A stretch of 64,000 nt of DNA, from positions 124,001 through 188,000 of the forward strand of contig NZ_JAVRIC010000001.1 of assembly GCF_031846245.1 (NCBI RefSeq), given 5' to 3'. How positions within the stretch are numbered: the first letter of the stretch is position 1; every line of letters begins with the position of its first letter. Both the position numbers and the translations under genes were made by a program. Below are positions 1 through 64,000 of the stretch, in pieces. This DNA comes from Banduia mediterranea. Lineage in GTDB: Bacteria; Pseudomonadota; Gammaproteobacteria; Nevskiales; Nevskiaceae. A model generated the notes under the pieces. That model had not been told where the DNA came from, made no database searches, and was given only the letters and a program-made list of their open reading frames with translations.

Positions 1-1
1 C

Positions 2-877
2 ATCATGCTGGCGCAGGCCTACTACCAGACCGAAGCCTACGACAAGGCCCTGAGCAACGTCTCCACCGCCAGCAAGCTCGAAGCCGCCGCCGGCAAGCCG
101 ATTCCCGAATCCTGGCTGCGCCTGACCGCCGCCCTGTACTACGCCAAGAACGACTACGCCAAGACCGCCCGCGTCTACGAAGAACTGATCCGGCGCTATC
201 CCAAGCTCAGCTATCTCAAACAGCTGGCCGGCATGTACAGCGAACTCGGCGAGGAAAAGAAGCGTCTGGCCGCGTACGACGCCGTCTACGAACACGGCGC
301 CCTGGACAAGGAAGCCGAAGTGCTGAATCTGGCCTACATGTACCTGGGCCAGGACGTGCCGTACAAGGCCGGCAAGATCATCGAAGCCGGCATGAACGCC
401 GGGCAGATCGAAAAATCCGCCAAGAACGTCGAAACCCTGGCCAATGCCTGGGCCGCGGCGAGTGAATACAAGAAGGCGGTACCGGCGCTGCAGCAGGCCG
501 CGAAGATGTCCGACAAGGGCCTGCTGTACGCCCGCCTGGCCGGCGTGTACTTCGATGCCGGCGAATACGCCGAAGCGGCCCAGGCCGCACGCGCCGCCGA
601 CCAGAAGGGCGGGCTCAAGAACAGCGCCTCGAATCTGATGCTGCTGGGCATGGCCAACTTCAACGACAAGCAGTATGAAGACGCCCTGCAAGCCTTCCGG
701 CGGGCCAAGCAGGACAAGAGCAACTACGCCGCGGCCTCCCAGTGGGAGGACTACACCATGGCCGAAATCCAGCGCATCAAGGCCCTGGAACAGGCCAAAT
801 TCGAACTGCAGAAGCGCACCGAACAGACCATCCAGGAACAGCAGGAAGGTGAGGGCGTCATCGAGATGCGGGAGTAG
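2..877 (+). CDS. TPR-repeat protein, C-terminal part (cut by window edge)
   Basis: The frame is open at the window edge, so the N-terminus and true start lie upstream; the first ATG inside the window is at 5. About 290 residues remain. They are almost entirely helical, with paired-helix repeats of TPR type, for example ARLAGVYFDAGEYAEAAQ near residue 180 and LLGMANFNDKQYEDALQ near residue 215. A charged, glutamine-rich coiled-coil tail follows. TPR arrays are protein-protein interaction scaffolds. Proteins of this style often sit behind exbB/exbD/tonB genes in gammaproteobacteria, but that context is outside the window and is inference. The partner is unknown. Confidence 0.8.
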   Translation: MMLAQAYYQTEAYDKALSNVSTASKLEAAAGKPIPESWLRLTAALYYAKNDYAKTARVYEELIRRYPKLSYLKQLAGMYSELGEEKKRLAAYDAVYEHGALDKEAEVLNLAYMYLGQDVPYKAGKIIEAGMNAGQIEKSAKNVETLANAWAAASEYKKAVPALQQAAKMSDKGLLYARLAGVYFDAGEYAEAAQAARAADQKGGLKNSASNLMLLGMANFNDKQYEDALQAFRRAKQDKSNYAAASQWEDYTMAEIQRIKALEQAKFELQKRTEQTIQEQQEGEGVIEMRE

Positions 878-952
878 GCGGGCGCCGCTTCACCCGGAAC
901 GATCCATGCATTAACGTTCCCCGGCCGGCGGCTCACCGGAACGGGGAACCCT

Positions 953-1675
953 ATGCACAGCTTTCGCTACTACGATTTCATGGTCGCTGGCATGGTGGCC
1001 GTCCTGCTGTGCTCCAACCTGATCGGACCGGCCAAGGTCTGCGCGATCGACCTGCCTTTGCTCGGCGTGTTCAGCTTCGCTGCCGGCAACCTGTTCTTTC
1101 CGATCAGCTACATTTTCGGCGACGTGCTCACCGAGGTGTACGGCTATTCGCGCGCGCGCCGCGCCATCTGGGCCGGTTTCGGCGCGATGGTCTTTGCCAC
1201 GATCATGAGCCAGATCGTGGTGCGCATGACGCCGGCCGCCAACGAGCCCTACAACGAGGTGCTGCAACCGGCGCTGGAGGTGATCTTCGGTTCCACCCCG
1301 CGCATCATCGCGGCCTCGATGATCGCCTACTGGGTTGGTGACTTCGTCAACTCCTTCGTGATGGCAAAGATGAAGGTCTGGACCCAGGGTCGCAAGCTGT
1401 GGGCACGCACCATCGGTTCCACCGTGGTCGGGCAGGCCGCCGATTCGCTGATCTTCTATCCGGTGGCGTTCTACGGCGTCTGGAGCAGCGACCAACTGGC
1501 GGCCGTGGTGGCGTTCAATTTCGTGTTCAAGGTTTCGCTCGAAGCCGTGCTGACGCCGGTGACCTATCTCGTGGTCGGCTGGCTCAAGCGCAGCGAAGGT
1601 GTCGATGTCTACGACGCGCACACCCATTTTTCGCCGTTCTCGCTGCGCGACGAAGGCGAACAGCGCAACTACTGA
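953..1675 (+). CDS. yhhQ: Queuosine precursor transporter (YhhQ/VUT family)
   Basis: A 240-residue integral membrane protein with about six hydrophobic segments. It begins MHSFRYYDFMVAGMVAVLLC and carries the family-typical stretches ISYIFGDVLTEVYGYSRAR (near residue 50) and IGSTVVGQAADSLIFYPVAF (near residue 155). The family imports preQ0/preQ1, precursors of the queuosine modification in the tRNA wobble position. The ATG at 953 follows a GGGGAA ribosome-binding stretch about 8 bases upstream. The length matches the family (220-245). It stands alone, with the convergent DUF3574 gene downstream. The family call is firm; substrate preference is known from E. coli and assumed here. Confidence 0.9.
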   Translation: MHSFRYYDFMVAGMVAVLLCSNLIGPAKVCAIDLPLLGVFSFAAGNLFFPISYIFGDVLTEVYGYSRARRAIWAGFGAMVFATIMSQIVVRMTPAANEPYNEVLQPALEVIFGSTPRIIAASMIAYWVGDFVNSFVMAKMKVWTQGRKLWARTIGSTVVGQAADSLIFYPVAFYGVWSSDQLAAVVAFNFVFKVSLEAVLTPVTYLVVGWLKRSEGVDVYDAHTHFSPFSLRDEGEQRNY

Positions 1676-1696
1676 GACCGGCGCGAGCCCTATCTT

Positions 1697-2137
1697 TCAG
1701 TCGAAGCGTACGCAACTCGGGCTGCGGTCGCGCAACACGGCTTCCTGCTGGAACTGTTGCCGGTAGGCATGGGTGATCACTTCCACGCGCCGATTGAGCT
1801 CCGGCGTGTCCGGATGCAGCAAAGTCAGCACCGAAGATGGTTCGTCGGAAACCACACCGTCGCGGTTGCGCCACTGCCCGTAGGCGTCGGTGACGGTGAG
1901 TCCTTCGGGAAACTTGGGGGTGACCACTTCATCGAGGAAAGCCTGCCATTCCTCGTCGCTGATCGACCGGCCACCGGGACGCAGGCGCCCGAAGTAGAGC
2001 ACCTCGCGCGTCCATCGCTGTTCAGCGCTGTCGCAGGCAAAGCCGGGTTCCGGCAGCGCGCGGCTCGGGAACGCGCATGCGCTCAGGGCGGTTGCGCAGA
2101 GCAGCCATAGCAGGTGGAGCGCAGCGGGTCGAATCAT
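1697..2137 (-). CDS. DUF3574 lipoprotein
   Basis: A 146-residue protein. The chosen start (ATG at 2137) gives a clean type II signal peptide, MIRPAALHLLWLLCATALSAC, with an LSAC lipobox and the lipidated Cys at residue 21. An upstream in-frame start would bury this signal. The mature part matches DUF3574: WTREVLYFGRLRPGGRSIS, then EWQAFLDEVVTPKFPEGLTV and a C-terminal ITHAYRQQFQQEAVL helix. The molecular function of the family is unknown. The gene is divergent from tamA with about 130 bases between them, which must hold both promoters. Confidence 0.8.
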   Translation of the reverse strand: MIRPAALHLLWLLCATALSACAFPSRALPEPGFACDSAEQRWTREVLYFGRLRPGGRSISDEEWQAFLDEVVTPKFPEGLTVTDAYGQWRNRDGVVSDEPSSVLTLLHPDTPELNRRVEVITHAYRQQFQQEAVLRDRSPSCVRFD

Positions 2138-2265
2138 GGGGGCTTGGCGCCGGTCAGGCCTTGTTGAACACGGGACAGCGTGGAGCGCACGAATGATAGT
2201 CTTGCAGACCCCCCGCCACCAGGGCCGGGCGCTGAACCCCGGTCCCGACGTATGACGCTTGCCCG

Positions 2266-3996
2266 ATGAGACAACTCGTGCCGTGTCTGCTCGCGCTGTC
2301 GTGCATGCTGAGCCCCGGCATCGGCAGCGCCGCCACGCGTGTGCAGATCGAGGGCCTGAGCGGGGACTTGGCGGACAACGCGCGTGCCGCGCTGGCATTG
2401 CAGTCGGCGGTGGAGAGCGGCATGGATCATCCGGGCACCTTGCGGCGCTTGTACCGCCAGGGGGACGAGGAGATCGCCAAGGCCTTGCAGCCATACGGCT
2501 ACTACACGCCCCGGATCGAATCCAGCCTGGACGGCGATTTCCCTGATGCCGTGGCCACGTTCCGGGTATCGCCGGGTGGCCGCACCACGGTGAGCACCGT
2601 CGGCGTGAAGGTCGAGGGCGAGGGACAGGACGATGAATTGCTTCAGGCCCTGATCAAGCGCTTTCCGCTCAAGCCGGGCGATCCGCTGGTTCATGCGCCT
2701 TACGAAACCTTCAAGCAGCAGTTTGCGCAGGCAGCGTATGGGCGTGGTTATATCGATGCCGAATTGACGCGCCGCGAGATTCGCATCAATCCGGTGACAC
2801 AGCAGGCCGAAATCCTGCTGACGCTCAAGACCGGGCGTCGATTCCGCTTTGGTGAAGTGCGTATCGAACAGGATATCCTGCGTGACGAGGTGGTGCGCCG
2901 CTACGTGCCGATCGTGCCCGGAGAATGGTTCGATCCGCAGGTGCTGCTCGACACGCAGTTCGCGCTCAGCGATCTCGATTACTACGCGACGGTGGACGTG
3001 CAGCCGCTGCGCCAGCAGGCCACCGACGACCGTGTGCCGGTGCTGATTCATGCGGAACCGCGCCCGCGTACCCGCTATGACTACGGCATCGGTTACGGCA
3101 CCGATACCGGCGCGCGGCTGTCCGCCGGCATCGACCGTCGCTGGCTCAACGATCGCGGCCACAAGCTCGAAAGCGATCTCCAGCTGTCCGAGATCAAGAA
3201 CGTGATCGGCACCGAGTACAGCCTCCCGCTGGGCATCAAGGCCGGTGAGAAGCTGAGCTTTCCGGCGGCCTACACCGAGGAACAGTTCGAAACCGGCAAC
3301 AGCACCAAGTACAGCGTCGGCGCCAGCTTGTCGCGCATTCCGGGCGATTGGCAGCGGCGCCTGTACCTGAATTTCGAGCATGAGGAATTCGATTCCGGCG
3401 AGAGCCTCGAAAGCACCAACCTGCTGATGCCCGGCGTGGCGCTGAATCGCAGCGAACTCAATGACGAGATCTATCCGACACGCGGATGGTACTTTTTCGT
3501 GGACACGCATGGCGCACACGAAAGCGTGATTTCGGACACCAGTTTCGTCCAGGCCAGCACCCTGACTCGTGGCGTGTTTCCACTCGGCGAGCACACCCGG
3601 TTTCTGGCGCGCGTGGAATACGGCGCAACCTGGGTCGACGACTTCGGTGTGCTGCCGTCCTCGCAGCGCTTCTTCGCCGGCGGCGACCAGAGCGTGCGCG
3701 GCTACGGCTATCAGTCGATCGGTCCGCGCAATGAGGATGGCGATGTCGTCGGCGGCCGTTATCTGGCCACTGCCAGCGCCGAGGTGGAGCGGCTGATCTG
3801 GGGCAACATCGGGCTCGCCGCGTTCTATGACATCGGCGGCGCCGACAACAATGCGCTGCCCACGCTGTACAGCGGCGTCGGCCTGGGTTTTCGCTACCGT
3901 TCGCCGATCGGCATCATCCGGCTCGATCTGGCCCATCCACTCGATGGGGATTCCAGCGGCATCCGCATCCATTTCGGTATTCGGGTGGGCCTGTGA
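2266..3996 (+). CDS. tamA: Autotransporter assembly complex outer-membrane protein TamA
   Basis: 576 residues of the Omp85/BamA superfamily. A signal peptide (MRQLVPCLLALSCMLSPGIG, cut near SA) is followed by periplasmic POTRA domains to about residue 265. The C-terminal beta-barrel includes the barrel-end block RYRSPIGIIRLDLAHPL and a terminal GIRVGL strand. The family-typical segment FFAGGDQSVRGYGYQSIGPR lies near residue 470. TamA works with inner-membrane-anchored TamB to place beta-barrel and autotransporter proteins or move lipids to the outer membrane. The stop overlaps the tamB start by 4 bases (ATGA at 3993), so the pair is translationally coupled. Length agrees with E. coli TamA (577). 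Confidence 0.95.
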   Translation: MRQLVPCLLALSCMLSPGIGSAATRVQIEGLSGDLADNARAALALQSAVESGMDHPGTLRRLYRQGDEEIAKALQPYGYYTPRIESSLDGDFPDAVATFRVSPGGRTTVSTVGVKVEGEGQDDELLQALIKRFPLKPGDPLVHAPYETFKQQFAQAAYGRGYIDAELTRREIRINPVTQQAEILLTLKTGRRFRFGEVRIEQDILRDEVVRRYVPIVPGEWFDPQVLLDTQFALSDLDYYATVDVQPLRQQATDDRVPVLIHAEPRPRTRYDYGIGYGTDTGARLSAGIDRRWLNDRGHKLESDLQLSEIKNVIGTEYSLPLGIKAGEKLSFPAAYTEEQFETGNSTKYSVGASLSRIPGDWQRRLYLNFEHEEFDSGESLESTNLLMPGVALNRSELNDEIYPTRGWYFFVDTHGAHESVISDTSFVQASTLTRGVFPLGEHTRFLARVEYGATWVDDFGVLPSSQRFFAGGDQSVRGYGYQSIGPRNEDGDVVGGRYLATASAEVERLIWGNIGLAAFYDIGGADNNALPTLYSGVGLGFRYRSPIGIIRLDLAHPLDGDSSGIRIHFGIRVGL

Positions 3997-6900
3997 AGAA
4001 AACCACAGCCCCCAATGCCCCGATGAGCCGCGCGCAGCGACTGCGCCGCTGGGCCGCGCGCAGCTGGTACATCATCGCGTTCGGATTCAGCGCGATGCTG
4101 GCGCTGAGTCTGGGCTTGACGCTGTGGCTGCTGAGCACCGAGGCCGGCTTGCGCAACGCCCTGGCCGTGGCGCGGCAGTTCACCGGTGGCGCACTGACGG
4201 TCGAGCAGGTCGAGGGCCGCCTGCTCACGCCGATGCATCTGAGCGGCGTCCGCTATCGGTCCGGGGGGCTGGAGGTCGAGGTCGACGAGGTCGATCTGGC
4301 GATGGACCTGTCGCAGATTCTCAGACTCAATGTGGTGGTCCGCACACTGGAAACCTCGGGTGTGCGCGTCAAGCTGGCGCCGCCGAAACCCGAAGAACCG
4401 GAGCCCGAGCCCGGTCAGCCACCCGAGCTGCGTCTGCCGCTCGGTGTTTTCGTCGGCAAGGTCTCGATCGACGATCTGGCCATTCGCAGCGCCGAGGACA
4501 CGGAGCTGTTCGCGCTGGAGCACGGTGACTTGTCCGGCCACTGGAATCGCGACGACATTCGCATCGATACGCTACAACTGGTGCACGAGGAATACGGCGA
4601 AATCGGACTGAGCGCGCAGGCCACGGCATTGGCGGACGGCGTGCTGATCGATGCGCTGGACGTGACCGGGCCGGGCAGGCTTTCGCTCGCCGGCCGCGTG
4701 GGTCTGAGCGCGCAGGCCGACAATGATCTGAACCTGAAATGGGACGATCTGCACTGGCCACCGCAAGGCGACCCCAGCATCACCAGCCCGGATGGCCGGC
4801 TCAGCGTCCAGGGCACCTGGACCGCGCTGAGTTTCGACGCCGACGCCGGGATCGGGCCGCAGGCACGCATCACCGCCCAGGGCGACTGGTCGCCCGACAA
4901 CATCGATGCGCACCTGGCCTGGACCGATCTGGCCGATTTCAAGAACCCGTCGCAGTCGATCTGGCGCAGCAGGCGCGGACGCCTGGACGTGACCGGCGTG
5001 CCCGAGGACTACCGTTTCGAACTGAACGGAGAGCTGGTGGCGCGTGAGCTGCCGGGCAAGATTGCCGGTGAGGGACAGGGCAATCTGCAAGGCCTGCATT
5101 TGCAGCGTTTTGTCCTTGAAGCCCTGCAGGGCTCCCTGACCGCCAAAGGTGATGTCGCCTGGAATCCCGAAGTCAGCGCCCAGCTGAGCCTGCGCGCCCG
5201 CAAGCTGGACCCTTCAGCGATCCTCGCCGGCTGGGCCGGCAGCATCAACGGCGATGTGGACTTCAGCCTGGCGATGCCGCAACAGCAGCCGGACGCCCGC
5301 TTCACGGTGGCGATCGACGACTCGGTGCTGCGCGACAGGCCGCTGTCGCTGCAGGCTCAGGGGCGCTACAGCGGTGATGCGCTCAATCTGCAGCAGGTGG
5401 AGCTGCACAGCGGCCGCACCACATTGACGGCCAGCGGCCGCGCCACGGCGCCCTTCGACCTCAAGGCCGATCTCGACAGCCCCAATCTCGAAGCCTTGTG
5501 GCCGGGGCTGGGCGGTCGCGCGAGCCTGCAGGCCAGCCTGCAGGGCGAGCTGCCGATCCCGGGGCTGCAACTGCGCGGTCAATTCGACGACGTGGCCTAT
5601 CAGGCCTACCGCCTGGCCAGCGCCAGCATCGACGCAGAGGTCTATCCGCAACAGCCGATGACGGTGCGGCTGGATGCCCGCGGCATCGACGTCGGCGAGT
5701 CGATCGACAGTCTAGGCCTGACGCTGGACGGCCCCTTGGCCGATCACCGCCTGCAGCTCGACGTGCTGACCGAAAGAGGCACGGTCTCGATGGCGATGGC
5801 GGGCGGCTACCAGCCGCAGGCGCAGCGCTGGGACGGAAACCTGCAGGCCCTGAGTGTGGCGCCCGGCAAGGCGCCGCCGTGGACGCTCCAGGCGCCGGCG
5901 CCGTTGACGCTGTCGGCGCGCGAAGCCGGGATCGAACGTGCCTGTCTTGGCGGAGACGGCGGCGAAGCCTGCCTGAGCGCGAACTACACCCCGGACGCGA
6001 CGCAGGCGTCCGTCGACCTCAGCCGTTTCGCCCTGGAATACCTGCGCCCCTTGCTGCCCGAGGACTACGCCTTCCGCGGCGAACTCAGCGGGCAGGCCGA
6101 TGTGGCACTTGCCGGCAGCACGCTGCGCAGCGCCAATGTCGATCTCAAGACCACCGAATTGCGTCTACGTGTCGGCGCCACGCTGCTGCAGTTGCAGCCC
6201 AGCACGCTGATCGCGCACGAGAACGAGCAGGGGCTGGATGTCGATACCCGGATCAATCTCAGCGAAGGCTCGATCATCCTGCAGGCACATGCGCAGCCCG
6301 GCGAAGTGCTGGCGCAGCGCGCGCTCGAAGGGAGGCTGGCGATCAACATCCCGGACATGGGCGTTCTGGAGCGGGCTTCGCCGGAAATCGGCGAAGCCAA
6401 GGGGGTCTTGAACGGCGCCTTCGATCTCGGTGGCACGCTGGGGCTGCCGGCCGTGAATGGAAAGCTGGCGGTCGATGACGGTTCCATCCGGTTGGAAACG
6501 CCGGGCATCGTACTGAGCAATCTGCAGGCCGACGTTCGCGGCACCAGCACCGGCCAGGTTCAGCTGGCGGTCTCGGCCGAATCGGGCAAGGGCACCCTGG
6601 AAATCGGCGGCGACATCGATTTCGCGGCGAAGCCACTGGTGGCGGATATCCACATCGGCGGCGACCGATTCCAGGCCGCGAACACGCCGGTCGCCAAGGT
6701 CTGGATCGATCCCGATCTGAACGTGCGGCTCGGCGCCAAGGGGCTCGATATCCGCGGCAGCGTCGGCGTGCCGCAGGCGCTGGTCACGCCGGAGCGCTTC
6801 AAGGGCGGCGGCGCGAGCTCGCCCTCGTCCGACCAGATCATTCTCGAAGGCGATGGCAGCGAGCCCGAACCGGCGCTGCCGATTCGCGCCGAAGTCACCG

Positions 6901-7592
6901 TCAAGCTGGGTGAAAAGGTCCGCTTCGAGGGCTACGGGCTGGAATCGCGCTTCAGTGGCTCCCTGACCGTCATCGAACAGCCCGGAAAGCTCACCTCCGC
7001 ACGCGGCCAGATCAGCATGGTCGATGGCAAATACCAAGCCTATGGCCAGGATCTCACGATCGAGACCGGCCGCCTGATCTACAGCGGCGGACCGGTGGTC
7101 GACCCTGCGCTGCAATTGCGCGCCTCGCGCCAGCCGCGCGACAACATCACCGTGGGCGTGATCGTGCGCGGCACGCTGGGCCAGCCGCAGTTCAGCCTTT
7201 ACTCCGATCCCTCGTCGATGACCCAGCAGGAGCAATTGTCGTGGCTGGTGCTGGGGCGTGGTCTCTCCAGCGGCGGCAGTGACGACGCGGCGCTCGCCAA
7301 CGCGGCGCTGTCGCTGGGCCTCAAGGGTGGGCAATGGTTCGCCGAAAAGATCGGTGGCGGCATCGGTCTGGATGACCTCAGCGTGGGTTCGGAGCCAGGG
7401 CAGACCGCAGATCAGGCGCAGCTCACGATTGGCAAGTACCTGTCACCCAAGCTCTACGTCAGCTATGGCGTCAGCCTGTTCCAGCCCGGCCACACCTTCA
7501 AGCTGCGCTATGACCTCGGCAAGGGTTTCTCGGTCGAAACCGAATCTGGGGTCTACAGCGGTGGTGATCTGCTGTATTCGATCGAGAAATGA
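3993..7592 (+). CDS. tamB: Translocation and assembly module protein TamB
   Basis: 1199 residues. One N-terminal transmembrane segment (about residues 28-52, WYIIAFGFSAMLALSLGLTL) anchors the protein in the inner membrane. A long periplasmic beta-helical region of the AsmA/TamB type follows, ending in the DUF490 domain (about residues 880-1199) that docks on TamA. The conserved C-terminal stretches YSDPSSMTQQEQLSWLVLGR and LYVSYGVSLFQPGHTFKLRY are present. It is translationally coupled to tamA. A proline/glutamate-rich linker (KPEEPEPEPGQPPEL) follows the first repeat region near residue 130. Nothing suggests truncation; E. coli TamB is 1259 residues. Confidence 0.95.
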   Translation: MKKTTAPNAPMSRAQRLRRWAARSWYIIAFGFSAMLALSLGLTLWLLSTEAGLRNALAVARQFTGGALTVEQVEGRLLTPMHLSGVRYRSGGLEVEVDEVDLAMDLSQILRLNVVVRTLETSGVRVKLAPPKPEEPEPEPGQPPELRLPLGVFVGKVSIDDLAIRSAEDTELFALEHGDLSGHWNRDDIRIDTLQLVHEEYGEIGLSAQATALADGVLIDALDVTGPGRLSLAGRVGLSAQADNDLNLKWDDLHWPPQGDPSITSPDGRLSVQGTWTALSFDADAGIGPQARITAQGDWSPDNIDAHLAWTDLADFKNPSQSIWRSRRGRLDVTGVPEDYRFELNGELVARELPGKIAGEGQGNLQGLHLQRFVLEALQGSLTAKGDVAWNPEVSAQLSLRARKLDPSAILAGWAGSINGDVDFSLAMPQQQPDARFTVAIDDSVLRDRPLSLQAQGRYSGDALNLQQVELHSGRTTLTASGRATAPFDLKADLDSPNLEALWPGLGGRASLQASLQGELPIPGLQLRGQFDDVAYQAYRLASASIDAEVYPQQPMTVRLDARGIDVGESIDSLGLTLDGPLADHRLQLDVLTERGTVSMAMAGGYQPQAQRWDGNLQALSVAPGKAPPWTLQAPAPLTLSAREAGIERACLGGDGGEACLSANYTPDATQASVDLSRFALEYLRPLLPEDYAFRGELSGQADVALAGSTLRSANVDLKTTELRLRVGATLLQLQPSTLIAHENEQGLDVDTRINLSEGSIILQAHAQPGEVLAQRALEGRLAINIPDMGVLERASPEIGEAKGVLNGAFDLGGTLGLPAVNGKLAVDDGSIRLETPGIVLSNLQADVRGTSTGQVQLAVSAESGKGTLEIGGDIDFAAKPLVADIHIGGDRFQAANTPVAKVWIDPDLNVRLGAKGLDIRGSVGVPQALVTPERFKGGGASSPSSDQIILEGDGSEPEPALPIRAEVTVKLGEKVRFEGYGLESRFSGSLTVIEQPGKLTSARGQISMVDGKYQAYGQDLTIETGRLIYSGGPVVDPALQLRASRQPRDNITVGVIVRGTLGQPQFSLYSDPSSMTQQEQLSWLVLGRGLSSGGSDDAALANAALSLGLKGGQWFAEKIGGGIGLDDLSVGSEPGQTADQAQLTIGKYLSPKLYVSYGVSLFQPGHTFKLRYDLGKGFSVETESGVYSGGDLLYSIEK

Positions 7593-7878
7593 TGGGATCG
7601 GGAGGCGTGAGGCATTGCCCAGGCGTCAGGTTTTTGAACCTGAAGCGGATGAAGGGACTCGAACGCCTTGCGCGGTGAGTCCGGTTAACCTGATCTCGCG
7701 GACAATCAGTAGTCACGCAGAACTCGGGCGGTGTCCGCCGACGAGGGCATGTATCCCCTATTGCCCCAAGAGCGTCGGCGAAGTGGCTCGGCGCGGCAGG
7801 CAATGCATACGCATTGCCGTGACAAGGTGATTGCATTACCATGCCCGCATCCATCCTGTTTTTGATGCGGAGTGCGCC

Positions 7879-8208
7879 ATGTCAGCCACCCTCGAAGTCG
7901 AATCGACCTTGACCGACCGCTACCAGACCACGGTGCCGGAAACAGTCCGGCGCGTCTTGCGCCTGAGCAAGCGCGACAAGATTCATTACATCATCCGTCC
8001 GAACGGTGAAGTGGTGTTGACCCGCGCTGAAGACGGCGAAGCAGCCGATCCGGTTCTCGGCCAGTTTCTGAGCTACCTCGCGCGCGACCTCGCCAACAGT
8101 CCAGAGCGTCTCCAGGCCGTTGACGCTGGACTGGTCCAGCGGCTCAAGTCGCTCGTCGGCGACATCGAGGTTGATCTCGATGCGCCGCTATCGGCGGACG
8201 ATGAATGA
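7879..8208 (+). CDS. prlF: Antitoxin PrlF (type II TA, AbrB/SpoVT fold)
   Basis: 109 residues. The N-terminal swapped-hairpin AbrB-type DNA-binding domain is recognisable: ATLEVESTLTDRYQTTVPET, then VRRVLRLSKRDKIHYII. The acidic C-terminus (GDIEVDLDAPLSADDE) is the usual toxin-binding part. The ATG at 7879 is chosen because GCGGAG lies 7 bases upstream and the product then matches E. coli PrlF (111 residues). An in-frame ATG at 7831 would add a non-conserved leader. The last four bases overlap the yhaV start (ATGA), the classic antitoxin-first arrangement. The module is expected to autorepress. It sits at the left edge of the accessory region after tamB. Confidence 0.9.
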   Translation: MSATLEVESTLTDRYQTTVPETVRRVLRLSKRDKIHYIIRPNGEVVLTRAEDGEAADPVLGQFLSYLARDLANSPERLQAVDAGLVQRLKSLVGDIEVDLDAPLSADDE

Positions 8209-8711
8209 CCGGCGGCAAGCCGACACCGCTGGTCATTCATGGCTGGACCGTCTTCGCCCATCCGCTGTTTCTTGCGCAGCTTGAAGCGCTCGCGGACAAG
8301 GTCGAGGCACTGAAGCAAAAGGACCCGGTCGGGTACGTCAAGAAGAACGCCAATAAGCGCTTGGCGGCCATCACCAAGCTGGCGTTTGAGGTCATCCCGC
8401 AAGACCCGACGCAGCCGGAGTACCGGCAAGGCGGCACGCTCGGCGACGATCACAAGCACTGGTTCCGGGCGAAGTTCTTTCAGCAGTATCGGCTGTTCTT
8501 TCGGTATCACGCCCCGAGCAAGATGATCGTGCTCGCCTGGGTCAACGACGAAGACACCAAGCGTGCCTACGAGAGCGGCGACGACGCCTACCGGGTGTTC
8601 CGCAAAATGCTCGAAGCCGGCCATCCACCGGATGACTGGAATCAGTTGCTGAGTGAAGCGCGAGCTGAGCTCAAGCGTCTGCAGCAGTTCACGTCCACGG
8701 GCGCGAGGTAG
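8205..8711 (+). CDS. yhaV: Toxin YhaV (ribosome-dependent RNase, RelE-like)
   Basis: 168 residues, slightly longer than E. coli YhaV (154). Family hallmarks are visible: MTGGKPTPLVIHGWTVFAHP at the N-terminus, KRLAAITKLAFEVIPQDPT, HKHWFRAKFFQQYRLFFRY, and IVLAWVNDEDTKRAYESGDD near residue 110. YhaV cleaves mRNA and is neutralised by PrlF. It is coupled to prlF by a 4-base overlap. The C-terminal extension (SEARAELKRLQQFTSTGAR) resembles that of other proteobacterial YhaV proteins. The gene appears intact. Confidence 0.9.
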   Translation: MTGGKPTPLVIHGWTVFAHPLFLAQLEALADKVEALKQKDPVGYVKKNANKRLAAITKLAFEVIPQDPTQPEYRQGGTLGDDHKHWFRAKFFQQYRLFFRYHAPSKMIVLAWVNDEDTKRAYESGDDAYRVFRKMLEAGHPPDDWNQLLSEARAELKRLQQFTSTGAR

Positions 8712-8727
8712 CCGTCGCCATAGACAG

Positions 8728-8864
8728 TCAAAGCGTCCCGTCGCGGACCATCTGATCGAACGCGCTGCGCGCGTTCTGCTGCGCCTTCTGGATGATCTCC
8801 GGCTTTATCAAGGCCGCGATCTGGCGCGTCAGCATCACGTCCTCCAGCAGCGTGAGAGAAGGTC
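8728..8864 (-). pseudogene. C-terminal fragment of an unrecognised gene, cut by a mobile repeat
   Basis: Reading leftwards from the edge of the first miniature element gives an open frame of about 45 codons, LLEDVMLTRQIAALIKPEII continuing QKAQQNARSAFDQMVRDGTL and stopping at 8728. It has a real-protein composition but no start and no recognisable domain. The upstream part was lost where the AAGGTCGGGGTC repeats begin at 8859. I cannot name the parent gene. Confidence 0.35.
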
Positions 8865-9211
8865 GGGGTCAAAGAAGGTCGGGGTCAGGAAGGTCGGGGT
8901 CAGGTCTTGCGCCTTGACGCAGCCCGCCGATCCACACCTCGCGCGATCCGGCTTACCGTCGAGTAGTCGAGTAGTGCTACCCGAAGTGCACACCGATCTA
9001 CGGAAGTTGTCGGTGTCCGCTCTCGTAGGCGTCGCGACCTTCGTCATTGAGGAAGATTGCTTGACGGGCATTGCCGCGCGCCATCACATGATGGATCGCG
9101 CCGGGGAATTCGATACGCAGAGGGCGGGCCATGCGGGGAACGTAGCGAAGCCAAAGAAATTTGGCAAGGAACAAGACCTGACCCCGACGTTCGACGTTCC
9201 GGACCCCGACG
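8859..9211 (-). repeat. RAYT-derived miniature element, copy 1 (core 8890-9191)
   Basis: A 302-bp core is bounded by inverted repeats AAGGTCGGGGTCAGGTCTTG (8890-8909) and CAAGACCTGACCCCGACGTT (9172-9191), complementary except at one base. Inside, on the minus strand from 9132, lies the N-terminus of a REP-associated tyrosine transposase (MARPLRIEFPGAIHHVMARG...) joined after about 38 residues to what resembles its C-terminal helix-turn-helix. The HUH catalytic centre is absent. The left end is extended by two further partial units (8859-8870 and 8875-8889) and the right end by one more (near 9200-9211). An 8-bp tandem duplication (TCGAGTAG twice, 8959-8974) breaks the frame, and this copy also has an extra stop. 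Confidence 0.85.
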
Positions 9212-9219
9212 TTCCGTTG

Positions 9220-9303
9220 GCGAATGGTCGCGCCGGTATCGTGATTTCTGGCGGCGCCTACTTCACTCAGACCGGTAACGTGCTGATACTGGACGCGGAA
9301 TAG
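9220..9303 (+). pseudogene. C-terminal fragment of an unrecognised protein
   Basis: Directly right of miniature element 1 a frame reads LANGRAGIVISGGAYFTQTG then NVLILDAE and a stop (TAG ending at 9303). It looks like the end of a beta-rich protein whose body has been lost, and is open only back into the repeat. No RBS or start belongs to it. It is probably debris captured between repeats. No family is recognised. Confidence 0.3.
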
Positions 9304-9322
9304 ACAAACATGCCTGCAGTTC

Positions 9323-11620
9323 CTAAATCTCGTACGCTGTACCGAGGTTTTGTGGCAACAACAAATCGTCGGTGTTCAGATCGCCATAGAGCGCCCGAAT
9401 TGAATCATTGTGCTGTCCGAGGTCGGGACCTTTGGTGCATACGGCTGAACCCCCTCGCCGAAAACGAAAAGGGAAACCCGGCAGGCGAACAGCATCTACG
9501 GTCTGTAGCCAATCCCGCGCGGCCAGATGTTCGTCTTGAGACAAATCTTGTGCGTTGAACACAGCGCCAGCCGCGATTCCTTCAGCCTGCAATATCCGCA
9601 TGGCACTGCGGCAATCCTGGCGGCAGGTCCACGTTCCTATTAATGCGTCGATCTCGTCGTGCCGAGTGCTCCGACCGGACACCGTAGCGTAGCGACCGTC
9701 CTGCTCCAGTTCCTTGCCCCCTATGATGCCGGCCAGTTTTCGCCATTGCGCATTGCTCGTAATGCATATGGTTACCCACCGGTCCTTCCCGGAGCAGGGA
9801 TAGCAGCCCTGCGGCGCATAAAATGCGTGGCGGTTACCCACCAAGAGCGGCTCGGTTCCGCTCGACGACGCCATGGCTATGTATTCGCCAATGAGCCAGC
9901 AAGAAGTTTCCGTCTCGGACAGATCGATCCACTGGCCGACCGTGGTGGACTGGCGATGGAATAGCGCCGTGAGCGCGGCACAGAGTCCGAATATGCCATT
10001 CAGGACATCCATCTCGCGTATGCGATAGCGTGGGCCGCCCCTGTCATAGGCGGTGAGCGCCTGCATCCCGCTAATCGCCTCTATGGTGCCGCCATATCCA
10101 GCATAAGCGGCGTATGGACCGGTAGCGCCAAATGCTGACATGGACAGCATGATGATGTCCGGTTTGATGTCCCGCAAGGTATCGTAGGCGAGCCCCAGCC
10201 GCTGCATCACACCGGGACGAGAATTTTCCAGTACGAGATCCGTCGCCGCTACCAGACGCCGACAGAACTCATAGTGATCAGGCCGCTTAAGATCAAGCGT
10301 TAATGATTTCTTCCCACGATGCAACTGCCAAAACCGTGGAAATCCATTGATCTTCTGCTTATATCCGCCGCGCATCGAGTCGACTCGGCCGGGATACTCC
10401 ACCTTGATGACCTCTGCGCCGAAGTCCGCCATCACTCGGGCAGCGTGCGGCCCTGCCCAGTCGTGAGAAAAATCCAGAATTCGTAAGCCTTGCAGAGGAG
10501 CGGCGACTGGTTGTTCTGTGCCATGAGCGGGCACAGGAACGGGAACGGGCACCGCTTGCTCGTGCATGCCCGCATTGCGCCAACGTGATACTTGGCTGCG
10601 AAAAGGCGCGCCGGGAATGCGGCATTTACGGCCGTCCGGTAACTGCGCATCTTGGAAGAAGTCACGCGCTTCATGCTGCGGGTCTGCGAGGACTTCACAT
10701 ACAGAAGCCAAGGGTGACCATGCCAGCCCGCGCTCCTGTCCGAGTAAGAACAACTGCTTTTTTGCCTTGCTCGCAAGCCAGGGCCGGAGCAGGGCTTCGA
10801 AAGCCTTGCGATTCACCAGCCTCTGTTCAACATCAGCGAAGCGGGGCTGGAGCAGCTCTGGAACATCGAACTGCTCGATGGCTCCAACCCAGTTGCGTAC
10901 TGGTCCACCAACGATTGCAACTTCACCATCCGCGCAGGGGTACGTACGCCACGGCACCATTCCATGCTCGTCGCCGTTGCGACGGGGCACGGCGCCGCTA
11001 TGAAGGTGGTCGGCAATCGCGGTCTCGTAGTTCTCCAACGCCGATTCATGCACTGACAGGTCAATGAAATCACCGATCCCATCGCGGCCGCGGCGAAGCA
11101 GCGCCATCAGGCTAGCGGCATAGGCATTGAGACCACCGGACAATTCACAGATCCTCGGCCGGGCATTTAGCGGTTCGCGCTGACCATGGCCAGTGCTGTG
11201 CATTAGGCCACTCATCGCATACAGCGTGATGTCCTCAGCCTGATAGTGCTGGTAAGGCCCGCTCAGGCCGAACGAAGAGATTCGGCAAGTGATCAGACGC
11301 GGATGACGCTGAGCGAGCGCTGCGGCAGCCAATCCGAACGGATCACTGGCTTCAACGGCTCGGGCATCGATCAGCAGGTCAACGGATTCCAGCAACCTAT
11401 GCAGAACATCCGCTGCCTCGGGCACCTGCCAGTCAAAATCCAGTCGGCCCTGTTCGATCTCAAACCACAGCATCTCCTCAGGCGAGTGTAGCGCCGGCTC
11501 GAAGCCGGGCGTGGCCATCGCTTGAACCGTGGCACCGAAGCCGCGCAAGAGCTTGCTGCAGTAAGCAGCGGCAACCCGGCTGCCAATTCGCAGCACGCGG
11601 ATATGGTTCAATGTCCCCAT
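9323..11620 (-). CDS. Tandem-domain CaiB/BaiF-type CoA-transferase
   Basis: 765 residues made of two consecutive family III CoA-transferase (CaiB/BaiF) domains, about residues 1-365 and 385-765, joined by a PVPVPVPAHG linker. Domain 2 has the full signature: LRILDFSHDWAGPHAARVMA, FGAEVIKVEYPGRVDSMRGG, then REMDVLNGIFGLCAALTALF with the expected catalytic Asp. Domain 1 has Glu there (ICELSGGLNAYAASLMALLR), so it may be inactive. Such enzymes move CoA between carboxylic acids; the substrate is unknown. The ATG at 11620 is used; a GTG at 11623 lies inside the IS4 inverted repeat. Base composition is visibly more A+T-rich than the flanking core genes, suggesting transfer. The native promoter appears to have been replaced by the IS element. 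Confidence 0.8.
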   Translation of the reverse strand: MGTLNHIRVLRIGSRVAAAYCSKLLRGFGATVQAMATPGFEPALHSPEEMLWFEIEQGRLDFDWQVPEAADVLHRLLESVDLLIDARAVEASDPFGLAAAALAQRHPRLITCRISSFGLSGPYQHYQAEDITLYAMSGLMHSTGHGQREPLNARPRICELSGGLNAYAASLMALLRRGRDGIGDFIDLSVHESALENYETAIADHLHSGAVPRRNGDEHGMVPWRTYPCADGEVAIVGGPVRNWVGAIEQFDVPELLQPRFADVEQRLVNRKAFEALLRPWLASKAKKQLFLLGQERGLAWSPLASVCEVLADPQHEARDFFQDAQLPDGRKCRIPGAPFRSQVSRWRNAGMHEQAVPVPVPVPAHGTEQPVAAPLQGLRILDFSHDWAGPHAARVMADFGAEVIKVEYPGRVDSMRGGYKQKINGFPRFWQLHRGKKSLTLDLKRPDHYEFCRRLVAATDLVLENSRPGVMQRLGLAYDTLRDIKPDIIMLSMSAFGATGPYAAYAGYGGTIEAISGMQALTAYDRGGPRYRIREMDVLNGIFGLCAALTALFHRQSTTVGQWIDLSETETSCWLIGEYIAMASSSGTEPLLVGNRHAFYAPQGCYPCSGKDRWVTICITSNAQWRKLAGIIGGKELEQDGRYATVSGRSTRHDEIDALIGTWTCRQDCRSAMRILQAEGIAAGAVFNAQDLSQDEHLAARDWLQTVDAVRLPGFPFRFRRGGSAVCTKGPDLGQHNDSIRALYGDLNTDDLLLPQNLGTAYEI

Positions 11621-12466
11621 CACTGCTGTCCAGTTAATACCCGAATAGATTCAACTGGTTGCTGGTCTCGTCCAGTTCGGAATTGTGGCGATGCCCAAGA
11701 AATGCCTGCTGGATGGGCATTTTCTCGAACAGGGTGAGCGAGAAAATCTGTAGCAAAGTGTAGAGCGAGGCATCCAGGTCGAGCCGCTTCTTGACGATGG
11801 CGACGAGCACATAGACCGACACGGCGATCCAGATCTGAGTCTTCACTGCATTCTCGGAGTTCCCGAGAAACCGCTTGATCCGAAGGTGTTGCTTGATCCA
11901 CTTGAAGAACAACTCGACTTGCCAGCGCTGCTTGTACAGCGAGCAGATGGTCGATGCGGGAAAGGTGAACTGGTTGGTCAGAAAGATCAGCGTCTTGTCG
12001 GTTTCGGGGTCTTTGAAGCGGACGCGGCGCAGATGATCGGGATAATCCTTGGCCGAGTATTGACCATCGAGCGCGATGGTCTGGTCGCAGACAATTCCTG
12101 CGATACGATCCGTGGGCGCCGAATAGACACGATGGAAATCCATATTGGACTTGGCTCGTGTCACGAAGAAGCTGCCAGCCCGGTGCATGACATGCAAGCG
12201 GGAGAAGTCCACGTAGCCCCAATCCATCACGTAAATGGCGCCGGCCTCCAGAACCAGCAGGTCGAGCACATTGACGTCGTGAAGCTTGCCGTTGGACATG
12301 AGTTGGGAAAACAGGGTCTTGCCAGAATTCATCGCCGCCTCCGGAGGAATTTCCGGCAGGCTGCATCAATACGGCGTTCAAATTGGCACCACCCAGTTTC
12401 ACGTCTAACCTCTTGTCAGAACAGCAGATTTATCGAAGATGACTATCAGTTAACTGGACAGCAGTG
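11621..12466 (-). mobile_element. IS4-family element with internal deletion
   Basis: The element is delimited by perfect 17-bp terminal inverted repeats, CACTGCTGTCCAGTTAA (11621-11637) and its complement (12450-12466), total 846 bp. Full relatives encode a transposase of roughly 380 residues, so several hundred bases are missing. No matching target-site duplication flanks it (CCCCAT on the left, AAAACC on the right), implying rearrangement after insertion. It abuts the start codon of the CoA-transferase gene on one side and an IS66 fragment on the other. Confidence 0.85.
11634..12332 (-). pseudogene. IS4-family (DUF4372 type) transposase, internally deleted
   Basis: 232 residues, in frame throughout. 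The first dozen (MNSGKTLFSQLM) match the start of the DUF4372 N-terminal domain, but the next residues (SNGKLHDVNVLDLLVLEAGA) belong to the middle of the DDE domain, so roughly 150-180 residues are missing in frame. The second catalytic Asp (YVMDWGYVDF) and the Y-R-E-K signature (YKQRWQVELFFKWIKQHLRI) remain; the first catalytic Asp is in the lost part. It should therefore be transposition-dead. The stop codon lies inside the left inverted repeat. Confidence 0.85.
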
Positions 12467-12477
12467 AAAACCCGTAA

Positions 12478-12639
12478 CTACTCACCCGTTTCAGCGTAGA
12501 GCTGACCGGAAAGCGCGAATTGGATAGCGACGAGGGGATTGTATCCGCGGTTGGCCATGGTCTGCAGGTAGCTGGAGATGCGGCAATAGGCTTGGGCGTA
12601 CGCCCGGTTGCGAAAGCAACCGGAGACTTTCTGCTCAAG
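12478..12639 (-). pseudogene. IS66-family transposase, C-terminal fragment
   Basis: The minus strand reads ELQKVSGCFRNRAYAQAYCR and then ISSYLQTMANRGYNPLVAIQ to a stop at 12478. KVSGCFR followed by a Tyr/Cys/Arg-rich helix is the signature of the IS66 TnpC C-terminal element. Only about 53 residues survive. The upstream side is cut by the second miniature element and the downstream side by the IS4-type element, so at least two later insertions or deletions removed the rest. Confidence 0.7.
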
Positions 12640-12650
12640 GTCGGGGCCAC

Positions 12651-12946
12651 AAGGTCGGGGTCAGGTCTTGCGCCTTGACGCAGCCCGCCAATCCACACCT
12701 CGCGCGATCCGGCTTACCGTCGAGTAGTCGAGTAGTGCAACCCGAAGTGCGCACCGATCTGCGGAAGTTGTCGGTATCCGCTCTCGTAGGCGTCGCGATC
12801 TTCGTCATTGAGGAAGATTGCTTGACGGGCATTGCCGCGCGCCATCACATGATGGATCGCGCCGGGAAATTCGATACGCAGAGGGCGGGCCATGCGGGGA
12901 ACGTAGCGAAGCCAAAGAAATTTGGCAAGGAACAAGACCTGACCCC
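12651..12946 (-). repeat. RAYT-derived miniature element, copy 2
   Basis: The left repeat AAGGTCGGGGTCAGGTCTTG is at 12651-12670; a diverged extra unit AAGGTCGGGGCCAC precedes it at 12637. The right repeat CAAGACCTGACCCC is at 12933-12946 and has lost its last few bases. The interior is nearly identical to copy 1. This copy has the longest open relic frame: from ATG at 12893 to TAA at 12714, reading MARPLRIEFPGAIHHVMARG, NARQAIFLNDEDRDAYESGY and RQLPQIGAHFGLHYSTTRR. The last segment resembles the RAYT C-terminal helix-turn-helix, so the N- and C-ends of the transposase gene are fused with the catalytic middle missing. Confidence 0.85.
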
Positions 12947-13085
12947 CAGGGCTGCGTGTTGGCGTTGCACCGCGCATCGATGCACGGTAGTTTCCGAGGC
13001 ACACACTCGGCGGGGGCCGTCGTGATCATCCAACTTCATTCCAGCTTTCTCAGCTTCGGTTACCTCGCGGCGTCAAGAGCAGCTC

Positions 13086-13163
13086 GGCCAACCAGGCGCT
13101 CCAGCCGACGTATTTGCCTCCGCTTCGCTACGGCAAATCCGCGGCTGAGCTAGGGCGTTGGGC
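13086..13163 (+). other. Integron attC site, complete (site A)
   Basis: All parts of an attC are present at canonical spacing: R'' GGCCAAC (13086-13092), 9 bases, L'' CAGCCG (13102-13107), an inner stem ATTTGCC/GGCAAAT (13112-13118 / 13132-13138), L' CGGCTG (13142-13147), a 10-base spacer and R' GTTGGGC (13157-13163). R'' and R' pair except at one base. The site marks the end of one cassette and, after its G/TT cut point, the start of the cassette carrying the gene at 13222. The 139 bases between the upstream miniature element and this site hold no gene I can recognise. Confidence 0.8.
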
Positions 13164-13221
13164 TTATAAAATCTCCCGTCCGTGCCGAGCGGTTCTCAGC
13201 ACATTTTTAGGAGTTTCTACC

Positions 13222-13548
13222 ATGAAGCGTTTATCAGTTTTTCTTGCAGCCGCAGTAATGTCCGGTTCTGTTTTCGCCGATACCTACGTTCAGGGTTACA
13301 CCAAGAAGGACGGCACGTATGTGCAGGGTCACTACCGCAGCAGCCCTGACCAAAATCGATACAACAATCGCAGTTCACAAAGTTTCGGCGGCACACAGCG
13401 CGACGAATTCAGTAATGGCGGAGGCGCCACGAACAAGCGCAACTCCAGCTACGGCGCTTACGACAACGACCGTGACGGCCTCTACAACAGTTACGACCCT
13501 AAGCCAGAGTCAAAAAGCAACTGCTATCCAGGCACTTACGGTTGCTAA
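13222..13548 (+). CDS. Cassette-borne secreted small protein
   Basis: 108 residues. The ATG at 13222 has TAGGAG 8 bases upstream and gives a clear signal peptide (MKRLSVFLAAAVMSGSVFA, cut before DTY). The mature protein is short, Gly/Ser/Asn-rich and begins TYVQGYTKKDGTYVQGHYRS, then SPDQNRYNNRSSQSFGGTQR. This motif, a YV-G-Y-DGTYV-HYRS-PD-NN pattern, recurs in many small exported proteobacterial proteins of unknown function. Two C-terminal cysteines (NCYPGTYGC) could form a disulfide. It lies immediately after attC site A and is followed by the start of another attC, the standard layout of an integron gene cassette. It is A+T-richer than core genes. Confidence 0.75.
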   Translation: MKRLSVFLAAAVMSGSVFADTYVQGYTKKDGTYVQGHYRSSPDQNRYNNRSSQSFGGTQRDEFSNGGGATNKRNSSYGAYDNDRDGLYNSYDPKPESKSNCYPGTYGC

Positions 13549-13554
13549 AAAGCC

Positions 13555-13581
13555 GCCCAACGAATAGGGATAGATTAAAGT
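13555..13581 (+). other. attC site start, truncated (site B)
   Basis: R'' GCCCAAC (13555-13561) lies six bases after the cassette gene stop, exactly where an attC should begin, and would pair perfectly with the GTTGGGC core of site A. The expected L'' box does not follow: after about 20 bases the palindromic element at 13583 begins, and no R' core reappears on its far side. The site looks overwritten. Confidence 0.5.
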
Positions 13582-13582
13582 G

Positions 13583-13654
13583 AAAAGGGGACAGATTTAT
13601 TTTTTGGATTCAACCTGCCTACCAGCTAACCAGAAAATAAATCTGTTCCCTTTT
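13583..13654. repeat. 72-bp palindromic element, copy 1
   Basis: Inverted arms start AAAAGGGGACAGATTTATTT (13583) and end with the complement at 13634-13654 (21-bp arms, one mismatch, a T in place of C in the right arm). A roughly 30-base centre, TTGGATTCAACCTGCCTACC and onwards, separates them. An almost identical copy lies at 14157-14228, so the two copies bracket the lipoprotein gene between them. Its size and shape fit a miniature element moved by a hairpin-recognising transposase; no such enzyme is encoded here. Confidence 0.8.
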
Positions 13655-13677
13655 TTCGAGCAAAGGGGAGTTGTCTT

Positions 13678-14124
13678 ATGTTGAGAAAAATCGCTTCGGT
13701 AGTGCTGCTGGCTTTGCTGGCTGGCTGCGCCACACACAACGTGCAGCTTTACGGACCCATTGACACTTCGAATAAAACCGTCACGGTTCCACCTGGCTCA
13801 GAAGGATTGAAGGGCAAATTGAAACAGGCATTGGCAAACGACGGTTGGAAACTCATCGTCTATAGGGGCCCTTCGGTCACAGAGGGTGAGGTTGGGGAAA
13901 AAACCAAAATCGAGCACTACGACACATTCAATTCAAGATATAGGCTTATCACCTCCTCTTACCAGTTCGATCTATGCATCAATGGCCTCACACCAGCCAT
14001 TAAGTACGACATATCGTTCATTGATAACAAGTCGGGGGCGGAGGTTTTCACGATTAATGGTCGTGGTTGCGAACCCGATGCAGTAGAGAAATTCATGAAT
14101 GCACTGCGAGGCAAAGACAAATAA
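13678..14124 (+). CDS. Small lipoprotein of unknown function
   Basis: 148 residues. The signal peptide MLRKIASVVLLALLAGC has an LLAGC lipobox with the lipidated Cys at 17. AAGGGGAG lies about 7 bases before the ATG. The mature domain (about residues 35-148) contains GSEGLKGKLKQALANDGWKL and YRLITSSYQFDLCINGLTPA and ends VEKFMNALRGKDK. Two internal cysteines are present. I recognise no family. It is markedly A+T-rich for this genome and lies between two copies of the 72-bp palindrome, consistent with acquired DNA. A GCATAAC heptamer at 14126-14132 just after the stop may be the R'' remnant of another attC, which would make this a second cassette. Confidence 0.7.
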   Translation: MLRKIASVVLLALLAGCATHNVQLYGPIDTSNKTVTVPPGSEGLKGKLKQALANDGWKLIVYRGPSVTEGEVGEKTKIEHYDTFNSRYRLITSSYQFDLCINGLTPAIKYDISFIDNKSGAEVFTINGRGCEPDAVEKFMNALRGKDK

Positions 14125-14156
14125 TGCATAACATTGAAGTGAAAAGGGGACCGGTG

Positions 14157-14228
14157 AAAAGGGGACAGATTTATTTTTTGGATTCAACCTGCCTACCAGC
14201 TAACCAGAAAATAAATCTGTCCCCTTTT
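14157..14228. repeat. 72-bp palindromic element, copy 2
   Basis: The 21-bp arms (14157-14177 and 14208-14228) are perfectly complementary. The centre is the same as in copy 1. A partial extra left end (GTGAAAAGGGGACCG, from about 14140) precedes it, the same kind of end-duplication seen at the 302-bp elements. It is followed within six bases by a solitary right end of the 302-bp family. Confidence 0.8.
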
Positions 14229-14233
14229 TTTCT

Positions 14234-14271
14234 AAAGAAATTTGGCAAGGAACAAGACCTGACCCTGACGT
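14234..14271 (-). repeat. Solitary right end of the 302-bp element family
   Basis: AAAGAAATTTGGCAAGGAAC followed by AAGACCTGACCCTGACGT matches the right terminus of the 302-bp elements with a single mismatch. No left end or interior accompanies it. It is either the scar of a deletion or an end-only insertion. Confidence 0.7.
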
Positions 14272-14302
14272 CCGATTCGGCCGACGCGCGAGAGACCGCG
14301 AC

Positions 14303-14461
14303 CTACTTCTTGCCCTTCTCAGCCTCCTTCCGAATCGTCCCGATCTTTTTATCGGAGCGCGTATCCCGACCCGTATTCGGATCGCGGATTGTACCGGGGG
14401 GAAGGCCGTGCTTCTTCTCGTGACTACCCACGGTCTGATCACTACGATCTCTTCTTGTCAT
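14303..14461 (-). CDS. Small basic protein of unknown function
   Basis: 52 residues, rich in Lys/Arg: MTRRDRSDQTVGSHEKKHGL, then PPGTIRDPNTGRDTRSDKKI and GTIRKEAEKGKK. The ATG at 14461 is preferred because GAGG lies 8 bases upstream; the same frame could be read from further upstream without a ribosome-binding site. It is short, but the coding frame is clean and has nucleic-acid-binding-like composition. No family is recognised. It lies between repeat debris and the next cassette, on the opposite strand to the cassette genes. Confidence 0.45.
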   Translation of the reverse strand: MTRRDRSDQTVGSHEKKHGLPPGTIRDPNTGRDTRSDKKIGTIRKEAEKGKK

Positions 14462-14617
14462 GACGCATGCCTCATAGGTTGGTTCAAATGGGCCGCTTCG
14501 TAGGGGAAACCAAGCGGACCGTGGCGTCAAGTGTGCATCATTCGCACCTCCGACGAGACAGATAGTATCTCCAAATTCTATGATAGTCTAGGACGATAGA
14601 TTTCAACGGAGAATGAC

Positions 14618-14773
14618 GTGCCTCGGAAGCCAGGAGATGGGAACTACACCCTGCGGGAGAAGCGGCTGATCGCCGAGAAGAAGGCGCTCGAAGCGGACAA
14701 CAAGGCGAAGGACGCTAAGCTGAAGGCCAAGGATGCCAGGATCGCGGAGTTACGAGCCAAACTTGGCGGGTAA
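14618..14773 (+). CDS. 51-residue charged coiled-coil protein (probable cassette gene)
   Basis: A GTG start at 14618 with CGGAGA 5 bases upstream opens MPRKPGDGNYTLREKRLIAE, then KKALEADNKAKDAKLKAKDA and RIAELRAKLGG, stop at 14773. Almost the whole protein is a Lys/Glu/Ala heptad helix, so a dimeric coiled coil is likely. An overlapping ATG at 14613 is out of frame and soon stops. The gene is followed 16 bases later by an attC R'' box, the normal position in an integron cassette. Function unknown. Confidence 0.55.
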   Translation: MPRKPGDGNYTLREKRLIAEKKALEADNKAKDAKLKAKDARIAELRAKLGG

Positions 14774-14789
14774 CTGCTCTCTCAGTGAC

Positions 14790-14826
14790 GCCCAACGCCG
14801 AGCTTCAGCCGCGGCTGCGCTCGCAA
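14790..14826 (+). other. attC site, truncated at its right core (site C)
   Basis: R'' GCCCAAC (14790-14796), 9 bases, then CAGCCG (14806-14811) directly followed by CGGCTG (14812-14817): the outer L boxes are present at canonical spacing but the variable hairpin between them is gone. At the position where R' GTTGGGC should stand (about 14827) the sequence is already the left end of miniature element copy 3. The site marks the end of the 51-residue-protein cassette. Confidence 0.6.
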
Positions 14827-15126
14827 GGTCGGGGTCAGGTCTTGCGCCTTGACGCAGCCCGCCGATCCACACCTCGCGCGATCCGGCTTACCGTCGAGTA
14901 GTCGAGTAGTGCGACCCGAAGTGCGCACCGATCTGCGGAAGTTGTCGGTGTCCGCTCTCGTAGGCGTCGCGATCTTCGTCATTGAGGAAGATTGCTTGAC
15001 GGGCATTGCCGCGCGCCATCACATGATGGATCGCGCCGAGGAATTCGATGCGTAGAGGACGGGCCATCCGGGGAACGTAGCGAAGCCAAAGAAATTTGGC
15101 AAGGAACAAGACCTGACCCCGACGTT
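14825..15126 (-). repeat. RAYT-derived miniature element, copy 3
   Basis: Full-length 302 bp, the same size as the copy 1 core. Left repeat AAGGTCGGGGTCAGGTCTTG (14825-14844), right repeat CAAGACCTGACCCCGACGTT (15107-15126). The relic transposase frame starts at ATG 15067 on the minus strand and carries the shared TCGAGTAG duplication. It has landed at the right core of attC site C and also abuts the gene fragment at 15127. Confidence 0.88.
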
Positions 15127-15552
15127 CTTGATTTCCTCCCGAAGATCATCGGCCATACGGTGTGCAAGCCACTCATTCGCTTCAAGGCGGTCGTAGTGGT
15201 CTTCCGGCGCGTGATGAAATTCTTTTCGGAAATCCTTCATTGCATCTTCGCGAATCTCCGGAATACGACTGTGCAGCCTCGACGCGTAATCAACAGAGAC
15301 ATTTCCAGTGTCCGTATACATGTCCCTTAAATTACCGCTGAATTGACCCTGCAACCCACCGCTTGGGCCGGCCATTGGATTGCCTATGCTCAAGCCGAGA
15401 TTGGCGCCGACGCTGCCGCCCAATTCTTTGGTCCGCTGTTCCCCGTCCGTCGCCTCCAAATGAACACCTCGCCCTGCAGTGATCGCCTGACTCGCATTCA
15501 CGATTAGGGAGGACATCGTCTCATCGTCTTTCTCGCCCGTCATGATGTCGGC
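15127..15552 (-). pseudogene. Gene fragment trapped between two miniature elements
   Basis: An open minus-strand frame of about 140 codons fills the space between copies 3 and 4 exactly. It includes MTGEKDDETMSSLIVNASQA, ELGGSVGANLGLSIGNPMAG, VSVDYASRLHSRIPEIREDA and EWLAHRMADDLREEIKN. Gly/Ser-rich loops followed by long helices resemble the C-terminal region of conjugative mating-pair stabilisation proteins of TraG type, but the match is from memory and weak. No start or ribosome-binding site is visible, and the frame only extends further by running through repeat sequence. It is probably a fragment of a larger gene. Confidence 0.4.
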
Positions 15553-15806
15553 AAGGTCGGGGTCAGGTCTTGCGCCTTGACGCAGCCCGCCGATCCACAC
15601 CTCGCGCGATCCGGCTTACCGTCGAGTAGTCGAGTAGTGCGACCCGAAGTGCGCACCGATCTGCGGAAGTTGTCGGTGTCCGCTCTCGTAGGCGTCGCGA
15701 TCTTCGTCATTGAGGAAGATTGCTTGACGGGCATTGCCGCGCGCCATCACATGATGGATCGCGCCGGGGAATTCGATACGCAGAGGGCGGGCCATGCGGG
15801 GGAACG
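15553..15806 (-). repeat. RAYT-derived miniature element, copy 4 (right end missing)
   Basis: The left repeat is intact (15553-15572) and the interior, including the relic start codon at 15795, is nearly identical to copy 3. The sequence breaks off just past the ATGCGGGG at the relic start. The last 50 or so bases, including the right repeat, are replaced by the start of the 109-bp relative. Confidence 0.8.
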
Positions 15807-15814
15807 CACAAGTG

Positions 15815-15923
15815 GGGTCAGGTCTTGCGCTTTGACGAGGGTCGCCGATCAATACCTTGAATAGTGCAGACCGGAGAGCGCGCCGATCTGAGAAAAGGTG
15901 CGGCAAGGAACAAGACCTGACCC
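15815..15923. repeat. 109-bp relative of the miniature elements
   Basis: Perfect 13-bp ends GGGTCAGGTCTTG (15815-15827) and CAAGACCTGACCC (15911-15923) enclose a diverged interior. Blocks such as CGCCGATC, AGTGCAGACCGGAG and GCGCCGATCTGAG line up with the left third of the 302-bp elements, after which the sequence jumps to the common right end. It is therefore a further internal deletion of a related but older RAYT source. Confidence 0.75.
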
Positions 15924-15996
15924 GAATGGCGCTTACTTCCAATCAACCGGGCGCGCGACGAACGCCGACAGTTCAGGAGAAACCTCGGCTCACCGT

Positions 15997-18465
15997 TCAA
16001 GCAACATGCTGTTGCCGAGCACCCGTGACCTTGTGCGCATCCACGGCCGCAATGCGGCGCAGGTATTCAGGTGAGAAATCGTCGGTCTGGATGGCGTCGA
16101 GGCGCGCCTTTTCGTAGTCGTCCAGCACCTGGGACTGCTCGGCGGTGATTCGGCCGTTGGCAATCGCGTTCTTCAGGCGTTCTGCCTGGGTGTCTCCCGG
16201 CGCCTCGCCGTCTTGCGCGGCGCTGTCGAGCAGGTCGGTGACGGCGGCGGCTTCGTGCAGCAGCGTGAAGGCGCGTTCCATGCGGCCAACGGGGTCGTCT
16301 GCGCCGCCGGTGGTGTAGACCGATTGGCTGAGGCGATCGCGCAGCGCGCTCGGCAGCATTATGTGTTCGGCCAGTTCTGCGGTCAGCGTATCGGACGGCT
16401 CGCGATGCGAACGGCCCAAAGGGAACACCAGGCGGCGCATCACGCCGGCGGCAAGGCGGTTCGGGAAGTTGGCGAAGAAACCTTCGAACGCGAGTCCGAT
16501 CTGCGACAGGCAGTGCTGCAAGGCCCAGTGGGCATAGGGCAGGTCTTCTTCCGGCTCGCCTTCGTCACGGTGGTACTTGAGCACGGCGGAGGCCATGTAC
16601 AGGTGCGACAACACGTCGCCGAGGCGCGCGGACAGGCGTTCCTTGCGCTTGAGGTCTCCGCCCAGGAGACCCATGGTCACGTCGGAGACGATGGCGAGCG
16701 AGGCGGACATCCGTTCGAGCTGCCGGTAGTACGGGGCCAGGGGACCGCTCAGCGGTGCGCACGCAAGGCCGGCGCCGCTGAGGCCCAGGCTGAGTGCGCG
16801 CACGGCACGATTGATCGAATAGCCCAGGTGCGCCCATAACGTCTGGTCGAAGGCTTCGAGGTCGTCGTGTCTTGAGGCTTCCATTTCCTTCAGCACGTAG
16901 GGATGGCAGCGGATTGCACCCTGGCCGAAGATCATCAGATTGCGGACCAGGATGTTGGCGCCTTCCACGGTGATCGCCACCGGCGCGGCCTGGTAGGCGG
17001 AGGCCAGGTAGTTGCGCGGGCCCTGCTGGATGCCGCGCCCGCCGTGCACGTCCATCGCGTCGGCGACGATGCGGCGCATCAGTTCGGTCATGTGGTATTT
17101 GGCGATCGCGGTGACCACGCCCGGCGCGCAATGGTCCACCGCAGAACTGGTGAGCACGCGCGTGGCTTCCATCAGGTAGGTCAGCCCGGCGATGCGGCCG
17201 GTGGCTTCCTGCACGCCCTCGAACTTGCCCACGGGCAGGCGAAACTGGGTTCGAATGCCTGCGTAGGCTCCGGTCATGCGGTAGGCGGTCTGCGCGGTTG
17301 CGGCGGCCAGTGCCGGCAGCGAGATGCCGCGACCGGCGGACAGACATTCCACCAGCATGCGCCAACCGCGACCGGCATTGGCGGGGCCGCCAATGATCCA
17401 GTCCAGCGGCACGAACACGTCCTTGCCGAAGATCGGGCCGTTCATGAAGGCGGAGCCGGGGTAGTGGCGGCGGCCAATCTCGACGCCAGGGTGGTTCGCC
17501 GGCACCAGCACGCAGGTGATGCCGTAGTCCACCCGCGACTTGTCGCCAAGCAGGCCTTCCGGATCGCCGAGTTTGAAAGCCAGGCCGACCACGGTGGCAA
17601 TCGGCGCCAGCGTGATCCAGCGCTTGGAGAAGCTGAGGCGGATGCCGAGGGTGCGGCGGCCCTCGAGTTCGCCGTAGCAAACCTCGCCATGGTCCGGCAT
17701 GGCGGTGGCGTCGGAGCCGGCTTCGGGTCCGGTCAGGCCGAGGCAGGGAATCTCCCGGCCGGACACCAGCCCCGGCAGCCATTGTTTCTTCTGCTCGGGC
17801 GTGCCATAGATCATCAGCAGTTCGCCCGGCCCCAGGGAATTCGGAACCATGACGGTGACAGCCACGGCGATCGAGCGCGTGGCGATGCGCGTGACCACTT
17901 CCGATTGGGCGCGCGCGGAGAAACCGAGCCCGCCGTGCTTCTTGTCGATCAGCATCGCCAGAAAGCGCTGTTCGCGGATGTAGTCCATGACCGGAGCCGG
18001 AATCTCGCGCAGTTCGAAGTCGATCTGCCAGTCGTTGATCATTGCGCACAGCGTGGCGCACTGATTGTCGAGGAAGGCCTGTTCTTCTTCGGTGTATTCG
18101 GTACGCGGAAAGTCGAGCAACTGCTTCCAGTCGGGGCGGCCGCGAAACATCTCGGTTTCCCACCAGGTGTCGCCGGCCTCCAGTGCATCGCGCTCGGTCT
18201 GCGACATCTCGGGCATCACGGCCTTGAAGCGTTCGAACAGACCGCGCGTGAGCACGCCGCGTCGCAGCGGAACAATGTTGAACACCAGCAACAACAGCAG
18301 TGGCACACCCAGTATCGCGGCGCCCACGGTACCGAGCAGACCGGTGACCAGCAGCGCGGCATAGGCCACGGTGACCACGGCGGTCCAGACCAGCAAGGGC
18401 GCGCCGATGTAGGCCAGCGTCCAACTCAGCGCCAGCACCACCAGCGTGACGGTAAGGCTCAACAT
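15997..18465 (-). CDS. fadE: Acyl-CoA dehydrogenase FadE
   Basis: 822 residues, close to E. coli FadE (814). The hydrophobic N-terminus (about residues 1-70) holds membrane segments. The acyl-CoA dehydrogenase core follows (GGLGFSARAQSEVVTRIATR near 195, PCLGLTGPEAGSDATAMPDH near 250, DAMDVHGGRGIQQGPRNYLA near 480). A C-terminal DUF1974 domain completes the protein. It catalyses the first, FAD-dependent step of fatty-acid beta-oxidation at the inner membrane. The TetR regulator gene lies 22 bases upstream on the same strand and is probably co-transcribed or autoregulatory. Confidence 0.95.
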   Translation of the reverse strand: MLSLTVTLVVLALSWTLAYIGAPLLVWTAVVTVAYAALLVTGLLGTVGAAILGVPLLLLLVFNIVPLRRGVLTRGLFERFKAVMPEMSQTERDALEAGDTWWETEMFRGRPDWKQLLDFPRTEYTEEEQAFLDNQCATLCAMINDWQIDFELREIPAPVMDYIREQRFLAMLIDKKHGGLGFSARAQSEVVTRIATRSIAVAVTVMVPNSLGPGELLMIYGTPEQKKQWLPGLVSGREIPCLGLTGPEAGSDATAMPDHGEVCYGELEGRRTLGIRLSFSKRWITLAPIATVVGLAFKLGDPEGLLGDKSRVDYGITCVLVPANHPGVEIGRRHYPGSAFMNGPIFGKDVFVPLDWIIGGPANAGRGWRMLVECLSAGRGISLPALAAATAQTAYRMTGAYAGIRTQFRLPVGKFEGVQEATGRIAGLTYLMEATRVLTSSAVDHCAPGVVTAIAKYHMTELMRRIVADAMDVHGGRGIQQGPRNYLASAYQAAPVAITVEGANILVRNLMIFGQGAIRCHPYVLKEMEASRHDDLEAFDQTLWAHLGYSINRAVRALSLGLSGAGLACAPLSGPLAPYYRQLERMSASLAIVSDVTMGLLGGDLKRKERLSARLGDVLSHLYMASAVLKYHRDEGEPEEDLPYAHWALQHCLSQIGLAFEGFFANFPNRLAAGVMRRLVFPLGRSHREPSDTLTAELAEHIMLPSALRDRLSQSVYTTGGADDPVGRMERAFTLLHEAAAVTDLLDSAAQDGEAPGDTQAERLKNAIANGRITAEQSQVLDDYEKARLDAIQTDDFSPEYLRRIAAVDAHKVTGARQQHVA

Positions 18466-18487
18466 CCCGATTCCTCCGGATTGGAGA

Positions 18488-19120
18488 TTAAGGCCCAGGC
18501 GGTGCCGCGTGCTTGTCTGCGGGGCCCGGAACGCGTGCGGACTCGATATCGCGAGCCCGCGGAATCAGCGTTTTGATCATCAACTTGAAATACTGGCTGA
18601 ATTCTGCGCCTTCGGGAAAGGTTTCCGGTGCATCGCGGTGCACCTGCTGATTACCGATGAAGGTGGCGTAGGCGAAGGTGGACCACAGCTTCGCCTCGGG
18701 CTCGCCGAGTCCGAGCGCCTGATAGCACTCGTGCAGGTAGTTCATGCGGCGCGCCGAAACACGACGCACGACGGTGCCGACATGCGCGTGGTCCGAGGCG
18801 GCGGCCAGCGCCAGATAGAGCCGCCCGGCACGATGGCTGGCATTGGCCCGCTTGAACAATTTGACGATGCGGTCATAGGGATCCGACGCATCGGCAACCG
18901 CGATGATCATATCGTCGGTTTCCTGACGCTCCCACAGTTCCAGGGCGCGGCGCATCAGCGCTTCGCGACTCGGGAAATGCCAATAGAAACTGCCCTTGGT
19001 CACGCCCAGCGAACGGGCCAGCGGTTCGACCGCCACGGCCTCGATCCCGCTGGACGCCACGGCCTCAAGCGCGGCAGCGGACCAGTCATCGGCGGTGAGA
19101 TTTTGTCGGGGAGTGTCCAT
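18488..19120 (-). CDS. TetR-family transcriptional regulator
   Basis: 210 residues. The N-terminal helix-turn-helix (about residues 10-60) is typical: AALEAVASSGIEAVAVEPLA, RSLGVTKGSFYWHFPSREAL. The helical C-terminus is the ligand-binding half; a ligand cannot be predicted. Its place directly upstream of fadE suggests control of fatty-acid oxidation, with an acyl-CoA as a plausible effector (inference). The 239-base gap to the divergent DUF1329 gene probably contains the operator for both directions. The tail (residues 190-210) is Pro/Ala-rich. Confidence 0.85.
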   Translation of the reverse strand: MDTPRQNLTADDWSAAALEAVASSGIEAVAVEPLARSLGVTKGSFYWHFPSREALMRRALELWERQETDDMIIAVADASDPYDRIVKLFKRANASHRAGRLYLALAAASDHAHVGTVVRRVSARRMNYLHECYQALGLGEPEAKLWSTFAYATFIGNQQVHRDAPETFPEGAEFSQYFKLMIKTLIPRARDIESARVPGPADKHAAPPGP

Positions 19121-19359
19121 ATCGGATCCTGGGCGTAGCGGTCTCCTCCGCCTGGCTTTGCCCTCAGCGGCCGCGCGACTCTAGCAATGCGCCTGCGTAT
19201 GGGCAAACCGAACGCGATGACTGAGGACCGTGTCGACGCGGTGTGGCAAGCTGCACCGGGAAGGCAATGGCGGCATGATAAAACCCGCTGCGGGCGCGCA
19301 CGATGTACCGTCCGGTGAAACGACGGATGACGAAAATCAGGGATGAGGAGAACCCGATC

Positions 19360-20742
19360 ATGAGATCAAGCCACCGCTTGCCGGCCTTGTTGATTGCCGC
19401 GGGCGCCGTGGCCGCGATCGCACTGATCATACCGGCCCACGCGGCGGTTCCCGATGCGCAGGCCGCGCAACTGGGCGGAGTTCTGACTCCGCTGGGTGCG
19501 GAAGTCGTCGGCAACGCCGAGGGCACGATTCCGCCCTGGAATGGCGGACTGCTGGGCGCGCCGCCCTGCTTCGCCGGCGCCGGCTCGCGCTACTGCGATC
19601 CCTTTGCGCACGAGCAAGCCCTGTTCACGATCACGCCCCAAAACCTCGGGCAGTACAAGGACCGGCTCAGCGAAGGGCAACGGGCGATGTTCGAGCAGTA
19701 TCAGGACTACGCCATGCCGGTCTATCCGAGCCGACGCACCGCGTCCGCGCCGCCCTGGGTGTACGCGGCTACGCGGGCCAATGCCTCGCGCGCCGAGCTG
19801 ACGGAAAATGGAGAAGCGCTGCACGACGCCGCCACCGGCATCGCCTTCCCGATTCCGCAGAACGGCCGCGAGGTGATCTGGAATCATAGAACCCGTTATC
19901 GCGGTGTCGCACTGCGGCGCTGGAACAACCAGTTTGCGGTCACCGCCGCCGGCATCGTCAATGCCGTGAAGTTTCGCGAAGACGTGCTGTTCAACTACTC
20001 GCAGAACGGCGCCGCGCCGGACGATCTCGATGACTGGCTGATGTTTGTCGCGCTGGTGATCAAGCAGCCGGAACGGTTGGCGGGCACGATCCTGTTGCTG
20101 CACGAGCCGCTGGACCCGGAGGAGGAGGACCCTCGCGCCTGGCAGTTCAACCCCGGCCAGCGCAGCCTGCTCAGCCTGCGACGGGCGACCAATATCGGCT
20201 ACGACAATGCCGCGCTGGCCGCCGACCGGCTGTTGACCAACGACCAGTTCGACAGCTTCAGCGGAGCGATGGATCGCTACGACTGGAAGCTGCTGGGCAA
20301 ACAGGAGCTGTTCGTGCCGTACAACAGCTATCGGCTGCACAGCGACCAGTACCGCTACAGCGAGATTCTCGGCAAGCACCACATCGAGCCGGCGCTGACG
20401 CGTTATGAACTGCATCGCGTGTGGGTGGTGGAAGCGCGGGCCAAACCGGGAATCGTGCACATTTATGACCGGCGCGTGTTCTTCGTCGACGAGGATTCCT
20501 GGCAGATCGTGATGGCGGACCTCTACGACCGGCGCGGCGAGCTGTGGCGCCTGCAGGAAACGCACACGATCAACCAGTACGACAAACTCCGCATCGCGCC
20601 GGTGGCGCAGGTGGTCTACGACCTGCCGGACCGGCGCTATCTGGTGCAGGGGCTCAACAACGAAGACCCCGAGGATCAGGACATGGACTTCGACGCCGAC
20701 GATTTCTCGCCCGGCCGCGTGAGGCGCCGAGCAAAAAAATAG
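19360..20742 (+). CDS. DUF1329 protein (outer-membrane lipoprotein-sorting type)
   Basis: 460 residues. The ATG at 19360 is preferred over an upstream in-frame start at 19303: GATGAGGAG stands 9 bases before it and it yields a proper signal peptide ending AHA before AVPDA. The body matches DUF1329 along its length: GAEVVGNAEGTIPPWNGG near 50, GREVIWNHRTRYRGVALRRW near 170, LVPYNSYR-like FVPYNSYRLHSDQYRYSEIL near 320, and HRVWVVEARAKPGIVHIYDR near 350. Members have a LolA/LolB-like fold and are common in bacteria growing on steroids, alkanes or aromatics; the biochemical role is unresolved. It is divergent from the TetR-fadE pair. Confidence 0.85.
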   Translation: MRSSHRLPALLIAAGAVAAIALIIPAHAAVPDAQAAQLGGVLTPLGAEVVGNAEGTIPPWNGGLLGAPPCFAGAGSRYCDPFAHEQALFTITPQNLGQYKDRLSEGQRAMFEQYQDYAMPVYPSRRTASAPPWVYAATRANASRAELTENGEALHDAATGIAFPIPQNGREVIWNHRTRYRGVALRRWNNQFAVTAAGIVNAVKFREDVLFNYSQNGAAPDDLDDWLMFVALVIKQPERLAGTILLLHEPLDPEEEDPRAWQFNPGQRSLLSLRRATNIGYDNAALAADRLLTNDQFDSFSGAMDRYDWKLLGKQELFVPYNSYRLHSDQYRYSEILGKHHIEPALTRYELHRVWVVEARAKPGIVHIYDRRVFFVDEDSWQIVMADLYDRRGELWRLQETHTINQYDKLRIAPVAQVVYDLPDRRYLVQGLNNEDPEDQDMDFDADDFSPGRVRRRAKK

Positions 20743-20753
20743 GCGACGTACAA

Positions 20754-20788
20754 CGAACCAGGCCGGCGCAGTGCGCCGGCCTGGTTCG
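20754..20788. terminator. Bidirectional hairpin between DUF1329 gene and typA
   Basis: A perfect 16-bp stem CGAACCAGGCCGGCGC pairs with its complement across a 3-base AGT loop. It lies between convergent gene ends (stops at 20742 and 20806). A short A run (GCAAAAAAATAGG) precedes it on the plus strand, giving a U-run on the minus-strand transcript. It probably serves both genes. Confidence 0.7.
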
Positions 20789-20805
20789 TGACAACCGCCC
20801 CGGGA

Positions 20806-22638
20806 TCAGTCGCCGCGGTACGAGCGCTTGCGCTCGTGTTCCTTGAGGAACTTTTTGCGCACGCGGATCGACTGCGGCGTGATCTCCACCAGCTCATCGT
20901 CATTGATGAATTCCAGCGCCTGTTCCAGGCTCATCTTCACCGCGGGCGTGAGCAGCACGTTTTCGTCGCTGCCGGAGGCACGGACGTTGGTCAGCTTCTT
21001 GCCCTTGAGGATATTGACGACCAGATCGTTGTCACGCGAATGGATGCCGACGATCTGGCCTTCATACACCTCGTCGCCCGGCTCGGCCATCATGCGGCCG
21101 CGATCCTGCAGGTTGAACAGCGAATAGGCCAGCGCCTTGCCCTGCTCGTTGGAGATCAGCACGCCGTTGTGGCGATTACCGACATCCGCGTCAGCCTTGG
21201 GGCCGAAGTGGTCGAAGTTGTGGGCAAGCAGGCCGGTGCCCGAGGTCATGGACATGAACTCGGTCTGGAAGCCGATCAGGCCACGTGAGGGAATCGCGTA
21301 CTCCAGGCGAACCCGGCCCTTGCCGTCCGGCACCATGTTCTGCATGCGGCCACCACGCTCGGACAAGCCCTGAATCACGCTGCCCTGGGTCGCCTCTTCC
21401 ACGTCGGCGGTCAGGATTTCGAACGGTTCGTGAATTTCGCCGTCGACCTCGCGCAGGATCACCTGCGGACGCGACACCGCCAGTTCGTAGCCCTCGCGGC
21501 GCATGTTCTCGATGAGAATGCCCAGATGCAGCAGGCCGCGACCGGACACGCGGAACTTGTCCGGGTCGGCCGTGGGTTCCACGCGCAGCGCGACGTTGGT
21601 CTTGAGTTCGCGTTGCAGGCGGTCACCGATCTGGCGGCTGGTGATGAACTTGCCTTCCTTGCCGGCGAACGGGGATTTGTTGACCTCGAAGGTCATGCTC
21701 ATCGTCGGTTCGTCGACCTGCAACGTCGGCAGGGCATCGGGTGACTTGGCGTCGCAGATCGTCTCGGAGATGCCGAGGTCGTCGATGCCGGACAGCGCCA
21801 CGATGTCGCCGGCCTGCGCTTCGGTCGCCTCGATCTTGTTGAGGCCGAGAAAGCCCATCACCTGCAGAATCTTGCCGTTGCGCACCGTGCCGTCCCGGCT
21901 GACCACGGACACCGGCATGTTCGGACGCACCTTGCCGCGCTTGATGCGGCCGGTGCCGATGATGCCGACGAAGTTGGAATACTCCAGCGAGATCACCTGC
22001 ATCTGGAACGCGCCTTCCGGGTCCACGTCCGGCGACGACACCTTGTCGACGATGGTCTGGAACAGCGGCGTCATGTCGCCCTCGCGCACGTTCTCATCCT
22101 CGCCCGCATAGCCCTGCAGGGCGGAGGCGTAGATGAACGGGAAGTCGAGCTGCTCGTCGGTGGCGCCGAGCTTGTCGAACAGGTCGAACACCTGGTCGAT
22201 GACCCAGTTCGGTCGCGCGCCCGGGCGGTCGATCTTGTTGATGACGACGATCGGCTTCAGGCCCAGCGCAAACGCCTTCTGCGTGACGAAGCGCGTCTGC
22301 GGCATCGGGCCGTCCACGGCGTCGACCAGCAACAGTACCGAGTCCACCATCGACAGCACACGCTCGACCTCGCCACCGAAATCGGCATGGCCCGGGGTGT
22401 CGACGATGTTGATGCGGAATTCGGTATCGTTGCGCGGGTCGGTCCAGCGCAGCGCGGTGTTCTTCGCCAGAATGGTGATGCCGCGCTCCTTTTCGAGCGC
22501 GTTGGAATCCATGATGCGTTCGCCGAGGTCCTCGCGCTTGTCCAGCGTGCCGGACTGACGCAGCAGCTTGTCGACGAGAGTGGTCTTGCCATGGTCGACG
22601 TGCGCGATGATGGCGATGTTGCGTAAATTCTGAATCAC
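20806..22638 (-). CDS. typA: Ribosome-associated GTPase TypA/BipA
   Basis: 610 residues, matching the family (605-615). G-motifs are intact: AHVDHGKTT (P-loop, residues 12-20), [15 protein letters not shown] (G3) and [13 protein letters not shown] (G4). EF-G-like domains II, III and V follow, then the TypA-specific C-terminal domain ([40 protein letters not shown]). TypA is a translational GTPase acting on ribosome assembly and stress adaptation. It is monocistronic here. Confidence 0.97.
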
Positions 22639-22839
22639 GGGGACGGCTGCTCGATCAGGGGCCGGGAAACGGCGCTAGCGCGCATGGCCGGACGGCCACG
22701 CGGGTAAAAGGCGGCGGATTATACGCTCGGAAGGGTGACGCCGGTAGTGTGCAGCGCCAGGCCGCGCAATACGCACGCATCGTGCATTTCAAGGCGGTGC
22801 CCGGACAGGCACCGGCTCAGGACGTTCACGGATTGAATC

Positions 22840-23595
22840 ATGGGACAGGGAGCGACAGCACCGCAGCTGCGCAGGCTGATCTTGGTGTCGGCACTGCTGG
22901 CCGGCTGTGCCTCCGCGCCCGTAGCGCGCAAGCCATCGCCGCCGGCGCCATCGCCGCCGTCGCCGGTAGTGAAAAGCGTCGATACCGGCAGCGCGATGCG
23001 CCAGCTGCTCGAAATCAGTGGCCAGCGCAGCGTCGCGCAGCTGGCCAAGCGCGAGGCGATCTGGAACGACCCCGGTCTGCGCATTCCCCTGCCCAGAATG
23101 ATGAAACGTGCCTCGCGCTATCTGACGATGCGTGGCTATTCGCAGGAACTGCAGACCTTCCACAAGTCGATCAATCACGCTGCGGAACTGGCGATCGCCG
23201 ATTTCGGTGGTCCGCTATCCGATGTGACGCTGGCGGTGCAGTGGCCGGCTGGCGGCCGCGTCGCGGGTGGCGATGTCGCCGCCACCGCCTATCTGCGCAA
23301 TCAGGCGGGCAAAACCGTGCGCCGTCAGCTCGGTCCGCTGGTCGACCTCGCCCTGCGCCAGACCCAGGCGAACCGCGAATACGAAGCGCTGATACTGGGT
23401 GCCGGCGACCTCGGCGCCTTTCTCGCCGGTCCGCGCGACGATCTGTCCGCGTTCGTGGCCGATCGCGCCGTCGCTGCACTGTTCAAGACCATGGGGCGTC
23501 AGGAAGCACGGCTGCGCCGCGACAGCGACGGCGGCGGGGTCGACATCCTGCGGCGCTGGTATCAACAGAATGCGCGGGCAGCGATCTCTCCGTAG
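22840..23595 (+). CDS. DUF4197 lipoprotein
   Basis: 251 residues. LILVSALLAGCAS gives a lipobox (LAGC) near residue 24, followed by a proline-rich tether (RKPSPPAPSPPSP). The DUF4197 domain fills the rest: LRIPLPRMMKRASRYLTMRG, then FHKSINHAAELAIADFGGPL and GDVAATAYLRNQAGKTVRRQ. Function unknown. It is divergent from typA with about 200 bases between. A TPR-free, single-domain exported protein; length agrees with relatives (220-260). Confidence 0.8.
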   Translation: MGQGATAPQLRRLILVSALLAGCASAPVARKPSPPAPSPPSPVVKSVDTGSAMRQLLEISGQRSVAQLAKREAIWNDPGLRIPLPRMMKRASRYLTMRGYSQELQTFHKSINHAAELAIADFGGPLSDVTLAVQWPAGGRVAGGDVAATAYLRNQAGKTVRRQLGPLVDLALRQTQANREYEALILGAGDLGAFLAGPRDDLSAFVADRAVAALFKTMGRQEARLRRDSDGGGVDILRRWYQQNARAAISP

Positions 23596-23603
23596 CCTTT
23601 CGA

Positions 23604-24629
23604 CTACGGAGCATTCGCGACCGGAAACGTCCGGTACGCGTATTCGAAGCTGTCGTAATACATCCGGGCGGGATCGAGCCCGGCCTCGGTGAACGCGCGT
23701 TTGCCGGCTTCGATCATCGGCGGCGGGCCGCTCATGTAAAGCTCGTGGCCGGCGATATCCGGGACCTGCCGCAGCACTTCCTCGTGGACCCAGCCGCGCG
23801 CACCGTGCCAGTCTGCATCCGGCTCCGACAGCACGGGCACGTATCGCAACGACGGACAACGTTCGCTCAGCTCACGCAGCTCGGCGTCGCAATACAGGTC
23901 GCGCTGCGCGCGTGCCCCCCAGAACAGCGTCATCGGCCGCGTTTCACCGCGTTGCACGCATTCCTGGAGCATCGCCCGCAGCGGCGCCAGACCGGTGCCG
24001 CCGGCCATGAACACCATCGGCCGCCGCGTGTCGCCGCGGATGAAGAAGGCGCCCAGCGGCGCCTCGAAACGCAGGATCGTGCGCAGCGGCATGTCGTGCG
24101 CCACCCAGTTGGCGAAGCGGCCGCCCGGAACCACGCGCAGGTGCAGCTCGATCAGCTCCGAGCCGGAGGCATTGGCGATCGAAAAGCTGCGGCGCGCGCC
24201 GTCGTCGGTCAGTACATCCAGATACTGGCCGGCAAGCCATCGCAACGGCCGTTCGCTTTGCGGTAACCGCAGGCTCAGGCCGATCACGTCATGCGCGAGC
24301 CAGCACTTTCCGATCACGCGCGCCGGCCACAGCTGTGGTCTCAAGGTCGCGAATGCACCCGGCAGATGCAGATCCAGATGCACTTCGCCCATCGGCCTGG
24401 CCAGGCAGCTCAGCGTAAAGCCGGCTTCACGTTCCGCCGGACTCAGGGCCGGCGGTTCTCCCAGGGTTTCGACCCGGCCCTGCGTCACCTGGGCACGGCA
24501 GGCGCCACAAGTACCGCTCTGGCAGCCGAACGGTAGATTCAAGCCTTGGCGCTGCGCGGCGGCCAGGATGGTTTCGCCTTCGGAAACATCGAACGCGGTA
24601 TCGCTGTTGGCCAGATAGACTTTGTGCAT
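23604..24629 (-). CDS. 2Fe-2S ferredoxin-type flavoreductase (CDP-6-deoxyglucoseen reductase/Fre-like)
   Basis: 341 residues from the ATG at 24629; longer upstream readings run into the divergent gene. An N-terminal plant-type 2Fe-2S domain (residues 1-90) has the Cys ligands in FGCQSGTCGACRAQ plus a later LSCLARP. The ferredoxin-NADP-reductase module follows with a FAD motif (RRSFSIANAS) and an NAD-binding motif (MVFMAGGTGLAPLRAMLQE), ending with the FEYAYRTF tail. Such proteins pass electrons from NAD(P)H to a partner oxygenase or dehydratase; no partner is adjacent. The start codon overlaps the divergent SDR gene start by 2 bases. Confidence 0.85.
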   Translation of the reverse strand: MHKVYLANSDTAFDVSEGETILAAAQRQGLNLPFGCQSGTCGACRAQVTQGRVETLGEPPALSPAEREAGFTLSCLARPMGEVHLDLHLPGAFATLRPQLWPARVIGKCWLAHDVIGLSLRLPQSERPLRWLAGQYLDVLTDDGARRSFSIANASGSELIELHLRVVPGGRFANWVAHDMPLRTILRFEAPLGAFFIRGDTRRPMVFMAGGTGLAPLRAMLQECVQRGETRPMTLFWGARAQRDLYCDAELRELSERCPSLRYVPVLSEPDADWHGARGWVHEEVLRQVPDIAGHELYMSGPPPMIEAGKRAFTEAGLDPARMYYDSFEYAYRTFPVANAP

Positions 24630-25491
24630 GAATCGGGCAATCACCCTGTCGGGAAAGGCATTGATCGTCGGTTGCGGCGATATAGGCCAGCGCGTCGCGC
24701 GGCGGCTTCTGGAGCGCGGCGTCGAGATTAGCGGAGTGGTTTCTTCCGAGCCAGGCGTGATCCGGCTGGCCGGACACGGCGTTCCCGCGCTGGCATACGA
24801 TCTCGACCGCCCCGCGACACCGCCCGAGGCCCCGCTGCTGTTCTGGTTCGCGCCGCCGCCCAAGGCCGGCCTCGGCGACCCACGCCTGCGCAACTGGCTG
24901 GCCGCGGCACGCGGTATCGAGCGCATCGTCTACATCTCGACGTCCGGCGTCTATGGCGATTGCGAAGGACGCTGGATCGACGAGGACGAACCGTTCAAGC
25001 CCCAGACCGATCGAGCGCGGCGCCGGGTCGATGCCGAGAACGCGCTGGCCGAGTGGCGCGCTCGCGGCGGCGAGACCGTCGTGCTGCGCGTTCCCGGCAT
25101 TTACGGACCGGGCCGGCTGCCGGAACGACGCCTGCGCCAAGGCTTGCCGGTGATCGACCCGGCCGAAAGCCCGTACAGCAACCGCATCCATTCGGAAGAT
25201 CTCGCCACAGCCGCCTGCGCGGCGGCGCAGTCCGGTATCGACGGCACGGCGTACAACATTGCCGACGGCCATCCCAGCCCGATGGCGGACTACTTCCTGC
25301 GCTGCGCGACGCGGCTGGGCCTGCCGCCGCCGCCGATAATCCCGATGGCACAGGCACGGCGCGCGCTGACGCCGGCGATGCTGTCGTTTCTGGAGGAATC
25401 CAAACGATTGCGGATCGACCGCATGCGCGAGCAGCTGGGCGTGGTACTGCGGTATCCGAGCCTGCGCGAAGGACTCGCGGACTGCGTCTGA
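24628..25491 (+). CDS. SDR/NAD-dependent epimerase-like protein (YeeZ type)
   Basis: 287 residues. The N-terminal Rossmann motif KALIVGCGDIGQRVARRLLE is followed by LLFWFAPPPKAGLGDPR and IERIVYISTSGVYGDCEGRW; the S-T-S-GVYG segment is typical of extended SDR proteins. RVPGIYGPGRLPERRLRQG and NRIHSEDLATAACAA complete the fold. This resembles E. coli YeeZ, whose substrate is unknown. The ATG at 24628 is the only good start before the Rossmann motif, so it shares two bases with the divergent reductase start and both messages must have very short or mutually antisense leaders. Confidence 0.8.
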   Translation: MNRAITLSGKALIVGCGDIGQRVARRLLERGVEISGVVSSEPGVIRLAGHGVPALAYDLDRPATPPEAPLLFWFAPPPKAGLGDPRLRNWLAAARGIERIVYISTSGVYGDCEGRWIDEDEPFKPQTDRARRRVDAENALAEWRARGGETVVLRVPGIYGPGRLPERRLRQGLPVIDPAESPYSNRIHSEDLATAACAAAQSGIDGTAYNIADGHPSPMADYFLRCATRLGLPPPPIIPMAQARRALTPAMLSFLEESKRLRIDRMREQLGVVLRYPSLREGLADCV

Positions 25492-25608
25492 AGGCGCTTG
25501 GTTCAAGCGCGGCTCAGGCACCCCGCGTGATACTCGGGCCCGCTGCCAGGCCAACGGGCAGCATTGATCCAGCGTAAAGCCGCCAAGACCCGCCAGGAGA
25601 CGATTCGG

Positions 25609-26022
25609 ATGAGCATGATGCAGGAATTCAAGACGTTCGCGATGCGCGGAAACGTCATCGACATGACGGTTGGTATCGTCATCGGCGGCGCCTTCGGCAA
25701 AATCGTCTCCTCGCTGGTGGCCGATGTGATCATGCCGCCGCTGGGCATGCTGATCGCCGGCGTTCCGTTCAGGAATCTGGCCGTGGTGCTCAAACAAGCC
25801 TCCGAGAACGCACCTGAAGTGGCGATCCGCTACGGGCAGTTCATCCTCACGATCGTCGATTTCATCATCATCGCCTGCGTGATCTTCATGGTGGTCAAGG
25901 GCATCAATACGGTTCGCCGCAAGGAGGAGGCCAAGCCAGCCCCGCCACCTGCGCCACCGGCCCCAAGCAAGGAACAAGTGCTGCTCGGCGAGATTCGCGA
26001 TCTGCTGAAGACGCGCCAGTAA
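25609..26022 (+). CDS. mscL: Large-conductance mechanosensitive channel MscL
   Basis: 137 residues (E. coli 136). The ATG at 25609 has AGGAGA 8 bases upstream. The pore helix [20 protein letters not shown], a periplasmic loop, the second membrane helix ([20 protein letters not shown]) and the cytoplasmic bundle ([16 protein letters not shown]) are all present. A Pro/Ala stretch ([11 protein letters not shown]) precedes the C-terminal helix. The channel opens under extreme membrane tension to release solutes during osmotic downshock. Confidence 0.97.
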
Positions 26023-26052
26023 ATCCAGGGCTCAAGCCCGACGGTCGATGCA

Positions 26053-26092
26053 CCGGATTCCGGCGTAGTTCCTGCCCTATGCCGGAATCCGG
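26053..26092. repeat. Long intergenic hairpin after mscL
   Basis: A 16-bp stem, CCGGATTCCGGCGTAG and CTATGCCGGAATCCGG, pairs with one G-T wobble across an 8-base loop. No T-run follows, so it is not a canonical terminator. It could be a single copy of a dispersed palindromic (REP-like) repeat or an mRNA 3' stabiliser for mscL. Confidence 0.55.
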
Positions 26093-26212
26093 GATGTCCG
26101 ACACAGTTTGTCGCTCTATCCCCCATCTACGGGATTGTCGTGCCTGCGCGACACGACTATCGTTTCGCCCTGATACGCTGGAGCGTTTCCGGGGCGTTTA
26201 GGGAGGGGAACA

Positions 26213-26401
26213 ATGAACATGGACCGTGAAATCGGCAAGATCGTGCTGCATGTGCAGAATCTGCTGCGTCAAATCCAGCAGGAGGGCGATGTGGAAGCCC
26301 TTGCCGCGCTCGAAGCCACTCTGCAGATCGCCACCACCAAGTTGCGCAACGCCAAGCGCAGCATGCGCGGCAAGCTCACATCGCTACGCGTGGCCTGCTG
26401 A
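26213..26401 (+). CDS. Small hypothetical helical protein
   Basis: 62 residues: MNMDREIGKIVLHVQNLLRQ, then IQQEGDVEALAALEATLQIA and TTKLRNAKRSMRGKLTSLRV. A strong ribosome-binding site (AGGGAGGGGA) lies just before the ATG. It is all-helical with a basic C-terminus, so a coiled-coil or nucleic-acid-associated role is possible but not shown. It is transcribed ahead of the dehydrogenase gene 69 bases downstream. Confidence 0.6.
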   Translation: MNMDREIGKIVLHVQNLLRQIQQEGDVEALAALEATLQIATTKLRNAKRSMRGKLTSLRVAC

Positions 26402-26470
26402 TCGCCACCACATAGGCAAGCCGCGCGGCACACGTTCTACAATCGGGCTCCATTACTTGCCCGAGCCGCC

Positions 26471-27412
26471 ATGCGCGCAGTGCTTCTGGACGCCGGCAGC
26501 CTCGGCCACGATGTGGACCTGGGCCCGATCCGGCAACAAGTCGACTCACTGGACATTCACGACGCCACTTCGGCCGATCAGCTGATCGAGCGCCTGCAAG
26601 GCGCCGAAGTGGCGCTCAGCAACAAAGTGGTGATCGACGCGCAGGCAATCGACGCACTGCCCTCGCTGCGCCTGATCTGCGTGCTGGCCACCGGCACCAA
26701 CAACATCGACCGTGCCGCCGCGCAGGCGCGTGGCATCGAGGTCGTCAACGTCGAAGCCTACGGCACCGCCAGCGTCGCCCAGCACTGTCTGATGATGATG
26801 CTGGCGCTGGCCACGCAGCTGCCGCGCTACCAGCGCGATGTCGCCGAGGGCCGGTGGCAGACCAGCGAGCGATTCTGTCTGATGGATCACCGCGTGGTGC
26901 AACTGGCCGGCAAGCATCTGGTCATCGTCGGTTCCGGCGCGCTCGGCCAGGCGGTCGCCCGACTGGCGCGGGCCTTTGAAATGCGCGTCAGTTTCTGTGC
27001 CCGTCCCGGCAAGGAATCGCAGGATTCGCGCCCGCCACTGGCCGCCCTGATCGAACAGGCCGACGTGCTGAGCCTGCATTGCCCGCTGACCGAGGCGACT
27101 CATCATCTGGTCGACGCATCGCTGCTGGCGCGCATCAAGCCCGGCGTCCTGCTGTTGAACTGCGCACGCGGCGGACTCATCGACGAACTCGCGGCGCTCG
27201 ATGCCTTGCGCACCGGTCGTCTCGGCGGTCTCGGCGTGGACAGCCTGCCGCAGGAGCCGCCGGTGGACGGGCACGCGCTGATCGAGGCCCTGCACGAACC
27301 GCTGAACCTGCTGGTCACGCCGCACAGTGCCTGGATCTCACCCGAAGCGCGCCAGAACATGGTGAACCTGAGCGCGCAGAATCTGCGTCGCTTCCGCGAA
27401 GCGCTGCGTTAA
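26471..27412 (+). CDS. D-2-hydroxyacid dehydrogenase (glycerate dehydrogenase-like)
   Basis: 313 residues. The N-terminal catalytic half is followed by the NAD-binding domain with VIVGSGALGQAVARLARAFE (about 155-175). The family triad is present: Arg in NCARGGLIDELAALDALRTG, Glu in DSLPQEPPVDGHAL and His in VTPHSAWISPEARQN. The best match by eye is the HprA/hydroxypyruvate reductase group, which interconverts D-glycerate and hydroxypyruvate; related substrates cannot be excluded. Its product could feed the glycerate or serine pathways. Confidence 0.85.
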   Translation: MRAVLLDAGSLGHDVDLGPIRQQVDSLDIHDATSADQLIERLQGAEVALSNKVVIDAQAIDALPSLRLICVLATGTNNIDRAAAQARGIEVVNVEAYGTASVAQHCLMMMLALATQLPRYQRDVAEGRWQTSERFCLMDHRVVQLAGKHLVIVGSGALGQAVARLARAFEMRVSFCARPGKESQDSRPPLAALIEQADVLSLHCPLTEATHHLVDASLLARIKPGVLLLNCARGGLIDELAALDALRTGRLGGLGVDSLPQEPPVDGHALIEALHEPLNLLVTPHSAWISPEARQNMVNLSAQNLRRFREALR

Positions 27413-27471
27413 GCCTCCATTCCCGGCAGCTTCATAGACTGTCTGTCGGTATATAGCGCAGGCACACCCGC

Positions 27472-28383
27472 TTGAACAAACCATGTGCGTTGTTGATCTA
27501 CAACCCGCACGCCCGCAACGGCGACAACAATCTGGACGCCGGCATCAAGCTGCTGCGCCGGCATGGGATCGAGGTCCTGGAAGCCACACCGTCGAGCGCC
27601 AGCGAGCTGGCCGAGCTGTGCGAGCAGCATCGTGGACGTATTGATCGTGTGATCGCCGCGGGCGGAGACGGCACGGTCAATCTGGCGCTCAACGGAATCT
27701 TCGGGCTCGACCTGCCGTTGGGTGTGGTGCCCATGGGCACCGCCAACGACTTCGCCAGAACCCTGGAACTGCCCAGCATGATCGAGGACGCTTTCGCGCA
27801 GATTTCGGAAGGGCGAACCGTCAGCGTCGATGTCGGCGAAGTCAACGGACACTACTTCCTCAACGTGGCGCATATCGGCTTCGGCGTAGCGGTTTCGCAC
27901 CACCTCGATTCGAGCCTGAAGCGCTGGCTGGGTCCGCTGAGTTATCTGATCGCCGCCACCAGCGCGCTACGGGTATTGCGACGCTTTCACGCCACGCTGC
28001 GCTTCAACGGTCAGCGCATGACGATGAAAACCGTGCAGGTCACGGTGGGCAATGGCGTGTTCTACGGCGGCGGCACGCCGGTTGCCGAAAACGCGCGCAT
28101 CGACGATGCCGGGCTTGACCTCTGCGTGGTGCCGCCACAACCCTGGTGGCGCTGGCTCAAGGTGGCGCTCGCCCTGCGCACCGGTTCCACCCACAAGCTG
28201 GTGGACGTATTCACGCAGCGGGTCCGCGCGGTGGAAATCGACACCACACGTCCGCATACGATCACCGCAGACGGCGAGATCATCGGCAAGTCGCCGGCGC
28301 GCTTCGTTTGCCATCCAACGGCCTTGCGCGTGTTCGCGTCGCAGACCCTGCCCGACAAGCGTATCGATCAGGAAGCGGCCTGA
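27472..28383 (+). CDS. YegS/DAGK-type lipid kinase
   Basis: 303 residues from a TTG at 27472, the only start that retains the first strand (CALLIYNPHARNGDNN). The diacylglycerol-kinase catalytic motif GGDGTVNLALNGIFG (near 63) and MGTANDFARTLELP (near 88) are intact, with ADGEIIGKSPARF near the C-terminus. Bacterial relatives phosphorylate lipids such as phosphatidylglycerol or diacylglycerol; the lipid used here is not determinable. It lies 59 bases after the dehydrogenase on the same strand. Confidence 0.85.
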   Translation: MNKPCALLIYNPHARNGDNNLDAGIKLLRRHGIEVLEATPSSASELAELCEQHRGRIDRVIAAGGDGTVNLALNGIFGLDLPLGVVPMGTANDFARTLELPSMIEDAFAQISEGRTVSVDVGEVNGHYFLNVAHIGFGVAVSHHLDSSLKRWLGPLSYLIAATSALRVLRRFHATLRFNGQRMTMKTVQVTVGNGVFYGGGTPVAENARIDDAGLDLCVVPPQPWWRWLKVALALRTGSTHKLVDVFTQRVRAVEIDTTRPHTITADGEIIGKSPARFVCHPTALRVFASQTLPDKRIDQEAA

Positions 28384-28531
28384 AACCAGCAGCCAGGGAC
28401 CGTTCGGCCGCCGTTGTACCGCCGCCGATCCTGTGCGTCCTGTTCGCCGCCGTCAGCAGCGATCAGATTGTCATCCAAGCGTCATTCGCGAACGAACCCG
28501 AGGTTCGCGCGCAGACATGGAGGGCACCGCA

Positions 28532-28897
28532 ATGACCGACTACATTTTGCTGACAGCGCTGATCATCGTAGGCATCACTGCCTTTCTCGACGGACGTTTG
28601 CTGTACCGACTCAACCGCCGCTGTGTTCATGCCCGCGAGGGCCGCAACGCCGATAACCGCCTGTTGCGCTGGTACGCGCAAGGCTTCGATCAGCCTTTGC
28701 GGCTGGCGCGCTGGCTGGTTCGGATCAACGCCCTGCTGCTGGCGGCGGCGCTGCTGCTGCAAAGCGACCCGGTATTGGTCGCCAGCGCCGCAGTGATGCT
28801 GATCCTTGGCGTGTATGAACTGCGGTCTGGATCCAGCGTGGCGCGTCGCCACCTGGAGACCATCAACGTCCAGCAGCGACCGCCTGCCTCCCGCTGA
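28532..28897 (+). CDS. Small membrane protein of unknown function
   Basis: 121 residues. The ATG at 28532 follows GGAGGG about 8 bases upstream. There are three hydrophobic segments: TDYILLTALIIVGITAFLDG at the start, and INALLLAAALLLQ and VLVASAAVMLILGVYELRS in the second half. A basic cytoplasmic loop (RRCVHAREGRNADNRLLRWY) lies between the first and second. No family is recognised. Confidence 0.55.
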   Translation: MTDYILLTALIIVGITAFLDGRLLYRLNRRCVHAREGRNADNRLLRWYAQGFDQPLRLARWLVRINALLLAAALLLQSDPVLVASAAVMLILGVYELRSGSSVARRHLETINVQQRPPASR

Positions 28898-29017
28898 GCA
28901 TTCTTTTACCGCGTTGCCCGCTTGGTTCGCGCCGCCACTACTGAGACACTGCCTCATGTCCAAAACGGGACCGGACTGAAGCATCGTGCCGGCTCCTGAG
29001 CCTGGGAGGGGTACGGC

Positions 29018-29893
29018 ATGAAGCTCATCATCACAATCGGTCTGGTGCTGTGGTTCGCGCAAGCCCTCGTGATTCGCGCGGCAAATCCGCCGGCACTGAT
29101 GCTGGCCGAGCGCTATGAGACCGGCGTCGATCTCGACGCCTACTGGGTCAGCGAAAAGCTCGATGGCGTACGCGGCTACTGGAGCGGCACCGAACTGCTC
29201 ACGCGCGGCGGCTACCGCATCGAAGCGCCGCCCTGGTTCACGCAAGGCTGGCCGTCGCAGCCGCTGGACGGCGAGCTGTGGATGGGCCGCGCGCGCTTCG
29301 CCGAACTCAGCGGGACCGTACGGCGCGCCACACCGGACGAGGTCGCCTGGCGTGAGCTCAAGTTCATGGTCTTCGACCTGCCGGCCCATCCCGGCACCTT
29401 CGACGAACGCCTGGCCGCGCTGCGCGAATTGATACCGACGCTGCAGATTCCCTGGCTACGGCTGATCGAACAAAGCCATGTCGCCAATGCCGCCGAACTG
29501 GATCGACGGCTCGATCGCGTGGTCGCGGCGGGCGGCGAAGGCCTGATGCTGCATCGCGGCGCGGCGCCGTATCGCGCGATTCGCAGCGACGATCTGCTCA
29601 AGCTCAAGCCTTACGACGACGCCGAAGCGCGCGTGGTCGGCTACGTGCCGGGCCAGGGCAAATATCAGGGCGTGCTCGGATCGTTGGTGGTGGAAAGACC
29701 GGATGGCCTGCAATTTCGCCTGGGCAGCGGCCTTTCGGACGAGCAGCGTGCCGATCCTCCGGCACTGGGCAGCTGGGTGACGTATCGTTACAACGGCTTC
29801 ACCGTCAACGGCATTCCCCGTTTCGCGCGCTTCATGCGTATCCGCGACGAGATGCCGCCACCCGATCCGCCCGCCGAACCCGCTCAGCCCTGA
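29018..29893 (+). CDS. Periplasmic ATP-dependent DNA ligase (LigE type)
   Basis: 291 residues. A signal peptide (MKLIITIGLVLWFAQALVIR, cut near AA) exports the enzyme. The adenylation domain has motif I with the AMP-accepting Lys47 (SEKLDGVRGYW), motif III (FMVFDLP), motif IV (GGEGLMLH) and motif V (LLKLKPYDDAEARVVGY). A compact OB domain follows, with no extra DNA-binding domain, as in the minimal LigE class. LigE enzymes seal nicks in extracytoplasmic DNA and have been linked to uptake or biofilm DNA in other proteobacteria. The stop overlaps the next gene start (TGATG). Confidence 0.85.
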   Translation: MKLIITIGLVLWFAQALVIRAANPPALMLAERYETGVDLDAYWVSEKLDGVRGYWSGTELLTRGGYRIEAPPWFTQGWPSQPLDGELWMGRARFAELSGTVRRATPDEVAWRELKFMVFDLPAHPGTFDERLAALRELIPTLQIPWLRLIEQSHVANAAELDRRLDRVVAAGGEGLMLHRGAAPYRAIRSDDLLKLKPYDDAEARVVGYVPGQGKYQGVLGSLVVERPDGLQFRLGSGLSDEQRADPPALGSWVTYRYNGFTVNGIPRFARFMRIRDEMPPPDPPAEPAQP

Positions 29894-30759
29894 TGTCCAG
29901 TCCCATCGACCTGCATTGCCACTCCACGGCATCCGATGGTCGTCTGCGTCCCGCCGCCGTGGTGCAGGCGGCGTCCGCGGCCGGCGTCCGCGTGTTGGCG
30001 TTGACCGATCATGATGGTGTCTCCGGCCTGCCCGAAGCGCAGGCCGCGGCGGCCGAAGCCGGCCTGCATCTGCTGCCCGGAATCGAACTGTCGACCACCT
30101 GGAACCGTCAAGGCGTGCACATCGTCGGACTGGGTATCGACCCCAGGGCATCCGCCTTGAATGACTGCATCGCCATCGTTTCGGCGCGCCGCCGCGCCCG
30201 CGCCGAAACGATGGCGCACAAGCTTGAAGGTTTTGGCCTGAGCAATGCTCTGCAGCGTGCGCAGGCCCTGGCCGAAGGCGGACTGATCACGCGCACCCAT
30301 TTCGCCCGGCTGTTGGTCGAATCCGGCGTCAGCCGCGATCTCGGCCGGGCGTTCAAGAATCTGCTCGGCAATGGCAAGCCTGCGGATGTGAAGATCGAAT
30401 GGATCACGCTGGCCCGCGCCATCGAGGTGATCCATGCGGCCGGCGGTTGCGCGGTGTTGGCCCACCCGATGAAGTACAAGCTCAGCAACACCAAGCTCCG
30501 GCAACTGTTCGCCGACTTCGCCGCGCTGGGCGGCGACGCCGTCGAAGTCTGTTGCGGAAACACGCCGAGCGACCAGACGCAATTCGCCGCCGCGCAGACG
30601 CGTCGCTTCAATCTGGCCGGATCGGTGGGCTCGGACTTTCACGACCCCGGGCAGACCTGGATCGGTCTCGGTCGCTTGCCGCCCTTGCCGGTAGACATCA
30701 CGCCGGTCTGGGAACGCCTGCCCACCCAGCGCGCCGTCATCGAAGCCGCGCTGGCCTGA
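29893..30759 (+). CDS. rnm: PHP-domain phosphatase/5'-3' exoribonuclease (RNase AM, YciV/TrpH)
   Basis: 288 residues. PHP metal-binding motifs are visible: DLHCHSTASDGRLRPAAVVQ at the N-terminus, LTDHDGVSGLPEA near 37, LPGIELSTTW near 60, CAVLAHPMKYKL near 190 and GSDFHDPGQTW near 245. E. coli YciV trims 5' ends of 5S and 23S rRNA precursors and hydrolyses nucleoside 3',5'-bisphosphates. It is coupled to the periplasmic ligase gene by a 1-base stop/start overlap, although the two products should act in different compartments. Confidence 0.85.
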   Translation: MSSPIDLHCHSTASDGRLRPAAVVQAASAAGVRVLALTDHDGVSGLPEAQAAAAEAGLHLLPGIELSTTWNRQGVHIVGLGIDPRASALNDCIAIVSARRRARAETMAHKLEGFGLSNALQRAQALAEGGLITRTHFARLLVESGVSRDLGRAFKNLLGNGKPADVKIEWITLARAIEVIHAAGGCAVLAHPMKYKLSNTKLRQLFADFAALGGDAVEVCCGNTPSDQTQFAAAQTRRFNLAGSVGSDFHDPGQTWIGLGRLPPLPVDITPVWERLPTQRAVIEAALA

Positions 30760-30827
30760 GCAGCGTCTAGTTCTACTATGTCATCAATTTCAATAAGCTA
30801 GACTCATCATGAAGCGGATTCTCAAGG

Positions 30828-31380
30828 ATGGGTCAATCGGAAGCTCGGCTGGATCGGTATCTTGAGGGCTTGGTGTCGGTGCTGGGGCACAAGGACCGTC
30901 ATGCGCCGTGCCGGGACTATTGCGTGGGCCTGCTGCTGGATGGCGAGCGCAAGAGCATGCAGCCGATGGCCGCCCGGCTGTCCCCGGCGTCGGTGGGCGT
31001 GGCCCGCCAGTACTGAGGGCAACGGGACTACCAGGAACTCAAACAGGAAGTCGGTCTATCCCATTTCGAAGGCCGCTCGTGGCGAGGGTTTCACCACCAT
31101 GCCAGCATGAGCATTGCCGCCTATGGGTTTTTGATGAGCGAACGCCTGCGCGCACAGCGCCGCAGTAAAAAACCCCCTGGCGTTTTGCTCGACGTGGCAC
31201 CGCTTCCGGCCGACTACGTCCCCCGCGGCGCTACCCGTCCGGCCTGAGCGACACCTACCCGATTCGATCGCCACCATGCGCCGCCTGATCCAAGCGCACC
31301 TGATCCGACGACTACCGCGATGTCCGTGCTGTGGGCTGCCCGCCTCTCCCGGAATCCGAAGGGCGCCGAATAATCAATGA
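30828..31380 (+). pseudogene. IS701-family transposase, decayed (internal deletion and frameshift)
   Basis: The N-terminal 63 codons (MGQSEARLDRYLEGLVSVLG, HKDRHAPCRDYCVGLLLDGE, RKSMQPMAARLSPASVG) match IS701-type transposases, then stop at 31016. About 10 bases later the C-terminus resumes: DYQELKQEVGLSHFEGRSWR, GFHHHASMSIAAYGFLMSER, stop at 31247. The frame then shifts to RHLPDSIATMRRLIQAHLIR and RLPRCPCCGLPA up to 31380. Most of the DDE catalytic region (roughly 250 residues) is missing. It occupies nearly all of the 710-base gap between rnm and glmU; the rest looks like promoter sequence (TTGACA at 31386). Confidence 0.8.
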
Positions 31381-31472
31381 CTCTATTGACACAGTAGAAC
31401 TGGGATTCATGGCCGGCTGACGCGGAGCCTCGCTTTTTGGCAGCATTGCGGGATTTTCCACCCGGAGTTTCG

Positions 31473-32861
31473 ATGAATACTGCCTCCCTGCACTGCATCG
31501 TCCTGGCGGCGGGCAAGGGCACGCGCATGAAAAGCGCCCTGCCCAAGGTGCTGCACCCGATCGCCGGTCGCCCGATGCTGGCGCATGTGCTGGAGGCGGC
31601 GCGTGCCCTCGGTGCCGTTGGCACCCATGTGGTCTATGGCCACGGTGGTGATGCGGTGCGGGCGTACTTCGACGAGCACGATCTGCGTTTCGATGGTCTC
31701 GAATGGGTGCATCAGGCCGAGCAACTGGGCACCGCTCACGCCGTCAAGCAGGCCATGCCCAGGATTCCGAATGGCGCGCGCGTGCTGGTGTTGTATGGCG
31801 ACGTGCCCTTGATCCGGCCGGAGACTTTGCGCCGTCTGATCGCCGAGGCTGACGATGGACTCGGCCTGCTCACCGTGGAGCTGGATGATCCCAGCGGTTA
31901 CGGCCGGATCGTGCGCGATGCGCGTTTCAAGGTGAAGCGCATCGTCGAGGACAAGGATGCCAACACCCGGCAGAAGGCGATCCGCGAGGTGAATACCGGC
32001 GTGCTGACCGCGCCGGCCTCAGCGCTGCGCGCCTGGCTGGAGCGGATTGGCAACGACAACGCCAAGGGCGAGTACTACCTGACCGATGCCGTGGGCCTGG
32101 CAGTGGACGACAAGCAGCGTGTCGCGGCAGTCACCGCAAGCAGCGCGGCGGAAGTCGAAGGGGTCAACGATCGTCTGCAACTGGCACATCAGGAGCGCGT
32201 GTTCCAGGCGGCCGCAGCGGAGCGCCTGTTACGCGCCGGGCTCGGGCTCGCCGATCCCTCACGCTTCGATCTGCGCGGTGCGCTCGAATTCGGCCGCGAT
32301 GTCAGCCTTGATGTCGGCGTGATCATCGAAGGCAAGGTGAGGCTGGGTGATGGCGTACGCATCGGTCCGTACTGCGTGCTGCGCGATGTCGAGATCGCCG
32401 CCGGGACCCAGGTTGCCGCACATTCGCTGATCGAATCGGCCCACATCGGGCGCGATTGCCGCATCGGGCCGTTTGCCCGCATCCGGCCGGATACCGTGCT
32501 GGAAGACGAAGTGCACATCGGCAACTTCGTGGAAACCAAGAAGACGCAGATCGGCCACGGCAGCAAGGCCAACCATCTCAGCTATCTGGGTGACGCAACA
32601 ATCGGCAGTGGCGTCAATATCGGCGCCGGCACCATTACCTGCAACTACGACGGCAGCAACAAGCACACCACCGTGATCGAGGACGGCGCCTTCGTCGGTT
32701 CCAACACCTCGCTGGTGGCGCCGGTACGGGTCGGCAGCAAGGCCACCGTCGGCGCAGGCTCGGTGCTCACGCGCGACGCACCGGACGGTGCCCTGAGCAT
32801 CGCGCGTTCGCGCGAGCAGAAGTCCTATCCCAACTGGCAGCGCCCGGACAAGAAGAAGTAG
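31473..32861 (+). CDS. glmU: Bifunctional UDP-GlcNAc pyrophosphorylase/GlcN-1-P acetyltransferase GlmU
   Basis: 462 residues. The ATG at 31473 has CGGAG 5 bases upstream; an ATG at 31437 would add a non-conserved leader. The N-terminal uridylyltransferase domain starts LHCIVLAAGKGTRMKSALPK and contains GEYYLTDAVGLAV. The C-terminal left-handed beta-helix is the acetyltransferase, with SKANHLSYLGDATIGSGVNI and GAGTITCNYDGSNKHTTVIE. It makes UDP-N-acetylglucosamine for peptidoglycan and LPS. glmS follows 55 bases downstream. Confidence 0.97.
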   Translation: MNTASLHCIVLAAGKGTRMKSALPKVLHPIAGRPMLAHVLEAARALGAVGTHVVYGHGGDAVRAYFDEHDLRFDGLEWVHQAEQLGTAHAVKQAMPRIPNGARVLVLYGDVPLIRPETLRRLIAEADDGLGLLTVELDDPSGYGRIVRDARFKVKRIVEDKDANTRQKAIREVNTGVLTAPASALRAWLERIGNDNAKGEYYLTDAVGLAVDDKQRVAAVTASSAAEVEGVNDRLQLAHQERVFQAAAAERLLRAGLGLADPSRFDLRGALEFGRDVSLDVGVIIEGKVRLGDGVRIGPYCVLRDVEIAAGTQVAAHSLIESAHIGRDCRIGPFARIRPDTVLEDEVHIGNFVETKKTQIGHGSKANHLSYLGDATIGSGVNIGAGTITCNYDGSNKHTTVIEDGAFVGSNTSLVAPVRVGSKATVGAGSVLTRDAPDGALSIARSREQKSYPNWQRPDKKK

Positions 32862-32916
32862 GGCGCCTTGCGGCGGGCCTTATACTGGCCGTCTTCCCCC
32901 TGCAATATTCAAGGAA

Positions 32917-34752
32917 ATGTGCGGAATCGTCGGCGCCATCGCGCAGCGTGACATCAGCGAAGTTCTCGTCGAAGGCATCCGCCGCTTGCAGTATCGCGGC
33001 TACGATTCCACCGGCCTCGCCATGCTCGGGGACAATGGCGCCATCTGCATGCGGCGCGCCGTCGGCAAGGTCTCCGAACTCGAAAGGAAGCTGGAGGCGA
33101 GCCCGTGCCGGGGGCGGCTTGGAATTGCGCATTCGCGCTGGGCCACGCACGGCGGCGTGACCGAAGCCAATGCGCATCCGCACCTGTCCGGCGAGCGGAT
33201 TGCCGTCATCCACAACGGCATCATCGAAAACTACGAATCGATCCGCGAAGAACTCGCGGCCAGGGGCTACGAATTCCGGTCCGAAACCGATACCGAAGTC
33301 ATTGCGCACCTGATCCACGATCTGCTCAAGCAGGACATCGACCTGACCGAGGCCGTGCGCCAGGCCATGCGCCGTTTCGAGGGCGCCTACGCCATCGTGG
33401 TGTTCGACGCCCAGCAGCCGGACCGCCTGGTCACCGCACGTATCGCCAGCCCGCTGGTCATCGGGCACGGAGACGGCGAGAACTTCGTCGCCTCCGGCAT
33501 TCAGGCGCTGCTGCCGGTCACGCGGCGGTTTTCGGTGCTCGACGAGGGTGACATGGCTGAGGTCCGTCTTGATGGCGTGACCATCTACGATGCTGACGGA
33601 AACATCGTCGAACGCGAGATCACCGTGTCCGAGCAATCGGCGGACGCCGTGGAGCGCGGTGACTACGCGCACTACATGCTCAAGGAAATCTACGAGCAGC
33701 CGCGCGCAATCGCGGACACCTTGTCCGAACGCATCCTCGGCGATCACGTGCTGGAAGCCGCCTTCGGGCCCCGCGCCGCCGAAATCCTGCCACAAGTCGA
33801 CAACGTGCATATCGTCGCCTGCGGCACCAGCTACCACGCCGGGCTGGTCGCGCGTTACTACCTGGAGCAGGGCGCGCGCATACCGTGCACCGTCGAGGTC
33901 GCCAGCGAATACCGCTACCGCAATCCGGTGGTGCAGCCCGGCACCCTGTTCCTCGCGATCTCCCAGTCCGGCGAAACCGCCGACACCCTGGCCGCCCTGC
34001 GTGAAGCCAGGAAGATCGGCTACGTCGCTACCGCCGCGATCTGCAACGTGGCCGAGTCCTCGCTGGTGCGCGAGGCCGACCTCAGCCTGATGACCCGCGC
34101 CGGTCCCGAAGTGGGCGTAGCCAGTACCAAGGCCTTCACCACCCAACTTGCCGCTCTGGGCCTGCTGGGGCTTGCCATCGGCCAGCGCCGCAGCGTGGAT
34201 CGTCGCCTGGTCGGCGTCTACGCCAGACAGATGCAGCGCGTGCCGGAAATGGTGCAGCAGACGCTGAAGCTGGATGCACAGATTCGCGTGTGGGCGAGGC
34301 ACTTCGCCGACAAGCACCACGCCCTGTTCCTGGGCCGCGGGCCCACCTACCCGGTAGCCATGGAAGGTGCACTCAAGCTCAAGGAAATCTCCTACATCCA
34401 CGCCGAGGCCTATCCGGCCGGCGAACTCAAGCACGGCCCGTTGGCGCTGGTGGACGACGACATGCCGGTGATCGCTGTCGCGCCCAACGACCGGCTCTTG
34501 GAAAAACTCAAATCCAATCTGCAGGAAGTGCGCGCGCGCGGCGGTCGTCTGTTCGTGTTCGCCGACCCCAACACCGGTTTCACTCCGAGCGACGGGGTGG
34601 ACATCATGACCATGCCCGAGCACATCGAGCCATTGCAGGCCCCGCTGATCTACACCGTGCCGCTGCAACTGCTGGCCTACCACGTGGCCGTGCTGCGCGG
34701 GACCGACGTGGATCAGCCGAGGAATCTGGCGAAGTCGGTGACGGTGGAGTAG
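32917..34752 (+). CDS. glmS: Glutamine-fructose-6-phosphate aminotransferase GlmS
   Basis: 611 residues (E. coli 609). Cys2 at the start (MCGIVGAIAQRDISEVLVEG) is the glutaminase nucleophile once Met is removed. RGYDSTGLAML and the two SIS sugar-isomerase domains (IVACGTSYHAGLVARYYLEQ, AISQSGETADTLAALREA) follow, ending AKSVTVE as in the family. It supplies glucosamine-6-phosphate, the substrate chain leading to GlmU. The 55-base leader is far too short for a glmS ribozyme. A TATACT box lies at 32881-32886. Confidence 0.97.
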   Translation: MCGIVGAIAQRDISEVLVEGIRRLQYRGYDSTGLAMLGDNGAICMRRAVGKVSELERKLEASPCRGRLGIAHSRWATHGGVTEANAHPHLSGERIAVIHNGIIENYESIREELAARGYEFRSETDTEVIAHLIHDLLKQDIDLTEAVRQAMRRFEGAYAIVVFDAQQPDRLVTARIASPLVIGHGDGENFVASGIQALLPVTRRFSVLDEGDMAEVRLDGVTIYDADGNIVEREITVSEQSADAVERGDYAHYMLKEIYEQPRAIADTLSERILGDHVLEAAFGPRAAEILPQVDNVHIVACGTSYHAGLVARYYLEQGARIPCTVEVASEYRYRNPVVQPGTLFLAISQSGETADTLAALREARKIGYVATAAICNVAESSLVREADLSLMTRAGPEVGVASTKAFTTQLAALGLLGLAIGQRRSVDRRLVGVYARQMQRVPEMVQQTLKLDAQIRVWARHFADKHHALFLGRGPTYPVAMEGALKLKEISYIHAEAYPAGELKHGPLALVDDDMPVIAVAPNDRLLEKLKSNLQEVRARGGRLFVFADPNTGFTPSDGVDIMTMPEHIEPLQAPLIYTVPLQLLAYHVAVLRGTDVDQPRNLAKSVTVE

Positions 34753-34830
34753 CGAGCCTGTCGGCTTGCGCGCCTTTGCTGGTTCGCAAAGAGCCTGAAA
34801 CCGGATGGGTTCGCTGAAGCTTCAGCGAGG

Positions 34831-34990
34831 TCACGCCAAGTCGTCAAAGTAGAGCCGCACACCCATGCGCTTGTGCAGCACGCCGATGATGTCGACTCCC
34901 CTGCACGAACCAGATAGAAAATCACACGCTTTCGGCGGCTTCGCGCATGTCCGGGGTGACGCGTAGCGGCGGCAGGGTTGCGGTTTTCAT
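34831..34990 (-). pseudogene. Collapsed ParD/ParE-type toxin-antitoxin relic
   Basis: From an ATG at 34990 the minus strand reads MKTATLPPLRVTPDMREAAE and SV, the usual first residues of a CopG/ParD-type antitoxin, then stops. Immediately after, IFYLVRAG and, one frameshift later, GVDIIGVLHKRMGVRLYFDD and LA end at 34831; this is the C-terminus of a RelE/ParE toxin. The rest of both genes is gone. Between glmS and this relic lie a CTTTGC/GCAAAG hairpin (about 34775-34792, possible weak glmS terminator) and a 16-bp palindrome (34812-34827). Confidence 0.65.
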
Positions 34991-35045
34991 GGGCGGCGAC
35001 CGTATTGCAAGTGCGATGCAATGCTGTTTGATGCGGCCGATGCCG

Positions 35046-35261
35046 TCAACTTGCCGCTGCGTCCGGCCCGCTCAGGCGCGTGTCCCGGTAGAGCGCATCC
35101 TGCAAGTCATGCACGGCCTGCTCGAACCCGGTTTTGCTGCCGAAGGGGCGGATCAGCTGCATCGGTGTGCCCATCTGGTTGAACGGCCGGATTTCGAGCA
35201 CGCGTACATTGTCCAGGCCGGTGATGATGCCGTCGTCCTGGTATTTGAATCGGGATGCCAT
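35046..35261 (-). CDS. Hypothetical small protein
   Basis: 71 residues: MASRFKYQDDGIITGLDNVR, VLEIRPFNQMGTPMQLIRPF, GSKTGFEQAVHDLQDALYRD and a short tail. The composition looks like real coding sequence, but there is no good ribosome-binding site and no recognised family. It lies in the same degraded stretch as the toxin-antitoxin relic. An inverted repeat GCCTGAAC/GTTCAGGC (35277-35309) separates it from csbD. I see nothing else in 34991-35401. Confidence 0.35.
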   Translation of the reverse strand: MASRFKYQDDGIITGLDNVRVLEIRPFNQMGTPMQLIRPFGSKTGFEQAVHDLQDALYRDTRLSGPDAAAS

Positions 35262-35401
35262 GGACGGTTGCGCTGAGCCTGAACGCGGACTCTCAGCGAG
35301 AGTTCAGGCCGTCTGGCACACCCTGTACGCAGGCTTCAAGGAGGACCGGCGGCAGATATTGGCTGGTCCGCATCAGTACCAATCGTCAAAGGAGTATCCC
35401 G

Positions 35402-35587
35402 ATGGCAGACGACAAGCGCTACGAAGGCAAGACCGAAAACCTCAAGGGCAAGTTCAAGGAAGGTGCCGGCAAGGTTTCCGGCGACGAGCAGCTCGAGAAT
35501 GAAGGCAAGGTCGATCAGAAGACCGGCAAGATCAAGGATACGATCGGCAAGGTCAAAGATACGGTGAAGGATGTGGTCAGCCACTAG
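35402..35587 (+). CDS. CsbD-family stress protein
   Basis: 61 residues, all helical and Lys/Asp/Gly-rich: MADDKRYEGKTENLKGKFKE, GAGKVSGDEQLENEGKVDQK, TGKIKDTIGKVKDTVKDVVS. This is the standard CsbD layout. A strong AAAGGAG ribosome-binding site precedes the ATG, and an intrinsic terminator follows 20 bases after the stop. CsbD proteins are abundant small proteins induced in general stress; their activity is unknown. Confidence 0.9.
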   Translation: MADDKRYEGKTENLKGKFKEGAGKVSGDEQLENEGKVDQKTGKIKDTIGKVKDTVKDVVSH

Positions 35588-35607
35588 TGTCGTATCACCG
35601 CATCAAC

Positions 35608-35637
35608 AAAAAGGCGTCCTGAACGGGGCGCCTTTTT
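35608..35637 (+). terminator. Intrinsic terminator of csbD gene
   Basis: A stem AAAAAGGCG / CGCCTTTTT with a 12-base loop ends in a T-run, placed just after the csbD-family stop. Confidence 0.85.
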
Positions 35638-35757
35638 GCTGGGAGGCGATCGGTGGTGATGGACCGGGCAGGCAACGGTCACCTTCTGGTTTTCGGCGGG
35701 TCGCGTGAATACCGGGTCAGGCTGCGGCTTGTCCGGAGTGACAAGGGTGGGCAGACC

Positions 35758-36198
35758 TCATTCGCAGCTGCTGGCGATCTGTTCGAGCGCCTTGTCGCGC
35801 TCCGCGTTGAACATGTCTTCAGTGAAGCGCACGCGCTCGCCATTGTCGTCGACGCGCATCAGCCGCCTTGCCGTCTTCGCGTCAAGGTAGGCCAATCGAT
35901 CACGTGCGGCTTGGCACTGCTGCTGGCGCTCATTTCGCGCGACCTGGCGTGCGTGCTCTGCTGCGGCGCGTGCGAGTTCGTCGGTTTCACTCGACTCCAC
36001 GAAATCATCGATCGATTCCACGGCGGGTGCTGGGTGAGCCCTGGGAGCCCGCGGTTCGTACTTGCTGTAGGCGCCCTGTCCGGGAGGTGTCTGCGAATAA
36101 TGGACCTGGCCTTGAGCATCGACCCAGCGATAGGCCGGGCTTGCGGCAGCGGCGCTGCTCGCCAGGCACAGGATCAGTGCCGTGACCCAGCCCGGCAT
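35758..36198 (-). CDS. DUF4124 exported protein
   Basis: 146 residues from ATG 36198; an in-frame ATG at 36225 is possible but would overlap sufE by 17 bases. A signal peptide (MPGWVTALILCLASSAAAAS) leads into a DUF4124 core, PAYRWVDAQGQVHYSQTPPG. A basic/acidic helical region with a coiled-coil look follows (HARQVARNERQQQCQAARDR, VDDNGERVRFTEDMFNAERD). Function unknown. It sits directly downstream of sufE on the same strand. Confidence 0.7.
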   Translation of the reverse strand: MPGWVTALILCLASSAAAASPAYRWVDAQGQVHYSQTPPGQGAYSKYEPRAPRAHPAPAVESIDDFVESSETDELARAAAEHARQVARNERQQQCQAARDRLAYLDAKTARRLMRVDDNGERVRFTEDMFNAERDKALEQIASSCE

Positions 36199-36208
36199 GC
36201 GCAGCGAA

Positions 36209-36628
36209 TCAGGCGGCGCCGGCATGTTCGGCGGCCATGGCGCGTATGCGCTCCACCATCGAATAGAAACCGTTGCGGCGGTTCATGGTGATCTGGTTCT
36301 CCAGGCCGAGCCTTGCGAAAGCCTCGGCGATATCCAGATTCAGTATTTCGTCGGGCGTTCGTTCGGACACCAGCATGAACAGTAGCGCGATAAGACCTTT
36401 GACGATGTGAGCGTCCGAATCACCGTAGAACTTCAGTCGCTTCGGTTCGCCGGGAACAAGCTCATGGTCGAGCCAGACCTGCGACATGCAGCCACGGACT
36501 TTGTTCGACTCGTTCTTGGCAGTGTCCGGCATCGGCGGCAACTTGCGGCCGATGTCGATCAGGTAGCGGTAGCGCTCTTCCCAGGGCCCCAGCAGTTCGA
36601 AATTCTCGACGAGTTCATCAACGTTCAT
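36209..36628 (-). CDS. sufE: Cysteine desulfuration protein SufE
   Basis: 139 residues (E. coli 138). The sulfur-accepting Cys47 lies in NKVRGCMSQVWLDHEL, with LLGPWEERYRYLIDIGRKLP before it and LLFMLVSERTPDEILNLDIA after it. SufE takes persulfide sulfur from SufS (or CsdA) for Fe-S cluster assembly. No other suf genes are in the window, so it is either a stand-alone SufE or a CsdE-like protein. Confidence 0.92.
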   Translation of the reverse strand: MNVDELVENFELLGPWEERYRYLIDIGRKLPPMPDTAKNESNKVRGCMSQVWLDHELVPGEPKRLKFYGDSDAHIVKGLIALLFMLVSERTPDEILNLDIAEAFARLGLENQITMNRRNGFYSMVERIRAMAAEHAGAA

Positions 36629-36667
36629 GCGCCCTATTGTAAGGAGCGGATGATCACTCGTGGCGAA

Positions 36668-36799
36668 CTACCAGAGCAGTCCGCTCGCCAGCCAGAGCCC
36701 GGCGGAGAATCCCGCCAGCATTTCGGTGAGTCGCGCAAAGCTCGCCGTCAGCCAGCTTGCGGCGACAGCTTTCGATTTACGGGGAGGCGGGTGGGCCAT
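36668..36799 (-). CDS. Possible tiny membrane protein
   Basis: 43 residues: MAHPPPRKSKAVAASWLTAS then FARLTEMLAGFSAGLWLASG and LLW. AGGTCC lies 5 bases before the ATG, and the second half is one hydrophobic helix. It could equally be chance. It lies in the 384-base gap between sufE and rph. The only other thing visible there is a TATACT box at 36979-36984, probably the -10 of the rph promoter. Confidence 0.3.
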   Translation of the reverse strand: MAHPPPRKSKAVAASWLTASFARLTEMLAGFSAGLWLASGLLW

Positions 36800-37012
36800 G
36801 GATGGACCTCTATGGATGTGTCTGGTACTCCAATACGCAGAGTATCGACGGCTGGATGCGGGAATTGAGCACCACTTGGCACCGGGAGTGTCGGAATTTC
36901 GCGCAAGTGCCCGTAGTCCTGATCCTGCAAAGCGCGGGTCTTGGCGCCTGGCCGGGGGGCGGAATGGGGCACGGCAGTTATACTGCGCGGCCGTTTTGAG
37001 GTTCCCAGCTCG

Positions 37013-37732
37013 ATGACCCGACACTCCGGCCGTAGCGCCGACCAGCTTCGCCCTGTCTCTTTCGTTCGCGGTTTTACCGAACACGCGGAAGGCTCCGTGC
37101 TCGTGAGCTTCGGCGGCACGCGGGTCCTGTGCAACGCCACGGTGGAGGAGCGCGTGCCGGGTTGGCGTCGCGATTCCGGTGCGGGCTGGCTGACGGCCGA
37201 GTACGGCATGTTGCCGCGGGCCACCCACGGCCGCAGCCGTCGCGAAGCGGCCCAGGGCAAGCAGAGCGGCCGTACGCTGGAAATCCAGCGCCTGATCGGC
37301 CGCAGCCTGCGCGCCTGCGTGGACCTCGAAGCGCTCGCCGGCTGCACCATCACCATCGACTGCGATGTACTGCAGGCCGACGGCGGCACCCGCACCGCAA
37401 GCATCACCGGCGGCTATGTCGCCCTGGTGGACGCGCTCGCCAAATTGCGCAAGCAGCGCAAGCTCAAGAAGGAACCGCTGTTCGGACAGATCGCCGCGGT
37501 GTCGGTCGGTATTGTCAACGGCGCGCCGGTGCTCGACCTGGATTATGTGGAGGACTCCAGCGCCGAGACCGATCTCAACGTCGTCATGAACGAAGCCGGT
37601 GGCTTCGTCGAGGTGCAGGGCACGGCGGAAGGCCACGCCTTCCGTCGTGACGAACTGGATTCGATGCTGGGGCTGGCGTCCAAGGGCATTTCCGAGCTGA
37701 TCGCCGCGCAGCGGGCCGCGCTCGAAGGCTGA
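37013..37732 (+). CDS. rph: Ribonuclease PH
   Basis: 239 residues (E. coli 238). The ATG at 37013 starts at the conserved N-terminus ([20 protein letters not shown]). RNase PH-fold signatures follow: [58 protein letters not shown] and [20 protein letters not shown]. It removes nucleotides after the CCA end of tRNA precursors using phosphate. It heads a run rph / GNAT-RdgB / hemW / CPXCG gene; rph next to rdgB is a widely conserved pairing. Confidence 0.96.
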
Positions 37733-37741
37733 GCCTCGCCG

Positions 37742-38785
37742 ATGCGGATCCGGCCCTTTCTCGAATCCGACACCGAAGCGCTGATCGCGTTGTGGCAGCG
37801 CTGCGGCCTGACGCGGCCCTGGAACGACCCGCGCCGCGACATCCTGCGCAAGCTCGACGTTCAGCGCGAGTGGTTTCTGGTGGGCGAGACCGACCGGCAA
37901 CTGGTCGCCAGCGTGATGGCGGGTTACGACGGTCATCGCGGCTGGGTCAACTATCTGGGCGTGGACCCTTCGCATCAGCGCCGAGGCCTGGGCGGCCTGT
38001 TGATGCAGGCGGTCGAAACCCGCTTGCAGGCGGCGGGCTGCCCCAAGATCAATCTGCAGATCCGGCATGACAATAACGCGGCCGTCGGCTTCTATGCCGC
38101 GCTGGGCTATGTCGAGGACGCCACGCACAGCTTCGGCAAGCGCTTGATCGATGAGCAGGACAGCACTCCGCCGCCCAGCGCCGCATCCTCGTCCCGCGAG
38201 GTCGTGCTGGCCAGCCGCAATACCAAGAAACTGCGTGAGATGCAGGCGCTGCTGTCGCCGCTCGGCTGGCGGGTGCGCGCGGTATCCGAATTCAGCGACG
38301 AAGAGCCCGAGGAAAGCGCGGTGAGTTTCGTCGAAAATGCGCTGATCAAGGCACGCCATGCCGCCGCAACGTCCGGATTGCCGGCGATCGCGGACGATTC
38401 GGGGCTGGAAGTGGCGGCGCTCGGCGGCGCACCGGGCGTGCGCTCGGCACGCTACGCCGGCGTGCATGGCGACGATCAGGCCAACAACCAAAAGCTGATC
38501 GAATCGCTGGCGGCGATTCAAGGCGCGGATCGTTCCGCGCGTTTCGTATCGCTGATGGTCTATTTGAGGCACCCCGACGACCCCACACCGATCGTGGCCG
38601 AAGGCGCCTGGCGGGGCCGGATACTCGAAGCGCCGCAAGGCGACTCCGGATTCGGCTACGACCCGCTGTTCTACGTGCCGGAGACCGCGTGCAGTGCTGC
38701 CGAACTGGCGCCGGAGATCAAGAACGCGATCTCGCATCGCGGCCGCGCCGCGGCACTGCTGCAGCAGCGTCTGCACGAGTGCTGA
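37742..38785 (+). CDS. rdgB: Fusion protein: GNAT acetyltransferase (YpeA-like) + XTP/dITP pyrophosphatase RdgB
   Basis: 347 residues in one uninterrupted frame. Residues 1-140 are a complete YpeA-type GNAT domain: MRIRPFLESDTEALIALWQR, LTRPWNDPRRDILRKL, and the acetyl-CoA loop VDPSHQRRGLGGLLMQAVET. A low-complexity linker (DEQDSTPPPSAASSSRE) leads to a complete RdgB/HAM1 domain (residues 155-347): EVVLASRNTKKLREMQALL, catalytic-site IADDSGLEVAALGGAPGVRS, GDSGFGYDPLFYVPE and ISHRGRAAALL. RdgB hydrolyses non-canonical purine triphosphates such as ITP and XTP. In most bacteria the two domains are separate genes. hemW overlaps the 3' end by 7 bases. Confidence 0.9.
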   Translation: MRIRPFLESDTEALIALWQRCGLTRPWNDPRRDILRKLDVQREWFLVGETDRQLVASVMAGYDGHRGWVNYLGVDPSHQRRGLGGLLMQAVETRLQAAGCPKINLQIRHDNNAAVGFYAALGYVEDATHSFGKRLIDEQDSTPPPSAASSSREVVLASRNTKKLREMQALLSPLGWRVRAVSEFSDEEPEESAVSFVENALIKARHAAATSGLPAIADDSGLEVAALGGAPGVRSARYAGVHGDDQANNQKLIESLAAIQGADRSARFVSLMVYLRHPDDPTPIVAEGAWRGRILEAPQGDSGFGYDPLFYVPETACSAAELAPEIKNAISHRGRAAALLQQRLHEC

Positions 38786-39948
38786 GCCGGGACGCGCAGC
38801 CTTTGGCGCTGTACGTCCACTTCCCGTGGTGCGTGCGCAAATGCCCGTACTGCGATTTCAACTCGCACCCGCTGCGCGGCGAGGTGCCCGAAACCGCCTA
38901 TGTCGATGCCTTGATCCGCGATCTTGATTTCGAGTTGCGCAGTTTCGATACGGCGCTGGCGGCGCGCGGTCTCGGCTCGATTTTCATGGGTGGCGGCACA
39001 CCCAGCCTGTTTTCCGACGCGGCGATCGCGCGCCTGCTCGATGCGGTGGCGGCGCGCCTGCCGATGGCGCCGGACATCGAGGTCACACTGGAAGCCAATC
39101 CCGGCACGGTTGACGAATCGCATTTCCGCGGCTATCGCGCTGCTGGCGTCAATCGCCTGTCGATCGGCGTGCAGTCGATGGACGATGCGCAGCTGCGTGT
39201 GCTGGGCCGCATCCACGGCCGCGACGATGCGCTTCGTGCCGTGGACATCGCCCGTCGCGCCGGATTCGACAATCTCAATCTGGACCTGATGTTCGCCTTG
39301 TCGCGGCAGACGCCCGAGGCCGCCGAGACGGATCTGCGCGCCCTGATCGCGCTGGCACCCGAGCACGTGTCGTACTACCACCTGACGCTGGAACCCAATA
39401 CCGCCTTCGCCGCTGCGCCACCGCCGTTGCCGGACGATGACGTGGCCTGGGCAATTCATACCGCGGGTCAGGCGCTGCTGGCCGAGGCCGGCTATGCACA
39501 GTACGAGGTCTCGGCCTACGCCAAGCCGAATCGCCGCGCGCGCCACAATCTCAGTTACTGGACATTCGGCGACTATCTGGGCATTGGCGCCGGCGCGCAC
39601 GGCAAGATCGGAACCGGCGTCTCCGGAATCCGTCGGCGCGCGCGCCACAAGTTGCCGAGACTGTTTCTGGCCGGCGCCGGCAGCGCCGCGGCCTTACAGA
39701 GCGACAGCGTGGTCGAGTCAGCCGATCTGCCGTTCGAATTCATGATGAATGTGCTGCGCCTGCATGAGGGTTTTGCGCCGCAGGCCTTCGTCGACGCGAC
39801 CGGTCTGGCGCTGGACAGCATCGAAATCCCGCTCGTCAGGGCGCAGACTCTGGGACTGATCGAACGCACGCCGCAGCGGATCAGACCCAGTGCGCGCGGC
39901 CGTGACCATCTCAACAGCCTGATCGAACTGTTTCTGCCCGATGCTTGA
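38779..39948 (+). CDS. hemW: Radical SAM heme chaperone HemW
   Basis: 389 residues from a GTG at 38779 that overlaps the rdgB stop; this start gives the family N-terminus (LSRDAQPLALYVHFPWC). The CX3CX2C cluster motif is WCVRKCPYCDFNSH. MGGGTPSLFSDAAIARLLDA, VTLEANPGTVDESHFRGYRA and RARHNLSYWTFGDYLGIGAG follow, then a C-terminal HemN-type domain. The HNxxYW feature and single N-terminal cluster motif point to HemW (heme delivery) rather than coproporphyrinogen dehydrogenase HemN. Confidence 0.93.
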   Translation: MLSRDAQPLALYVHFPWCVRKCPYCDFNSHPLRGEVPETAYVDALIRDLDFELRSFDTALAARGLGSIFMGGGTPSLFSDAAIARLLDAVAARLPMAPDIEVTLEANPGTVDESHFRGYRAAGVNRLSIGVQSMDDAQLRVLGRIHGRDDALRAVDIARRAGFDNLNLDLMFALSRQTPEAAETDLRALIALAPEHVSYYHLTLEPNTAFAAAPPPLPDDDVAWAIHTAGQALLAEAGYAQYEVSAYAKPNRRARHNLSYWTFGDYLGIGAGAHGKIGTGVSGIRRRARHKLPRLFLAGAGSAAALQSDSVVESADLPFEFMMNVLRLHEGFAPQAFVDATGLALDSIEIPLVRAQTLGLIERTPQRIRPSARGRDHLNSLIELFLPDA

Positions 39949-40123
39949 AGACGCCGAAATCCAATGCCCCTACTGTTGGGAAACCATCGTGCTGGAACTC
40001 GATCTTTCGGCGGGCGCGCAGACCTATACCGAGGACTGCTCGGTGTGTTGCCGGCCGATACTGGTTCGGCTGGAAACCGATGGTGAGGCCTTTTCCGTGC
40101 ACATCCAGGCCGAGGGCGAGTAG
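39941..40123 (+). CDS. CPXCG-motif cysteine-rich protein
   Basis: 60 residues: MLEDAEIQCPYCWETIVLEL, DLSAGAQTYTEDCSVCCRPI, LVRLETDGEAFSVHIQAEGE. Two Cys pairs (CPYC and CSVCC) suggest zinc binding. It belongs to a small conserved proteobacterial family of unknown function, annotated by its CPXCG motif. The start overlaps the hemW stop by 8 bases. Confidence 0.85.
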   Translation: MLEDAEIQCPYCWETIVLELDLSAGAQTYTEDCSVCCRPILVRLETDGEAFSVHIQAEGE

Positions 40124-40237
40124 GGCGCGAATCGCGGCATTCATATGACTTTGGTGTGCATCGTCGGGCACGCTTGCGGCGGCGGCGGTGTCGCCGTACA
40201 ATTCGCGCCCTTTTCGCCCGCCTGCGGTAGCTGTCCG

Positions 40238-40483
40238 ATGAAAGCCGATATCCATCCAAAGTACGACTACGTGGTCTTCCAGGACATGTCCAGCGACTAC
40301 ATGCTGTTGACGCGTTCCACCATGTCGAGCCGCGAAACCATCAAGTGGGAAGACGGCAAGGAATACCCGCTGATCAAGATGGAAGTCTCCAGCGCTTCGC
40401 ATCCGTTCTACACGGGCAAGCAGAAGATCCTCGACACCGCCGGCCGCGTCGACAAGTTCCGTCGTCGCTACGCGAAGTCCTGA
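40238..40483 (+). CDS. rpmE2: 50S ribosomal protein L31 type B
   Basis: 81 residues from the ATG at 40238: [20 protein letters not shown], then [20 protein letters not shown] and [20 protein letters not shown]. It lacks the CXXC zinc ribbon of type A L31, so it is the zinc-independent paralog that typically replaces L31A under zinc shortage. I see no Zur-like palindrome upstream. A terminator follows at 40520. Confidence 0.95.
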
Positions 40484-40519
40484 TCCGGAACTGATACCGA
40501 ATCCGCTTGCGGGTTCATG

Positions 40520-40545
40520 AAACGGCCGCTTTTCGCGGCCGTTTT
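40520..40545 (+). terminator. Intrinsic terminator of rpmE2
   Basis: A stem AAACGGCCGC / GCGGCCGTTT with a TTTTC loop ends in a T-rich run (TTTTCGTTTT). Confidence 0.85.
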
Positions 40546-40765
40546 CGTTTTCGTTTGCGGGGCAGTCCGCGTCGCTGACACGGTTCGCGTTGCGGCGCAG
40601 CACGCGCGACAGGCATAATTCCGCTGCTGCGTACGCGGCCGTACGTCAATCCTGCCGATCGCCTAACCATCCCGGACTCTCCGGAATCGTGTGTTCAGGG
40701 GCGGTTCGAGCGTGAACGCCGGCCCTTCGCCCGCTTCTTATAGAACAGACCAACCGGAGTGAATG

Positions 40766-42052
40766 ATGGCTCAGTACAGCCTTATCAACGAAGACACCGG
40801 CGCCAAGCTCGAACTTCCCGTCAAGCAGGGAACTCTCGGCCCGATCGGCCTCGATGTCGGCAAGGTGTACGCAAAAGAGGACGTCTTCACCTACGATCCG
40901 GGCTTCACCTCGACCTGTTCCTGCGAGAGCGCCATTACCTATATCGATGGTGACGCTGGGGTGCTGCTGTATCGCGGCTACCCCGTGGATCAGCTCGCCG
41001 AACACTCCAGCTTCATCGAAGTGGCCTACCTGATCCTGTACGGAGAGCTGCCGAGCCCGAGCGCACTCGAGGAGTTCGAAGCCTCGATCAGTCGCCACAC
41101 GATGATCAACGAGGGCGTGAAGCGCTTTTTCGACGGTTTCTATTACGACGCGCATCCGATGTCGATGCTGACGGGTGTGGTCGGCGCGCTGTCCGCGTTC
41201 TATCACGACACCAGCAACAGCAAGGATGCCAAGCAGCGCGACATTTTCGCGCATCGCATGATCGCCAAGATTCCGACGATCGCCGCGGCGGCCTACAAGA
41301 AGTACTTCGGCCAGCCGTTCATGTATCCGCAGAACAACCTCGACTACTGCAGCAATCTGCTGCACATGATGTTCTCGGTGCCGGCCGAGCCCTACGAGGT
41401 CGACCCGATCGCAGCCAAGGCGCTGGACGTGCTGTTCATCCTGCACGCCGACCACGAGCAGAACGCTTCGACTTCCACGGTGCGCATGGCCGGCTCCACT
41501 GGCACCAATCCGTATGCCGCGATTTCATCCGGCATTGCGGCCCTGTGGGGGCCAGCGCACGGCGGCGCCAACGAGGCCGTGCTGAAGATGCTCGAAGAAA
41601 TCGGCACCCCGGACAAGGCCCCCGAGTTCCTGCAGAAGGTCAAGGACAAGGTTGAAGGCGTGCGCCTGATGGGCTTCGGCCATCGCGTGTACAAGAATTT
41701 CGACCCGCGCGCCACGATCATTCGCGAGCACTGCCATCGTGTGCTCAAGCACCTCGGCAAGGAAAACGACCCGCAGCTCGAACTGGCAATGAAGCTCGAA
41801 GAGGTGGCGCTGTCGGACGACTACTTCAAGGAGCGCAAGCTCTATCCGAACGTCGACTTCTACTCCGGCATCATCTACAAGGCGCTCGGCATCCCGGTGA
41901 ACATGTTCACCCCGATGTTCGCTATCGCCCGTACCGTGGGCTGGGTTGCCCACTGGTCGGAAATGGTGTCCGAGCCGCTGAAGATCGCACGTCCGCGTCA
42001 GGTCTACATGGGCGCCGACAAGCGTGACTACGTGACGGTCGACAAGCGCTGA
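40766..42052 (+). CDS. gltA: Citrate synthase (type II, GltA)
   Basis: 428 residues from ATG 40766, with CGGAG 6 bases upstream; the adjacent ATG at 40763 leaves only 3 bases. The N-terminus ([20 protein letters not shown]) and length are those of hexameric gammaproteobacterial enzymes. Catalytic segments are intact: [17 protein letters not shown] (His), [15 protein letters not shown] (His) and [17 protein letters not shown] (Asp). It condenses oxaloacetate and acetyl-CoA to start the TCA cycle. A terminator follows. Confidence 0.97.
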
Positions 42053-42070
42053 GTCCAGCGCCGCGTCGAG

Positions 42071-42097
42071 AAAACGCCCGCTTTTGCGGGCGTTTTT
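42071..42097 (+). terminator. Intrinsic terminator of gltA
   Basis: A stem AAAACGCCCGC / GCGGGCGTTTT with a TTTT loop is followed by TTTCGTTT, 19 bases after the gltA stop. Confidence 0.9.
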
Positions 42098-42139
42098 CGT
42101 TTACGCTGAGATGACTTGTTTCACTCATCGCAACACCGC

Positions 42140-42535
42140 ATGGACTTACAGCCGCTTGTGCATCAGCTTAGGCAGTCGCTGGACGGACTGCTCGCCGTCT
42201 ACCTGTTCGGCAGCCATGCGCGCGACGAGGCGCGGCCGGACAGCGATCTCGACATGGCGATATACGCCGGGCGGCGCCTTGATCCTGAGCAGCTATGGAT
42301 GCTGTCCGGCAGCTTGGCCGCTGCCGCGAACTGCGACGTGGACCTGGTTGATCTGGTCGCGGCATCCACGGTCATGCAATACCAGATCATCACGCGTGGG
42401 CGGCGCCTGTGGGCGCTCGACTCTCAGGCGTCAAACTACGAAAGTTTCATACTCAGCGAGAAAATCGAACTCGATGCTGCGCGCGCGGGCCTGATCGCTG
42501 ACATTCGTGAGCGGGGATACGTGCATGGTCGATGA
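42140..42535 (+). CDS. mntA: MntA-type nucleotidyltransferase antitoxin
   Basis: 131 residues from ATG 42140. The minimal nucleotidyltransferase signature GS-X10-DXD is complete: LFGSHARDEARPDSDLDMAI. A second Asp lies in NCDVDLVDLVAAS. In characterised HepT/MntA pairs this enzyme adds AMP to a tyrosine of the HEPN toxin and so silences it. The gene overlaps the HEPN gene by 11 bases in the usual order. Confidence 0.88.
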   Translation: MDLQPLVHQLRQSLDGLLAVYLFGSHARDEARPDSDLDMAIYAGRRLDPEQLWMLSGSLAAAANCDVDLVDLVAASTVMQYQIITRGRRLWALDSQASNYESFILSEKIELDAARAGLIADIRERGYVHGR

Positions 42536-42950
42536 TGTGCTGCTGAACAAGGCCGCGAGCATCGAACGCTGCGTTGCCAGGGCGCGTGAGGAATACGAAC
42601 ACGACCCTGCGGCGTTCCCCGCCGATTCGACTCGCCAGGATGCCGCCATCCTCAATATTCAGCGTGCCTGCGAGGTGGCGTTGGACATGGGCCAGCACCT
42701 CATTCGGCGCGAGGCGATGGGTTTGCCGCAAAGTGCACGGGACGTATTTTCGATACTCGCCGATCACGGATGGATCGACGCGCAGCTGGCCGAGTCACTG
42801 AAGCGCATGGTCGGATTCCGCAATATCGCGGTGCATGCGTATCAGCAGTTGCAGATACCGATCGTGATCGCAGTGATCACTCGGCATCTGGATGAATTTC
42901 TGCAATACACCGGCCGGCTCTTGCGAAAGGACGCGGGCACCTCTCCCTGA
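42525..42950 (+). CDS. hepT: HepT-type HEPN toxin (DUF86)
   Basis: 141 residues. The ATG at 42525 lies inside the end of mntA. The HEPN RNase motif RX4HXY is intact as FRNIAVHAYQQLQ near residue 105, with the tyrosine that MntA would modify. Supporting helices (MVDDVLLNKAASIERCVARA, AILNIQRACEVALDMGQHLI) match DUF86. The pair is a type VII toxin-antitoxin candidate inserted after gltA. The convergent GNAT gene ends 13 bases downstream. Confidence 0.88.
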   Translation: MVDDVLLNKAASIERCVARAREEYEHDPAAFPADSTRQDAAILNIQRACEVALDMGQHLIRREAMGLPQSARDVFSILADHGWIDAQLAESLKRMVGFRNIAVHAYQQLQIPIVIAVITRHLDEFLQYTGRLLRKDAGTSP

Positions 42951-42963
42951 AGCGGACCGTGGT

Positions 42964-43431
42964 TCAGAATGTACGCCGCAGCCGCAGGCCGGTTTCGCCG
43001 TCTTCGTAGTAGTCCGGCAGGCAGGCGTGCAGGTGATAGCCGAGCCGTTCGTAGAGCGCGCGTGCCGCCTGGTTGTCGGCGCGCACTTCCAGCGACATCG
43101 TGCGGCAACCGCGCTTGCGCGCTTCCGTCTGGGCCGCGTGGACCAGGCGGATGCCCAGGCCGTGACCGCGCGCCTCGGGATGCACCACCAGCGAATAGAT
43201 GCGCGCGATCGTGGAGCCGCGGCGCGTGGTCATCACCAGGGCGCCACAGGTCCAGCGTTGGCGCAGCGCCACCCAGGCGGCGGCGCTGGGCACGCCGAGC
43301 AGACGCCGGATCGCGCGGTCCGACATGCGGTCGCCGGGGAACAGCTGTTCGAGCGCGATGATCGCCTCGGCGTCTTCGCGCCGGGCGCGACGCACGCGGA
43401 CCTCCGGCTGTGACGCCATTTCAGCGCGCAC
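42964..43431 (-). CDS. GNAT N-acetyltransferase (RimI-like), third gene of the RimK/C39 operon
   Basis: 155 residues. A GNAT fold with the acetyl-CoA loop HPEARGHGLGIRLVHAAQTE near 90 and C-terminal NQAARALYERLGYHLHACLP. The N-terminus (VRVRRARREDAEAIIALEQL) is RimI-like. It overlaps the RimK-like gene by 11 bases, so it is translated with it. In other gammaproteobacteria I know of proteins annotated as GNAT fused to a C39-like peptidase, which fits these genes forming one functional set. The acetyl acceptor is unknown. Confidence 0.85.
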   Translation of the reverse strand: MRAEMASQPEVRVRRARREDAEAIIALEQLFPGDRMSDRAIRRLLGVPSAAAWVALRQRWTCGALVMTTRRGSTIARIYSLVVHPEARGHGLGIRLVHAAQTEARKRGCRTMSLEVRADNQAARALYERLGYHLHACLPDYYEDGETGLRLRRTF

Positions 43432-44893
43432 CTTCGCGAACGCGCGACTCCAGGCGGCGCAGGAAGAACTCCATCACCTTGCGGTACAGCGCCTCCTTGA
43501 GCACCAGGTCTTCCACGCCGAAGTCGAGGTTCGGGTTGTCGTTGACCTCGATCACCTTGACGCGCTTGCCGAACTGCTTGAGGTCCACGCCGTACAGTCC
43601 GCTGCCGATCGCGCGTGCGGCCTGCACGGCCACGTTGAGCACCGGCTTCGGCACGTCCGCGATATCCAGGGTTTCATGCTCACCCTCGGACTTGCTGCCC
43701 TTGCTGTCGCGCTTGACGATCTGCCAGTGTTTGGGCGCCATGTAGTAACGGCAGGCGTACAGCGGCTCGCCGTCGAGCACGCCGATCCGCCAGTCGTATT
43801 CGGTGGGTTCGAAGGCCTGGGCCACGATCAGGTCCGAGCGTTCCAGCATGTCCGCGGCCTTGCGGCGGAACTCCGCCGCGTCGTCGACCTTGATCACGCC
43901 CTTGGAGAAGGCCGAGTCCGGTTGTTTGAGCACACACGGAAAGCCGAGTTCGGCCGCGGCCTGCTTGAGGTTGCGCGGGTGGATCAGCACGGTTTTCGGC
44001 GTGGGGATGCGGTGGCGGTCCATCAGCTGCGCGAGAAACACCTTGTTCGAACAGCGCAGGATCGACAAGGGATCGTCGACCACCACCAGGCCCTCGCGCG
44101 CGGCGCGGCGCGAGAAGCGGTAGGTGTGATGATTGACGGCGGTGGTCTCGCGTATGAACAGGGCGTCGAATTCGGCGACGTGGCCGTAGTCGCCCTTGTC
44201 GAGGATCTCCACGTCGAAGCCGAGGTCTTCGGCGGCCTTTTCGAACAGCTTGATCGCGCGCGGGTTCGATGGCGGTTCCTTCTCGTCCTCGTTGACCAGA
44301 AACGCCATGTCATAGCGATACGAATCGCGCGTGGTGCGGCGCGGCGAGCGCTTGCGCAGGAAGTAGTCGAGCGCCGACTCCAGCATGAATTCGTGATGCG
44401 TCTCCGGAATCTCGCCGAGCGCAATCGGGCCCAGGGCGTCGACGCGCCATTCGTCGCCCCGCCACGAGAACTTGGCCTGCAACAGCGGTGCCGGAAACAG
44501 GTTGAACAGCGCCGCGGCCAGACGTTCATGCCGCTTGGCCAGACTGCGCCCGAAATACACGTTGAGCACATAGCGCTCGCCACCGATGCGCGACAGGCTC
44601 TTTTCGATCAGCTCATCGACTTCGTCGGCGACCACGCGTGGACTTTCGGCGAGCTTGAGATCCTGGATCGTGGTGATGTCCGGCAAGGGCCGATGGTCGC
44701 GCGCGCCGGCCAGCAGCGACACGTAGTAGCCGGTGGATTGATAGCTGAACGAGCGGCACAGGTTGTAGATGCGCGTGCGCCGGCTGCGCGTGAATTCGTC
44801 CTGCGTCAGGTAGTCCCAGGCCGTGACCACGTCCACGCCGGGAATCTCCACGGGCCAGTCCGACAGTTGGTCGACAATGACAATGCCGCTCAC
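43421..44893 (-). CDS. RimK-family ATP-grasp ligase with RLAN-type N-terminal domain
   Basis: 490 residues, much longer than E. coli RimK (300). Residues 1-160 fit the RLAN (RimK-like ATP-grasp N-terminal) domain: MSGIVIVDQLSDWPVEIPGV, RIYNLCRSFSYQSTGYYVSL. The ATP-grasp domain fills about 265-480: LRCSNKVFLAQLMDRHRIPT, FPCVLKQPDSAFSKGVIKVD, and the metal-binding VIEVNDNPNLDFGVEDLV. RimK-type enzymes add amino acids to a carboxyl group; here neither acceptor nor added residue is known. It overlaps the C39 peptidase gene by 4 bases and the GNAT gene by 11. Confidence 0.88.
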   Translation of the reverse strand: MSGIVIVDQLSDWPVEIPGVDVVTAWDYLTQDEFTRSRRTRIYNLCRSFSYQSTGYYVSLLAGARDHRPLPDITTIQDLKLAESPRVVADEVDELIEKSLSRIGGERYVLNVYFGRSLAKRHERLAAALFNLFPAPLLQAKFSWRGDEWRVDALGPIALGEIPETHHEFMLESALDYFLRKRSPRRTTRDSYRYDMAFLVNEDEKEPPSNPRAIKLFEKAAEDLGFDVEILDKGDYGHVAEFDALFIRETTAVNHHTYRFSRRAAREGLVVVDDPLSILRCSNKVFLAQLMDRHRIPTPKTVLIHPRNLKQAAAELGFPCVLKQPDSAFSKGVIKVDDAAEFRRKAADMLERSDLIVAQAFEPTEYDWRIGVLDGEPLYACRYYMAPKHWQIVKRDSKGSKSEGEHETLDIADVPKPVLNVAVQAARAIGSGLYGVDLKQFGKRVKVIEVNDNPNLDFGVEDLVLKEALYRKVMEFFLRRLESRVREGAR

Positions 44894-45612
44894 GCTCCAA
44901 TGCTCCTTTTGCAGGGTTCGATGACCAGCAGATTGCAGTCGAAGGACACCACGCCCAGCAGTACCGAGGCGATCAGCCGCTCGATCTTCACGGGATAGGA
45001 TCGCGCTTCGCTGTAGGGATTGCCTTCGTAGGGGTCGGCCACCCAGACCTCGCGTTTGGCACGGTCGTAGCCAGACAGCACCACGAAGTGTCCGGCCGGC
45101 TCGCCGTTGAGATCGTCTTCGGTGGTGTCGTCGAGTTCGCGCGGAGTGCGGTACAGCCAGGTCGAGGACAGGCCGGTCATCACCGGGATTCCGCGCGATA
45201 GATAATGGCGCAACAGTTTGCCGGTCAGGTCCGCGATCTTGAGCTCACCGCCCATTTCGAGGAAATCGATGTAGCCCTTGGTGGCGATCGCGATCTTGGG
45301 GTGGCGTGCCTCCTTGATCGCCCACTGGTGGCGCAGCTTGTCGATGATCGCCGACTTGGACAGCTCGAACCAGGTCGGGTCGAACAGGGATAGATTGTGC
45401 ATGTAGATCGTTGCGCGATAGCCGCGGCGCAGCGCGTGGTCAGCCAGAAAGGCGTCGAGCGTGCCGCCTTCGCGCAGCGCGCGGGTTTCCGCGATCACCT
45501 CGTCCAGGCTGATATCGTCACCGTAGTAACGATAAACCGCGTGCAGACAGGTCGGCCCGCAAGTGGTTTCGGTCGGTTGAGCCGGGATGGCGAACGAAAT
45601 CCGCGTAGTCAT
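44890..45612 (-). CDS. C39-like cysteine peptidase (DUF3335 type), first gene of the RimK operon
   Basis: 240 residues with no signal peptide or ABC module. The papain-like site is visible: Cys18 in AQPTETTCGPTCLHAVYRYY, His in GEPAGHFVVLSGYDRAKREV and Asp in VWVADPYEGNPYSEARSY. C39 enzymes in peptide exporters cut leader peptides after a double glycine, but this stand-alone cytoplasmic form has no known substrate. It leads a three-gene overlapping operon with the RimK-like ligase and the GNAT. No precursor-peptide gene is evident between 45613 and 45819. Confidence 0.85.
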   Translation of the reverse strand: MTTRISFAIPAQPTETTCGPTCLHAVYRYYGDDISLDEVIAETRALREGGTLDAFLADHALRRGYRATIYMHNLSLFDPTWFELSKSAIIDKLRHQWAIKEARHPKIAIATKGYIDFLEMGGELKIADLTGKLLRHYLSRGIPVMTGLSSTWLYRTPRELDDTTEDDLNGEPAGHFVVLSGYDRAKREVWVADPYEGNPYSEARSYPVKIERLIASVLLGVVSFDCNLLVIEPCKRSIGA

Positions 45613-45819
45613 TGTTATGAGTGTCCAGGTCCGTCGGCTGCACTGAACCGACGTGAATTTTCGCCTCGCGCACGGACGGATGCGCAGTGTGCTGATTGCG
45701 TCGTGGCGCGTCCAGATGATTCGTGCGGTGGCGTCGCCGTTCGAGACAGCGCTCCGGTCAGCCGTGCATCATGCGGCAAAGTGAGGGGGCTTGGTTTGAA
45801 AATCGGTTCGGGGGAAACG

Positions 45820-46854
45820 ATGTCGAGAAACCTGGTGAACAGCAGTCGCGTACAAAACAGGTATCCGGAATGCTCGCTCCTTTCGGGGCTGGCGCTCCTC
45901 GTCGGTATCGGCGGTCTGCACGCGGCAAATTCCACGGCTGGCAGCACCGCGGTTCTGGATCGCGCGCAGCTGCGGCCGCCCGCGCATATCGTGCATGACG
46001 GCCAGACCCGCAGCTTGAGCGCCAATGCCAGCCTCAGCGCCGGAGACCGCGTCAATACCGGCGACAATGGCCGCGCCGCCTTCGTCTTCCCTGGCGGCGG
46101 TTACCTTTCGCTGGGTGCGGACGCGAGCCTGCGCGTGCATTCGGTGGATGCGCAGCCGGGCAGCAAGACCGTGGTGCGCCTGGTGCTCGATCGCGGCGTG
46201 CTGCGCGTCGACCCGCGCAATGGCGAAGACCTGCGTCTCAACGCCGGAGAACTGCGCGTGCGCGTCTACGGCGCCGATGTCTGGATCGGCGTGGAAACGG
46301 CCGGCGACACGGTCTGTCTGCTGCGTGGTGCCGTCGAGTTCCAGTACGTCGCCGGCGGCGGCGACCGCATCGACCGCCCCGGCGAATGCGTATTCATGCG
46401 TTCCGGTTCGGCGGCGCTGCGGTACACGCCGACCCAGCAGATTCTCGCCAGCAAGCTCAACAAGGCCGATCTGGGCTCGGCCAGCCTGTCGGTGTCGCTG
46501 CCGGCGCCCGCAGCAGCTCAGACCCCGGTGGCTGCGCGTCCTGCTCCCGTTGTCCGGGCGCCGCCGACCCCGGCTTCGACGGCACCGTCCGCGTCGCCGC
46601 CTTCCGGCTCACTCGCCACGCATGGCTGGACCGTGGTCGTGCTGTCGCTGACAGACGCGGAATCGGCCGAACTCGAAGCCGAAGATTTCCGCGATCGCGG
46701 CTTCGACGCTCACACCTTTGCCCAGCCGGTGGACGGTCGCGTGCTGCACCGCATCGGTATCGGACGCTTCGCCACGCGCGAGGAAGCGCGCCAGTTCGCC
46801 GCCAACGTCAAGGCACGGCTGCACATCGATCAGGCATGGGTCGCGCAGTACTGA
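45820..46854 (+). CDS. FecR-domain protein with C-terminal SPOR domain
   Basis: 344 residues. The ATG at 45820 has GGGGG 5 bases upstream. An N-terminal hydrophobic segment (LLSGLALLVGIGGLHAA) acts as signal or anchor. A FecR domain follows (about 65-195; LSAGDRVNTGDNGRAAFVFP, VRLVLDRGVLRVDPRNGEDL, VRVYGADVWIGVETAGDTVC). A proline/alanine linker leads to a C-terminal SPOR domain (about 265-344; GWTVVVLSLTDAESAELEAE, IGRFATREEARQFAANVKAR). SPOR domains bind denuded peptidoglycan. Without a cognate sigma factor this FecR domain is probably structural rather than regulatory. The next gene starts inside its last codons. Confidence 0.8.
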   Translation: MSRNLVNSSRVQNRYPECSLLSGLALLVGIGGLHAANSTAGSTAVLDRAQLRPPAHIVHDGQTRSLSANASLSAGDRVNTGDNGRAAFVFPGGGYLSLGADASLRVHSVDAQPGSKTVVRLVLDRGVLRVDPRNGEDLRLNAGELRVRVYGADVWIGVETAGDTVCLLRGAVEFQYVAGGGDRIDRPGECVFMRSGSAALRYTPTQQILASKLNKADLGSASLSVSLPAPAAAQTPVAARPAPVVRAPPTPASTAPSASPPSGSLATHGWTVVVLSLTDAESAELEAEDFRDRGFDAHTFAQPVDGRVLHRIGIGRFATREEARQFAANVKARLHIDQAWVAQY

Positions 46855-47948
46855 TCAGTCTGTTGCTGGTGCTCCCCCTGCTGGGCTGCGGCTCACGCGA
46901 GGCGGCACCGACCGGCCCCGATCCGCAGCGGGTGGAGCGGCTCGCGCGCGGTGTCAATCTCGCGCATGCCTTCACCGCCTCCAGCGACGGACCGCCAGTG
47001 TGGAATGTCGGCGCGCAGGACTACGCACTGATTCGCGGACTCGGTCTGCGCCATGTCCGCACCCTGATCGAACTGGGCCTGATCATCGACCCCGGCAGCG
47101 AGGATGGCCTGAACGCCGCCGCGGTCATCGAGCTGCACCGTGTGATCAAGGAAGCCAACCGCGCCGGCCTGATGTTCGTCCTGGCGTTGCAACTCGACGA
47201 TGCCTCCAAGCAACGGCTTGCCGTAGACTCGACCGCACGGCAAAGACTCGTGACGCTGTGGCAGGTTCTGGCCAAGGCGCTGGCCGCGATTCCGCCGGAC
47301 GACCTGCTGTTCGAGTTGCTCAACGAACCGACTGTCGAGGATGCGATCATCGTCCAGTCACTGATGGCGCAGTTGGTAGCGGCGGTGCGCGAAGTGGCGC
47401 CGCGGCACACCCTGGTCGTGACCGGCCCGCATTTCTCGGATGCGCAGAACCTGCTGCAATTGCAGCCCCTGGCCGACCCGAATCTGGTCTACAGCTTCCA
47501 CTTTTACGAGCCGCACAATTTCACTCATCAGGGCGCAAACTGGGGCTGGTCGATGTGGCGGCAGCTGCACAATCTGCCCTATCCATCCTCGCCGGAAGCC
47601 GTGGCGCCGGTGCTGGACACATTGACAGCCGATGCCAGGCCGCACGCCGAGTGGTACGGGCAGGAGCGCTGGAACCGGGACAGGCTCGCCGCCCCGATCA
47701 TGCAGGTCGCGGAGTGGGGGCGTCGCCACAAGCTGCAAATCTGGTGCAGCGAATTCGGTGTGTATCGCTATTACGTCAATGAACGGTATCGCAGCGCCTG
47801 GCTGCGCGATGTGCGTGAGCTGCTGGAATCCGGCGGTATCGCCTGGACGCACTGGGACTATGCCAACGGGTTTGGCCTGGCGAGCGGCGAACCCGGCGAA
47901 CGCAAGGCCGATGTTGCGACCGTGCAGGCATTGGGGCTGATGCCTTGA
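46836..47948 (+). CDS. GH5-type glycoside hydrolase lipoprotein
   Basis: 370 residues. The ATG at 46836 overlaps the FecR-SPOR gene by 19 bases and gives a lipobox signal (MGRAVLISLLLVLPLLGCGS). The catalytic barrel shows GH5 features: ERLARGVNLAHAFTAS, LRHVRTLIELGLIIDPGSED, the acid/base Glu in LLFELLNEPTVEDAI and the nucleophile Glu in IWCSEFGVYRYY, with THWDYANGFGLAS after it. GH5 enzymes cut beta-glucans, mannans and related polymers; as a lipoprotein it probably acts at the envelope. A role in processing the operon's own polysaccharide is inference. Confidence 0.85.
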   Translation: MGRAVLISLLLVLPLLGCGSREAAPTGPDPQRVERLARGVNLAHAFTASSDGPPVWNVGAQDYALIRGLGLRHVRTLIELGLIIDPGSEDGLNAAAVIELHRVIKEANRAGLMFVLALQLDDASKQRLAVDSTARQRLVTLWQVLAKALAAIPPDDLLFELLNEPTVEDAIIVQSLMAQLVAAVREVAPRHTLVVTGPHFSDAQNLLQLQPLADPNLVYSFHFYEPHNFTHQGANWGWSMWRQLHNLPYPSSPEAVAPVLDTLTADARPHAEWYGQERWNRDRLAAPIMQVAEWGRRHKLQIWCSEFGVYRYYVNERYRSAWLRDVRELLESGGIAWTHWDYANGFGLASGEPGERKADVATVQALGLMP

Positions 47949-49180
47949 CGCCGATGGCGCCCGAACTGGTCGGCTATGCCACGGCCGTCGGTGTCGGCGC
48001 GATGATCGGTATCGAACGCGAACGTCGCAAGGGCCAGGGTGCTCATCGTGCTTTCGCGGGCCTGCGCACCTTCACCCTGTCCTGTCTGCTCGGCGCCATC
48101 GCCGGCGCGTCCGGCAGCATCCATTTGCTGCTGGTTCTGGTGATGATCGGCGCACTGGCGGTCATCGCCTACCAGCGTGACGCCGGGGACGATCCGGGGA
48201 TCACCACCGAAATTGCGCTGCTGCTGACCGTCATGCTCGGCGCGATGGCCATGAAAAACGCGCCGCTGGCCGCGGCCCTGGGTGTCGTCGTCACCGGATT
48301 GCTGCTGGCGCGGACGCAACTGCATCGCTGGGCCAGCGAGGTCCTGAGCGAGCAGGAGCTGCGCGACGGGCTGGTGCTGGCGGTCTGTGCGCTGGTGTTG
48401 CTGCCGCTGATGCCGGATCGCACGGTGGGCCCGTTTTCGGTGCTCAATCCACGCGCCCTGTGGCAATTGCTGGTGCTGGTGCTGAGCCTCAACGCCTGCG
48501 GCTATGTCGCGGTGCGGACCTTGGGGCCGCGGCTTGGGCTGGCCTTTGCAGGGCTTGCCTCGGGTTTCGTGTCCAGTGCGGCCACGATCGCAGCGATGGG
48601 GGCGCGCGCGGCCTCCACACCGGGTTTGCGCCACGGCGCGGTCGCCGGTGCCACCTTGTCGTCTCTGGCGACCGTGGCGCAGTTGGCGATGGTGGTCGGC
48701 GCGACCGATCTGGAGACGCTGATGGCCCTGCTGCCCTCGCTGTTCGCCGCCGGCGCCGTGGCCTTGGTCTACGGTGCCTGTTTCGCGTGGCGCGGATGGC
48801 GCCGTACCGATGCCGATGCACTGCCGGCGGGCCGCGCCTTCCGCCTGCGCGACGCGCTGAGCTTCGTCGCCCTGGTCGCCGGTGTCCTGCTGGTGTCGGC
48901 AGCGGCCACCACATGGCTCGGCCGGTCCGGCACCGCGATCGCAGCCGCCGTCGCCGGTTTCGCCGATGCCCATTCCCCGGCCATCGCGGCTGCCGCCCTG
49001 GTCGCCGCCGGCAAACTGCACGCCAACGCGGCCGTGGTGCCGGTGCTGCTGGCCTTCAGCACCAATGCCGTGACCAAGCTCGTACTTGCCCGCAGCGCTG
49101 GCGATGCAGCGTTCGCGCGTGCGGTCAGTCCCGGCATTGTGCTGATGACCGCGGCGGCCTGGCTCGCGGCCTGGCTGTGA
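47945..49180 (+). CDS. MgtC/SapB-DUF4010 membrane protein
   Basis: 411 residues from a TTG at 47945 (ATG at 47954 is an alternative). The N-terminal MgtC/SapB-like part has the signature GVGAMIGIERERRKGQ, and the rest is the DUF4010 membrane domain (LASGFVSSAATIAAMGARAA, AAALVAAGKLHANAAVVPVL). About twelve hydrophobic segments in all. The function of this combination is not established. It overlaps the GH5 stop by 4 bases and the glycosyltransferase start by 4. Confidence 0.85.
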   Translation: MTPMAPELVGYATAVGVGAMIGIERERRKGQGAHRAFAGLRTFTLSCLLGAIAGASGSIHLLLVLVMIGALAVIAYQRDAGDDPGITTEIALLLTVMLGAMAMKNAPLAAALGVVVTGLLLARTQLHRWASEVLSEQELRDGLVLAVCALVLLPLMPDRTVGPFSVLNPRALWQLLVLVLSLNACGYVAVRTLGPRLGLAFAGLASGFVSSAATIAAMGARAASTPGLRHGAVAGATLSSLATVAQLAMVVGATDLETLMALLPSLFAAGAVALVYGACFAWRGWRRTDADALPAGRAFRLRDALSFVALVAGVLLVSAAATTWLGRSGTAIAAAVAGFADAHSPAIAAAALVAAGKLHANAAVVPVLLAFSTNAVTKLVLARSAGDAAFARAVSPGIVLMTAAAWLAAWL

Positions 49181-50055
49181 CGCCGCAGCTCAGCGTCGTG
49201 GTGCCGACGCTCGACGAGGCCACGGCCGCGCCGGTGTTGATCCGGGCGCTGCACGCGCAACAGGGCATCGAGCTGGAGGTCATCATTGTGGATGCCAGCC
49301 CCGACGAGACCACCGCCCGCGCCTGTCGCGGCCTGGGGGCTCGGGTTCTGCGCAGGTCGCGCGGTCGCGGCCGGCAGATGAATGCCGGCGCCGCAGCCAG
49401 CCACGCGGACAGCCTGTTGTTTCTGCATGCCGATTCGCGACCGACACATCCGCGTCAATTGCGGCGGGCGCTCGACTGCCTGAATGCCGGAATCGCGGCG
49501 GTCGGCGACACGCGCACCGCGGGACACTTTCCGCTGCGTTTCCTGCGCAACCGGTCCGGGCACGGACGACTGTTCCGCTTCATCGAGGCCAAGAGCGCCA
49601 GCAACCGGCCGGGCACCGTCAATGGCGATCAGGGCCTGCTGATCCGGCGCGACTATTTCGAGGCGCTCGGCGGTTTCGACACGCATCTGCCGTACCTGGA
49701 GGATCAGCGCATCGCTGCCCACATCTTCGCGCAGGGCCGATGGCTGCTGTTGCCGGATGCGCTCGAAACCTCGGCAAGGCGATTCGAGGCCGGCGGTCAT
49801 TATCGAGTCTACGCACTGATGGCGCTGATTCAGGTCATGAACGAGGCCGGGGTCGATGGCTTCTTCGAGCGGGCGGCCGGCCTGTATGCCGCGCAGAGCG
49901 AACTGCAGCGCATTGAGTTACGGTCTTACCTGAGAGCGGCGGCCGAGGCGATTGCCTTCCATCCACGGCGGCTCGAGCTGACGCGCCGGATCGCCAGGAA
50001 CCTGGGTGGCAATGCCTGGCAGATCAACTTGCTGATGTCGGTGCTGCGCCCATGA
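49177..50055 (+). CDS. Family 2 glycosyltransferase (TIGR04283-like)
   Basis: 292 residues from a GTG at 49177 inside the end of the previous gene. The GT-A start LSVVVPTLDEATAAPVLIRA, a nucleotide-sugar region VIIVDASPDETTARACRGLG and SLLFLHADSRPTHPRQLR (DXD-like HAD) are present. RGRGRQMNAGAAAS and TVNGDQGLLIRRDYFEALGG match the subgroup often annotated as TIGR04283. The C-terminal helical region has no membrane segment. Donor and acceptor are unknown. It closes a four-gene overlapping operon. Confidence 0.82.
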   Translation: MTPQLSVVVPTLDEATAAPVLIRALHAQQGIELEVIIVDASPDETTARACRGLGARVLRRSRGRGRQMNAGAAASHADSLLFLHADSRPTHPRQLRRALDCLNAGIAAVGDTRTAGHFPLRFLRNRSGHGRLFRFIEAKSASNRPGTVNGDQGLLIRRDYFEALGGFDTHLPYLEDQRIAAHIFAQGRWLLLPDALETSARRFEAGGHYRVYALMALIQVMNEAGVDGFFERAAGLYAAQSELQRIELRSYLRAAAEAIAFHPRRLELTRRIARNLGGNAWQINLLMSVLRP

Positions 50056-50359
50056 GACGGACAAACCTTCTTCGGAAATCGCTCCGATATTCTGAGGCTC
50101 GCGCAGCGGCCCCGGAATCCCGGCGAGCACCGGGTTTCGCAGGGGCTACCGATCAGGCCTGCGGCCGGGTCCGAATTTGCCAGACCCTGAGGACCATGCC
50201 AGCAAGGAGCCCCAAAATGAATTTTGCACCCGATATGGCCACTTTCTTCCCACGGTAGTGCACCATCCGTTCTGTAATTTGGTCTGAGTCGGAAAGGCGA
50301 CCGACACCGCTGCCTGACAAGCCTGGCTTGTCGTCGATCTTTGGTCGGTCGGAGGCTGG

Positions 50360-50520
50360 TCAGCCGGGCGCTGGCTTGAGGTGGGCCAGGCCCTTCCAGC
50401 TACACCGTCCCAGGCCGTAGCGCGCTTCAGGCAGGAGATGCCCGCCTCGATGTCGGCGCGGAAATGGCGCAGCTTGCGATACACCCAGGGACTCGGTGCT
50501 CGGCCTAGCGTTCGAATATA
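50360..50520 (-). pseudogene. Transposase C-terminal remnant (frameshifted)
   Basis: The minus strand reads YRKLRHFRADIEAGISCLKR from about 50484 and then, after a frameshift, YGLGRCSWKGLAHLKPAPG to a stop at 50360. The pattern FRA-IEAGIS-LKR-FGL-RC-WKGLAHFK is typical of a DDE transposase C-terminus; I cannot fix the IS family. The remainder of the 690-base gap 50056-50745 holds a 37-codon frame (50153-50266, minus) of doubtful reality. An A+T-rich stretch (50560-50680) probably carries the thiS promoter. No TPP riboswitch is visible. Confidence 0.55.
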
Positions 50521-50745
50521 CTGGTCTGGACCTTGCGTTCAATGCGCATCAGTCACCCCGTTTTTGTCGGAAAATCAATGTTTTAACGACTCTAGATTTT
50601 ACCAGCTTAACGGGGATTTTTATCGCCGTTTGTCGAAAACCGTCAGCCATATCAAAATGTTAGCGTTTCTGGACGGAAACTGACTAGCCGAGCCGTCGGC
50701 CTGCGGTAAGATGTCGGGCTCAGTTTGACGAGCCTGAGCAATCCC

Positions 50746-50946
50746 TTGGATATCACTGTCAATGGCCGTCCGCAGGTGCTGCCGGACGGCAGTTCAGTCC
50801 TCGACCTGATCCGCGCCCTGAAGCTCGAAGGTCGGCGGCTGGCGATCGAGCGCAATGGCGAGATCGTGCCGCGTTCGACCTTTGCCGAATCCCGCCTGAA
50901 TCCGGCGGATCGGCTGGAAATCGTTCACGCAATCGGAGGCGGATGA
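50746..50946 (+). CDS. thiS: Sulfur carrier protein ThiS
   Basis: 66 residues from a TTG at 50746 ([20 protein letters not shown]), the normal ThiS length; an upstream TTG at 50725 would add seven residues. The ubiquitin-like fold ends in the required Gly-Gly ([10 protein letters not shown]), to which ThiF attaches sulfur. The stop overlaps the thiG start. thiF is not in the window. Confidence 0.9.
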
Positions 50947-51740
50947 TGGACGTACGCGTCACCCAATCCCCGCTGGTCATCGCCGGCCGCGAATACCGTT
51001 CGCGGCTGCTGGTCGGCACCGGGAAATACAAGGATCTCGACGAGACCCGTCGCGCCATCGAGGCCAGCGGTGCCGAGATCGTCACGGTCGCAGTGCGCCG
51101 CACCAACCTCGGCCAGAATCCGGACGAGCCCAATCTGCTCGACGTGCTGTCGCCGGATCGTTACACCATTCTGCCGAACACGGCCGGTTGTTATACCGCC
51201 GAGGATGCGGTGCGAACCTGCCGGCTGGCGCGCGAGTTGCTGGACGGGCACAAGCTGGTCAAGCTCGAAGTGCTGGGCGATCCGAAGACGCTGTATCCGG
51301 ACGTTCCGGCAACCCTGGAAGCGGCACGCACGCTGGTGGCCGACGGTTTCGACGTGATGGTCTACACCAGTGATGACCCGATCATCGCCAAGCGGCTGGA
51401 GGAGATCGGCTGTGTCGCGGTGATGCCGCTGGCGGCGCCGATCGGCTCCGGCCTCGGCATTCAGAACAAGTACAACGTGCTGGGCATCGTCGAGAACGCG
51501 AGCGTGCCGATTCTGGTCGACGCCGGCGTCGGTACCGCCTCGGACGCGGCCGTGGCGATGGAACTGGGCTGCGACGGCGTGCTGATGAACACGGCCATCG
51601 CCGAAGCGCGCGATCCGGTGCTGATGGCCTCGGCGATGAAGAAGGGCATCGAGGCGGGGCGCGAAGCGTTCCTGGCGGGCCGCATGCCGCGCCGCCGCTA
51701 CGCCTCGGCGTCGTCGCCGCTGACCGATCTGCCCTTCTAG
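50943..51740 (+). CDS. thiG: Thiazole synthase ThiG
   Basis: 265 residues. It starts inside thiS (ATGA overlap); a second ATG at 50946 is equally possible. The TIM barrel contains [20 protein letters not shown], the Schiff-base Lys in [20 protein letters not shown], and the phosphate-binding [20 protein letters not shown] and [20 protein letters not shown]. It forms the thiazole phosphate moiety of thiamine from deoxyxylulose phosphate, glycine imine and ThiS-thiocarboxylate. Confidence 0.96.
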
Positions 51741-51754
51741 TTCGCGATGAAGTC

Positions 51755-52147
51755 ATGGCGACCTACATTCCCAGCGCGTTCGCCGGAAGCCAGGACGATG
51801 CGCGGCGGCTGATCGATCGGTATCCGTTCGCGGTTCTGCTGACGCAGGGAAAGGACGCTCCGCAGATCTCGCATCTGCCGCTGCTGTTCGAGGCGCGGGA
51901 CGGCGGCGATGTATTGGTCGGGCATGTCGCAAAGGCCAATCCGCAGCTCGAGCCGATGGCTTCGCGGATGCCGTCGGCGCGTCGGGCGGCGTTGCTGGGC
52001 GGCATCGTCGGTTTCGAACCCGCGATCCGGCAGGTCGATGTCACGCTCAAGCTGAGTCAGAACAAGAGCGCGGCGGATCGTGTAGGGGTCATCGCCGGTC
52101 TGCGTGGCGAGAATCAGGAGGAGCTGTTGTCTTGGATGCTGCTTTGA
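51755..52147 (+). CDS. PaiB-like FMN-binding protein with central deletion
   Basis: 130 residues; intact PaiB-family proteins are around 200. The N-terminal part is normal (YIPSAFAGSQDDARRLIDRY, HLPLLFEARDGGDVLVGHVA, KANPQLE), and the C-terminal block IVGFEPAIRQVDVTLKLSQN, KSAADRVGVIAGL is also normal. The usual middle (an Ala-Tyr-Ile-Ser-Pro-Ser-Trp-Tyr segment and Thr-Trp-Asn-Tyr segment) is absent. The junction is in frame, so this may be a shortened functional protein or a fresh deletion. It lies between thiG and trmB. Confidence 0.7.
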   Translation: MATYIPSAFAGSQDDARRLIDRYPFAVLLTQGKDAPQISHLPLLFEARDGGDVLVGHVAKANPQLEPMASRMPSARRAALLGGIVGFEPAIRQVDVTLKLSQNKSAADRVGVIAGLRGENQEELLSWMLL

Positions 52148-52155
52148 ATTCCGAT

Positions 52156-52890
52156 ATGCCTGAAATTGACGAAGCCTCCGCGCCGGAGCGCCGGCCGATC
52201 CGTTCGTTTGTTCGCCGCGAAGGCCGGCTGACGCCGGCGCAGAAGGACGCTCTGGAGCGCCTGTGGTCGCGCTATGGTCTCGATGCGCCGCCGCAGCCCT
52301 TGGACGGCGGGGCCACGTTCGGGCGCGAGGCGCCACTGACTCTGGAGATCGGCTTCGGTGCCGGACATCATCTGCTGGCCCGTGCGGCGGCGGAACCGGA
52401 GCGCGACTTCGTCGGCGTCGAGGTGCATCGCCCCGGTGTCGGTCGTGTGCTGGCGCAGGCCGAAGCGGCCGGTTTGGACAATCTGCGGATCGCCTGTTTC
52501 GATGCCGTGGAAGTCCTGCGCGACTGGATCGCACCGCTGGCGCTGGACGAACTGGTGATCGAGTTTCCCGATCCCTGGCACAAGAAACGTCATCACAAGC
52601 GGCGCCTGATTCAGCCGGATTTCGTGAAGCTGGCGGTGTCGCGGCTGCGCTGCGGCGGGCATCTGCGGCTGGCGACCGACTGGGCGCACTACGCCGCACA
52701 GATGCTGGACGTGCTGATGGCCGAAGCGGCGCTGCGCAATACCGCCGAGGGCTACGCGGCGCGACCGGCCTCGCGCCCGGTGACGCGTTTCGAAGCTCGT
52801 GGCGAACGTCTCGGCCACGCGGTCTTCGACCTCGATTTCATCAAGCTTGAAGATGCCTCGGCGCTTGCCGGATCGCGGCTTCCCGAATGA
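52156..52890 (+). CDS. trmB: tRNA (guanine-N7-)-methyltransferase TrmB
   Basis: 244 residues from ATG 52156. The SAM motif LTLEIGFGAGHHLLARAAAE, FVGVEVHRPGVGRVLAQAEA, and the TrmB signature LVIEFPDPWHKKRHHKRRLI are clear, with ATDWAHYAAQMLDVL after them. It makes m7G46 in tRNA. thiG-trmB neighbourhood is common in proteobacteria. The stop overlaps the phosphoribulokinase start (ATGA). Confidence 0.95.
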   Translation: MPEIDEASAPERRPIRSFVRREGRLTPAQKDALERLWSRYGLDAPPQPLDGGATFGREAPLTLEIGFGAGHHLLARAAAEPERDFVGVEVHRPGVGRVLAQAEAAGLDNLRIACFDAVEVLRDWIAPLALDELVIEFPDPWHKKRHHKRRLIQPDFVKLAVSRLRCGGHLRLATDWAHYAAQMLDVLMAEAALRNTAEGYAARPASRPVTRFEARGERLGHAVFDLDFIKLEDASALAGSRLPE

Positions 52891-53816
52891 GCGACCGCCA
52901 CCCGATCGTCGCGGTGACCGGTTCCTCCGGCGCGGGCACCAGCACGGTGATCGGCGCTTTCGATCGAGTACTGACTCAACTGAAGTTGGTAGGCGCCTTT
53001 GTCGAAGGCGATGCCTTTCATGCTTTCGATCGGGAGCAGATGCGGGCCGCCGTGGAGCGTGCCCGGATACGCGGTGAGAACTTCAGCCACTTCGGCCCAC
53101 AGGCGAACCTGCTGGAACGGCTGGAAGGCTTGTTTCGCGAATACGGCGAGCATGGCACCGGAACCTCGCGCCGCTACCTTCACAACGAAAAACAGGCGCG
53201 TGAGGCGCGCCGCGACATCGGGACGTTTACGCCCTGGATGCCACTGCGGGCCGACAGCGATCTGTTGATCTACGAGGGCCTGCACGGCGGGGTGGTGACG
53301 CGCGAGGTCGATGTGGCAACGCATGTCGACCTGTTGATCGGTGTGGTGCCGATCGTCAACCTGGAATGGATACAGAAACTCAGTCGCGACACCAGCGAAC
53401 GCGGCAAGGCGCCCGAGGATGTGATGCGCACGATTCTGCGACGCATGCCGGACTATGTGCACTACATCACACCGCAGTTCTCGCGCACCGACATCAATTT
53501 TCAGCGCGTGCCGCTGGTGGACACGGCCAATCCCTTCGTCCTGCGTGATATTCCAAGGGACGAGGAAAGCCTGATCGTGATCCACTTTTCGCCCAACTCG
53601 CGCGCACCGCGCCAGTTCGCGACCTGGCGCCGCAAGATTCCCGGCGCTTTCCTGTCACGGCCGGACACCATGGTGGTACCCGGCGTGCAGCAACAGTACG
53701 CTCTGGAGCTGATTCTGTTGCCGGCGCTCAAGCGTATCGCGGCACGTCGGCGCACCATGCTCAAGGGTGCGCGTCGGCGGATTCCCCCCGGTGGCGGCGG
53801 GCTGAGCACTCGCTGA
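52887..53816 (+). CDS. Phosphoribulokinase
   Basis: 309 residues. Walker A IVAVTGSSGAGTSTVIGAFD, VEGDAFHAFDREQMRAAVER, NFSHFGPQANLLERLEGLF and LIYEGLHGGVVTREVDVATH match class I bacterial PRK (E. coli PrkB type). It phosphorylates ribulose-5-phosphate to ribulose-1,5-bisphosphate. No RuBisCO or other Calvin gene is in the window, so this may be the orphan PrkB-like form found in many heterotrophs. It is coupled to trmB by a 4-base overlap. Confidence 0.88.
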   Translation: MSDRHPIVAVTGSSGAGTSTVIGAFDRVLTQLKLVGAFVEGDAFHAFDREQMRAAVERARIRGENFSHFGPQANLLERLEGLFREYGEHGTGTSRRYLHNEKQAREARRDIGTFTPWMPLRADSDLLIYEGLHGGVVTREVDVATHVDLLIGVVPIVNLEWIQKLSRDTSERGKAPEDVMRTILRRMPDYVHYITPQFSRTDINFQRVPLVDTANPFVLRDIPRDEESLIVIHFSPNSRAPRQFATWRRKIPGAFLSRPDTMVVPGVQQQYALELILLPALKRIAARRRTMLKGARRRIPPGGGGLSTR

Positions 53817-53901
53817 GGCTTCAAGTTTGGGGCCGAGGCGGTCTGTGCGATCATCGGTGCCGAGGCGGCCAGGGGGGCGCTGATTTCCAGGGGAGTACAC
53901 G

Positions 53902-54291
53902 ATGGCAGCAATCAATCTCTGGGCCGTGCTGGTCGCGGCTCTTTCGGCATTCATGCTCGGTGGTCTGTGGTACGCGCCGCCGGTGTTTGGCAAGGTCTGG
54001 CAGCGTGAATCCGGCGCCCCGGAGCAGCCCGGGCATCCGATCAAGGTGTTCGGCGGGACCTTCGTGCTGTCGCTGATCGCGGCGGCGGTATTCGCGATGT
54101 TTCTGGGTCCGGCCCCGGGCCTGCCACTGGCGCTGGGTGCCGGCTTCTCCGCCGGCCTGTGCTGGGTGGCCTCAAGCTTCGGCATCAATTACCTGTTCGC
54201 GCAGCGCAGTCTCAAACTGTTCCTGATCGACGGCGGCTACCACACCATCCAGTTCACGCTGTACGGCCTGATTCTGGGAATCTGGCCCTGA
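53902..54291 (+). CDS. DUF1761 membrane protein
   Basis: 129 residues with four hydrophobic segments: INLWAVLVAALSAFMLGGLW, FVLSLIAAAVFAMFLG, LALGAGFSAGLCWVASSFG and YHTIQFTLYGLILGIW. The conserved start LGGLWYAPPVFGKVWQRES and the FGINYLFAQRSLKLFLIDGG stretch identify DUF1761. Function unknown. GGGGAG lies before the ATG. Confidence 0.85.
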   Translation: MAAINLWAVLVAALSAFMLGGLWYAPPVFGKVWQRESGAPEQPGHPIKVFGGTFVLSLIAAAVFAMFLGPAPGLPLALGAGFSAGLCWVASSFGINYLFAQRSLKLFLIDGGYHTIQFTLYGLILGIWP

Positions 54292-54459
54292 AATTGATTG
54301 CCTGTGCAGCATTTCCGGGCGTCGGCCTGTCCGACAGACGGCGGCGGTCAGCCTTGAAGCCGGGCCGGCATCGGCCTATAACCGACGCATGCTTTCTTGA
54401 TGCTTCCACCCGGGCACCGAATCCTCGCGAGCTCACGCTGTGGAAGGCGGAGGTGGCGT

Positions 54460-54756
54460 ATGGCGGATTGGCTGCGAAGCCTCGACGCGGGCCAGTGGTA
54501 CGAAGCCGATGGTGTGCGATTTGAAATCGTCGGCATCGATATCGGTCAGGAGCTGGTACTGGTCCAGCATTTCGACGGCGCTCTGGAAGAGTTCGACTTC
54601 GAGAACTGGATGGAACTGAGCGCACGACCTGGCGCGCCGCCGGAGGACTGGTCCGGCGCCCTCGACCTTGAGCCCGAGGACTACGGCATCGACCCCGACC
54701 AGGTTCAGCCGCAATGCTGGAACGGCGTGATGAACCGCCTGGACGAGCTCAACTAG
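54460..54756 (+). CDS. Small acidic protein (DUF6763-like)
   Basis: 98 residues from the ATG at 54460, with GGAGG 6 bases upstream. Acidic and Trp-rich: MADWLRSLDAGQWYEADGVR, FEIVGIDIGQELVLVQHFDG, ALEEFDFENWMELSARPGAP. It matches a small gammaproteobacterial family I recall as DUF6763; no function is known. Its 3' end overlaps the convergent ampG by 8 bases. Confidence 0.65.
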   Translation: MADWLRSLDAGQWYEADGVRFEIVGIDIGQELVLVQHFDGALEEFDFENWMELSARPGAPPEDWSGALDLEPEDYGIDPDQVQPQCWNGVMNRLDELN

Positions 54757-56131
54757 CGGTGCTTGGGCTGTTGGCCGGCTCGGCGCGCATCAGGAAGTAG
54801 AGCAGGATCAGCGCCGGAACGCCGAGCGCCGAAGTGTAGAGGAAGAAGCCCGGCCAGCCGATCTGGTCCACGACCCAGCCGGAACCGCCCATCAGCAGCT
54901 TGCCCGGCAGTGCGTAGAACGACGAGAACAGCGCGTACTGCGTGGCCGTGTACGAGGCACTGGTAAGCCCGGACAGATAGGCGATCAAGGCGGTGCCGGC
55001 CACGCCCATGGCCAGGTTGTCGGCGCCGATCACGATGCCCAGCCCCCATAGTCCCGGATCGTCGGTCATCGCCAGGGTGGCGAAGCTCAGATTGGTGGCG
55101 ATCACCAGGACGCTGCCGGCCAGCAGCGTGCGCCGCGTGCCGAAACGGGCGATGGCGACGCCGCCGAGTATCGTGCCCGCAATCTGGGTGATGATGCCGT
55201 AGCCCTTGGCGATGGCGGCGATTTCCTTGAGCGTGTAGCCGATGTCCAGATAGAACGGATTGGCCATGACCCCCATCGTGAAATCGGTGAGCCGGTAGCA
55301 GCCGGCAAACGCCAGGATCAGGATGCCGGTGCGGATGCCGATGCGCGAGAAGAAATCCAGGAACGGGCAGACCACGGCGGCGACGAACCATTCGCCGATA
55401 TCGCGCAGCAGCTTGGGCAGGTGGGCGTGTGCCTCCACCCAGGCCAGGGCGCGGCGTTCCTGCTCGGCACTGAGCGGGTTGGCGCGGGCCGCCGGTTCGG
55501 AAATCACCAGCGTGGTCAGTACCCCCACGCCGACGCAGGCGGCCATCACCAGATAGGCAACGCGCCAGCCCAGATCGGCCGCCAGCCACAGCGCGCCGGC
55601 GCTGGCCACGGTGATCGCGACGCGGTAGCCGAGTTGGTAGGCGGCGGCCATCGCGCCCTGGTATTCGGTGCCCACCGCCTCGATGCGCCAGGCGTCCACG
55701 GCGATATCCTGCGTGGCCGATGAAAACGCCACCAGCAGCGCCAGCCAGGCAAAGATCGACAGGCCGTCCTCCGGAGCGTGCAGGGACAGTCCGGCCAGGC
55801 CGGCGGCGATGCCGCATTGGGCGAGCAGCATCCAGCTGCGACGTCGGCCCAGCAGGCGGGTCAGGAGCGGTATCGCCAGGCGGTCGACCACCGGCGCCCA
55901 GAAGAACTTGAGGGTGTAGGCCAGCCCCACCCAGGACAGCATGCCGATCGTGGTCTTGTCGATGCCGGCCTGCTTGAGCCAGGCGGATAGCGTGGAGAAC
56001 ACCAGCAGAAACGGCAGCCCGGACGAGAAGCCCAGGAACAGCATCGCCGTGACGCGCGGATGCCGGTAGACGCGCAGCGCCTTGAGGCCGGACAGGCGCG
56101 GTGGCGCCGTCGGCTCCGGGGCTTCGCTCAC
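54749..56131 (-). CDS. ampG: Muropeptide permease AmpG
   Basis: 460 residues from a GTG at 56131 that overlaps the xthA stop (GTGA). Twelve or more membrane segments of the MFS type. AmpG-type features: MLFLGFSSGLPFLLVFSTLS, FSSATQDIAVDAWRIEAVGT, GAMAAAYQLGYRVAITVASA, YTATQYALFSSFYALPGKLL. AmpG imports GlcNAc-anhydroMurNAc peptides for cell-wall recycling and AmpC signalling. Long forms reaching upstream into xthA are not needed. Confidence 0.9.
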   Translation of the reverse strand: MSEAPEPTAPPRLSGLKALRVYRHPRVTAMLFLGFSSGLPFLLVFSTLSAWLKQAGIDKTTIGMLSWVGLAYTLKFFWAPVVDRLAIPLLTRLLGRRRSWMLLAQCGIAAGLAGLSLHAPEDGLSIFAWLALLVAFSSATQDIAVDAWRIEAVGTEYQGAMAAAYQLGYRVAITVASAGALWLAADLGWRVAYLVMAACVGVGVLTTLVISEPAARANPLSAEQERRALAWVEAHAHLPKLLRDIGEWFVAAVVCPFLDFFSRIGIRTGILILAFAGCYRLTDFTMGVMANPFYLDIGYTLKEIAAIAKGYGIITQIAGTILGGVAIARFGTRRTLLAGSVLVIATNLSFATLAMTDDPGLWGLGIVIGADNLAMGVAGTALIAYLSGLTSASYTATQYALFSSFYALPGKLLMGGSGWVVDQIGWPGFFLYTSALGVPALILLYFLMRAEPANSPSTAS

Positions 56132-56904
56132 AGCGCGTAATCCAGCGTCAGCGGTGCGTGATCCGAAAAGCGGGAATCCTTGTAGACCGCGGCGGCGCGA
56201 AGCTTGTCGCGCAGCGAAGGCGTAACGATCTGGTAGTCGATGCGCCACCCCACGTTGTTGGCCCAGGCCTGACCACGATTCGACCACCAGGTATAGGCCT
56301 CGCCTTCGGTCTCCGGGTACAGCGCGCGGTAGGCATCGACCCAGCCCACCTCGTCGAACAGCCTGTCCAGCCAGGCGCGTTCGTGCGGCAGAAAGCCGGA
56401 ATTCTTCTGGTTGGAGCGCCAGTTCTTGAGGTCGATATTGCGATGCGCGATGTTCCAGTCGCCGCACAGGATGTAGTCGCGGCCAGAGGTGATCCATTCG
56501 CGCATCTGCGGCAGGAAGAAATCCAGAAAGCGGTCCTTGCTGGCCTGGCGTTCCGGACCGGAGGAGCCCGACGGCAGGTACAGCGAGGAGACCGACAGCT
56601 TGCCGAAACGCAGTTCGATATAGCGGCCCTCGTCGTCGAATTCGGCGACGCCCAGGCGATCGATCACGGCATCCGGTTCGCGCCGCGAAAAGATCGCGGT
56701 GCCGGCGTAGCCCTTCTTCTGGGCGTGATTGAAATGCGCATGCCAGCCGTCCGGTGAAAACGTCCGGTCACCTTCCAGATCGCTCATCTGCGCCTTGATT
56801 TCCTGCAGGCAGAGAATGTCCGCCTGCTGCTCGGGGAGCCAGTCGAACAGGCCTTTTCGGGCCGCCGAACGTATGCCGTTGGCGTTGAGCGAAATCACGC
56901 GCAT
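56128..56904 (-). CDS. xthA: Exodeoxyribonuclease III (AP endonuclease)
   Basis: 258 residues. EEP-fold catalytic motifs: MRVISLNANGIRSAARKGLF (Asn), ILCLQEIKAQMSD (Glu), GRDYILCGDWNIAHRNIDLK (Asp/Asn) and DSRFSDHAPLTLDYAL (Asp-His). It cuts 5' to abasic sites and acts as a 3'-5' exonuclease in base excision repair. It is divergent from pyrE with an 80-base gap and translationally coupled to ampG, though the products are functionally unrelated. Confidence 0.95.
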   Translation of the reverse strand: MRVISLNANGIRSAARKGLFDWLPEQQADILCLQEIKAQMSDLEGDRTFSPDGWHAHFNHAQKKGYAGTAIFSRREPDAVIDRLGVAEFDDEGRYIELRFGKLSVSSLYLPSGSSGPERQASKDRFLDFFLPQMREWITSGRDYILCGDWNIAHRNIDLKNWRSNQKNSGFLPHERAWLDRLFDEVGWVDAYRALYPETEGEAYTWWSNRGQAWANNVGWRIDYQIVTPSLRDKLRAAAVYKDSRFSDHAPLTLDYAL

Positions 56905-56984
56905 GTGAAAATCCGGGGATAGGCACCAAGAGTGACTCAGTGTAGCTTTTCTGACCCGCGACTCCCGATCTGTACTGCCGACGC

Positions 56985-57623
56985 ATGAAAACCTATCAAA
57001 CCGAATTCATGGAACTGGCGCTTGAGCATGACGTGCTCAAGTTCGGCCAGTTCACGCTCAAGTCCGGGCGCGTCAGCCCGTACTTCTTCAATCTGGGCAA
57101 GATCAGCACCGGCTCGGCGCTGGCGCGTCTGGCGGATGCCTATGCCGAGGCGCTGGTCGCCAGCGGGATCGGTTTCGACATGCTGTTCGGACCGGCCTAC
57201 AAGGGGATTCCGCTGGTGGCGGCGGTGGCGGTCGCCCTGTCGCGGCGCGGCATGGATCTGCCGTTTGCCTACAACCGCAAGGAGGCCAAGGCGCACGGAG
57301 AGGGCGGCACGATGGTCGGGGCGCCGCCGCGCGGTCGCGTGGTGATCGTGGACGACGTGCTGACCGCCGGAACCGCCTTGCGCGAGTCGTATCACATGCT
57401 GGTGGCGGCCGGCGCCGAGCCGGTGGCTGCGATCACGGCGCTGGATCGACAGGAGGTCGGTCCTTCGGGCCGTTCCGCCGTGGCCGAAGCCGCCAGCGAA
57501 CTGAAGCTGGCGATACTGTCGCTGGTCACGGTGCGCGAGGTGCTCGAATTTCTCGGCAAGTCCGGCGGCGATGCCGAGACGATTCAGGCCATCGAAAACT
57601 ATCAGGCGCAATACGGCGCCTGA
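56985..57623 (+). CDS. pyrE: Orotate phosphoribosyltransferase PyrE
   Basis: 212 residues (E. coli 213). It starts KTYQTEFMELALEHDVLKFG and shows FTLKSGRVSPYFFNLGKIST, LFGPAYKGIPLVAAVAVALS and the PRPP-binding loop GRVVIVDDVLTAGTALRESY. It converts orotate and PRPP to OMP in pyrimidine synthesis. A short leader means any attenuation control like that of E. coli (rph-linked) is absent; rph lies far away here. Confidence 0.96.
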   Translation: MKTYQTEFMELALEHDVLKFGQFTLKSGRVSPYFFNLGKISTGSALARLADAYAEALVASGIGFDMLFGPAYKGIPLVAAVAVALSRRGMDLPFAYNRKEAKAHGEGGTMVGAPPRGRVVIVDDVLTAGTALRESYHMLVAAGAEPVAAITALDRQEVGPSGRSAVAEAASELKLAILSLVTVREVLEFLGKSGGDAETIQAIENYQAQYGA

Positions 57624-57671
57624 GTCACGCGGCGGGATGCATACGTCGCGGTGCAATCGGGAGGACATGGC

Positions 57672-58340
57672 ATGTGCAAGGCCATGATGGGAATCGCAAT
57701 GCTGCTGGTGGCGCTGGCCGCTCACGGCCAGCAGCGCATCGTCTGCTGGACCGACGAACAGGGCCAGCGCGCCTGCGGCGATCGTGTGCCGCCGAAATAC
57801 GCCCGGTCCGAACGGCAGGTATACGACCGGCGCGGCCTCGTCGTCGAGGTCAAGGCGCGCGAAAAGACGCCCGAGGAACTCGCCGAGGAGGATCGGCTGG
57901 CCAGGTTGGCCGCCGAGAAGCAGGCCCGCGAGCAGGAGCAGGCGCGCTACGACGGCTATCTGTTGCAGGCCTACCAGAGCGTCGCCGACATCATCGACAC
58001 CCGCGACAGTCGCGTGCGTGTGCTCAATGGCCGTCTGGGGCTGACCGAGAAGTCGATCGCCGACGCCGAGCGTGCCCTGATCGACCTGCGCAAGCGCGCC
58101 GACAGTCTGGACGATCAGGACAAACCGGTGCCGGCCAAGCTCGAACCCCAGATTGCGGACTTCGAGACCACCCTGCAGCGCAATCGCGACTCCGCGGCGC
58201 GCATACGTGCCGAACGCAGCCAGATCGTCGAGCAGTTCGCGCAGGACATCGCGCGATACCGCGAACTGAGAAATCTGCCGGTCGAGGACATCCCGCCGGC
58301 ACCGATGCCCGCCCCGGTGCCGACTGGCAAGCCGGAATAG
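57672..58340 (+). CDS. Exported coiled-coil protein with N-terminal DUF4124-like domain
   Basis: 222 residues from ATG 57672, with GGGAGGAC upstream. Signal peptide MCKAMMGIAMLLVALAAHGQ. The first 50 mature residues resemble DUF4124 (RIVCWTDEQGQRACGDRVPP). A long charged helix follows (PEELAEEDRLARLAAEKQAR, then GLTEKSIADAERALIDLRKR) predicted as coiled coil, ending in a proline-rich tail (PPAPMPAPVPTGKPE). Function unknown. The convergent argB stop is 6 bases away. Confidence 0.7.
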   Translation: MCKAMMGIAMLLVALAAHGQQRIVCWTDEQGQRACGDRVPPKYARSERQVYDRRGLVVEVKAREKTPEELAEEDRLARLAAEKQAREQEQARYDGYLLQAYQSVADIIDTRDSRVRVLNGRLGLTEKSIADAERALIDLRKRADSLDDQDKPVPAKLEPQIADFETTLQRNRDSAARIRAERSQIVEQFAQDIARYRELRNLPVEDIPPAPMPAPVPTGKPE

Positions 58341-58346
58341 CCTGGA

Positions 58347-59680
<1,334 letters not shown>

Positions 59681-59693
59681 TCCGGGGACGGTT

Positions 59694-60917
59694 TCAGACG
59701 CTTGGATTGAGCGCGAGGTAGCGCGCGGCGATCAGCTCGGCGAGGGCACGCGCAAGCTCGGTCTTCGGCGCGTGGCCGAGGTCGGTTTCCTGCTGTGCCT
59801 CGACGACGATCAGATGATTGTCATCGACATCGAAGGCGCGCCCGCCGCCGACCTCGTTGGCCGCGACCATCTGCAATTGCTTGCGCCGCAGTTTGTCGCG
59901 TGCGTAGTCCACCAGGGATTCGGTTTCCGCAGCAAAGCCCACCATGAACAGCGCCGGATGACGGTCCCGGACCGTGCTCAGGATGTCGGCGGTGCGGCTC
60001 AGCGCCAGACTCAGGGTGTCGGAGGATTTCTTGATCTTGCCAGGCGCCGTCTGCGCCGGGCGATAGTCGGCCACGGCCGCCGTACCGACAAAAATCTGAG
60101 CCTGCGCCGCTGCGGCCAGGGACGCCTGTAGCATGTCGTCAGCACTCTGCACATCGATTCGTTTCACCCCGGGCGGTGTACTCAGCGACACCGGCCCTGC
60201 GATCAGGCTGAGCTGCGCACCGAGCCGGGCCAGAGCCTCGGCGACGGCGAAGCCCATCTTGCCGGACGAGCGGTTGGTGAGCACCCGAACAGGGTCCACG
60301 GCTTCATGCGTAGGTCCGGCCGTGACGACGGCGTGGACGCCTTGCAGCGGACCGCCCGAGAGCGCCTGTGCGAGCCGCGCGACCAGCTCCAGCGGCTCCA
60401 GCATGCGACCGTCGCCGGTTTCGCCGCAGGCCTGCGAGCCGCTGCCGGGGCCGAACAGCGTCACGCCGCGATTCTGCAAGCGGCGGGCGTTGTCCTGGGT
60501 CGCGGGATTGGCCCACATCAGTCGGTTCATCGCCGGCGCACAGAAGATCGGCTTGTCCGTCGCCAGGCACAGCGTGGACAGCAGTTCATCCGCAAAGCCG
60601 TGCGCGAGTCGTGCCAGGGTATTGGCGGACGCCGGGGCGATCAGGATCGCATCGGGCCAGCGCGCTAGCTCGATATGCCCCATCGCCGCTTCGCCGGCTT
60701 CGTCCCACAGGGAGCGCCGCACCGGCCGGCCGGACACCGCCTGGAAGGTCTGCGGACCCACGAAGCGCGTCGCTGATTCGGTCATCACCACCTGCACATC
60801 GGCGCCCGCGTCCTTGAGCCGGCGCACGAGGTCGGCCGATTTGTACGCGGCGATGCCACCCGTCACGCCCAACAGGACGCGCCGGCCGGCCAGCGAAGGG
60901 GCGGAGAGGTTCGACAT
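59694..60917 (-). CDS. coaBC: Bifunctional phosphopantothenoylcysteine decarboxylase/phosphopantothenate-cysteine ligase (Dfp)
   Basis: 407 residues. The N-terminal CoaC flavoprotein has [20 protein letters not shown] and the PXMNXXMW motif as PAMNRLMW. The C-terminal CoaB has [20 protein letters not shown] and [20 protein letters not shown]. It carries out two consecutive steps of coenzyme A synthesis. It is divergent from radC with about 100 bases between, the usual gammaproteobacterial arrangement. Confidence 0.96.
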
Positions 60918-61021
60918 TCCGGCATTTTAGTGCCGATACGCCCCCGCGTGCTTGACCGTGTCGAACAGCCCCCAGCCCTTTCGCCTCACGCCTCACGCCC
61001 AAGCGCGCTAGGATTCGAGGC

Positions 61022-61693
61022 ATGGGGATCAAGGACTGGCCCGCCGCCGAGCGGCCGCGCGAGCGGCTGCTGCAACAAGGTGCCGCAGCGCTGACGGATG
61101 CGGAGCTGCTGGCGATCTTTCTGCGCACCGGTATTCCGGGCGCCAGCGCGCTGGACCTGGCGCGGCAGCTGCTCGCGCATTTCGGCGGCCTGCGGGGGCT
61201 GCTCGCGGCGGATCGGACCTCGTTCTCGGCGGTCAAGGGCATGGGCGACGCCAAGTACGCGCAGCTTCAGGCGGCGCTGGAAATGGCGCGCCGCCATCTT
61301 GCCGAGCAGTTGCCGCAGCGTGATGCCCTGAAGAATCCCGAAGATGCACGTCGCTGGCTGCAGCTTCGTCTGCGCGACGAGCCGGTGGAAATCTTTGGCA
61401 TGCTGTTGCTGGACAACCAGCATCGTGTGATCGGTTTCGATGCGCTGTCGCACGGCACCATCGACGGTGCCTCGGTGTACCCGCGCGAGGTCGTCAAGCG
61501 TGTGCTGGCCAAAAATGCCGCCGCCGTGATTCTCGCGCACAATCATCCGTCCGGAGTGTCGGAACCCTCGCCGGCCGACCGCTCGCTGACCGAACGCCTG
61601 CGTCAGGCGCTGGCCCTGGTCGACGTGCGCGTGCTCGACCATATCGTGGTCGGCGAAACGCTCACCAGCTTCGCCGAGCGCGGCTGGATCTGA
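61022..61693 (+). CDS. radC: RadC-family JAB-domain protein
   Basis: 223 residues. An N-terminal helix-hairpin-helix part ([40 protein letters not shown]) precedes a C-terminal JAB/MPN metalloprotease-like domain with [20 protein letters not shown] and conserved Glu in [20 protein letters not shown]. Although named for DNA repair, the biochemical role is unresolved. It is followed by rpmB-rpmG. Confidence 0.93.
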
Positions 61694-61738
61694 GTGGTTT
61701 TCGGTGTGGCGCGGCCCCGTTTCCAGCAGGCCGTGCGC

Positions 61739-61767
61739 TTGCCCTGTCCGGAAGACTCTGATATAAA
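61739..61767 (+). promoter_or_regulatory. Probable sigma70 promoter of rpmB-rpmG
   Basis: TTGCCC (61739-61744), a 17-base spacer and TATAAA (61762-61767), 67 bases before the rpmB start. It is among the best-matching promoter-like sequences I found in the window. Confidence 0.6.
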
Positions 61768-61834
61768 GCCGCGCTCTTTTCGGCGTCCTCCACGGACAGC
61801 CGCAATCTACCGTCTGCATTTGGAAATTTTGGTC

Positions 61835-62071
61835 ATGTCCAGAGTCTGTCAGGTCACCGGCAAGCGCCCGATGGTCGGCAACAACGTCTCGCACGCGAAC
61901 AACAAGACGCGTCGTCGTTTCCTGCCGAATCTCCATACGCATCGCTTCTGGGTCGAATCGGAAAAGCGCTACGTGACCCTGCGCTTGTCGTCCAAGGCCA
62001 TGCGCATCATCGACAAGAAGGGCATCGATGCCGTTCTGTCGGACGTGCGTGCACGCGGCGAAAAGGTCTGA
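61835..62071 (+). CDS. rpmB: 50S ribosomal protein L28
   Basis: 78 residues: [40 protein letters not shown], and [20 protein letters not shown] near the end. This is the canonical L28. rpmG follows after 10 bases. Confidence 0.97.
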
Positions 62072-62081
62072 GGATTAAGTA

Positions 62082-62249
62082 ATGGCGAAGAAAGAACGTG
62101 ACAAGATCCGCCTGATTTCCACTGCGGAAACCGGCTACTTCTACACCACGACCAAGAACAAGAAGAACACCCCGGACAAGCTGGAGTTCAAGAAGTACGA
62201 TCCAGTGGCGCGCAAGCACGTTGTCTTCAAGGAAGGCAAGATCAAGTAG
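62082..62249 (+). CDS. rpmG: 50S ribosomal protein L33
   Basis: 55 residues: [55 protein letters not shown]. It lacks the CXXC pairs, so it is the zinc-independent form. GAGGATTAAGTA precedes the ATG, and the stop (TAG) is at 62247-62249. It forms an operon with rpmB. Confidence 0.96.
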
Positions 62250-62303
62250 CGCGTATACGGCAGCGCCTCGCGCGCCGCAACGGTTGAAGCTTCAGGTTTG
62301 CAG

Positions 62304-62328
62304 AAAGGCCCGCACGATGCGGGCCTTT
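62304..62328 (+). terminator. Intrinsic terminator of rpmB-rpmG
   Basis: An 11-bp stem AAAGGCCCGCA / TGCGGGCCTTT with a CGA loop and a following T, 55 bases after the rpmG stop. Confidence 0.85.
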
Positions 62329-62399
62329 TGCGCTGTCGGGACGACAGCCCCGATCCACCGGCATAAGATGCCGGCGTTCTCACGCGATGGTTCGGGGGC

Positions 62400-63839
62400 A
62401 TGGTCGAGACTCAGCATCCACACCACCGACACTTGGAGCAGGCGCGCTCGCAGGTGATCGAGCTGCTGTCGCGGCAGGCGATCGAGCGGGATATCGTCAG
62501 CCGGTCCGAGAATCGCAATCAGGATGTGGTGGCCGGTCTGGTGGCGCGTCAGCAGCGCACCCAGTTGTCGCTGAGGCTTGCTCAATTTCATCCGGCCGAC
62601 GTCGCCTTCGTGCTTGAGGCGCTGGCCCCGGAGGCGCGCGCGGCGGCCTGGAATCTGGTGGGCCACGACCGTCGCGGCGCGGTACTGCTGGAGGCCGCCG
62701 ACGCCGTTCGCCGTCAGTTGGTGGCGGCGATGCCGGCCGCGGAGATCGCGGCGACGGTGGCGCCACTGGATTCGGACGATATCGCCGATCTGATCGCCGA
62801 GCTGCCGGACGAGCAGCGTGCCGATGTGCTGGCGCGGCTGGACCAGTCCGATCAGGCGGCGGTGCGTTCCGTGCTGTCGTTTCCGGATGGCACCGTCGGC
62901 GCCGAGATGGATCTGGACTTCGTGTCGGTGCGTGAGGACGCCTCGCTCGACGCGGTGCTGCGCTACCTGCGGCGGCGTGGACGCCTGCCCGACGACACCA
63001 ATCAGATCTTCGTCGTGGACCGTCAGAACAACCTTCGCGGGGTGCTCTCGCTGGAACATCTGCTGCTGGGCGATCCGGAGCAGAGCGTGGCCGAGCTGAT
63101 GGACGCCAATCCGCGTCTGTTCTACACCGATGACCCGGTGCACGAGGCGGTCGGCGCCTTCGAACGCTACGACCTGATCACGGCGCCGGTGCTCAATCTT
63201 CAGAATCAGGTGGTGGGCCGCATTACCGTGGATTCGGTGCTCGACAGCCTCAACGAACGTCTGCAGCGACAGCGCCTGGAAGAAGTCGGCCTGTCCGAGG
63301 ATCAGGACGTGTATGCCCCGATACCGCAGGCGGCGCGCGAACGCTGGGCCTGGCTTGGCATCAATCTGGCGACGGCCTTCATCAGTTCGCGCGTGATCGG
63401 AGCCTTCGAGGACATCATCCTGCAATTGGTGGCCTTGGCCACGCTGATGCCGATTGTCGCCAGCATGGGGGGCAATACCGGCAACCAGACCGTGGCCCTG
63501 GTGATTCGCGGTCTGGCCCTGGGCCAGCTTGGCGGCCCTCAACTCAAGCGCCTGGTCTGGCGTGAGCTGGCGGTGAGTGCCTACAACGGCGTGATCTGGG
63601 GGGCGGTGCTGGGCCTCGCCGCGTTGTTGCTTTACCAGAATCCCGGCCTGGCCCTGGTGATCTCGGTGGCGATGCTGCTCAACCTGATCGTGGCGGCCAC
63701 GGTGGGTATCTTTGCGCCGGTGCTGCTCGACCGCTTCGGACGCGATCCGGTGCGCGGCAGCAGCATCATCCTGACCTTTGCCACGGACAGCATGGGTTTC
63801 TTGATCTTCCTCGGGCTGGCGTCCCTGGTATTGACCTGA
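62400..63839 (+). CDS. mgtE: Magnesium transporter MgtE
   Basis: 479 residues. An N-terminal superhelical domain (DVVAGLVARQQRTQLSLRLA, LDSDDIADLIAELPDEQRAD), then tandem CBS domains (about 165-290; NQIFVVDRQNNLRGVLSLEH, DLITAPVLNLQNQVVGRITV), then five membrane helices with the pore signature PIVASMGGNTGNQTVALVIR. The cytoplasmic domains close the channel when Mg2+ is high. No M-box riboswitch could fit in the short leader. The final 160 bases of the window after it show no gene. Confidence 0.93.
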   Translation: MVETQHPHHRHLEQARSQVIELLSRQAIERDIVSRSENRNQDVVAGLVARQQRTQLSLRLAQFHPADVAFVLEALAPEARAAAWNLVGHDRRGAVLLEAADAVRRQLVAAMPAAEIAATVAPLDSDDIADLIAELPDEQRADVLARLDQSDQAAVRSVLSFPDGTVGAEMDLDFVSVREDASLDAVLRYLRRRGRLPDDTNQIFVVDRQNNLRGVLSLEHLLLGDPEQSVAELMDANPRLFYTDDPVHEAVGAFERYDLITAPVLNLQNQVVGRITVDSVLDSLNERLQRQRLEEVGLSEDQDVYAPIPQAARERWAWLGINLATAFISSRVIGAFEDIILQLVALATLMPIVASMGGNTGNQTVALVIRGLALGQLGGPQLKRLVWRELAVSAYNGVIWGAVLGLAALLLYQNPGLALVISVAMLLNLIVAATVGIFAPVLLDRFGRDPVRGSSIILTFATDSMGFLIFLGLASLVLT

Positions 63840-64000
63840 GCCGCGACTATGGCTCGCGGTATTGTTTGGCTGCGGCCCATGTCCTGACGGCCATGCTCCA
63901 AGCGGCACCCCGCAGAATGAATCTGCTGCGACACGGCCGTTTCCCCACCCACCGTTCGCAGTCGCGAGCGGTCCCTCCCTCTCCAGCAGGCGGGCGAGGG

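Follow-up and report, generated by a model that had tools for sequence, protein, structure and literature searches.

Attachment sites and gene cassettes lying away from an integron integrase have already been described in several settings. Among the closest to the present case is the CALIN (cluster of attC sites lacking an integron integrase), which in the default setting of IntegronFinder 2 needs at least two attC sites (PMC9024848). In Xanthomonas, roughly one genome in two carries displaced CALINs (PMC12444791). To explain how CALINs arise, off-target insertion, loss of intI and rearrangement have been proposed (PMC8618304). A further setting is that of single cassettes that have entered attG sites (Loot et al. 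2024, as cited in PMC12901181). Here we compare with these systems a locus of Banduia mediterranea, located in a 64,000-nucleotide stretch of contig C1 (hereafter the window), whose features are listed in Table 1.

A complete attC site and the cassette gene beside it

The original prediction of a complete attC site at this locus is borne out: the four boxes lie where they had been placed, and the site also has an inner stem and one extrahelical base. R'' and R' are complementary in 6 of 7 positions, with a mismatch at the second base and the expected GTTRRRY ending, and both the letters and the fold give 9 pairs between L'' and L' with a single extra base in L''. The 9- and 10-base spacings first proposed for the site are correct only when the L box is taken to be its CAGCCG/CGGCTG part. 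Compared with dinucleotide shuffles, the fold has a z-score of -2.3 for the bottom strand and -2.7 for the top strand. In single-stranded form the site would adopt an imperfect hairpin in which one base is extrahelical, and this is the form that IntI recognises; cutting would fall at G^TTGGGC, placing the crossover, we infer, at 13157^13158.

We used a covariance model (R1) trained on nine attC sites from elsewhere in the same genome, with the window site held out; R1 is thus a home-made model and not the attC model of IntegronFinder. The R and L helices covary among its nine training sites. Searching the window and the genome with R1 returned a match at 13086-13164 with 55.7 bits (E=5e-13 within the window, E=3e-11 genome-wide), and the runner-up in the window reached just 11.6 bits. 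No match was found in an Rfam search of the window, which is uninformative for attC because Rfam, to our knowledge, holds no attC family. The two arms are each identical in 22 of 24 bases (22/24 and 22/24) to those of the attC site at C10:5649-5727, which belongs to the integron array described below. The window site closes a cassette that lay upstream and has lost most of its body, and in their sequence it and gene 13222-13548 have the order and orientation correct for consecutive cassettes.

Table 1. Integron-related features and repeat elements of the locus, in window coordinates.
Feature	Position	Strand	Basis or remark
Intact attC	13086-13163	+	held-out covariance model, fold, arm match to C10:5649-5727
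attC box R'', GGCCAAC	13086-13092	+	sequence
attC box L'', GCT-C-CAGCCG	13098-13107	+	one extra (extrahelical) base
attC box L', CGGCTGAGC	13142-13150	+	sequence
attC box R', GTTGGGC	13157-13163	+	sequence
attC spacers	13093-13097 and 13151-13156		
attC inner stem, ATTTGCC/GGCAAAT	13112-13118 / 13132-13138		
Second cassette (leader, gene, R'' of its own lost attC)	13158-13561	+	lies between attC core and next R''
Leader hairpin	13182-13202	+	fold and comparison with L079, L082, L083 and L087; just 5' of ribosome-binding site
Cassette gene	13222-13548	+	108-aa protein, predicted signal peptide
R'', GCCCAAC	13555-13561	+	sole remainder of the second cassette's attC; sequence
GGGGACAGATTTATTT-type inverted-repeat element	13581-13656	.	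directly after R'' 13555; sequence
attC left half-site (R'' and L'')	14790-14815	+	17.5 bits; interrupted before L'/R'
GGGGTCAGGTCTTG inverted-repeat element	14825-15121	.	severs the 14790 half-site; terminal repeats at 14831 (+) and 15120 (-)

We judge the gene that follows to be real, and it agrees with the small secreted-protein gene originally proposed, having its own ribosome-binding site (GGAG) and a predicted signal peptide. It lies between attC cores that are oriented as in an array, its 3' attC having been lost except for the R'' at 13555. The 108-aa protein has no match in Pfam or NCBIfam, and among 85 genomes of the order it was matched in 3, B. mediterranea counted. Homologues inside attC arrays were found in the metagenome-assembled genomes of a member of the Gallionellaceae (L082) and of a member of the Betaproteobacteria (L079). 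The L082 homologue is flanked by attC; for the L079 gene, the attC directly 3' of it was identified by eye and was not among the matches of the covariance model. When L079 is compared with L087, from a groundwater betaproteobacterium, the two are identical from GTTGGGC across the leader and into the gene, and unrelated 5' of GTTGGGC. To judge from this alignment, the start of identity is the boundary expected of an IntI crossover, and together with the attC flanks of L082 it indicates that the family moves as a cassette. In one related genome a homologue lies in a prophage-like region without attC; the family is therefore not confined to cassettes. Matches of the protein to plasmids were weak and partial, and none were found to phages. 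The family clearly exemplifies cassettes common to distant bacteria, the recombination boundary being visible in the sequence.

The leader of the cassette contains a hairpin with weak z-scores. In the cassette-borne homologues its stem varies and its loop is GAGCGG-like, and the hairpin is missing from most other close homologues compared. That this conserved hairpin is a regulatory element travelling with the cassette is conceivable, but in our view rather improbable. The L079 cassette had no match among plasmids. Its 20-base hairpin had two matches in viral contigs, neither accompanied by an attC match, and we regard both as chance.

Broken neighbouring sites and inverted-repeat elements

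Two further sites had been proposed downstream, and both are incomplete. The first, an R'' at 13555, is an exact GCCCAAC placed 7 bases past the stop codon of the cassette gene, but it is a bare 7-mer that is not enriched in the window (6 observed against 10.5 expected by chance); it may be a remnant of an attC, a weaker assignment than that of the intact site, and the 7-mer alone is compatible with chance. The second, at 14790, has the R'' and L'' half of a site and is then cut by a repeat element. It is the second-best left half in the window, and a higher score was seen in 1 of 12 random 64-kb sequences; it is probably the left half of another attC, an assignment resting partly on its position. 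The locus hence consists of one intact site, one half-site and one bare R'', so that the cluster of attC sites originally envisaged is here neither clean nor made up of complete sites.

Repeat elements directly adjoin the broken sites at 13555 and 14790. Further GGGGACAGATTTATTT copies are present at 14155-14230 in the window and on C6; this element is confined to the two window copies, which can also be bounded more narrowly at 13587-13650 and 14161-14224, and a cluster at G000:C6 15112-22560. Elements ended by GGGGTCAGGTCTTG are approximately 290 bp long and occur at 8896-15924 in the window and throughout the genome, in which there are 51 exact matches to the end sequence. They carry part of an open reading frame that by eye resembles a REP-associated transposase, and their outer ends often show repeats of short segments that combine flank and element tip. 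The idea that GGGGTCAGGTCTTG elements target attC is unsupported, as most copies lie at no attC. Nor is there support for an additional cassette formed by the 148-aa gene at 13678, its homologues in relatives being without an attC match.

Integron pieces elsewhere in the genome and the order

The original prediction placed the site in a region with no integrase, and for the region this is true, as a TIGR02249 search found no integrase match on the 294-kb contig C1; given the absence from a contig of this length, it is not an artefact of a contig edge. For the genome as a whole it is false, since intI matches were obtained on other contigs and C10 carries a complete intI (471.7 bits to TIGR02249) that adjoins tgt and is followed by eight attC sites. 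The closest solved structure to the C10 IntI is the integron integrase 2A3V. In total the genome contains at least 12 attC sites besides that of the window. With this count and the strong model match, neither of the two outcomes originally named as refuting the proposal occurred, and the reading of the region as a chromosomal integron's relic or outpost is upheld. Outside C10, attC sites occur on C2, C4 (two) and C7.

The start of the integron platform recurs as decayed copies on C2 (92.5% identical; L010 10079-13390) and C14 (95%; L012 9394-9990). The platform sequence is therefore present at C10, C2 and C14; it is absent from the window, where no intI or attI remnant was found. Downstream of the C2 copy are genes encoding AIPR and TIR/SEFIR domains, a content suggestive of defence cassettes. 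On C7 (L067 2198-2724) a lone cassette with one attC and the start GCGTTAG lies directly after folB. It has the look of an off-target insertion, but comparison with the sister species (G001), which differs beyond folB, revealed no empty site. The two attC sites of C4 (L066 3331-3752; L011 near 9877) are on the minus strand in a region with prophage-like genes, near a C-terminal fragment from another integron integrase.

The integron platform of C10 is shared with the sister species, at 97.6% identity across 4.9 kb, and the two IntI proteins are identical; homology breaks off at the attI end, and the arrays differ. Beside its orthologous acyl-CoA dehydrogenase gene no attC match was found. Across relatives up to the same order, attC matches were present in 55 of the 61 genomes searched, and 15 of these 55 had no integrase at E<=1e-30, a figure that is an upper bound as many of the genomes are drafts. 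It is common for members of the order to carry detached attC sites, and the attC types are similar throughout it.

Origin of the fragment and comparison with known systems

We consider it very probable that 13086-13561 is part of a cassette array that belonged to a sedentary chromosomal integron, and that inverted-repeat elements later broke it. The fragment would comprise the intact attC of one cassette and then the next cassette, with its own attC reduced to R''. The integron from which it came was probably like the one that B. mediterranea retains intact next to tgt, fragmentation or rearrangement of the array would be the simplest route, and the inverted-repeat elements would have broken up the fragment afterwards. 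The platform copies at two other loci show that parts of an integron have changed place, or been duplicated, in B. mediterranea; as the window holds no intI or attI remnant, and as attC types resemble one another throughout the order, descent from the C10 platform in particular is not proven.

The main rival, possible though doubtful in our view, is that cassettes entered a non-attI (attG-like) chromosomal site here through the action of the resident IntI and that repeats broke them later. Off-target insertion is among the origins proposed for CALINs (PMC8618304) and the C7 cassette after folB is a lone one-attC cassette in the same genome, but in the window an attC is followed by another cassette, placed as in an array, so that more than a single cassette is present, and an empty site was found neither here, with the sister species as comparison, nor at C7. 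Less likely still, we believe, is arrival with another mobile element (a conjugative or plasmid remnant), the fragment never having been part of the resident integron: although both species keep beside the locus a gene fragment read by eye as a conjugation remnant (weak in Pfam), and close homologues of the cassette gene exist in distant bacteria, the attC arms closely match the resident array and the cassette protein has no good plasmid or phage match. A chance hairpin, its boxes coincidental in GC-rich DNA, would suit the moderate folding z-score and the unenriched GCCCAAC, but it can practically be dismissed given the genome-wide E-value of the held-out model, the low score of the next window match and the cassette-family gene directly after the attC.

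A fragment of a cassette array, as we favour, can be set against the known systems as follows. Like CALINs, including those displaced in Xanthomonas, the locus has an attC and a cassette at a distance from intI, the genome retains an integron elsewhere, and there is no integron integrase nearby. It differs from them in having one intact attC (a single significant model match in the window), the others being a half-site and a bare R'', and is accordingly CALIN-like yet below the two-site threshold. With the sedentary chromosomal integron of C10 it shares the attC type, whereas C10 has intI and eight ordered attC sites and the window is without intI, attI or a full array, so that no intI and attI stand beside an array here as in a complete integron. 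Similar to the attG lone cassettes, the cassette lies away from attI; unlike them, the window shows two consecutive cassettes in array order and no insertion junction. As the attC hairpin has the form recognised by IntI, the intact resident integrase could still act on this stray site in trans. The locus is genuine but ordinary, a partly destroyed cassette-array fragment of a known type whose likeliest source is a sedentary chromosomal integron, and it extends to this lineage the familiar picture of cassettes scattered away from their integron.

Follow-up and report, generated by a model that had tools for sequence, protein, structure and literature searches.

The Locus and Its Accessory Surroundings

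The features considered here lie in a window of 64,000 nucleotides, that is, the whole stretch of Banduia mediterranea DNA that was analyzed. Those around the lipoprotein gene are as follows (coordinates are positions in the window).

7614..15935, no strand: 8.3-kb stretch unlike the congener, between flanks about 95% identical
12657..12946, no strand: full copy of a second TIRYT MITE family (ends GGGGTCAGGTCTTG)
13084..13165, + strand: integron attC site, homologous to array sites of relatives and to the genome's own integron on contig C10
13222..13548, + strand: small secreted-protein gene upstream of the lipoprotein gene, no family match
13555..13563, + strand: possible truncated attC start GCCCAACGA, 6 nt after the secreted-protein stop codon; putative, the word alone not being significant
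13580..13656, no strand: TIR dimer (hairpin), copy 1; 25-nt arms, 22-nt loop
13678..14124, + strand: lipoprotein gene present once in the genome; product of 148 aa without a family match
14133..14153, + strand: extra partial TIR end, ATTGAAGTGAAAAGGGGAC followed by CG, immediately 5' of copy 2
14154..14230, no strand: TIR dimer (hairpin), copy 2, one base unlike copy 1
14234..14271, - strand: single end of the second TIRYT MITE family, adjoining hairpin copy 2 on the right
14787..14824, - strand: possible truncated attC in the opposite orientation, cut by a MITE; putative
14831..15120, no strand: full copy of the second TIRYT MITE family

The flanks of the 8.3-kb stretch (5339-7613 and 15936-18784) are about 95% identical to the chromosome of the sole congener. 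Between them, at 8.9-15.9 kb of the window, the second MITE family is represented by four elements, whole or in pieces; it is about 290 bp long, with the start of a Y1 transposase gene fused to the region for the C terminus. Its end, GGGGTCAGGTCTTG, occurs 51 times exactly in the genome. Besides the two full copies listed above, TIRYT-type copies or pieces of this family are seen at 8896-9185 and, rearranged, at 15559-15924, and a YhaV toxin gene (8205-8711; PF11663, E 1.2e-62) adjoins a MITE copy. The attC site and the second-family MITE copies together mark the stretch as a collecting site for small elements.

The lipoprotein gene encodes a signal peptide and a lipobox, LLAGC (the latter read by eye). 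It has 47.9% GC against 63.9% in the window, in agreement with the original prediction of an A+T-rich gene, and its neighbors, namely the small secreted-protein gene, IS and MITE pieces, and gene fragments, fit the expectation that it is unrelated to the genes around it. Searches of the 148-aa product against the Pfam and NCBIfam profiles gave no match; a single-sequence structure model (mean pLDDT 45) was set aside. Homologs, the gene itself included, were found in 15 of 85 genomes of the order and in 3 of 369 genomes of the class sample. The congener has a homolog with 61% identity on a different contig (C39), where an end of the second MITE family lies downstream in place of the hairpin. 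Since the chromosomal flanks of the locus are about 95% identical in the two genomes, these sequence comparisons suggest that the lipoprotein gene was probably acquired or exchanged separately. It is thus an accessory, foreign-looking gene in a patchwork region of the chromosome, and the idea of a foreign gene at a site of repeated insertion holds in view of its low GC content, the difference from the congener, the attC site, and the MITEs.

Could the lipoprotein gene be an integron cassette, with the hairpins inserted into its attC sites? The attC site at 13084-13165 is real: it has matches in 10 of the 31 genomes searched, among them the arrays of relatives and the genome's own integron on contig C10, which encodes an integron integrase (TIGR02249, 471.8 bits) and carries attC sites. 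A short attC-like word also follows the upstream secreted-protein gene on its 3' side. Against this, GCCCAACG is about as frequent in the window as would be expected from base composition, no attC was recognized after position 14124, that is, 3' of the lipoprotein gene, and the attC query had no match on contig C39 of the congener, the home of the lipoprotein homolog. We therefore regard a cassette origin as unlikely.

Structure of the Paired Palindromes

Two near-identical palindromes of 72 nt (13583-13654 and 14157-14228) had been predicted around the lipoprotein gene, and this was confirmed. They differ by a single mismatch (T at 13647, C in the other copy), and the identity reaches 3 nt further to the left and 2 nt further to the right, giving 77 nt in total. 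The copies are non-autonomous and stand in direct orientation with a start-to-start spacing of 574 nt, the whole bracket measuring 646 bp. Each is an imperfect palindrome with arms that are 92% and 96% complementary, respectively, and compared with shuffled sequences both fold strongly as single-stranded DNA (z = -6.2 and -7.8). The 17-nt half-site GGGGACAGATTTATTTT, with at most three mismatches allowed, occurs four times in the window against 0.05 expected.

Folded as RNA, the hairpins would also have high stability (-35.4 and -37.3 kcal/mol, with z about -8), and copy 2 starts 29 nt past the lipoprotein stop codon and is followed by a T run. This would suit a role as two-way terminators or mRNA-stabilizing hairpins, retained around the gene whatever their origin. 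We consider such a role rather improbable, because copy 1 is part of the 5' leader, and a terminator at this place would silence the gene. Further, a terminator scan with a loop limit of 8 nt missed the hairpins themselves, and it gave 3 terminator-like sites against 1.7 by shuffling.

The Palindromes as Probable TIR Dimers of Y1/HuH Transposase Elements

The half-site is not confined to the bracket. With at most two mismatches, GGGGACAGATTTATTTT occurs 15 times in the 3.83-Mb genome: four times in the bracket (three plus one variant) and 11 times on contig C6, within 7.5 kb. The same contig carries an intact transposase gene (L030:12614-13318), whose product matches the Y1_Tnp profile (PF01797, E 3.7e-12) and contains an HVH motif (TNHVHLL, read by eye). 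It scores 76.1 bits against the family of REP-associated tyrosine transposases (NF047646), slightly below the cut-off of 80; the score falls just short of the NCBIfam threshold and to that extent would count against the account given below. One end lies 53 nt 5' of the start codon, and no second end was found 3' of the gene at up to three mismatches. Since the end is present on the 5' side only, this transposase gene may not move itself. Neither a second copy of the whole bracket nor other copies of its loop sequence were found in the genome.

The half-sites on C6 sit among toxin-antitoxin genes (PIN, Phd/YefM, YoeB, and HigB). The region L030:4400-13318 (G000:C6) looks like a toxin-antitoxin island in which the GGGGACAGATTTATTTT end is repeated between modules and the intact transposase gene stands at the end; a pilin gene divides the ends into two groups, each mostly of one orientation.

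With the C6 transposase as tblastn query, relatives turned up in 9 of the 122 records searched; 7 of these 9 belong to the hairpin-bearing stretches described below. Ten transposase loci were examined, the one on C6 included. In five of them (L112, L124, L147, L173, and L183), clean inverted ends flank the gene at a distance of 773-919 bp from each other; these intact two-ended elements come from Pseudomonas, a Nitrospirae MAG, and the congener. In the remaining loci, the ends point outward (L143), hairpins lie on both sides (L172), the gene is truncated (L169), no end is close to the transposase gene (L182), or a single end is present (L030, on C6).

According to Di Nocera and colleagues (PMC3733652), TIRYT elements have the motif GGGGWSAS, TIRtrons carry TIRYT genes, and the TIRs also occur as dimers; PMC6006769 likewise describes TIRs occurring as dimers. 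The motif fits the palindromes: copy 2 has GGGGACAG in each of its arms, and copy 1 has it in one arm and GGGAACAG in the other. As the same 17-nt ends bound intact Y1/HuH elements and bare dimers are widespread, the palindromes are very probably bare TIR pairs from a TIRYT-type element with a Y1/HuH tyrosine transposase, that is, MITE- or REPIN-like dimers without coding capacity. The original suggestion of miniature elements is thereby upheld and given a family, whose ends also bound intact transposase genes.

Distribution in Other Genomes and Relation to Known Elements

The exact hairpin pattern, which allows loops of 10-40 nt, detected bare head-to-head TIR dimers in several phyla. The stretches number at least 119, a lower bound from a non-random sample in which many come from the same MAGs. 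By record titles, they include Gammaproteobacteria, Nitrospirae, SAR324, Desulfobacterales, Planctomycetota, Aerophobetes, and Latescibacterota. These stretches contain at least 128 hairpins, with loops of 10-40 nt that mostly differ from each other; seven loop sequences recur. The bracket dimers thus belong to a widespread and already known family, and the odd bracket is resolved into a known element type that shows the reach of one transposase end across phyla.

As in the TIRtrons and TIRYT elements covered by the accessible part of PMC3733652, a Y1 gene lies between GGGGWSAS inverted repeats and TIR dimers occur away from the gene. That part of the text does not contain these 17-nt ends; here, the dimers span several phyla with a variable loop and an unchanged end, the constancy of the end being imposed by the exact search. 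With the REPINs and BIMEs mobilized by RAYTs, as described in PMC6006769, the dimers share inverted end repeats, a short spacer, a hairpin, and a related transposase. Unlike GTAG REPs and REPINs, they have no GTAG or GGAG foot within 13580-13656, and they form one long simple stem, whereas REPINs and BIMEs consist of two REP hairpins. REPINs are also far more numerous (hundreds; the GTAG REP criterion is over about 100 per genome), compared with two dimers and 15 half-sites here.

Does the Bracket Move or Delimit a Gene?

The bracket had been predicted to be a composite transposable unit. Specifically, the TIR dimers might serve as ends between which the lipoprotein gene travels as cargo, or the 574-bp interval might be excised by the transposase. 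Near-identical copies with the same loop indeed stand on both sides of one foreign gene, as the two element copies of a composite transposon do, and pairs with the same or similar loops enclose small accessory genes in four of the at least 119 stretches (L119, L145, L172, and L173). In contrast to a composite transposon, the two direct copies are non-autonomous and the interval shows no sign of moving; the gene is single-copy in this genome. The occurrence of the gene with the same palindromes elsewhere was checked at the 14 homologous loci outside this genome (2.1-3.4 kb examined for each), and none had a half-site within about 1.5 kb at up to three mismatches. Plasmids gave no match and viral contigs no stretches for the gene with hairpins. 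Among the stretches listed, the dimers in other genomes are mostly single, with differing loops and varied, unrelated genes alongside, the very pattern that had been named in advance as speaking against a composite unit. Finally, toxin-antitoxin genes are not enriched near the hairpins, as judged from 90 near and 114 far small ORFs (at most 170 aa, excluding ORFs that overlap a half-site) and the 25 commonest of 58 and of 49 families, respectively. We give very little credence to a composite unit.

A related idea is that TIR dimers border small accessory modules, a pair with the same loop delimiting a unit that is exchanged or lost, in the manner of an integrase-free cassette system. Candidate modules are the lipoprotein gene, immunity-type genes next to Rhs toxins in Pseudomonas, and the toxin-antitoxin island on C6. 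In a profile scan of the Pseudomonas loci, SUKH domains were found in 5 and RHS in 3 of 51 ORFs, hand-picked from the 122 in 14 stretches (49 of the 59 near ORFs and 2 long far ones); as the scan had no matched control, we treat this association as a lead only. If such bordering were true, it would provide a simple non-integron cassette route, but we hold it to be very unlikely.

By eye, Pseudomonas hairpins beside immunity-type and Rhs genes were commoner than expected (L069, L071, L115, L119, L122, L145, L159, and L173).

Possible Origin of the Bracket

For the TIR dimers, we suggest the following history. The C6 transposase, or a past one, would have recognized the ends and copied or moved a dimer as single-stranded DNA. 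The second copy in the bracket could be a local copy of the first, as both have the same 22-nt loop. Both dimers would have inserted into an accessory stretch that was tolerant and already patchy, with its remnants of integron cassettes and its other MITEs, which would explain why the lipoprotein gene lies between them. Given the length and identity of the direct copies, loss of 574 bp by recombination between them is possible.

The flanks of the dimers offer clues to insertion. The consensus AAAA precedes GGGGACAG in most of 250 flanks among the hairpins listed. Complementarity of at least 8 nt extends beyond the hairpin in 34 of 125 cases, compared with 1.1 expected from shuffled flanks (3 of the 128 hairpins, too near a contig end, were dropped); the shared AAAA/TTTT accounts for part of it. 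Of 256 flanks, 27 have an additional GGGGAC within 40 nt outside the hairpin, where random places in the same stretches would give 2.7. Often the flank and GGGGAC are repeated together as a short tandem. Bracket copy 2 has the additional GGGGAC as well, and its doubled end (14133..14153) is seen again at C6 and in the congener. Judging by the extra GGGGAC and the palindromic flanks, the elements may insert into palindromes, or the palindromes may grow. Testable clues to how such elements insert are the outer end, which is doubled repeatedly, and the flanks, in which the palindrome continues. In L078, L127, and L144, some TIR dimers seemingly occupy the center of other palindromes that read GTAGGAGCG or similar.

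What the first reader, a model, noticed from the sequence alone, without database searches (positions are those of the whole stretch)
42964..45612. Three overlapping genes: C39-like peptidase, RLAN-RimK ATP-grasp ligase, GNAT
The genes overlap by 4 and 11 bases, so they are made together. A cysteine peptidase, an ATP-grasp amino-acid ligase with a special N-terminal domain and an acetyltransferase form a logical set for trimming, extending and capping a peptide or protein terminus. Homologs of the peptidase and the GNAT occur fused in other gammaproteobacteria, supporting one pathway. No substrate is known and no precursor-peptide gene is visible nearby.
Basis: partly seen in the sequence, partly recalled or inferred. 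Interest (0 to 1): 0.75.

Follow-up and report, generated by a model that had tools for sequence, protein, structure and literature searches.

The report
Peptide-ligase operon with swapped partners
Three tightly packed bacterial genes encode an unstudied machine that most likely joins amino acids into a small peptide and caps its amino end; comparison across phyla shows that the capping enzyme is interchangeable, which makes a widespread but uncharacterised pathway testable.

Summary
In detail: on the minus strand, a papain-like C39-type cysteine peptidase (45612-44890), an RLAN-RimK ATP-grasp ligase (44893-43421) and a GNAT (43431-42964), all with intact catalytic residues. The ligase family is widespread and has two clades. 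Clade I sits beside a GNAT fused to a second C39-like family (DUF3335). Clade II sits in a C39 / RLAN-RimK / GCS2 (gamma-glutamyl-amine ligase) / N-formylglutamate amidohydrolase operon across several phyla. The window belongs to clade II, but a GNAT of the clade-I subfamily stands where GCS2 and the amidohydrolase should be (no GCS2 anywhere in the genome). The two C39 families track the ligase almost perfectly, yet the peptidase is dispensable: 56 of 58 family genomes keep the ligase, only 4 the peptidase. No precursor peptide is conserved nearby. Best reading: the ligase makes a short peptide whose amine is capped by acetyl (GNAT) or gamma-glutamyl (GCS2), with the papain-like enzyme trimming or recycling it. 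It is not the NAGGN osmolyte pathway, which the genome has separately. The GNAT-C39 fusion was already noted in a 2009 prediction (seen here only by citation); I found no description of the partner swap or the window hybrid. Substrate and product remain unknown.

The parts
44890..45612 (-). C39-like (papain-fold) cysteine peptidase, 'pepA'; catalytic Q12, C18, H175, D193
   Evidence: PF13529 1.1e-13; Q12/C18/H175 invariant and D193 at least 90% in 29 homologues; model pLDDT 85.7 with PDB matches PeiR, PCAT1/ComA C39 domains and Alr0975
43421..44893 (-). RLAN-RimK ATP-grasp ligase (RLAN about residues 27-172, ATP-grasp module about 195-490)
   Evidence: PF14401 1.4e-44, PF08443 1.3e-07; D437, E449, N451 and the other ATP-grasp residues invariant in 43 homologues and conserved across both clades; model pLDDT 84.6, best PDB matches ArgX/LysX/RimK/Ddl
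42964..43431 (-). GNAT acetyltransferase, RimI-like; GTG start, alternative ATG at 43419
   Evidence: PF00583 5e-18; E115 and Y142 conserved in at least 95% and D34 in 100% of 61 RLAN-linked GNATs, solo or fused; best hit in 9 of 10 clade-I genomes is the GNAT fused to DUF3335 beside RLAN
45613..45819 (.). intergenic space between the operon and a divergent FecR-SPOR gene (starts about 45820, + strand); presumed promoter region, no sigma-70 consensus found
   Evidence: a FecR-SPOR-like gene is also the divergent neighbour in Solimonas soli L032

Best explanation
The operon makes (and probably recycles) a small N-capped peptide metabolite. RLAN-RimK activates a carboxylate with ATP and joins it to an amino acid (inferred from intact ATP-grasp residues and the ArgX/LysX/RimK/Ddl fold). 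The GNAT acetylates the free alpha-amine of the amino acid or peptide (inferred; RimI-like catalytic residues kept). In most other clade-II operons the same chemical position, an amine to be capped, is served by GCS2, which would add a gamma-glutamyl group, with N-formylglutamate amidohydrolase as the matching decapping enzyme. The papain-like peptidase hydrolyses or transfers the peptide (trimming, editing or recycling) and is not needed for the core reaction. Shown here: anatomy, intact catalytic residues, co-occurrence, partner replacement, absence of a conserved precursor gene, absence of GCS2 from the genome. Inferred: substrates, order of steps, small-molecule nature.
For: Two RLAN-RimK clades with different partner sets; window nested in clade II (C39 > RLAN > GCS2 > FGase) but with GNAT in the GCS2 position; no GCS2 in the whole window genome. 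The GNAT belongs to the same subfamily as the GNAT fused to DUF3335 in clade I, so acetylation is tied to RLAN-RimK in both clades. Both C39 families are homologous with Q/C/H/D aligned, follow RLAN and exclude each other (0 genomes with both). No conserved short ORF. Precedent: the NAGGN operon uses a GNAT-ATP-grasp protein plus a peptidase to make an N-acetylated dipeptide (PMC8070244), and capping by an associated GNAT was proposed for another ATP-grasp family (PMC4431377). GCS2 plus ATP-grasp mirrors the two glutathione ligases (family knowledge).
Against: No substrate, product or phenotype was measured. RimK itself modifies a protein C-terminus and RimI a protein N-terminus, so the homologues alone do not favour small molecules. 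GNAT replacing GCS2 rests on gene position, not activity. FGase may have another role. In Pseudomonas aeruginosa the ligase gene stands alone in the stretch examined, so it may not need any of these partners.
Confidence: 0.45

Rival explanations
1. Protein-terminus modification: RLAN-RimK adds residues to the C-terminus of a housekeeping protein, as RimK does on S6, the peptidase removes them as RimB does, and the GNAT caps another terminus of the same target.
For: Closest solved relatives include RimK, and ArgX bound to the carrier protein LysW; GNAT is RimI/NAA30-like; the RimK/RimB and RloABC systems pair an ATP-grasp with a protease (PMC12239564); the ligase is a core gene in its family (49 of 49 near-complete genomes), as expected for a housekeeping role.
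Against: No target or carrier-protein gene is conserved nearby; the GNAT/GCS2-FGase exchange is hard to explain for a protein target; the peptidase is missing in most relatives.
Confidence: 0.25
2. The papain-like enzyme is an acyl- or aminoacyl-transferase (like BtrH/CtaG-type or phytochelatin-synthase-type proteins) that moves the ligated group onto a second molecule, so the product is a hybrid amide rather than a capped peptide.
For: PDB matches to Alr0975 acyl-enzyme with glutathione, CtaG and AziU3/U2; DUF3335 profile weakly matches BtrH-N proteins (E 0.0041); the papain-like superfamily holds acyltransferases and transglutaminases (PMC10318531).
Against: Sequence is closest to C39 hydrolases; the glutamine and Cys-His-Asp pattern does not tell hydrolase from transferase; the enzyme is dispensable in most Nevskiaceae.
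Confidence: 0.15
3. RiPP-type cluster: the ligase modifies a ribosomal precursor and the C39 enzyme removes its leader.
For: C39 fold and ATP-grasp occur together in graspetide clusters (PMC8939145).
Against: No conserved short ORF within 3.5 kb of the ligase in 44 clade-II, 20 clade-I and 19 Nevskiales loci; no conserved ABC exporter neighbour; family-wide core distribution.
Confidence: 0.04
4. The three genes are neighbours without a shared pathway; only the ligase matters and the others are passengers.
For: Peptidase absent from 52 of 56 ligase-bearing family genomes; GNAT absent next to the ligase in most clade-II operons and in P. aeruginosa.
Against: Overlapping junctions kept over long distances; C39-type families occur almost only with RLAN (55 of 56 genomes); GNAT associated in both clades; C39 and RLAN trees agree on the placement of the window's group.
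Confidence: 0.11

Closest known systems
RLAN-RimK / GNAT-DUF3335 neighbourhoods (Pfam PF14401, PF11814; predicted by Iyer et al. 2009, PMID 20023723, not held here)
   Same: Same ligase family and the same kinds of partners (C39-like enzyme, GNAT); PMC10318531 cites that work for the GNAT-DUF3335 fusion
   Different: Window peptidase is PF13529-type, not DUF3335, and genes are separate; window ligase is of clade II, whose usual partners are GCS2 and FGase
Clade-II operon C39 > RLAN-RimK > GCS2 > N-formylglutamate amidohydrolase (e.g. L079 Geobacteraceae, L111, L099)
   Same: Orthologous peptidase (about 50-54% identical) and ligase, same order, same overlaps
   Different: GCS2 and FGase replaced by GNAT in the window; no GCS2 anywhere in the genome
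NAGGN osmolyte operon (TIGR03103 GNAT-ATP-grasp, amidotransferase, peptidase)
   Same: Logic: GNAT plus ATP-grasp ligase plus peptidase giving an N-acetylated dipeptide
   Different: No RLAN domain, no amidotransferase partner here; the genome has a true TIGR03103 gene elsewhere (C1:82112-83743, 875 bits)
RimK/RimB S6 glutamylation and RloABC (Pseudomonas)
   Same: RimK-type ATP-grasp paired with a protease
   Different: Proteases there are retropepsin-like; the window ligase scores far under the RimK models (18.7 vs 331 and 64.5 vs 143.4 bits)

Membership tests
RLAN-RimK ligase family (PF14401 + PF08443) | RLAN domain followed by a RimK-like ATP-grasp, both over Pfam cut-offs | tested here: met
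   151.8 bits (cut-off 25) and 31.9 bits (cut-off 21)
RLAN-RimK ligase family (PF14401 + PF08443) | intact ATP-grasp metal/ATP residues | tested here: met
   D437, E449, N451 and others invariant
DUF3335 (PF11814) GNAT-fused peptidases | score over PF11814 cut-off | tested here: not met
   15.6 vs 25 bits; homologous by profile comparison, 96.1%, E 2.9e-9
C39 > RLAN > GCS2 > FGase operon | C39-type peptidase and RLAN-RimK of the clade-II type, overlapping | tested here: met
   trees and order
C39 > RLAN > GCS2 > FGase operon | GCS2 gene downstream | tested here: not met
   GNAT in its place; no PF04107 in the genome
RimK S6:L-glutamate ligase | score over NF007764 / TIGR00768 cut-offs | tested here: not met
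   18.7 vs 331; 64.5 vs 143.4 bits
NAGGN synthetase (TIGR03103) | GNAT-ATP-grasp protein over the 569-bit cut-off | tested here: not met
   window GNAT 33.4 bits; real TIGR03103 protein elsewhere in the genome
RimI (TIGR01575) | score over cut-off | tested here: not met
   71.5 vs 86.4 bits
RiPP cluster with C39 leader peptidase | conserved precursor ORF and exporter nearby | tested here: not met
N-capped small-peptide pathway | ligase-dependent capped peptide | not testable with these tools
   needs metabolomics or enzyme assays

The most novel reading that the evidence does not exclude
RLAN-RimK defines a widespread class of bacterial capped-peptide metabolites, a glutathione-like or NAGGN-like molecule in two chemical versions: gamma-glutamylated in Desulfobacterota, Planctomycetota and Fibrobacterota, and N-acetylated in gammaproteobacteria. 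The window operon is an evolutionary hybrid in which the capping chemistry was switched while ligase and peptidase were kept.
Probability: 0.25. Interest if true: 0.8.

Novelty: new variant of a known kind. Interest (0 to 1): 0.5.

Why it matters
A ligase family that is a core gene in one bacterial family and present in about a quarter of sampled gammaproteobacterial genomes has no known product. The exchange of GNAT for GCS2 plus amidohydrolase narrows its chemistry to an amine that is capped, so metabolomics of single deletions or a small in vitro substrate panel could identify the molecule.

Tried and rejected
RiPP precursor search (short ORFs of 15-110 aa around 83 loci): only small clusters, at most 5 loci, which by position look like alternative-frame or antisense shadows of conserved flanking genes. 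NAGGN identity: rejected, a true NAGGN synthetase exists elsewhere. RimK S6 ligase and RimI identity: rejected on curated cut-offs. A first neighbour clustering merged alternative-frame ORFs and was replaced by profile-labelled architectures. GNAT tree too noisy: distant paralogues on long branches; orthology judged instead by genome-wide best hit and shared motif. Phage copies: only weak ATP-grasp matches, no RLAN. Plasmid copies: the two annotated ones look like chromosomal context. CpxR sites: none in the window. Iyer et al. 2009 could not be read; its content is taken from citing papers and memory.

Full report
Observation. The three ORFs exist at the given coordinates, all on the minus strand: peptidase 45612-44890, RLAN-RimK ligase 44893-43421, GNAT 43431-42964. 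The first junction overlaps by 4 bases. The second overlaps by 11 with the GTG start, or leaves 1 base with an in-frame ATG. Pfam supports all three assignments. Catalytic residues are intact: Q12, C18, H175 and D193 in the peptidase; D437, E449 and N451 plus the other invariant residues of the ATP-grasp; E115 and Y142 in the GNAT (roles by analogy with RimI, from general knowledge).

Surroundings. A FecR-SPOR gene diverges upstream and a nucleotidyltransferase/HepT-like pair converges from downstream. The window is part of a 3.83 Mb genome whose nearest named relatives are Nevskiaceae such as Solimonas (ligase mostly 66-78% identical).

Architectures. Profile-labelled neighbourhoods fall into a few types (some loci were fetched twice, so counts are approximate). 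Type A: C39 peptidase > RLAN-RimK > GCS2 > N-formylglutamate amidohydrolase, in Thermodesulfobacteriota, Myxococcota, Planctomycetota and some gammas, and without a detected amidohydrolase in Fibrobacterota and Balneolota; Pfam confirms PF04107 and PF05013. Type B: GNAT-DUF3335 fusion next to RLAN-RimK, in most RLAN-bearing gammas sampled. Type C: RLAN-RimK > GNAT without peptidase, in most Nevskiaceae, and GNAT > RLAN in a few other gammas. The window type, peptidase > RLAN-RimK > GNAT, was seen only in the window genome, a second species of its genus (L158) and one further genus of the family (L156).

Trees. RLAN-RimK splits into two clades with full support: all type B loci in one, all type A loci in the other; the window and the Nevskiales lie inside the type A clade in a group with 99% support (FastTree). 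The peptidase tree keeps the window with L156 and places them near L111, L157 and L103, as the ligase tree does. One oddity: window and L156 are 72.5% identical in the peptidase but only 62.9% in the ligase, so a transfer of the peptidase between these genera, instead of repeated losses elsewhere, cannot be excluded.

Co-occurrence. Among 274 class genomes RLAN is in 63, strong DUF3335 in 43, of which 42 have RLAN, and the window-type peptidase in 13, all with RLAN. No genome has both peptidase families (two genomes with the window-type or no peptidase show only weak DUF3335 matches). Fisher tests give 2e-32, 2e-9 and, for mutual exclusion inside RLAN genomes, 2e-8 (genomes are not fully independent). 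Within the window's family, RLAN is in 56 of 58 genomes and in all 49 near-complete ones, but the peptidase is in 4.

GNAT identity. In 9 of 10 clade-I genomes the best genome-wide match of the window GNAT is the GNAT domain fused to DUF3335 beside RLAN, while the best paralogues in the window genome score 1e-7 or worse. All 61 RLAN-linked GNATs share D34, which the RimI-like paralogue of this genome (L170) appears to lack. So one GNAT subfamily is associated with the ligase in both clades.

Folds. The ligase model (pLDDT 84.6) matches ArgX, LysX, RimK and D-Ala-D-Ala ligases over about 300 residues, the length of the C-terminal ATP-grasp module. The peptidase model (pLDDT 85.7) matches an isopeptidase (PeiR), C39 domains of PCAT1/ComA, and the glutathione-cleaving phytochelatin-synthase relative Alr0975. 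DUF3335 and the window peptidase are homologous with catalytic residues aligned.

Mechanism. GNAT stands where GCS2 and the amidohydrolase stand in type A, and no GCS2 is left in the genome (two FGase-family genes exist elsewhere). Both GNAT and GCS2 would cap an amine, by acetyl or by gamma-glutamyl. Together with the missing precursor ORF this favours a small capped peptide made by the ligase. The NAGGN pathway is the working precedent but not the identity, since a true NAGGN synthetase gene lies elsewhere in this genome. A protein-terminus modification stays the main rival.

Prior knowledge. The GNAT-DUF3335 fusion and a possible peptide-ligase role are cited to Iyer et al. 2009 (the paper itself is not held). 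Literature searches found no experimental study of RLAN or DUF3335. In P. aeruginosa the orthologue is PA1345: the CpxR-type motif printed for PA1345 in PMC12802237 (motif-predicted only, not supported by DAP-Seq) is found exactly about 69 bases before the RLAN gene of L182.

Noticed in passing
window 42116-42535 (+) and 42507-42950 (+): Overlapping nucleotidyltransferase (PF18765) and HepT-like (PF01934) genes, a MNT/HepT-type toxin-antitoxin-like pair convergent with the operon.
   Followed up: no
L182 9902-11491 (P. aeruginosa plasmid pZYPA1927): Solo RLAN-RimK identified as PA1345 by exact CpxR-motif match at -69; its neighbours are pagP, glutamate/aspartate transport, ggt and asparaginase genes.
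   Followed up: partly
L132 5875-10528: Clade-I locus with a DUF2817 gene between RLAN and GNAT-DUF3335 and a DUF155-like (RMND1-like) gene after it; the DUF155 family recurs next to RLAN in 3 of 20 clade-I loci.
   Followed up: partly
L136 9764-10963, L150 5494-6651: An M20 peptidase gene (ArgE-like by eye) lies divergent from GNAT-DUF3335 in 4 of 20 clade-I loci; a possible deacylase link.
   Followed up: partly
L178 around 6849-7295 (G019:C1:768848-769294): Free-standing GNAT, 45% identical to the window GNAT, away from RLAN in a genome that also has the fused form.
   Followed up: partly
L183 (Legionella adelaidensis 'plasmid 27', 9 kb): Carries RLAN, GCS2 and FGase together with fur, bamE and dapF; looks like chromosomal DNA labelled as a plasmid.
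   Followed up: no
L124 (G151:C10): RLAN-RimK reading frame broken into several pieces; probably a pseudogene or an assembly error.
   Followed up: no
L063, L067: Records titled Verrucomicrobia and Rhodospirillales carry Nevskiaceae-like RLAN genes (72-73% identical); likely mis-binned or misnamed.
   Followed up: no
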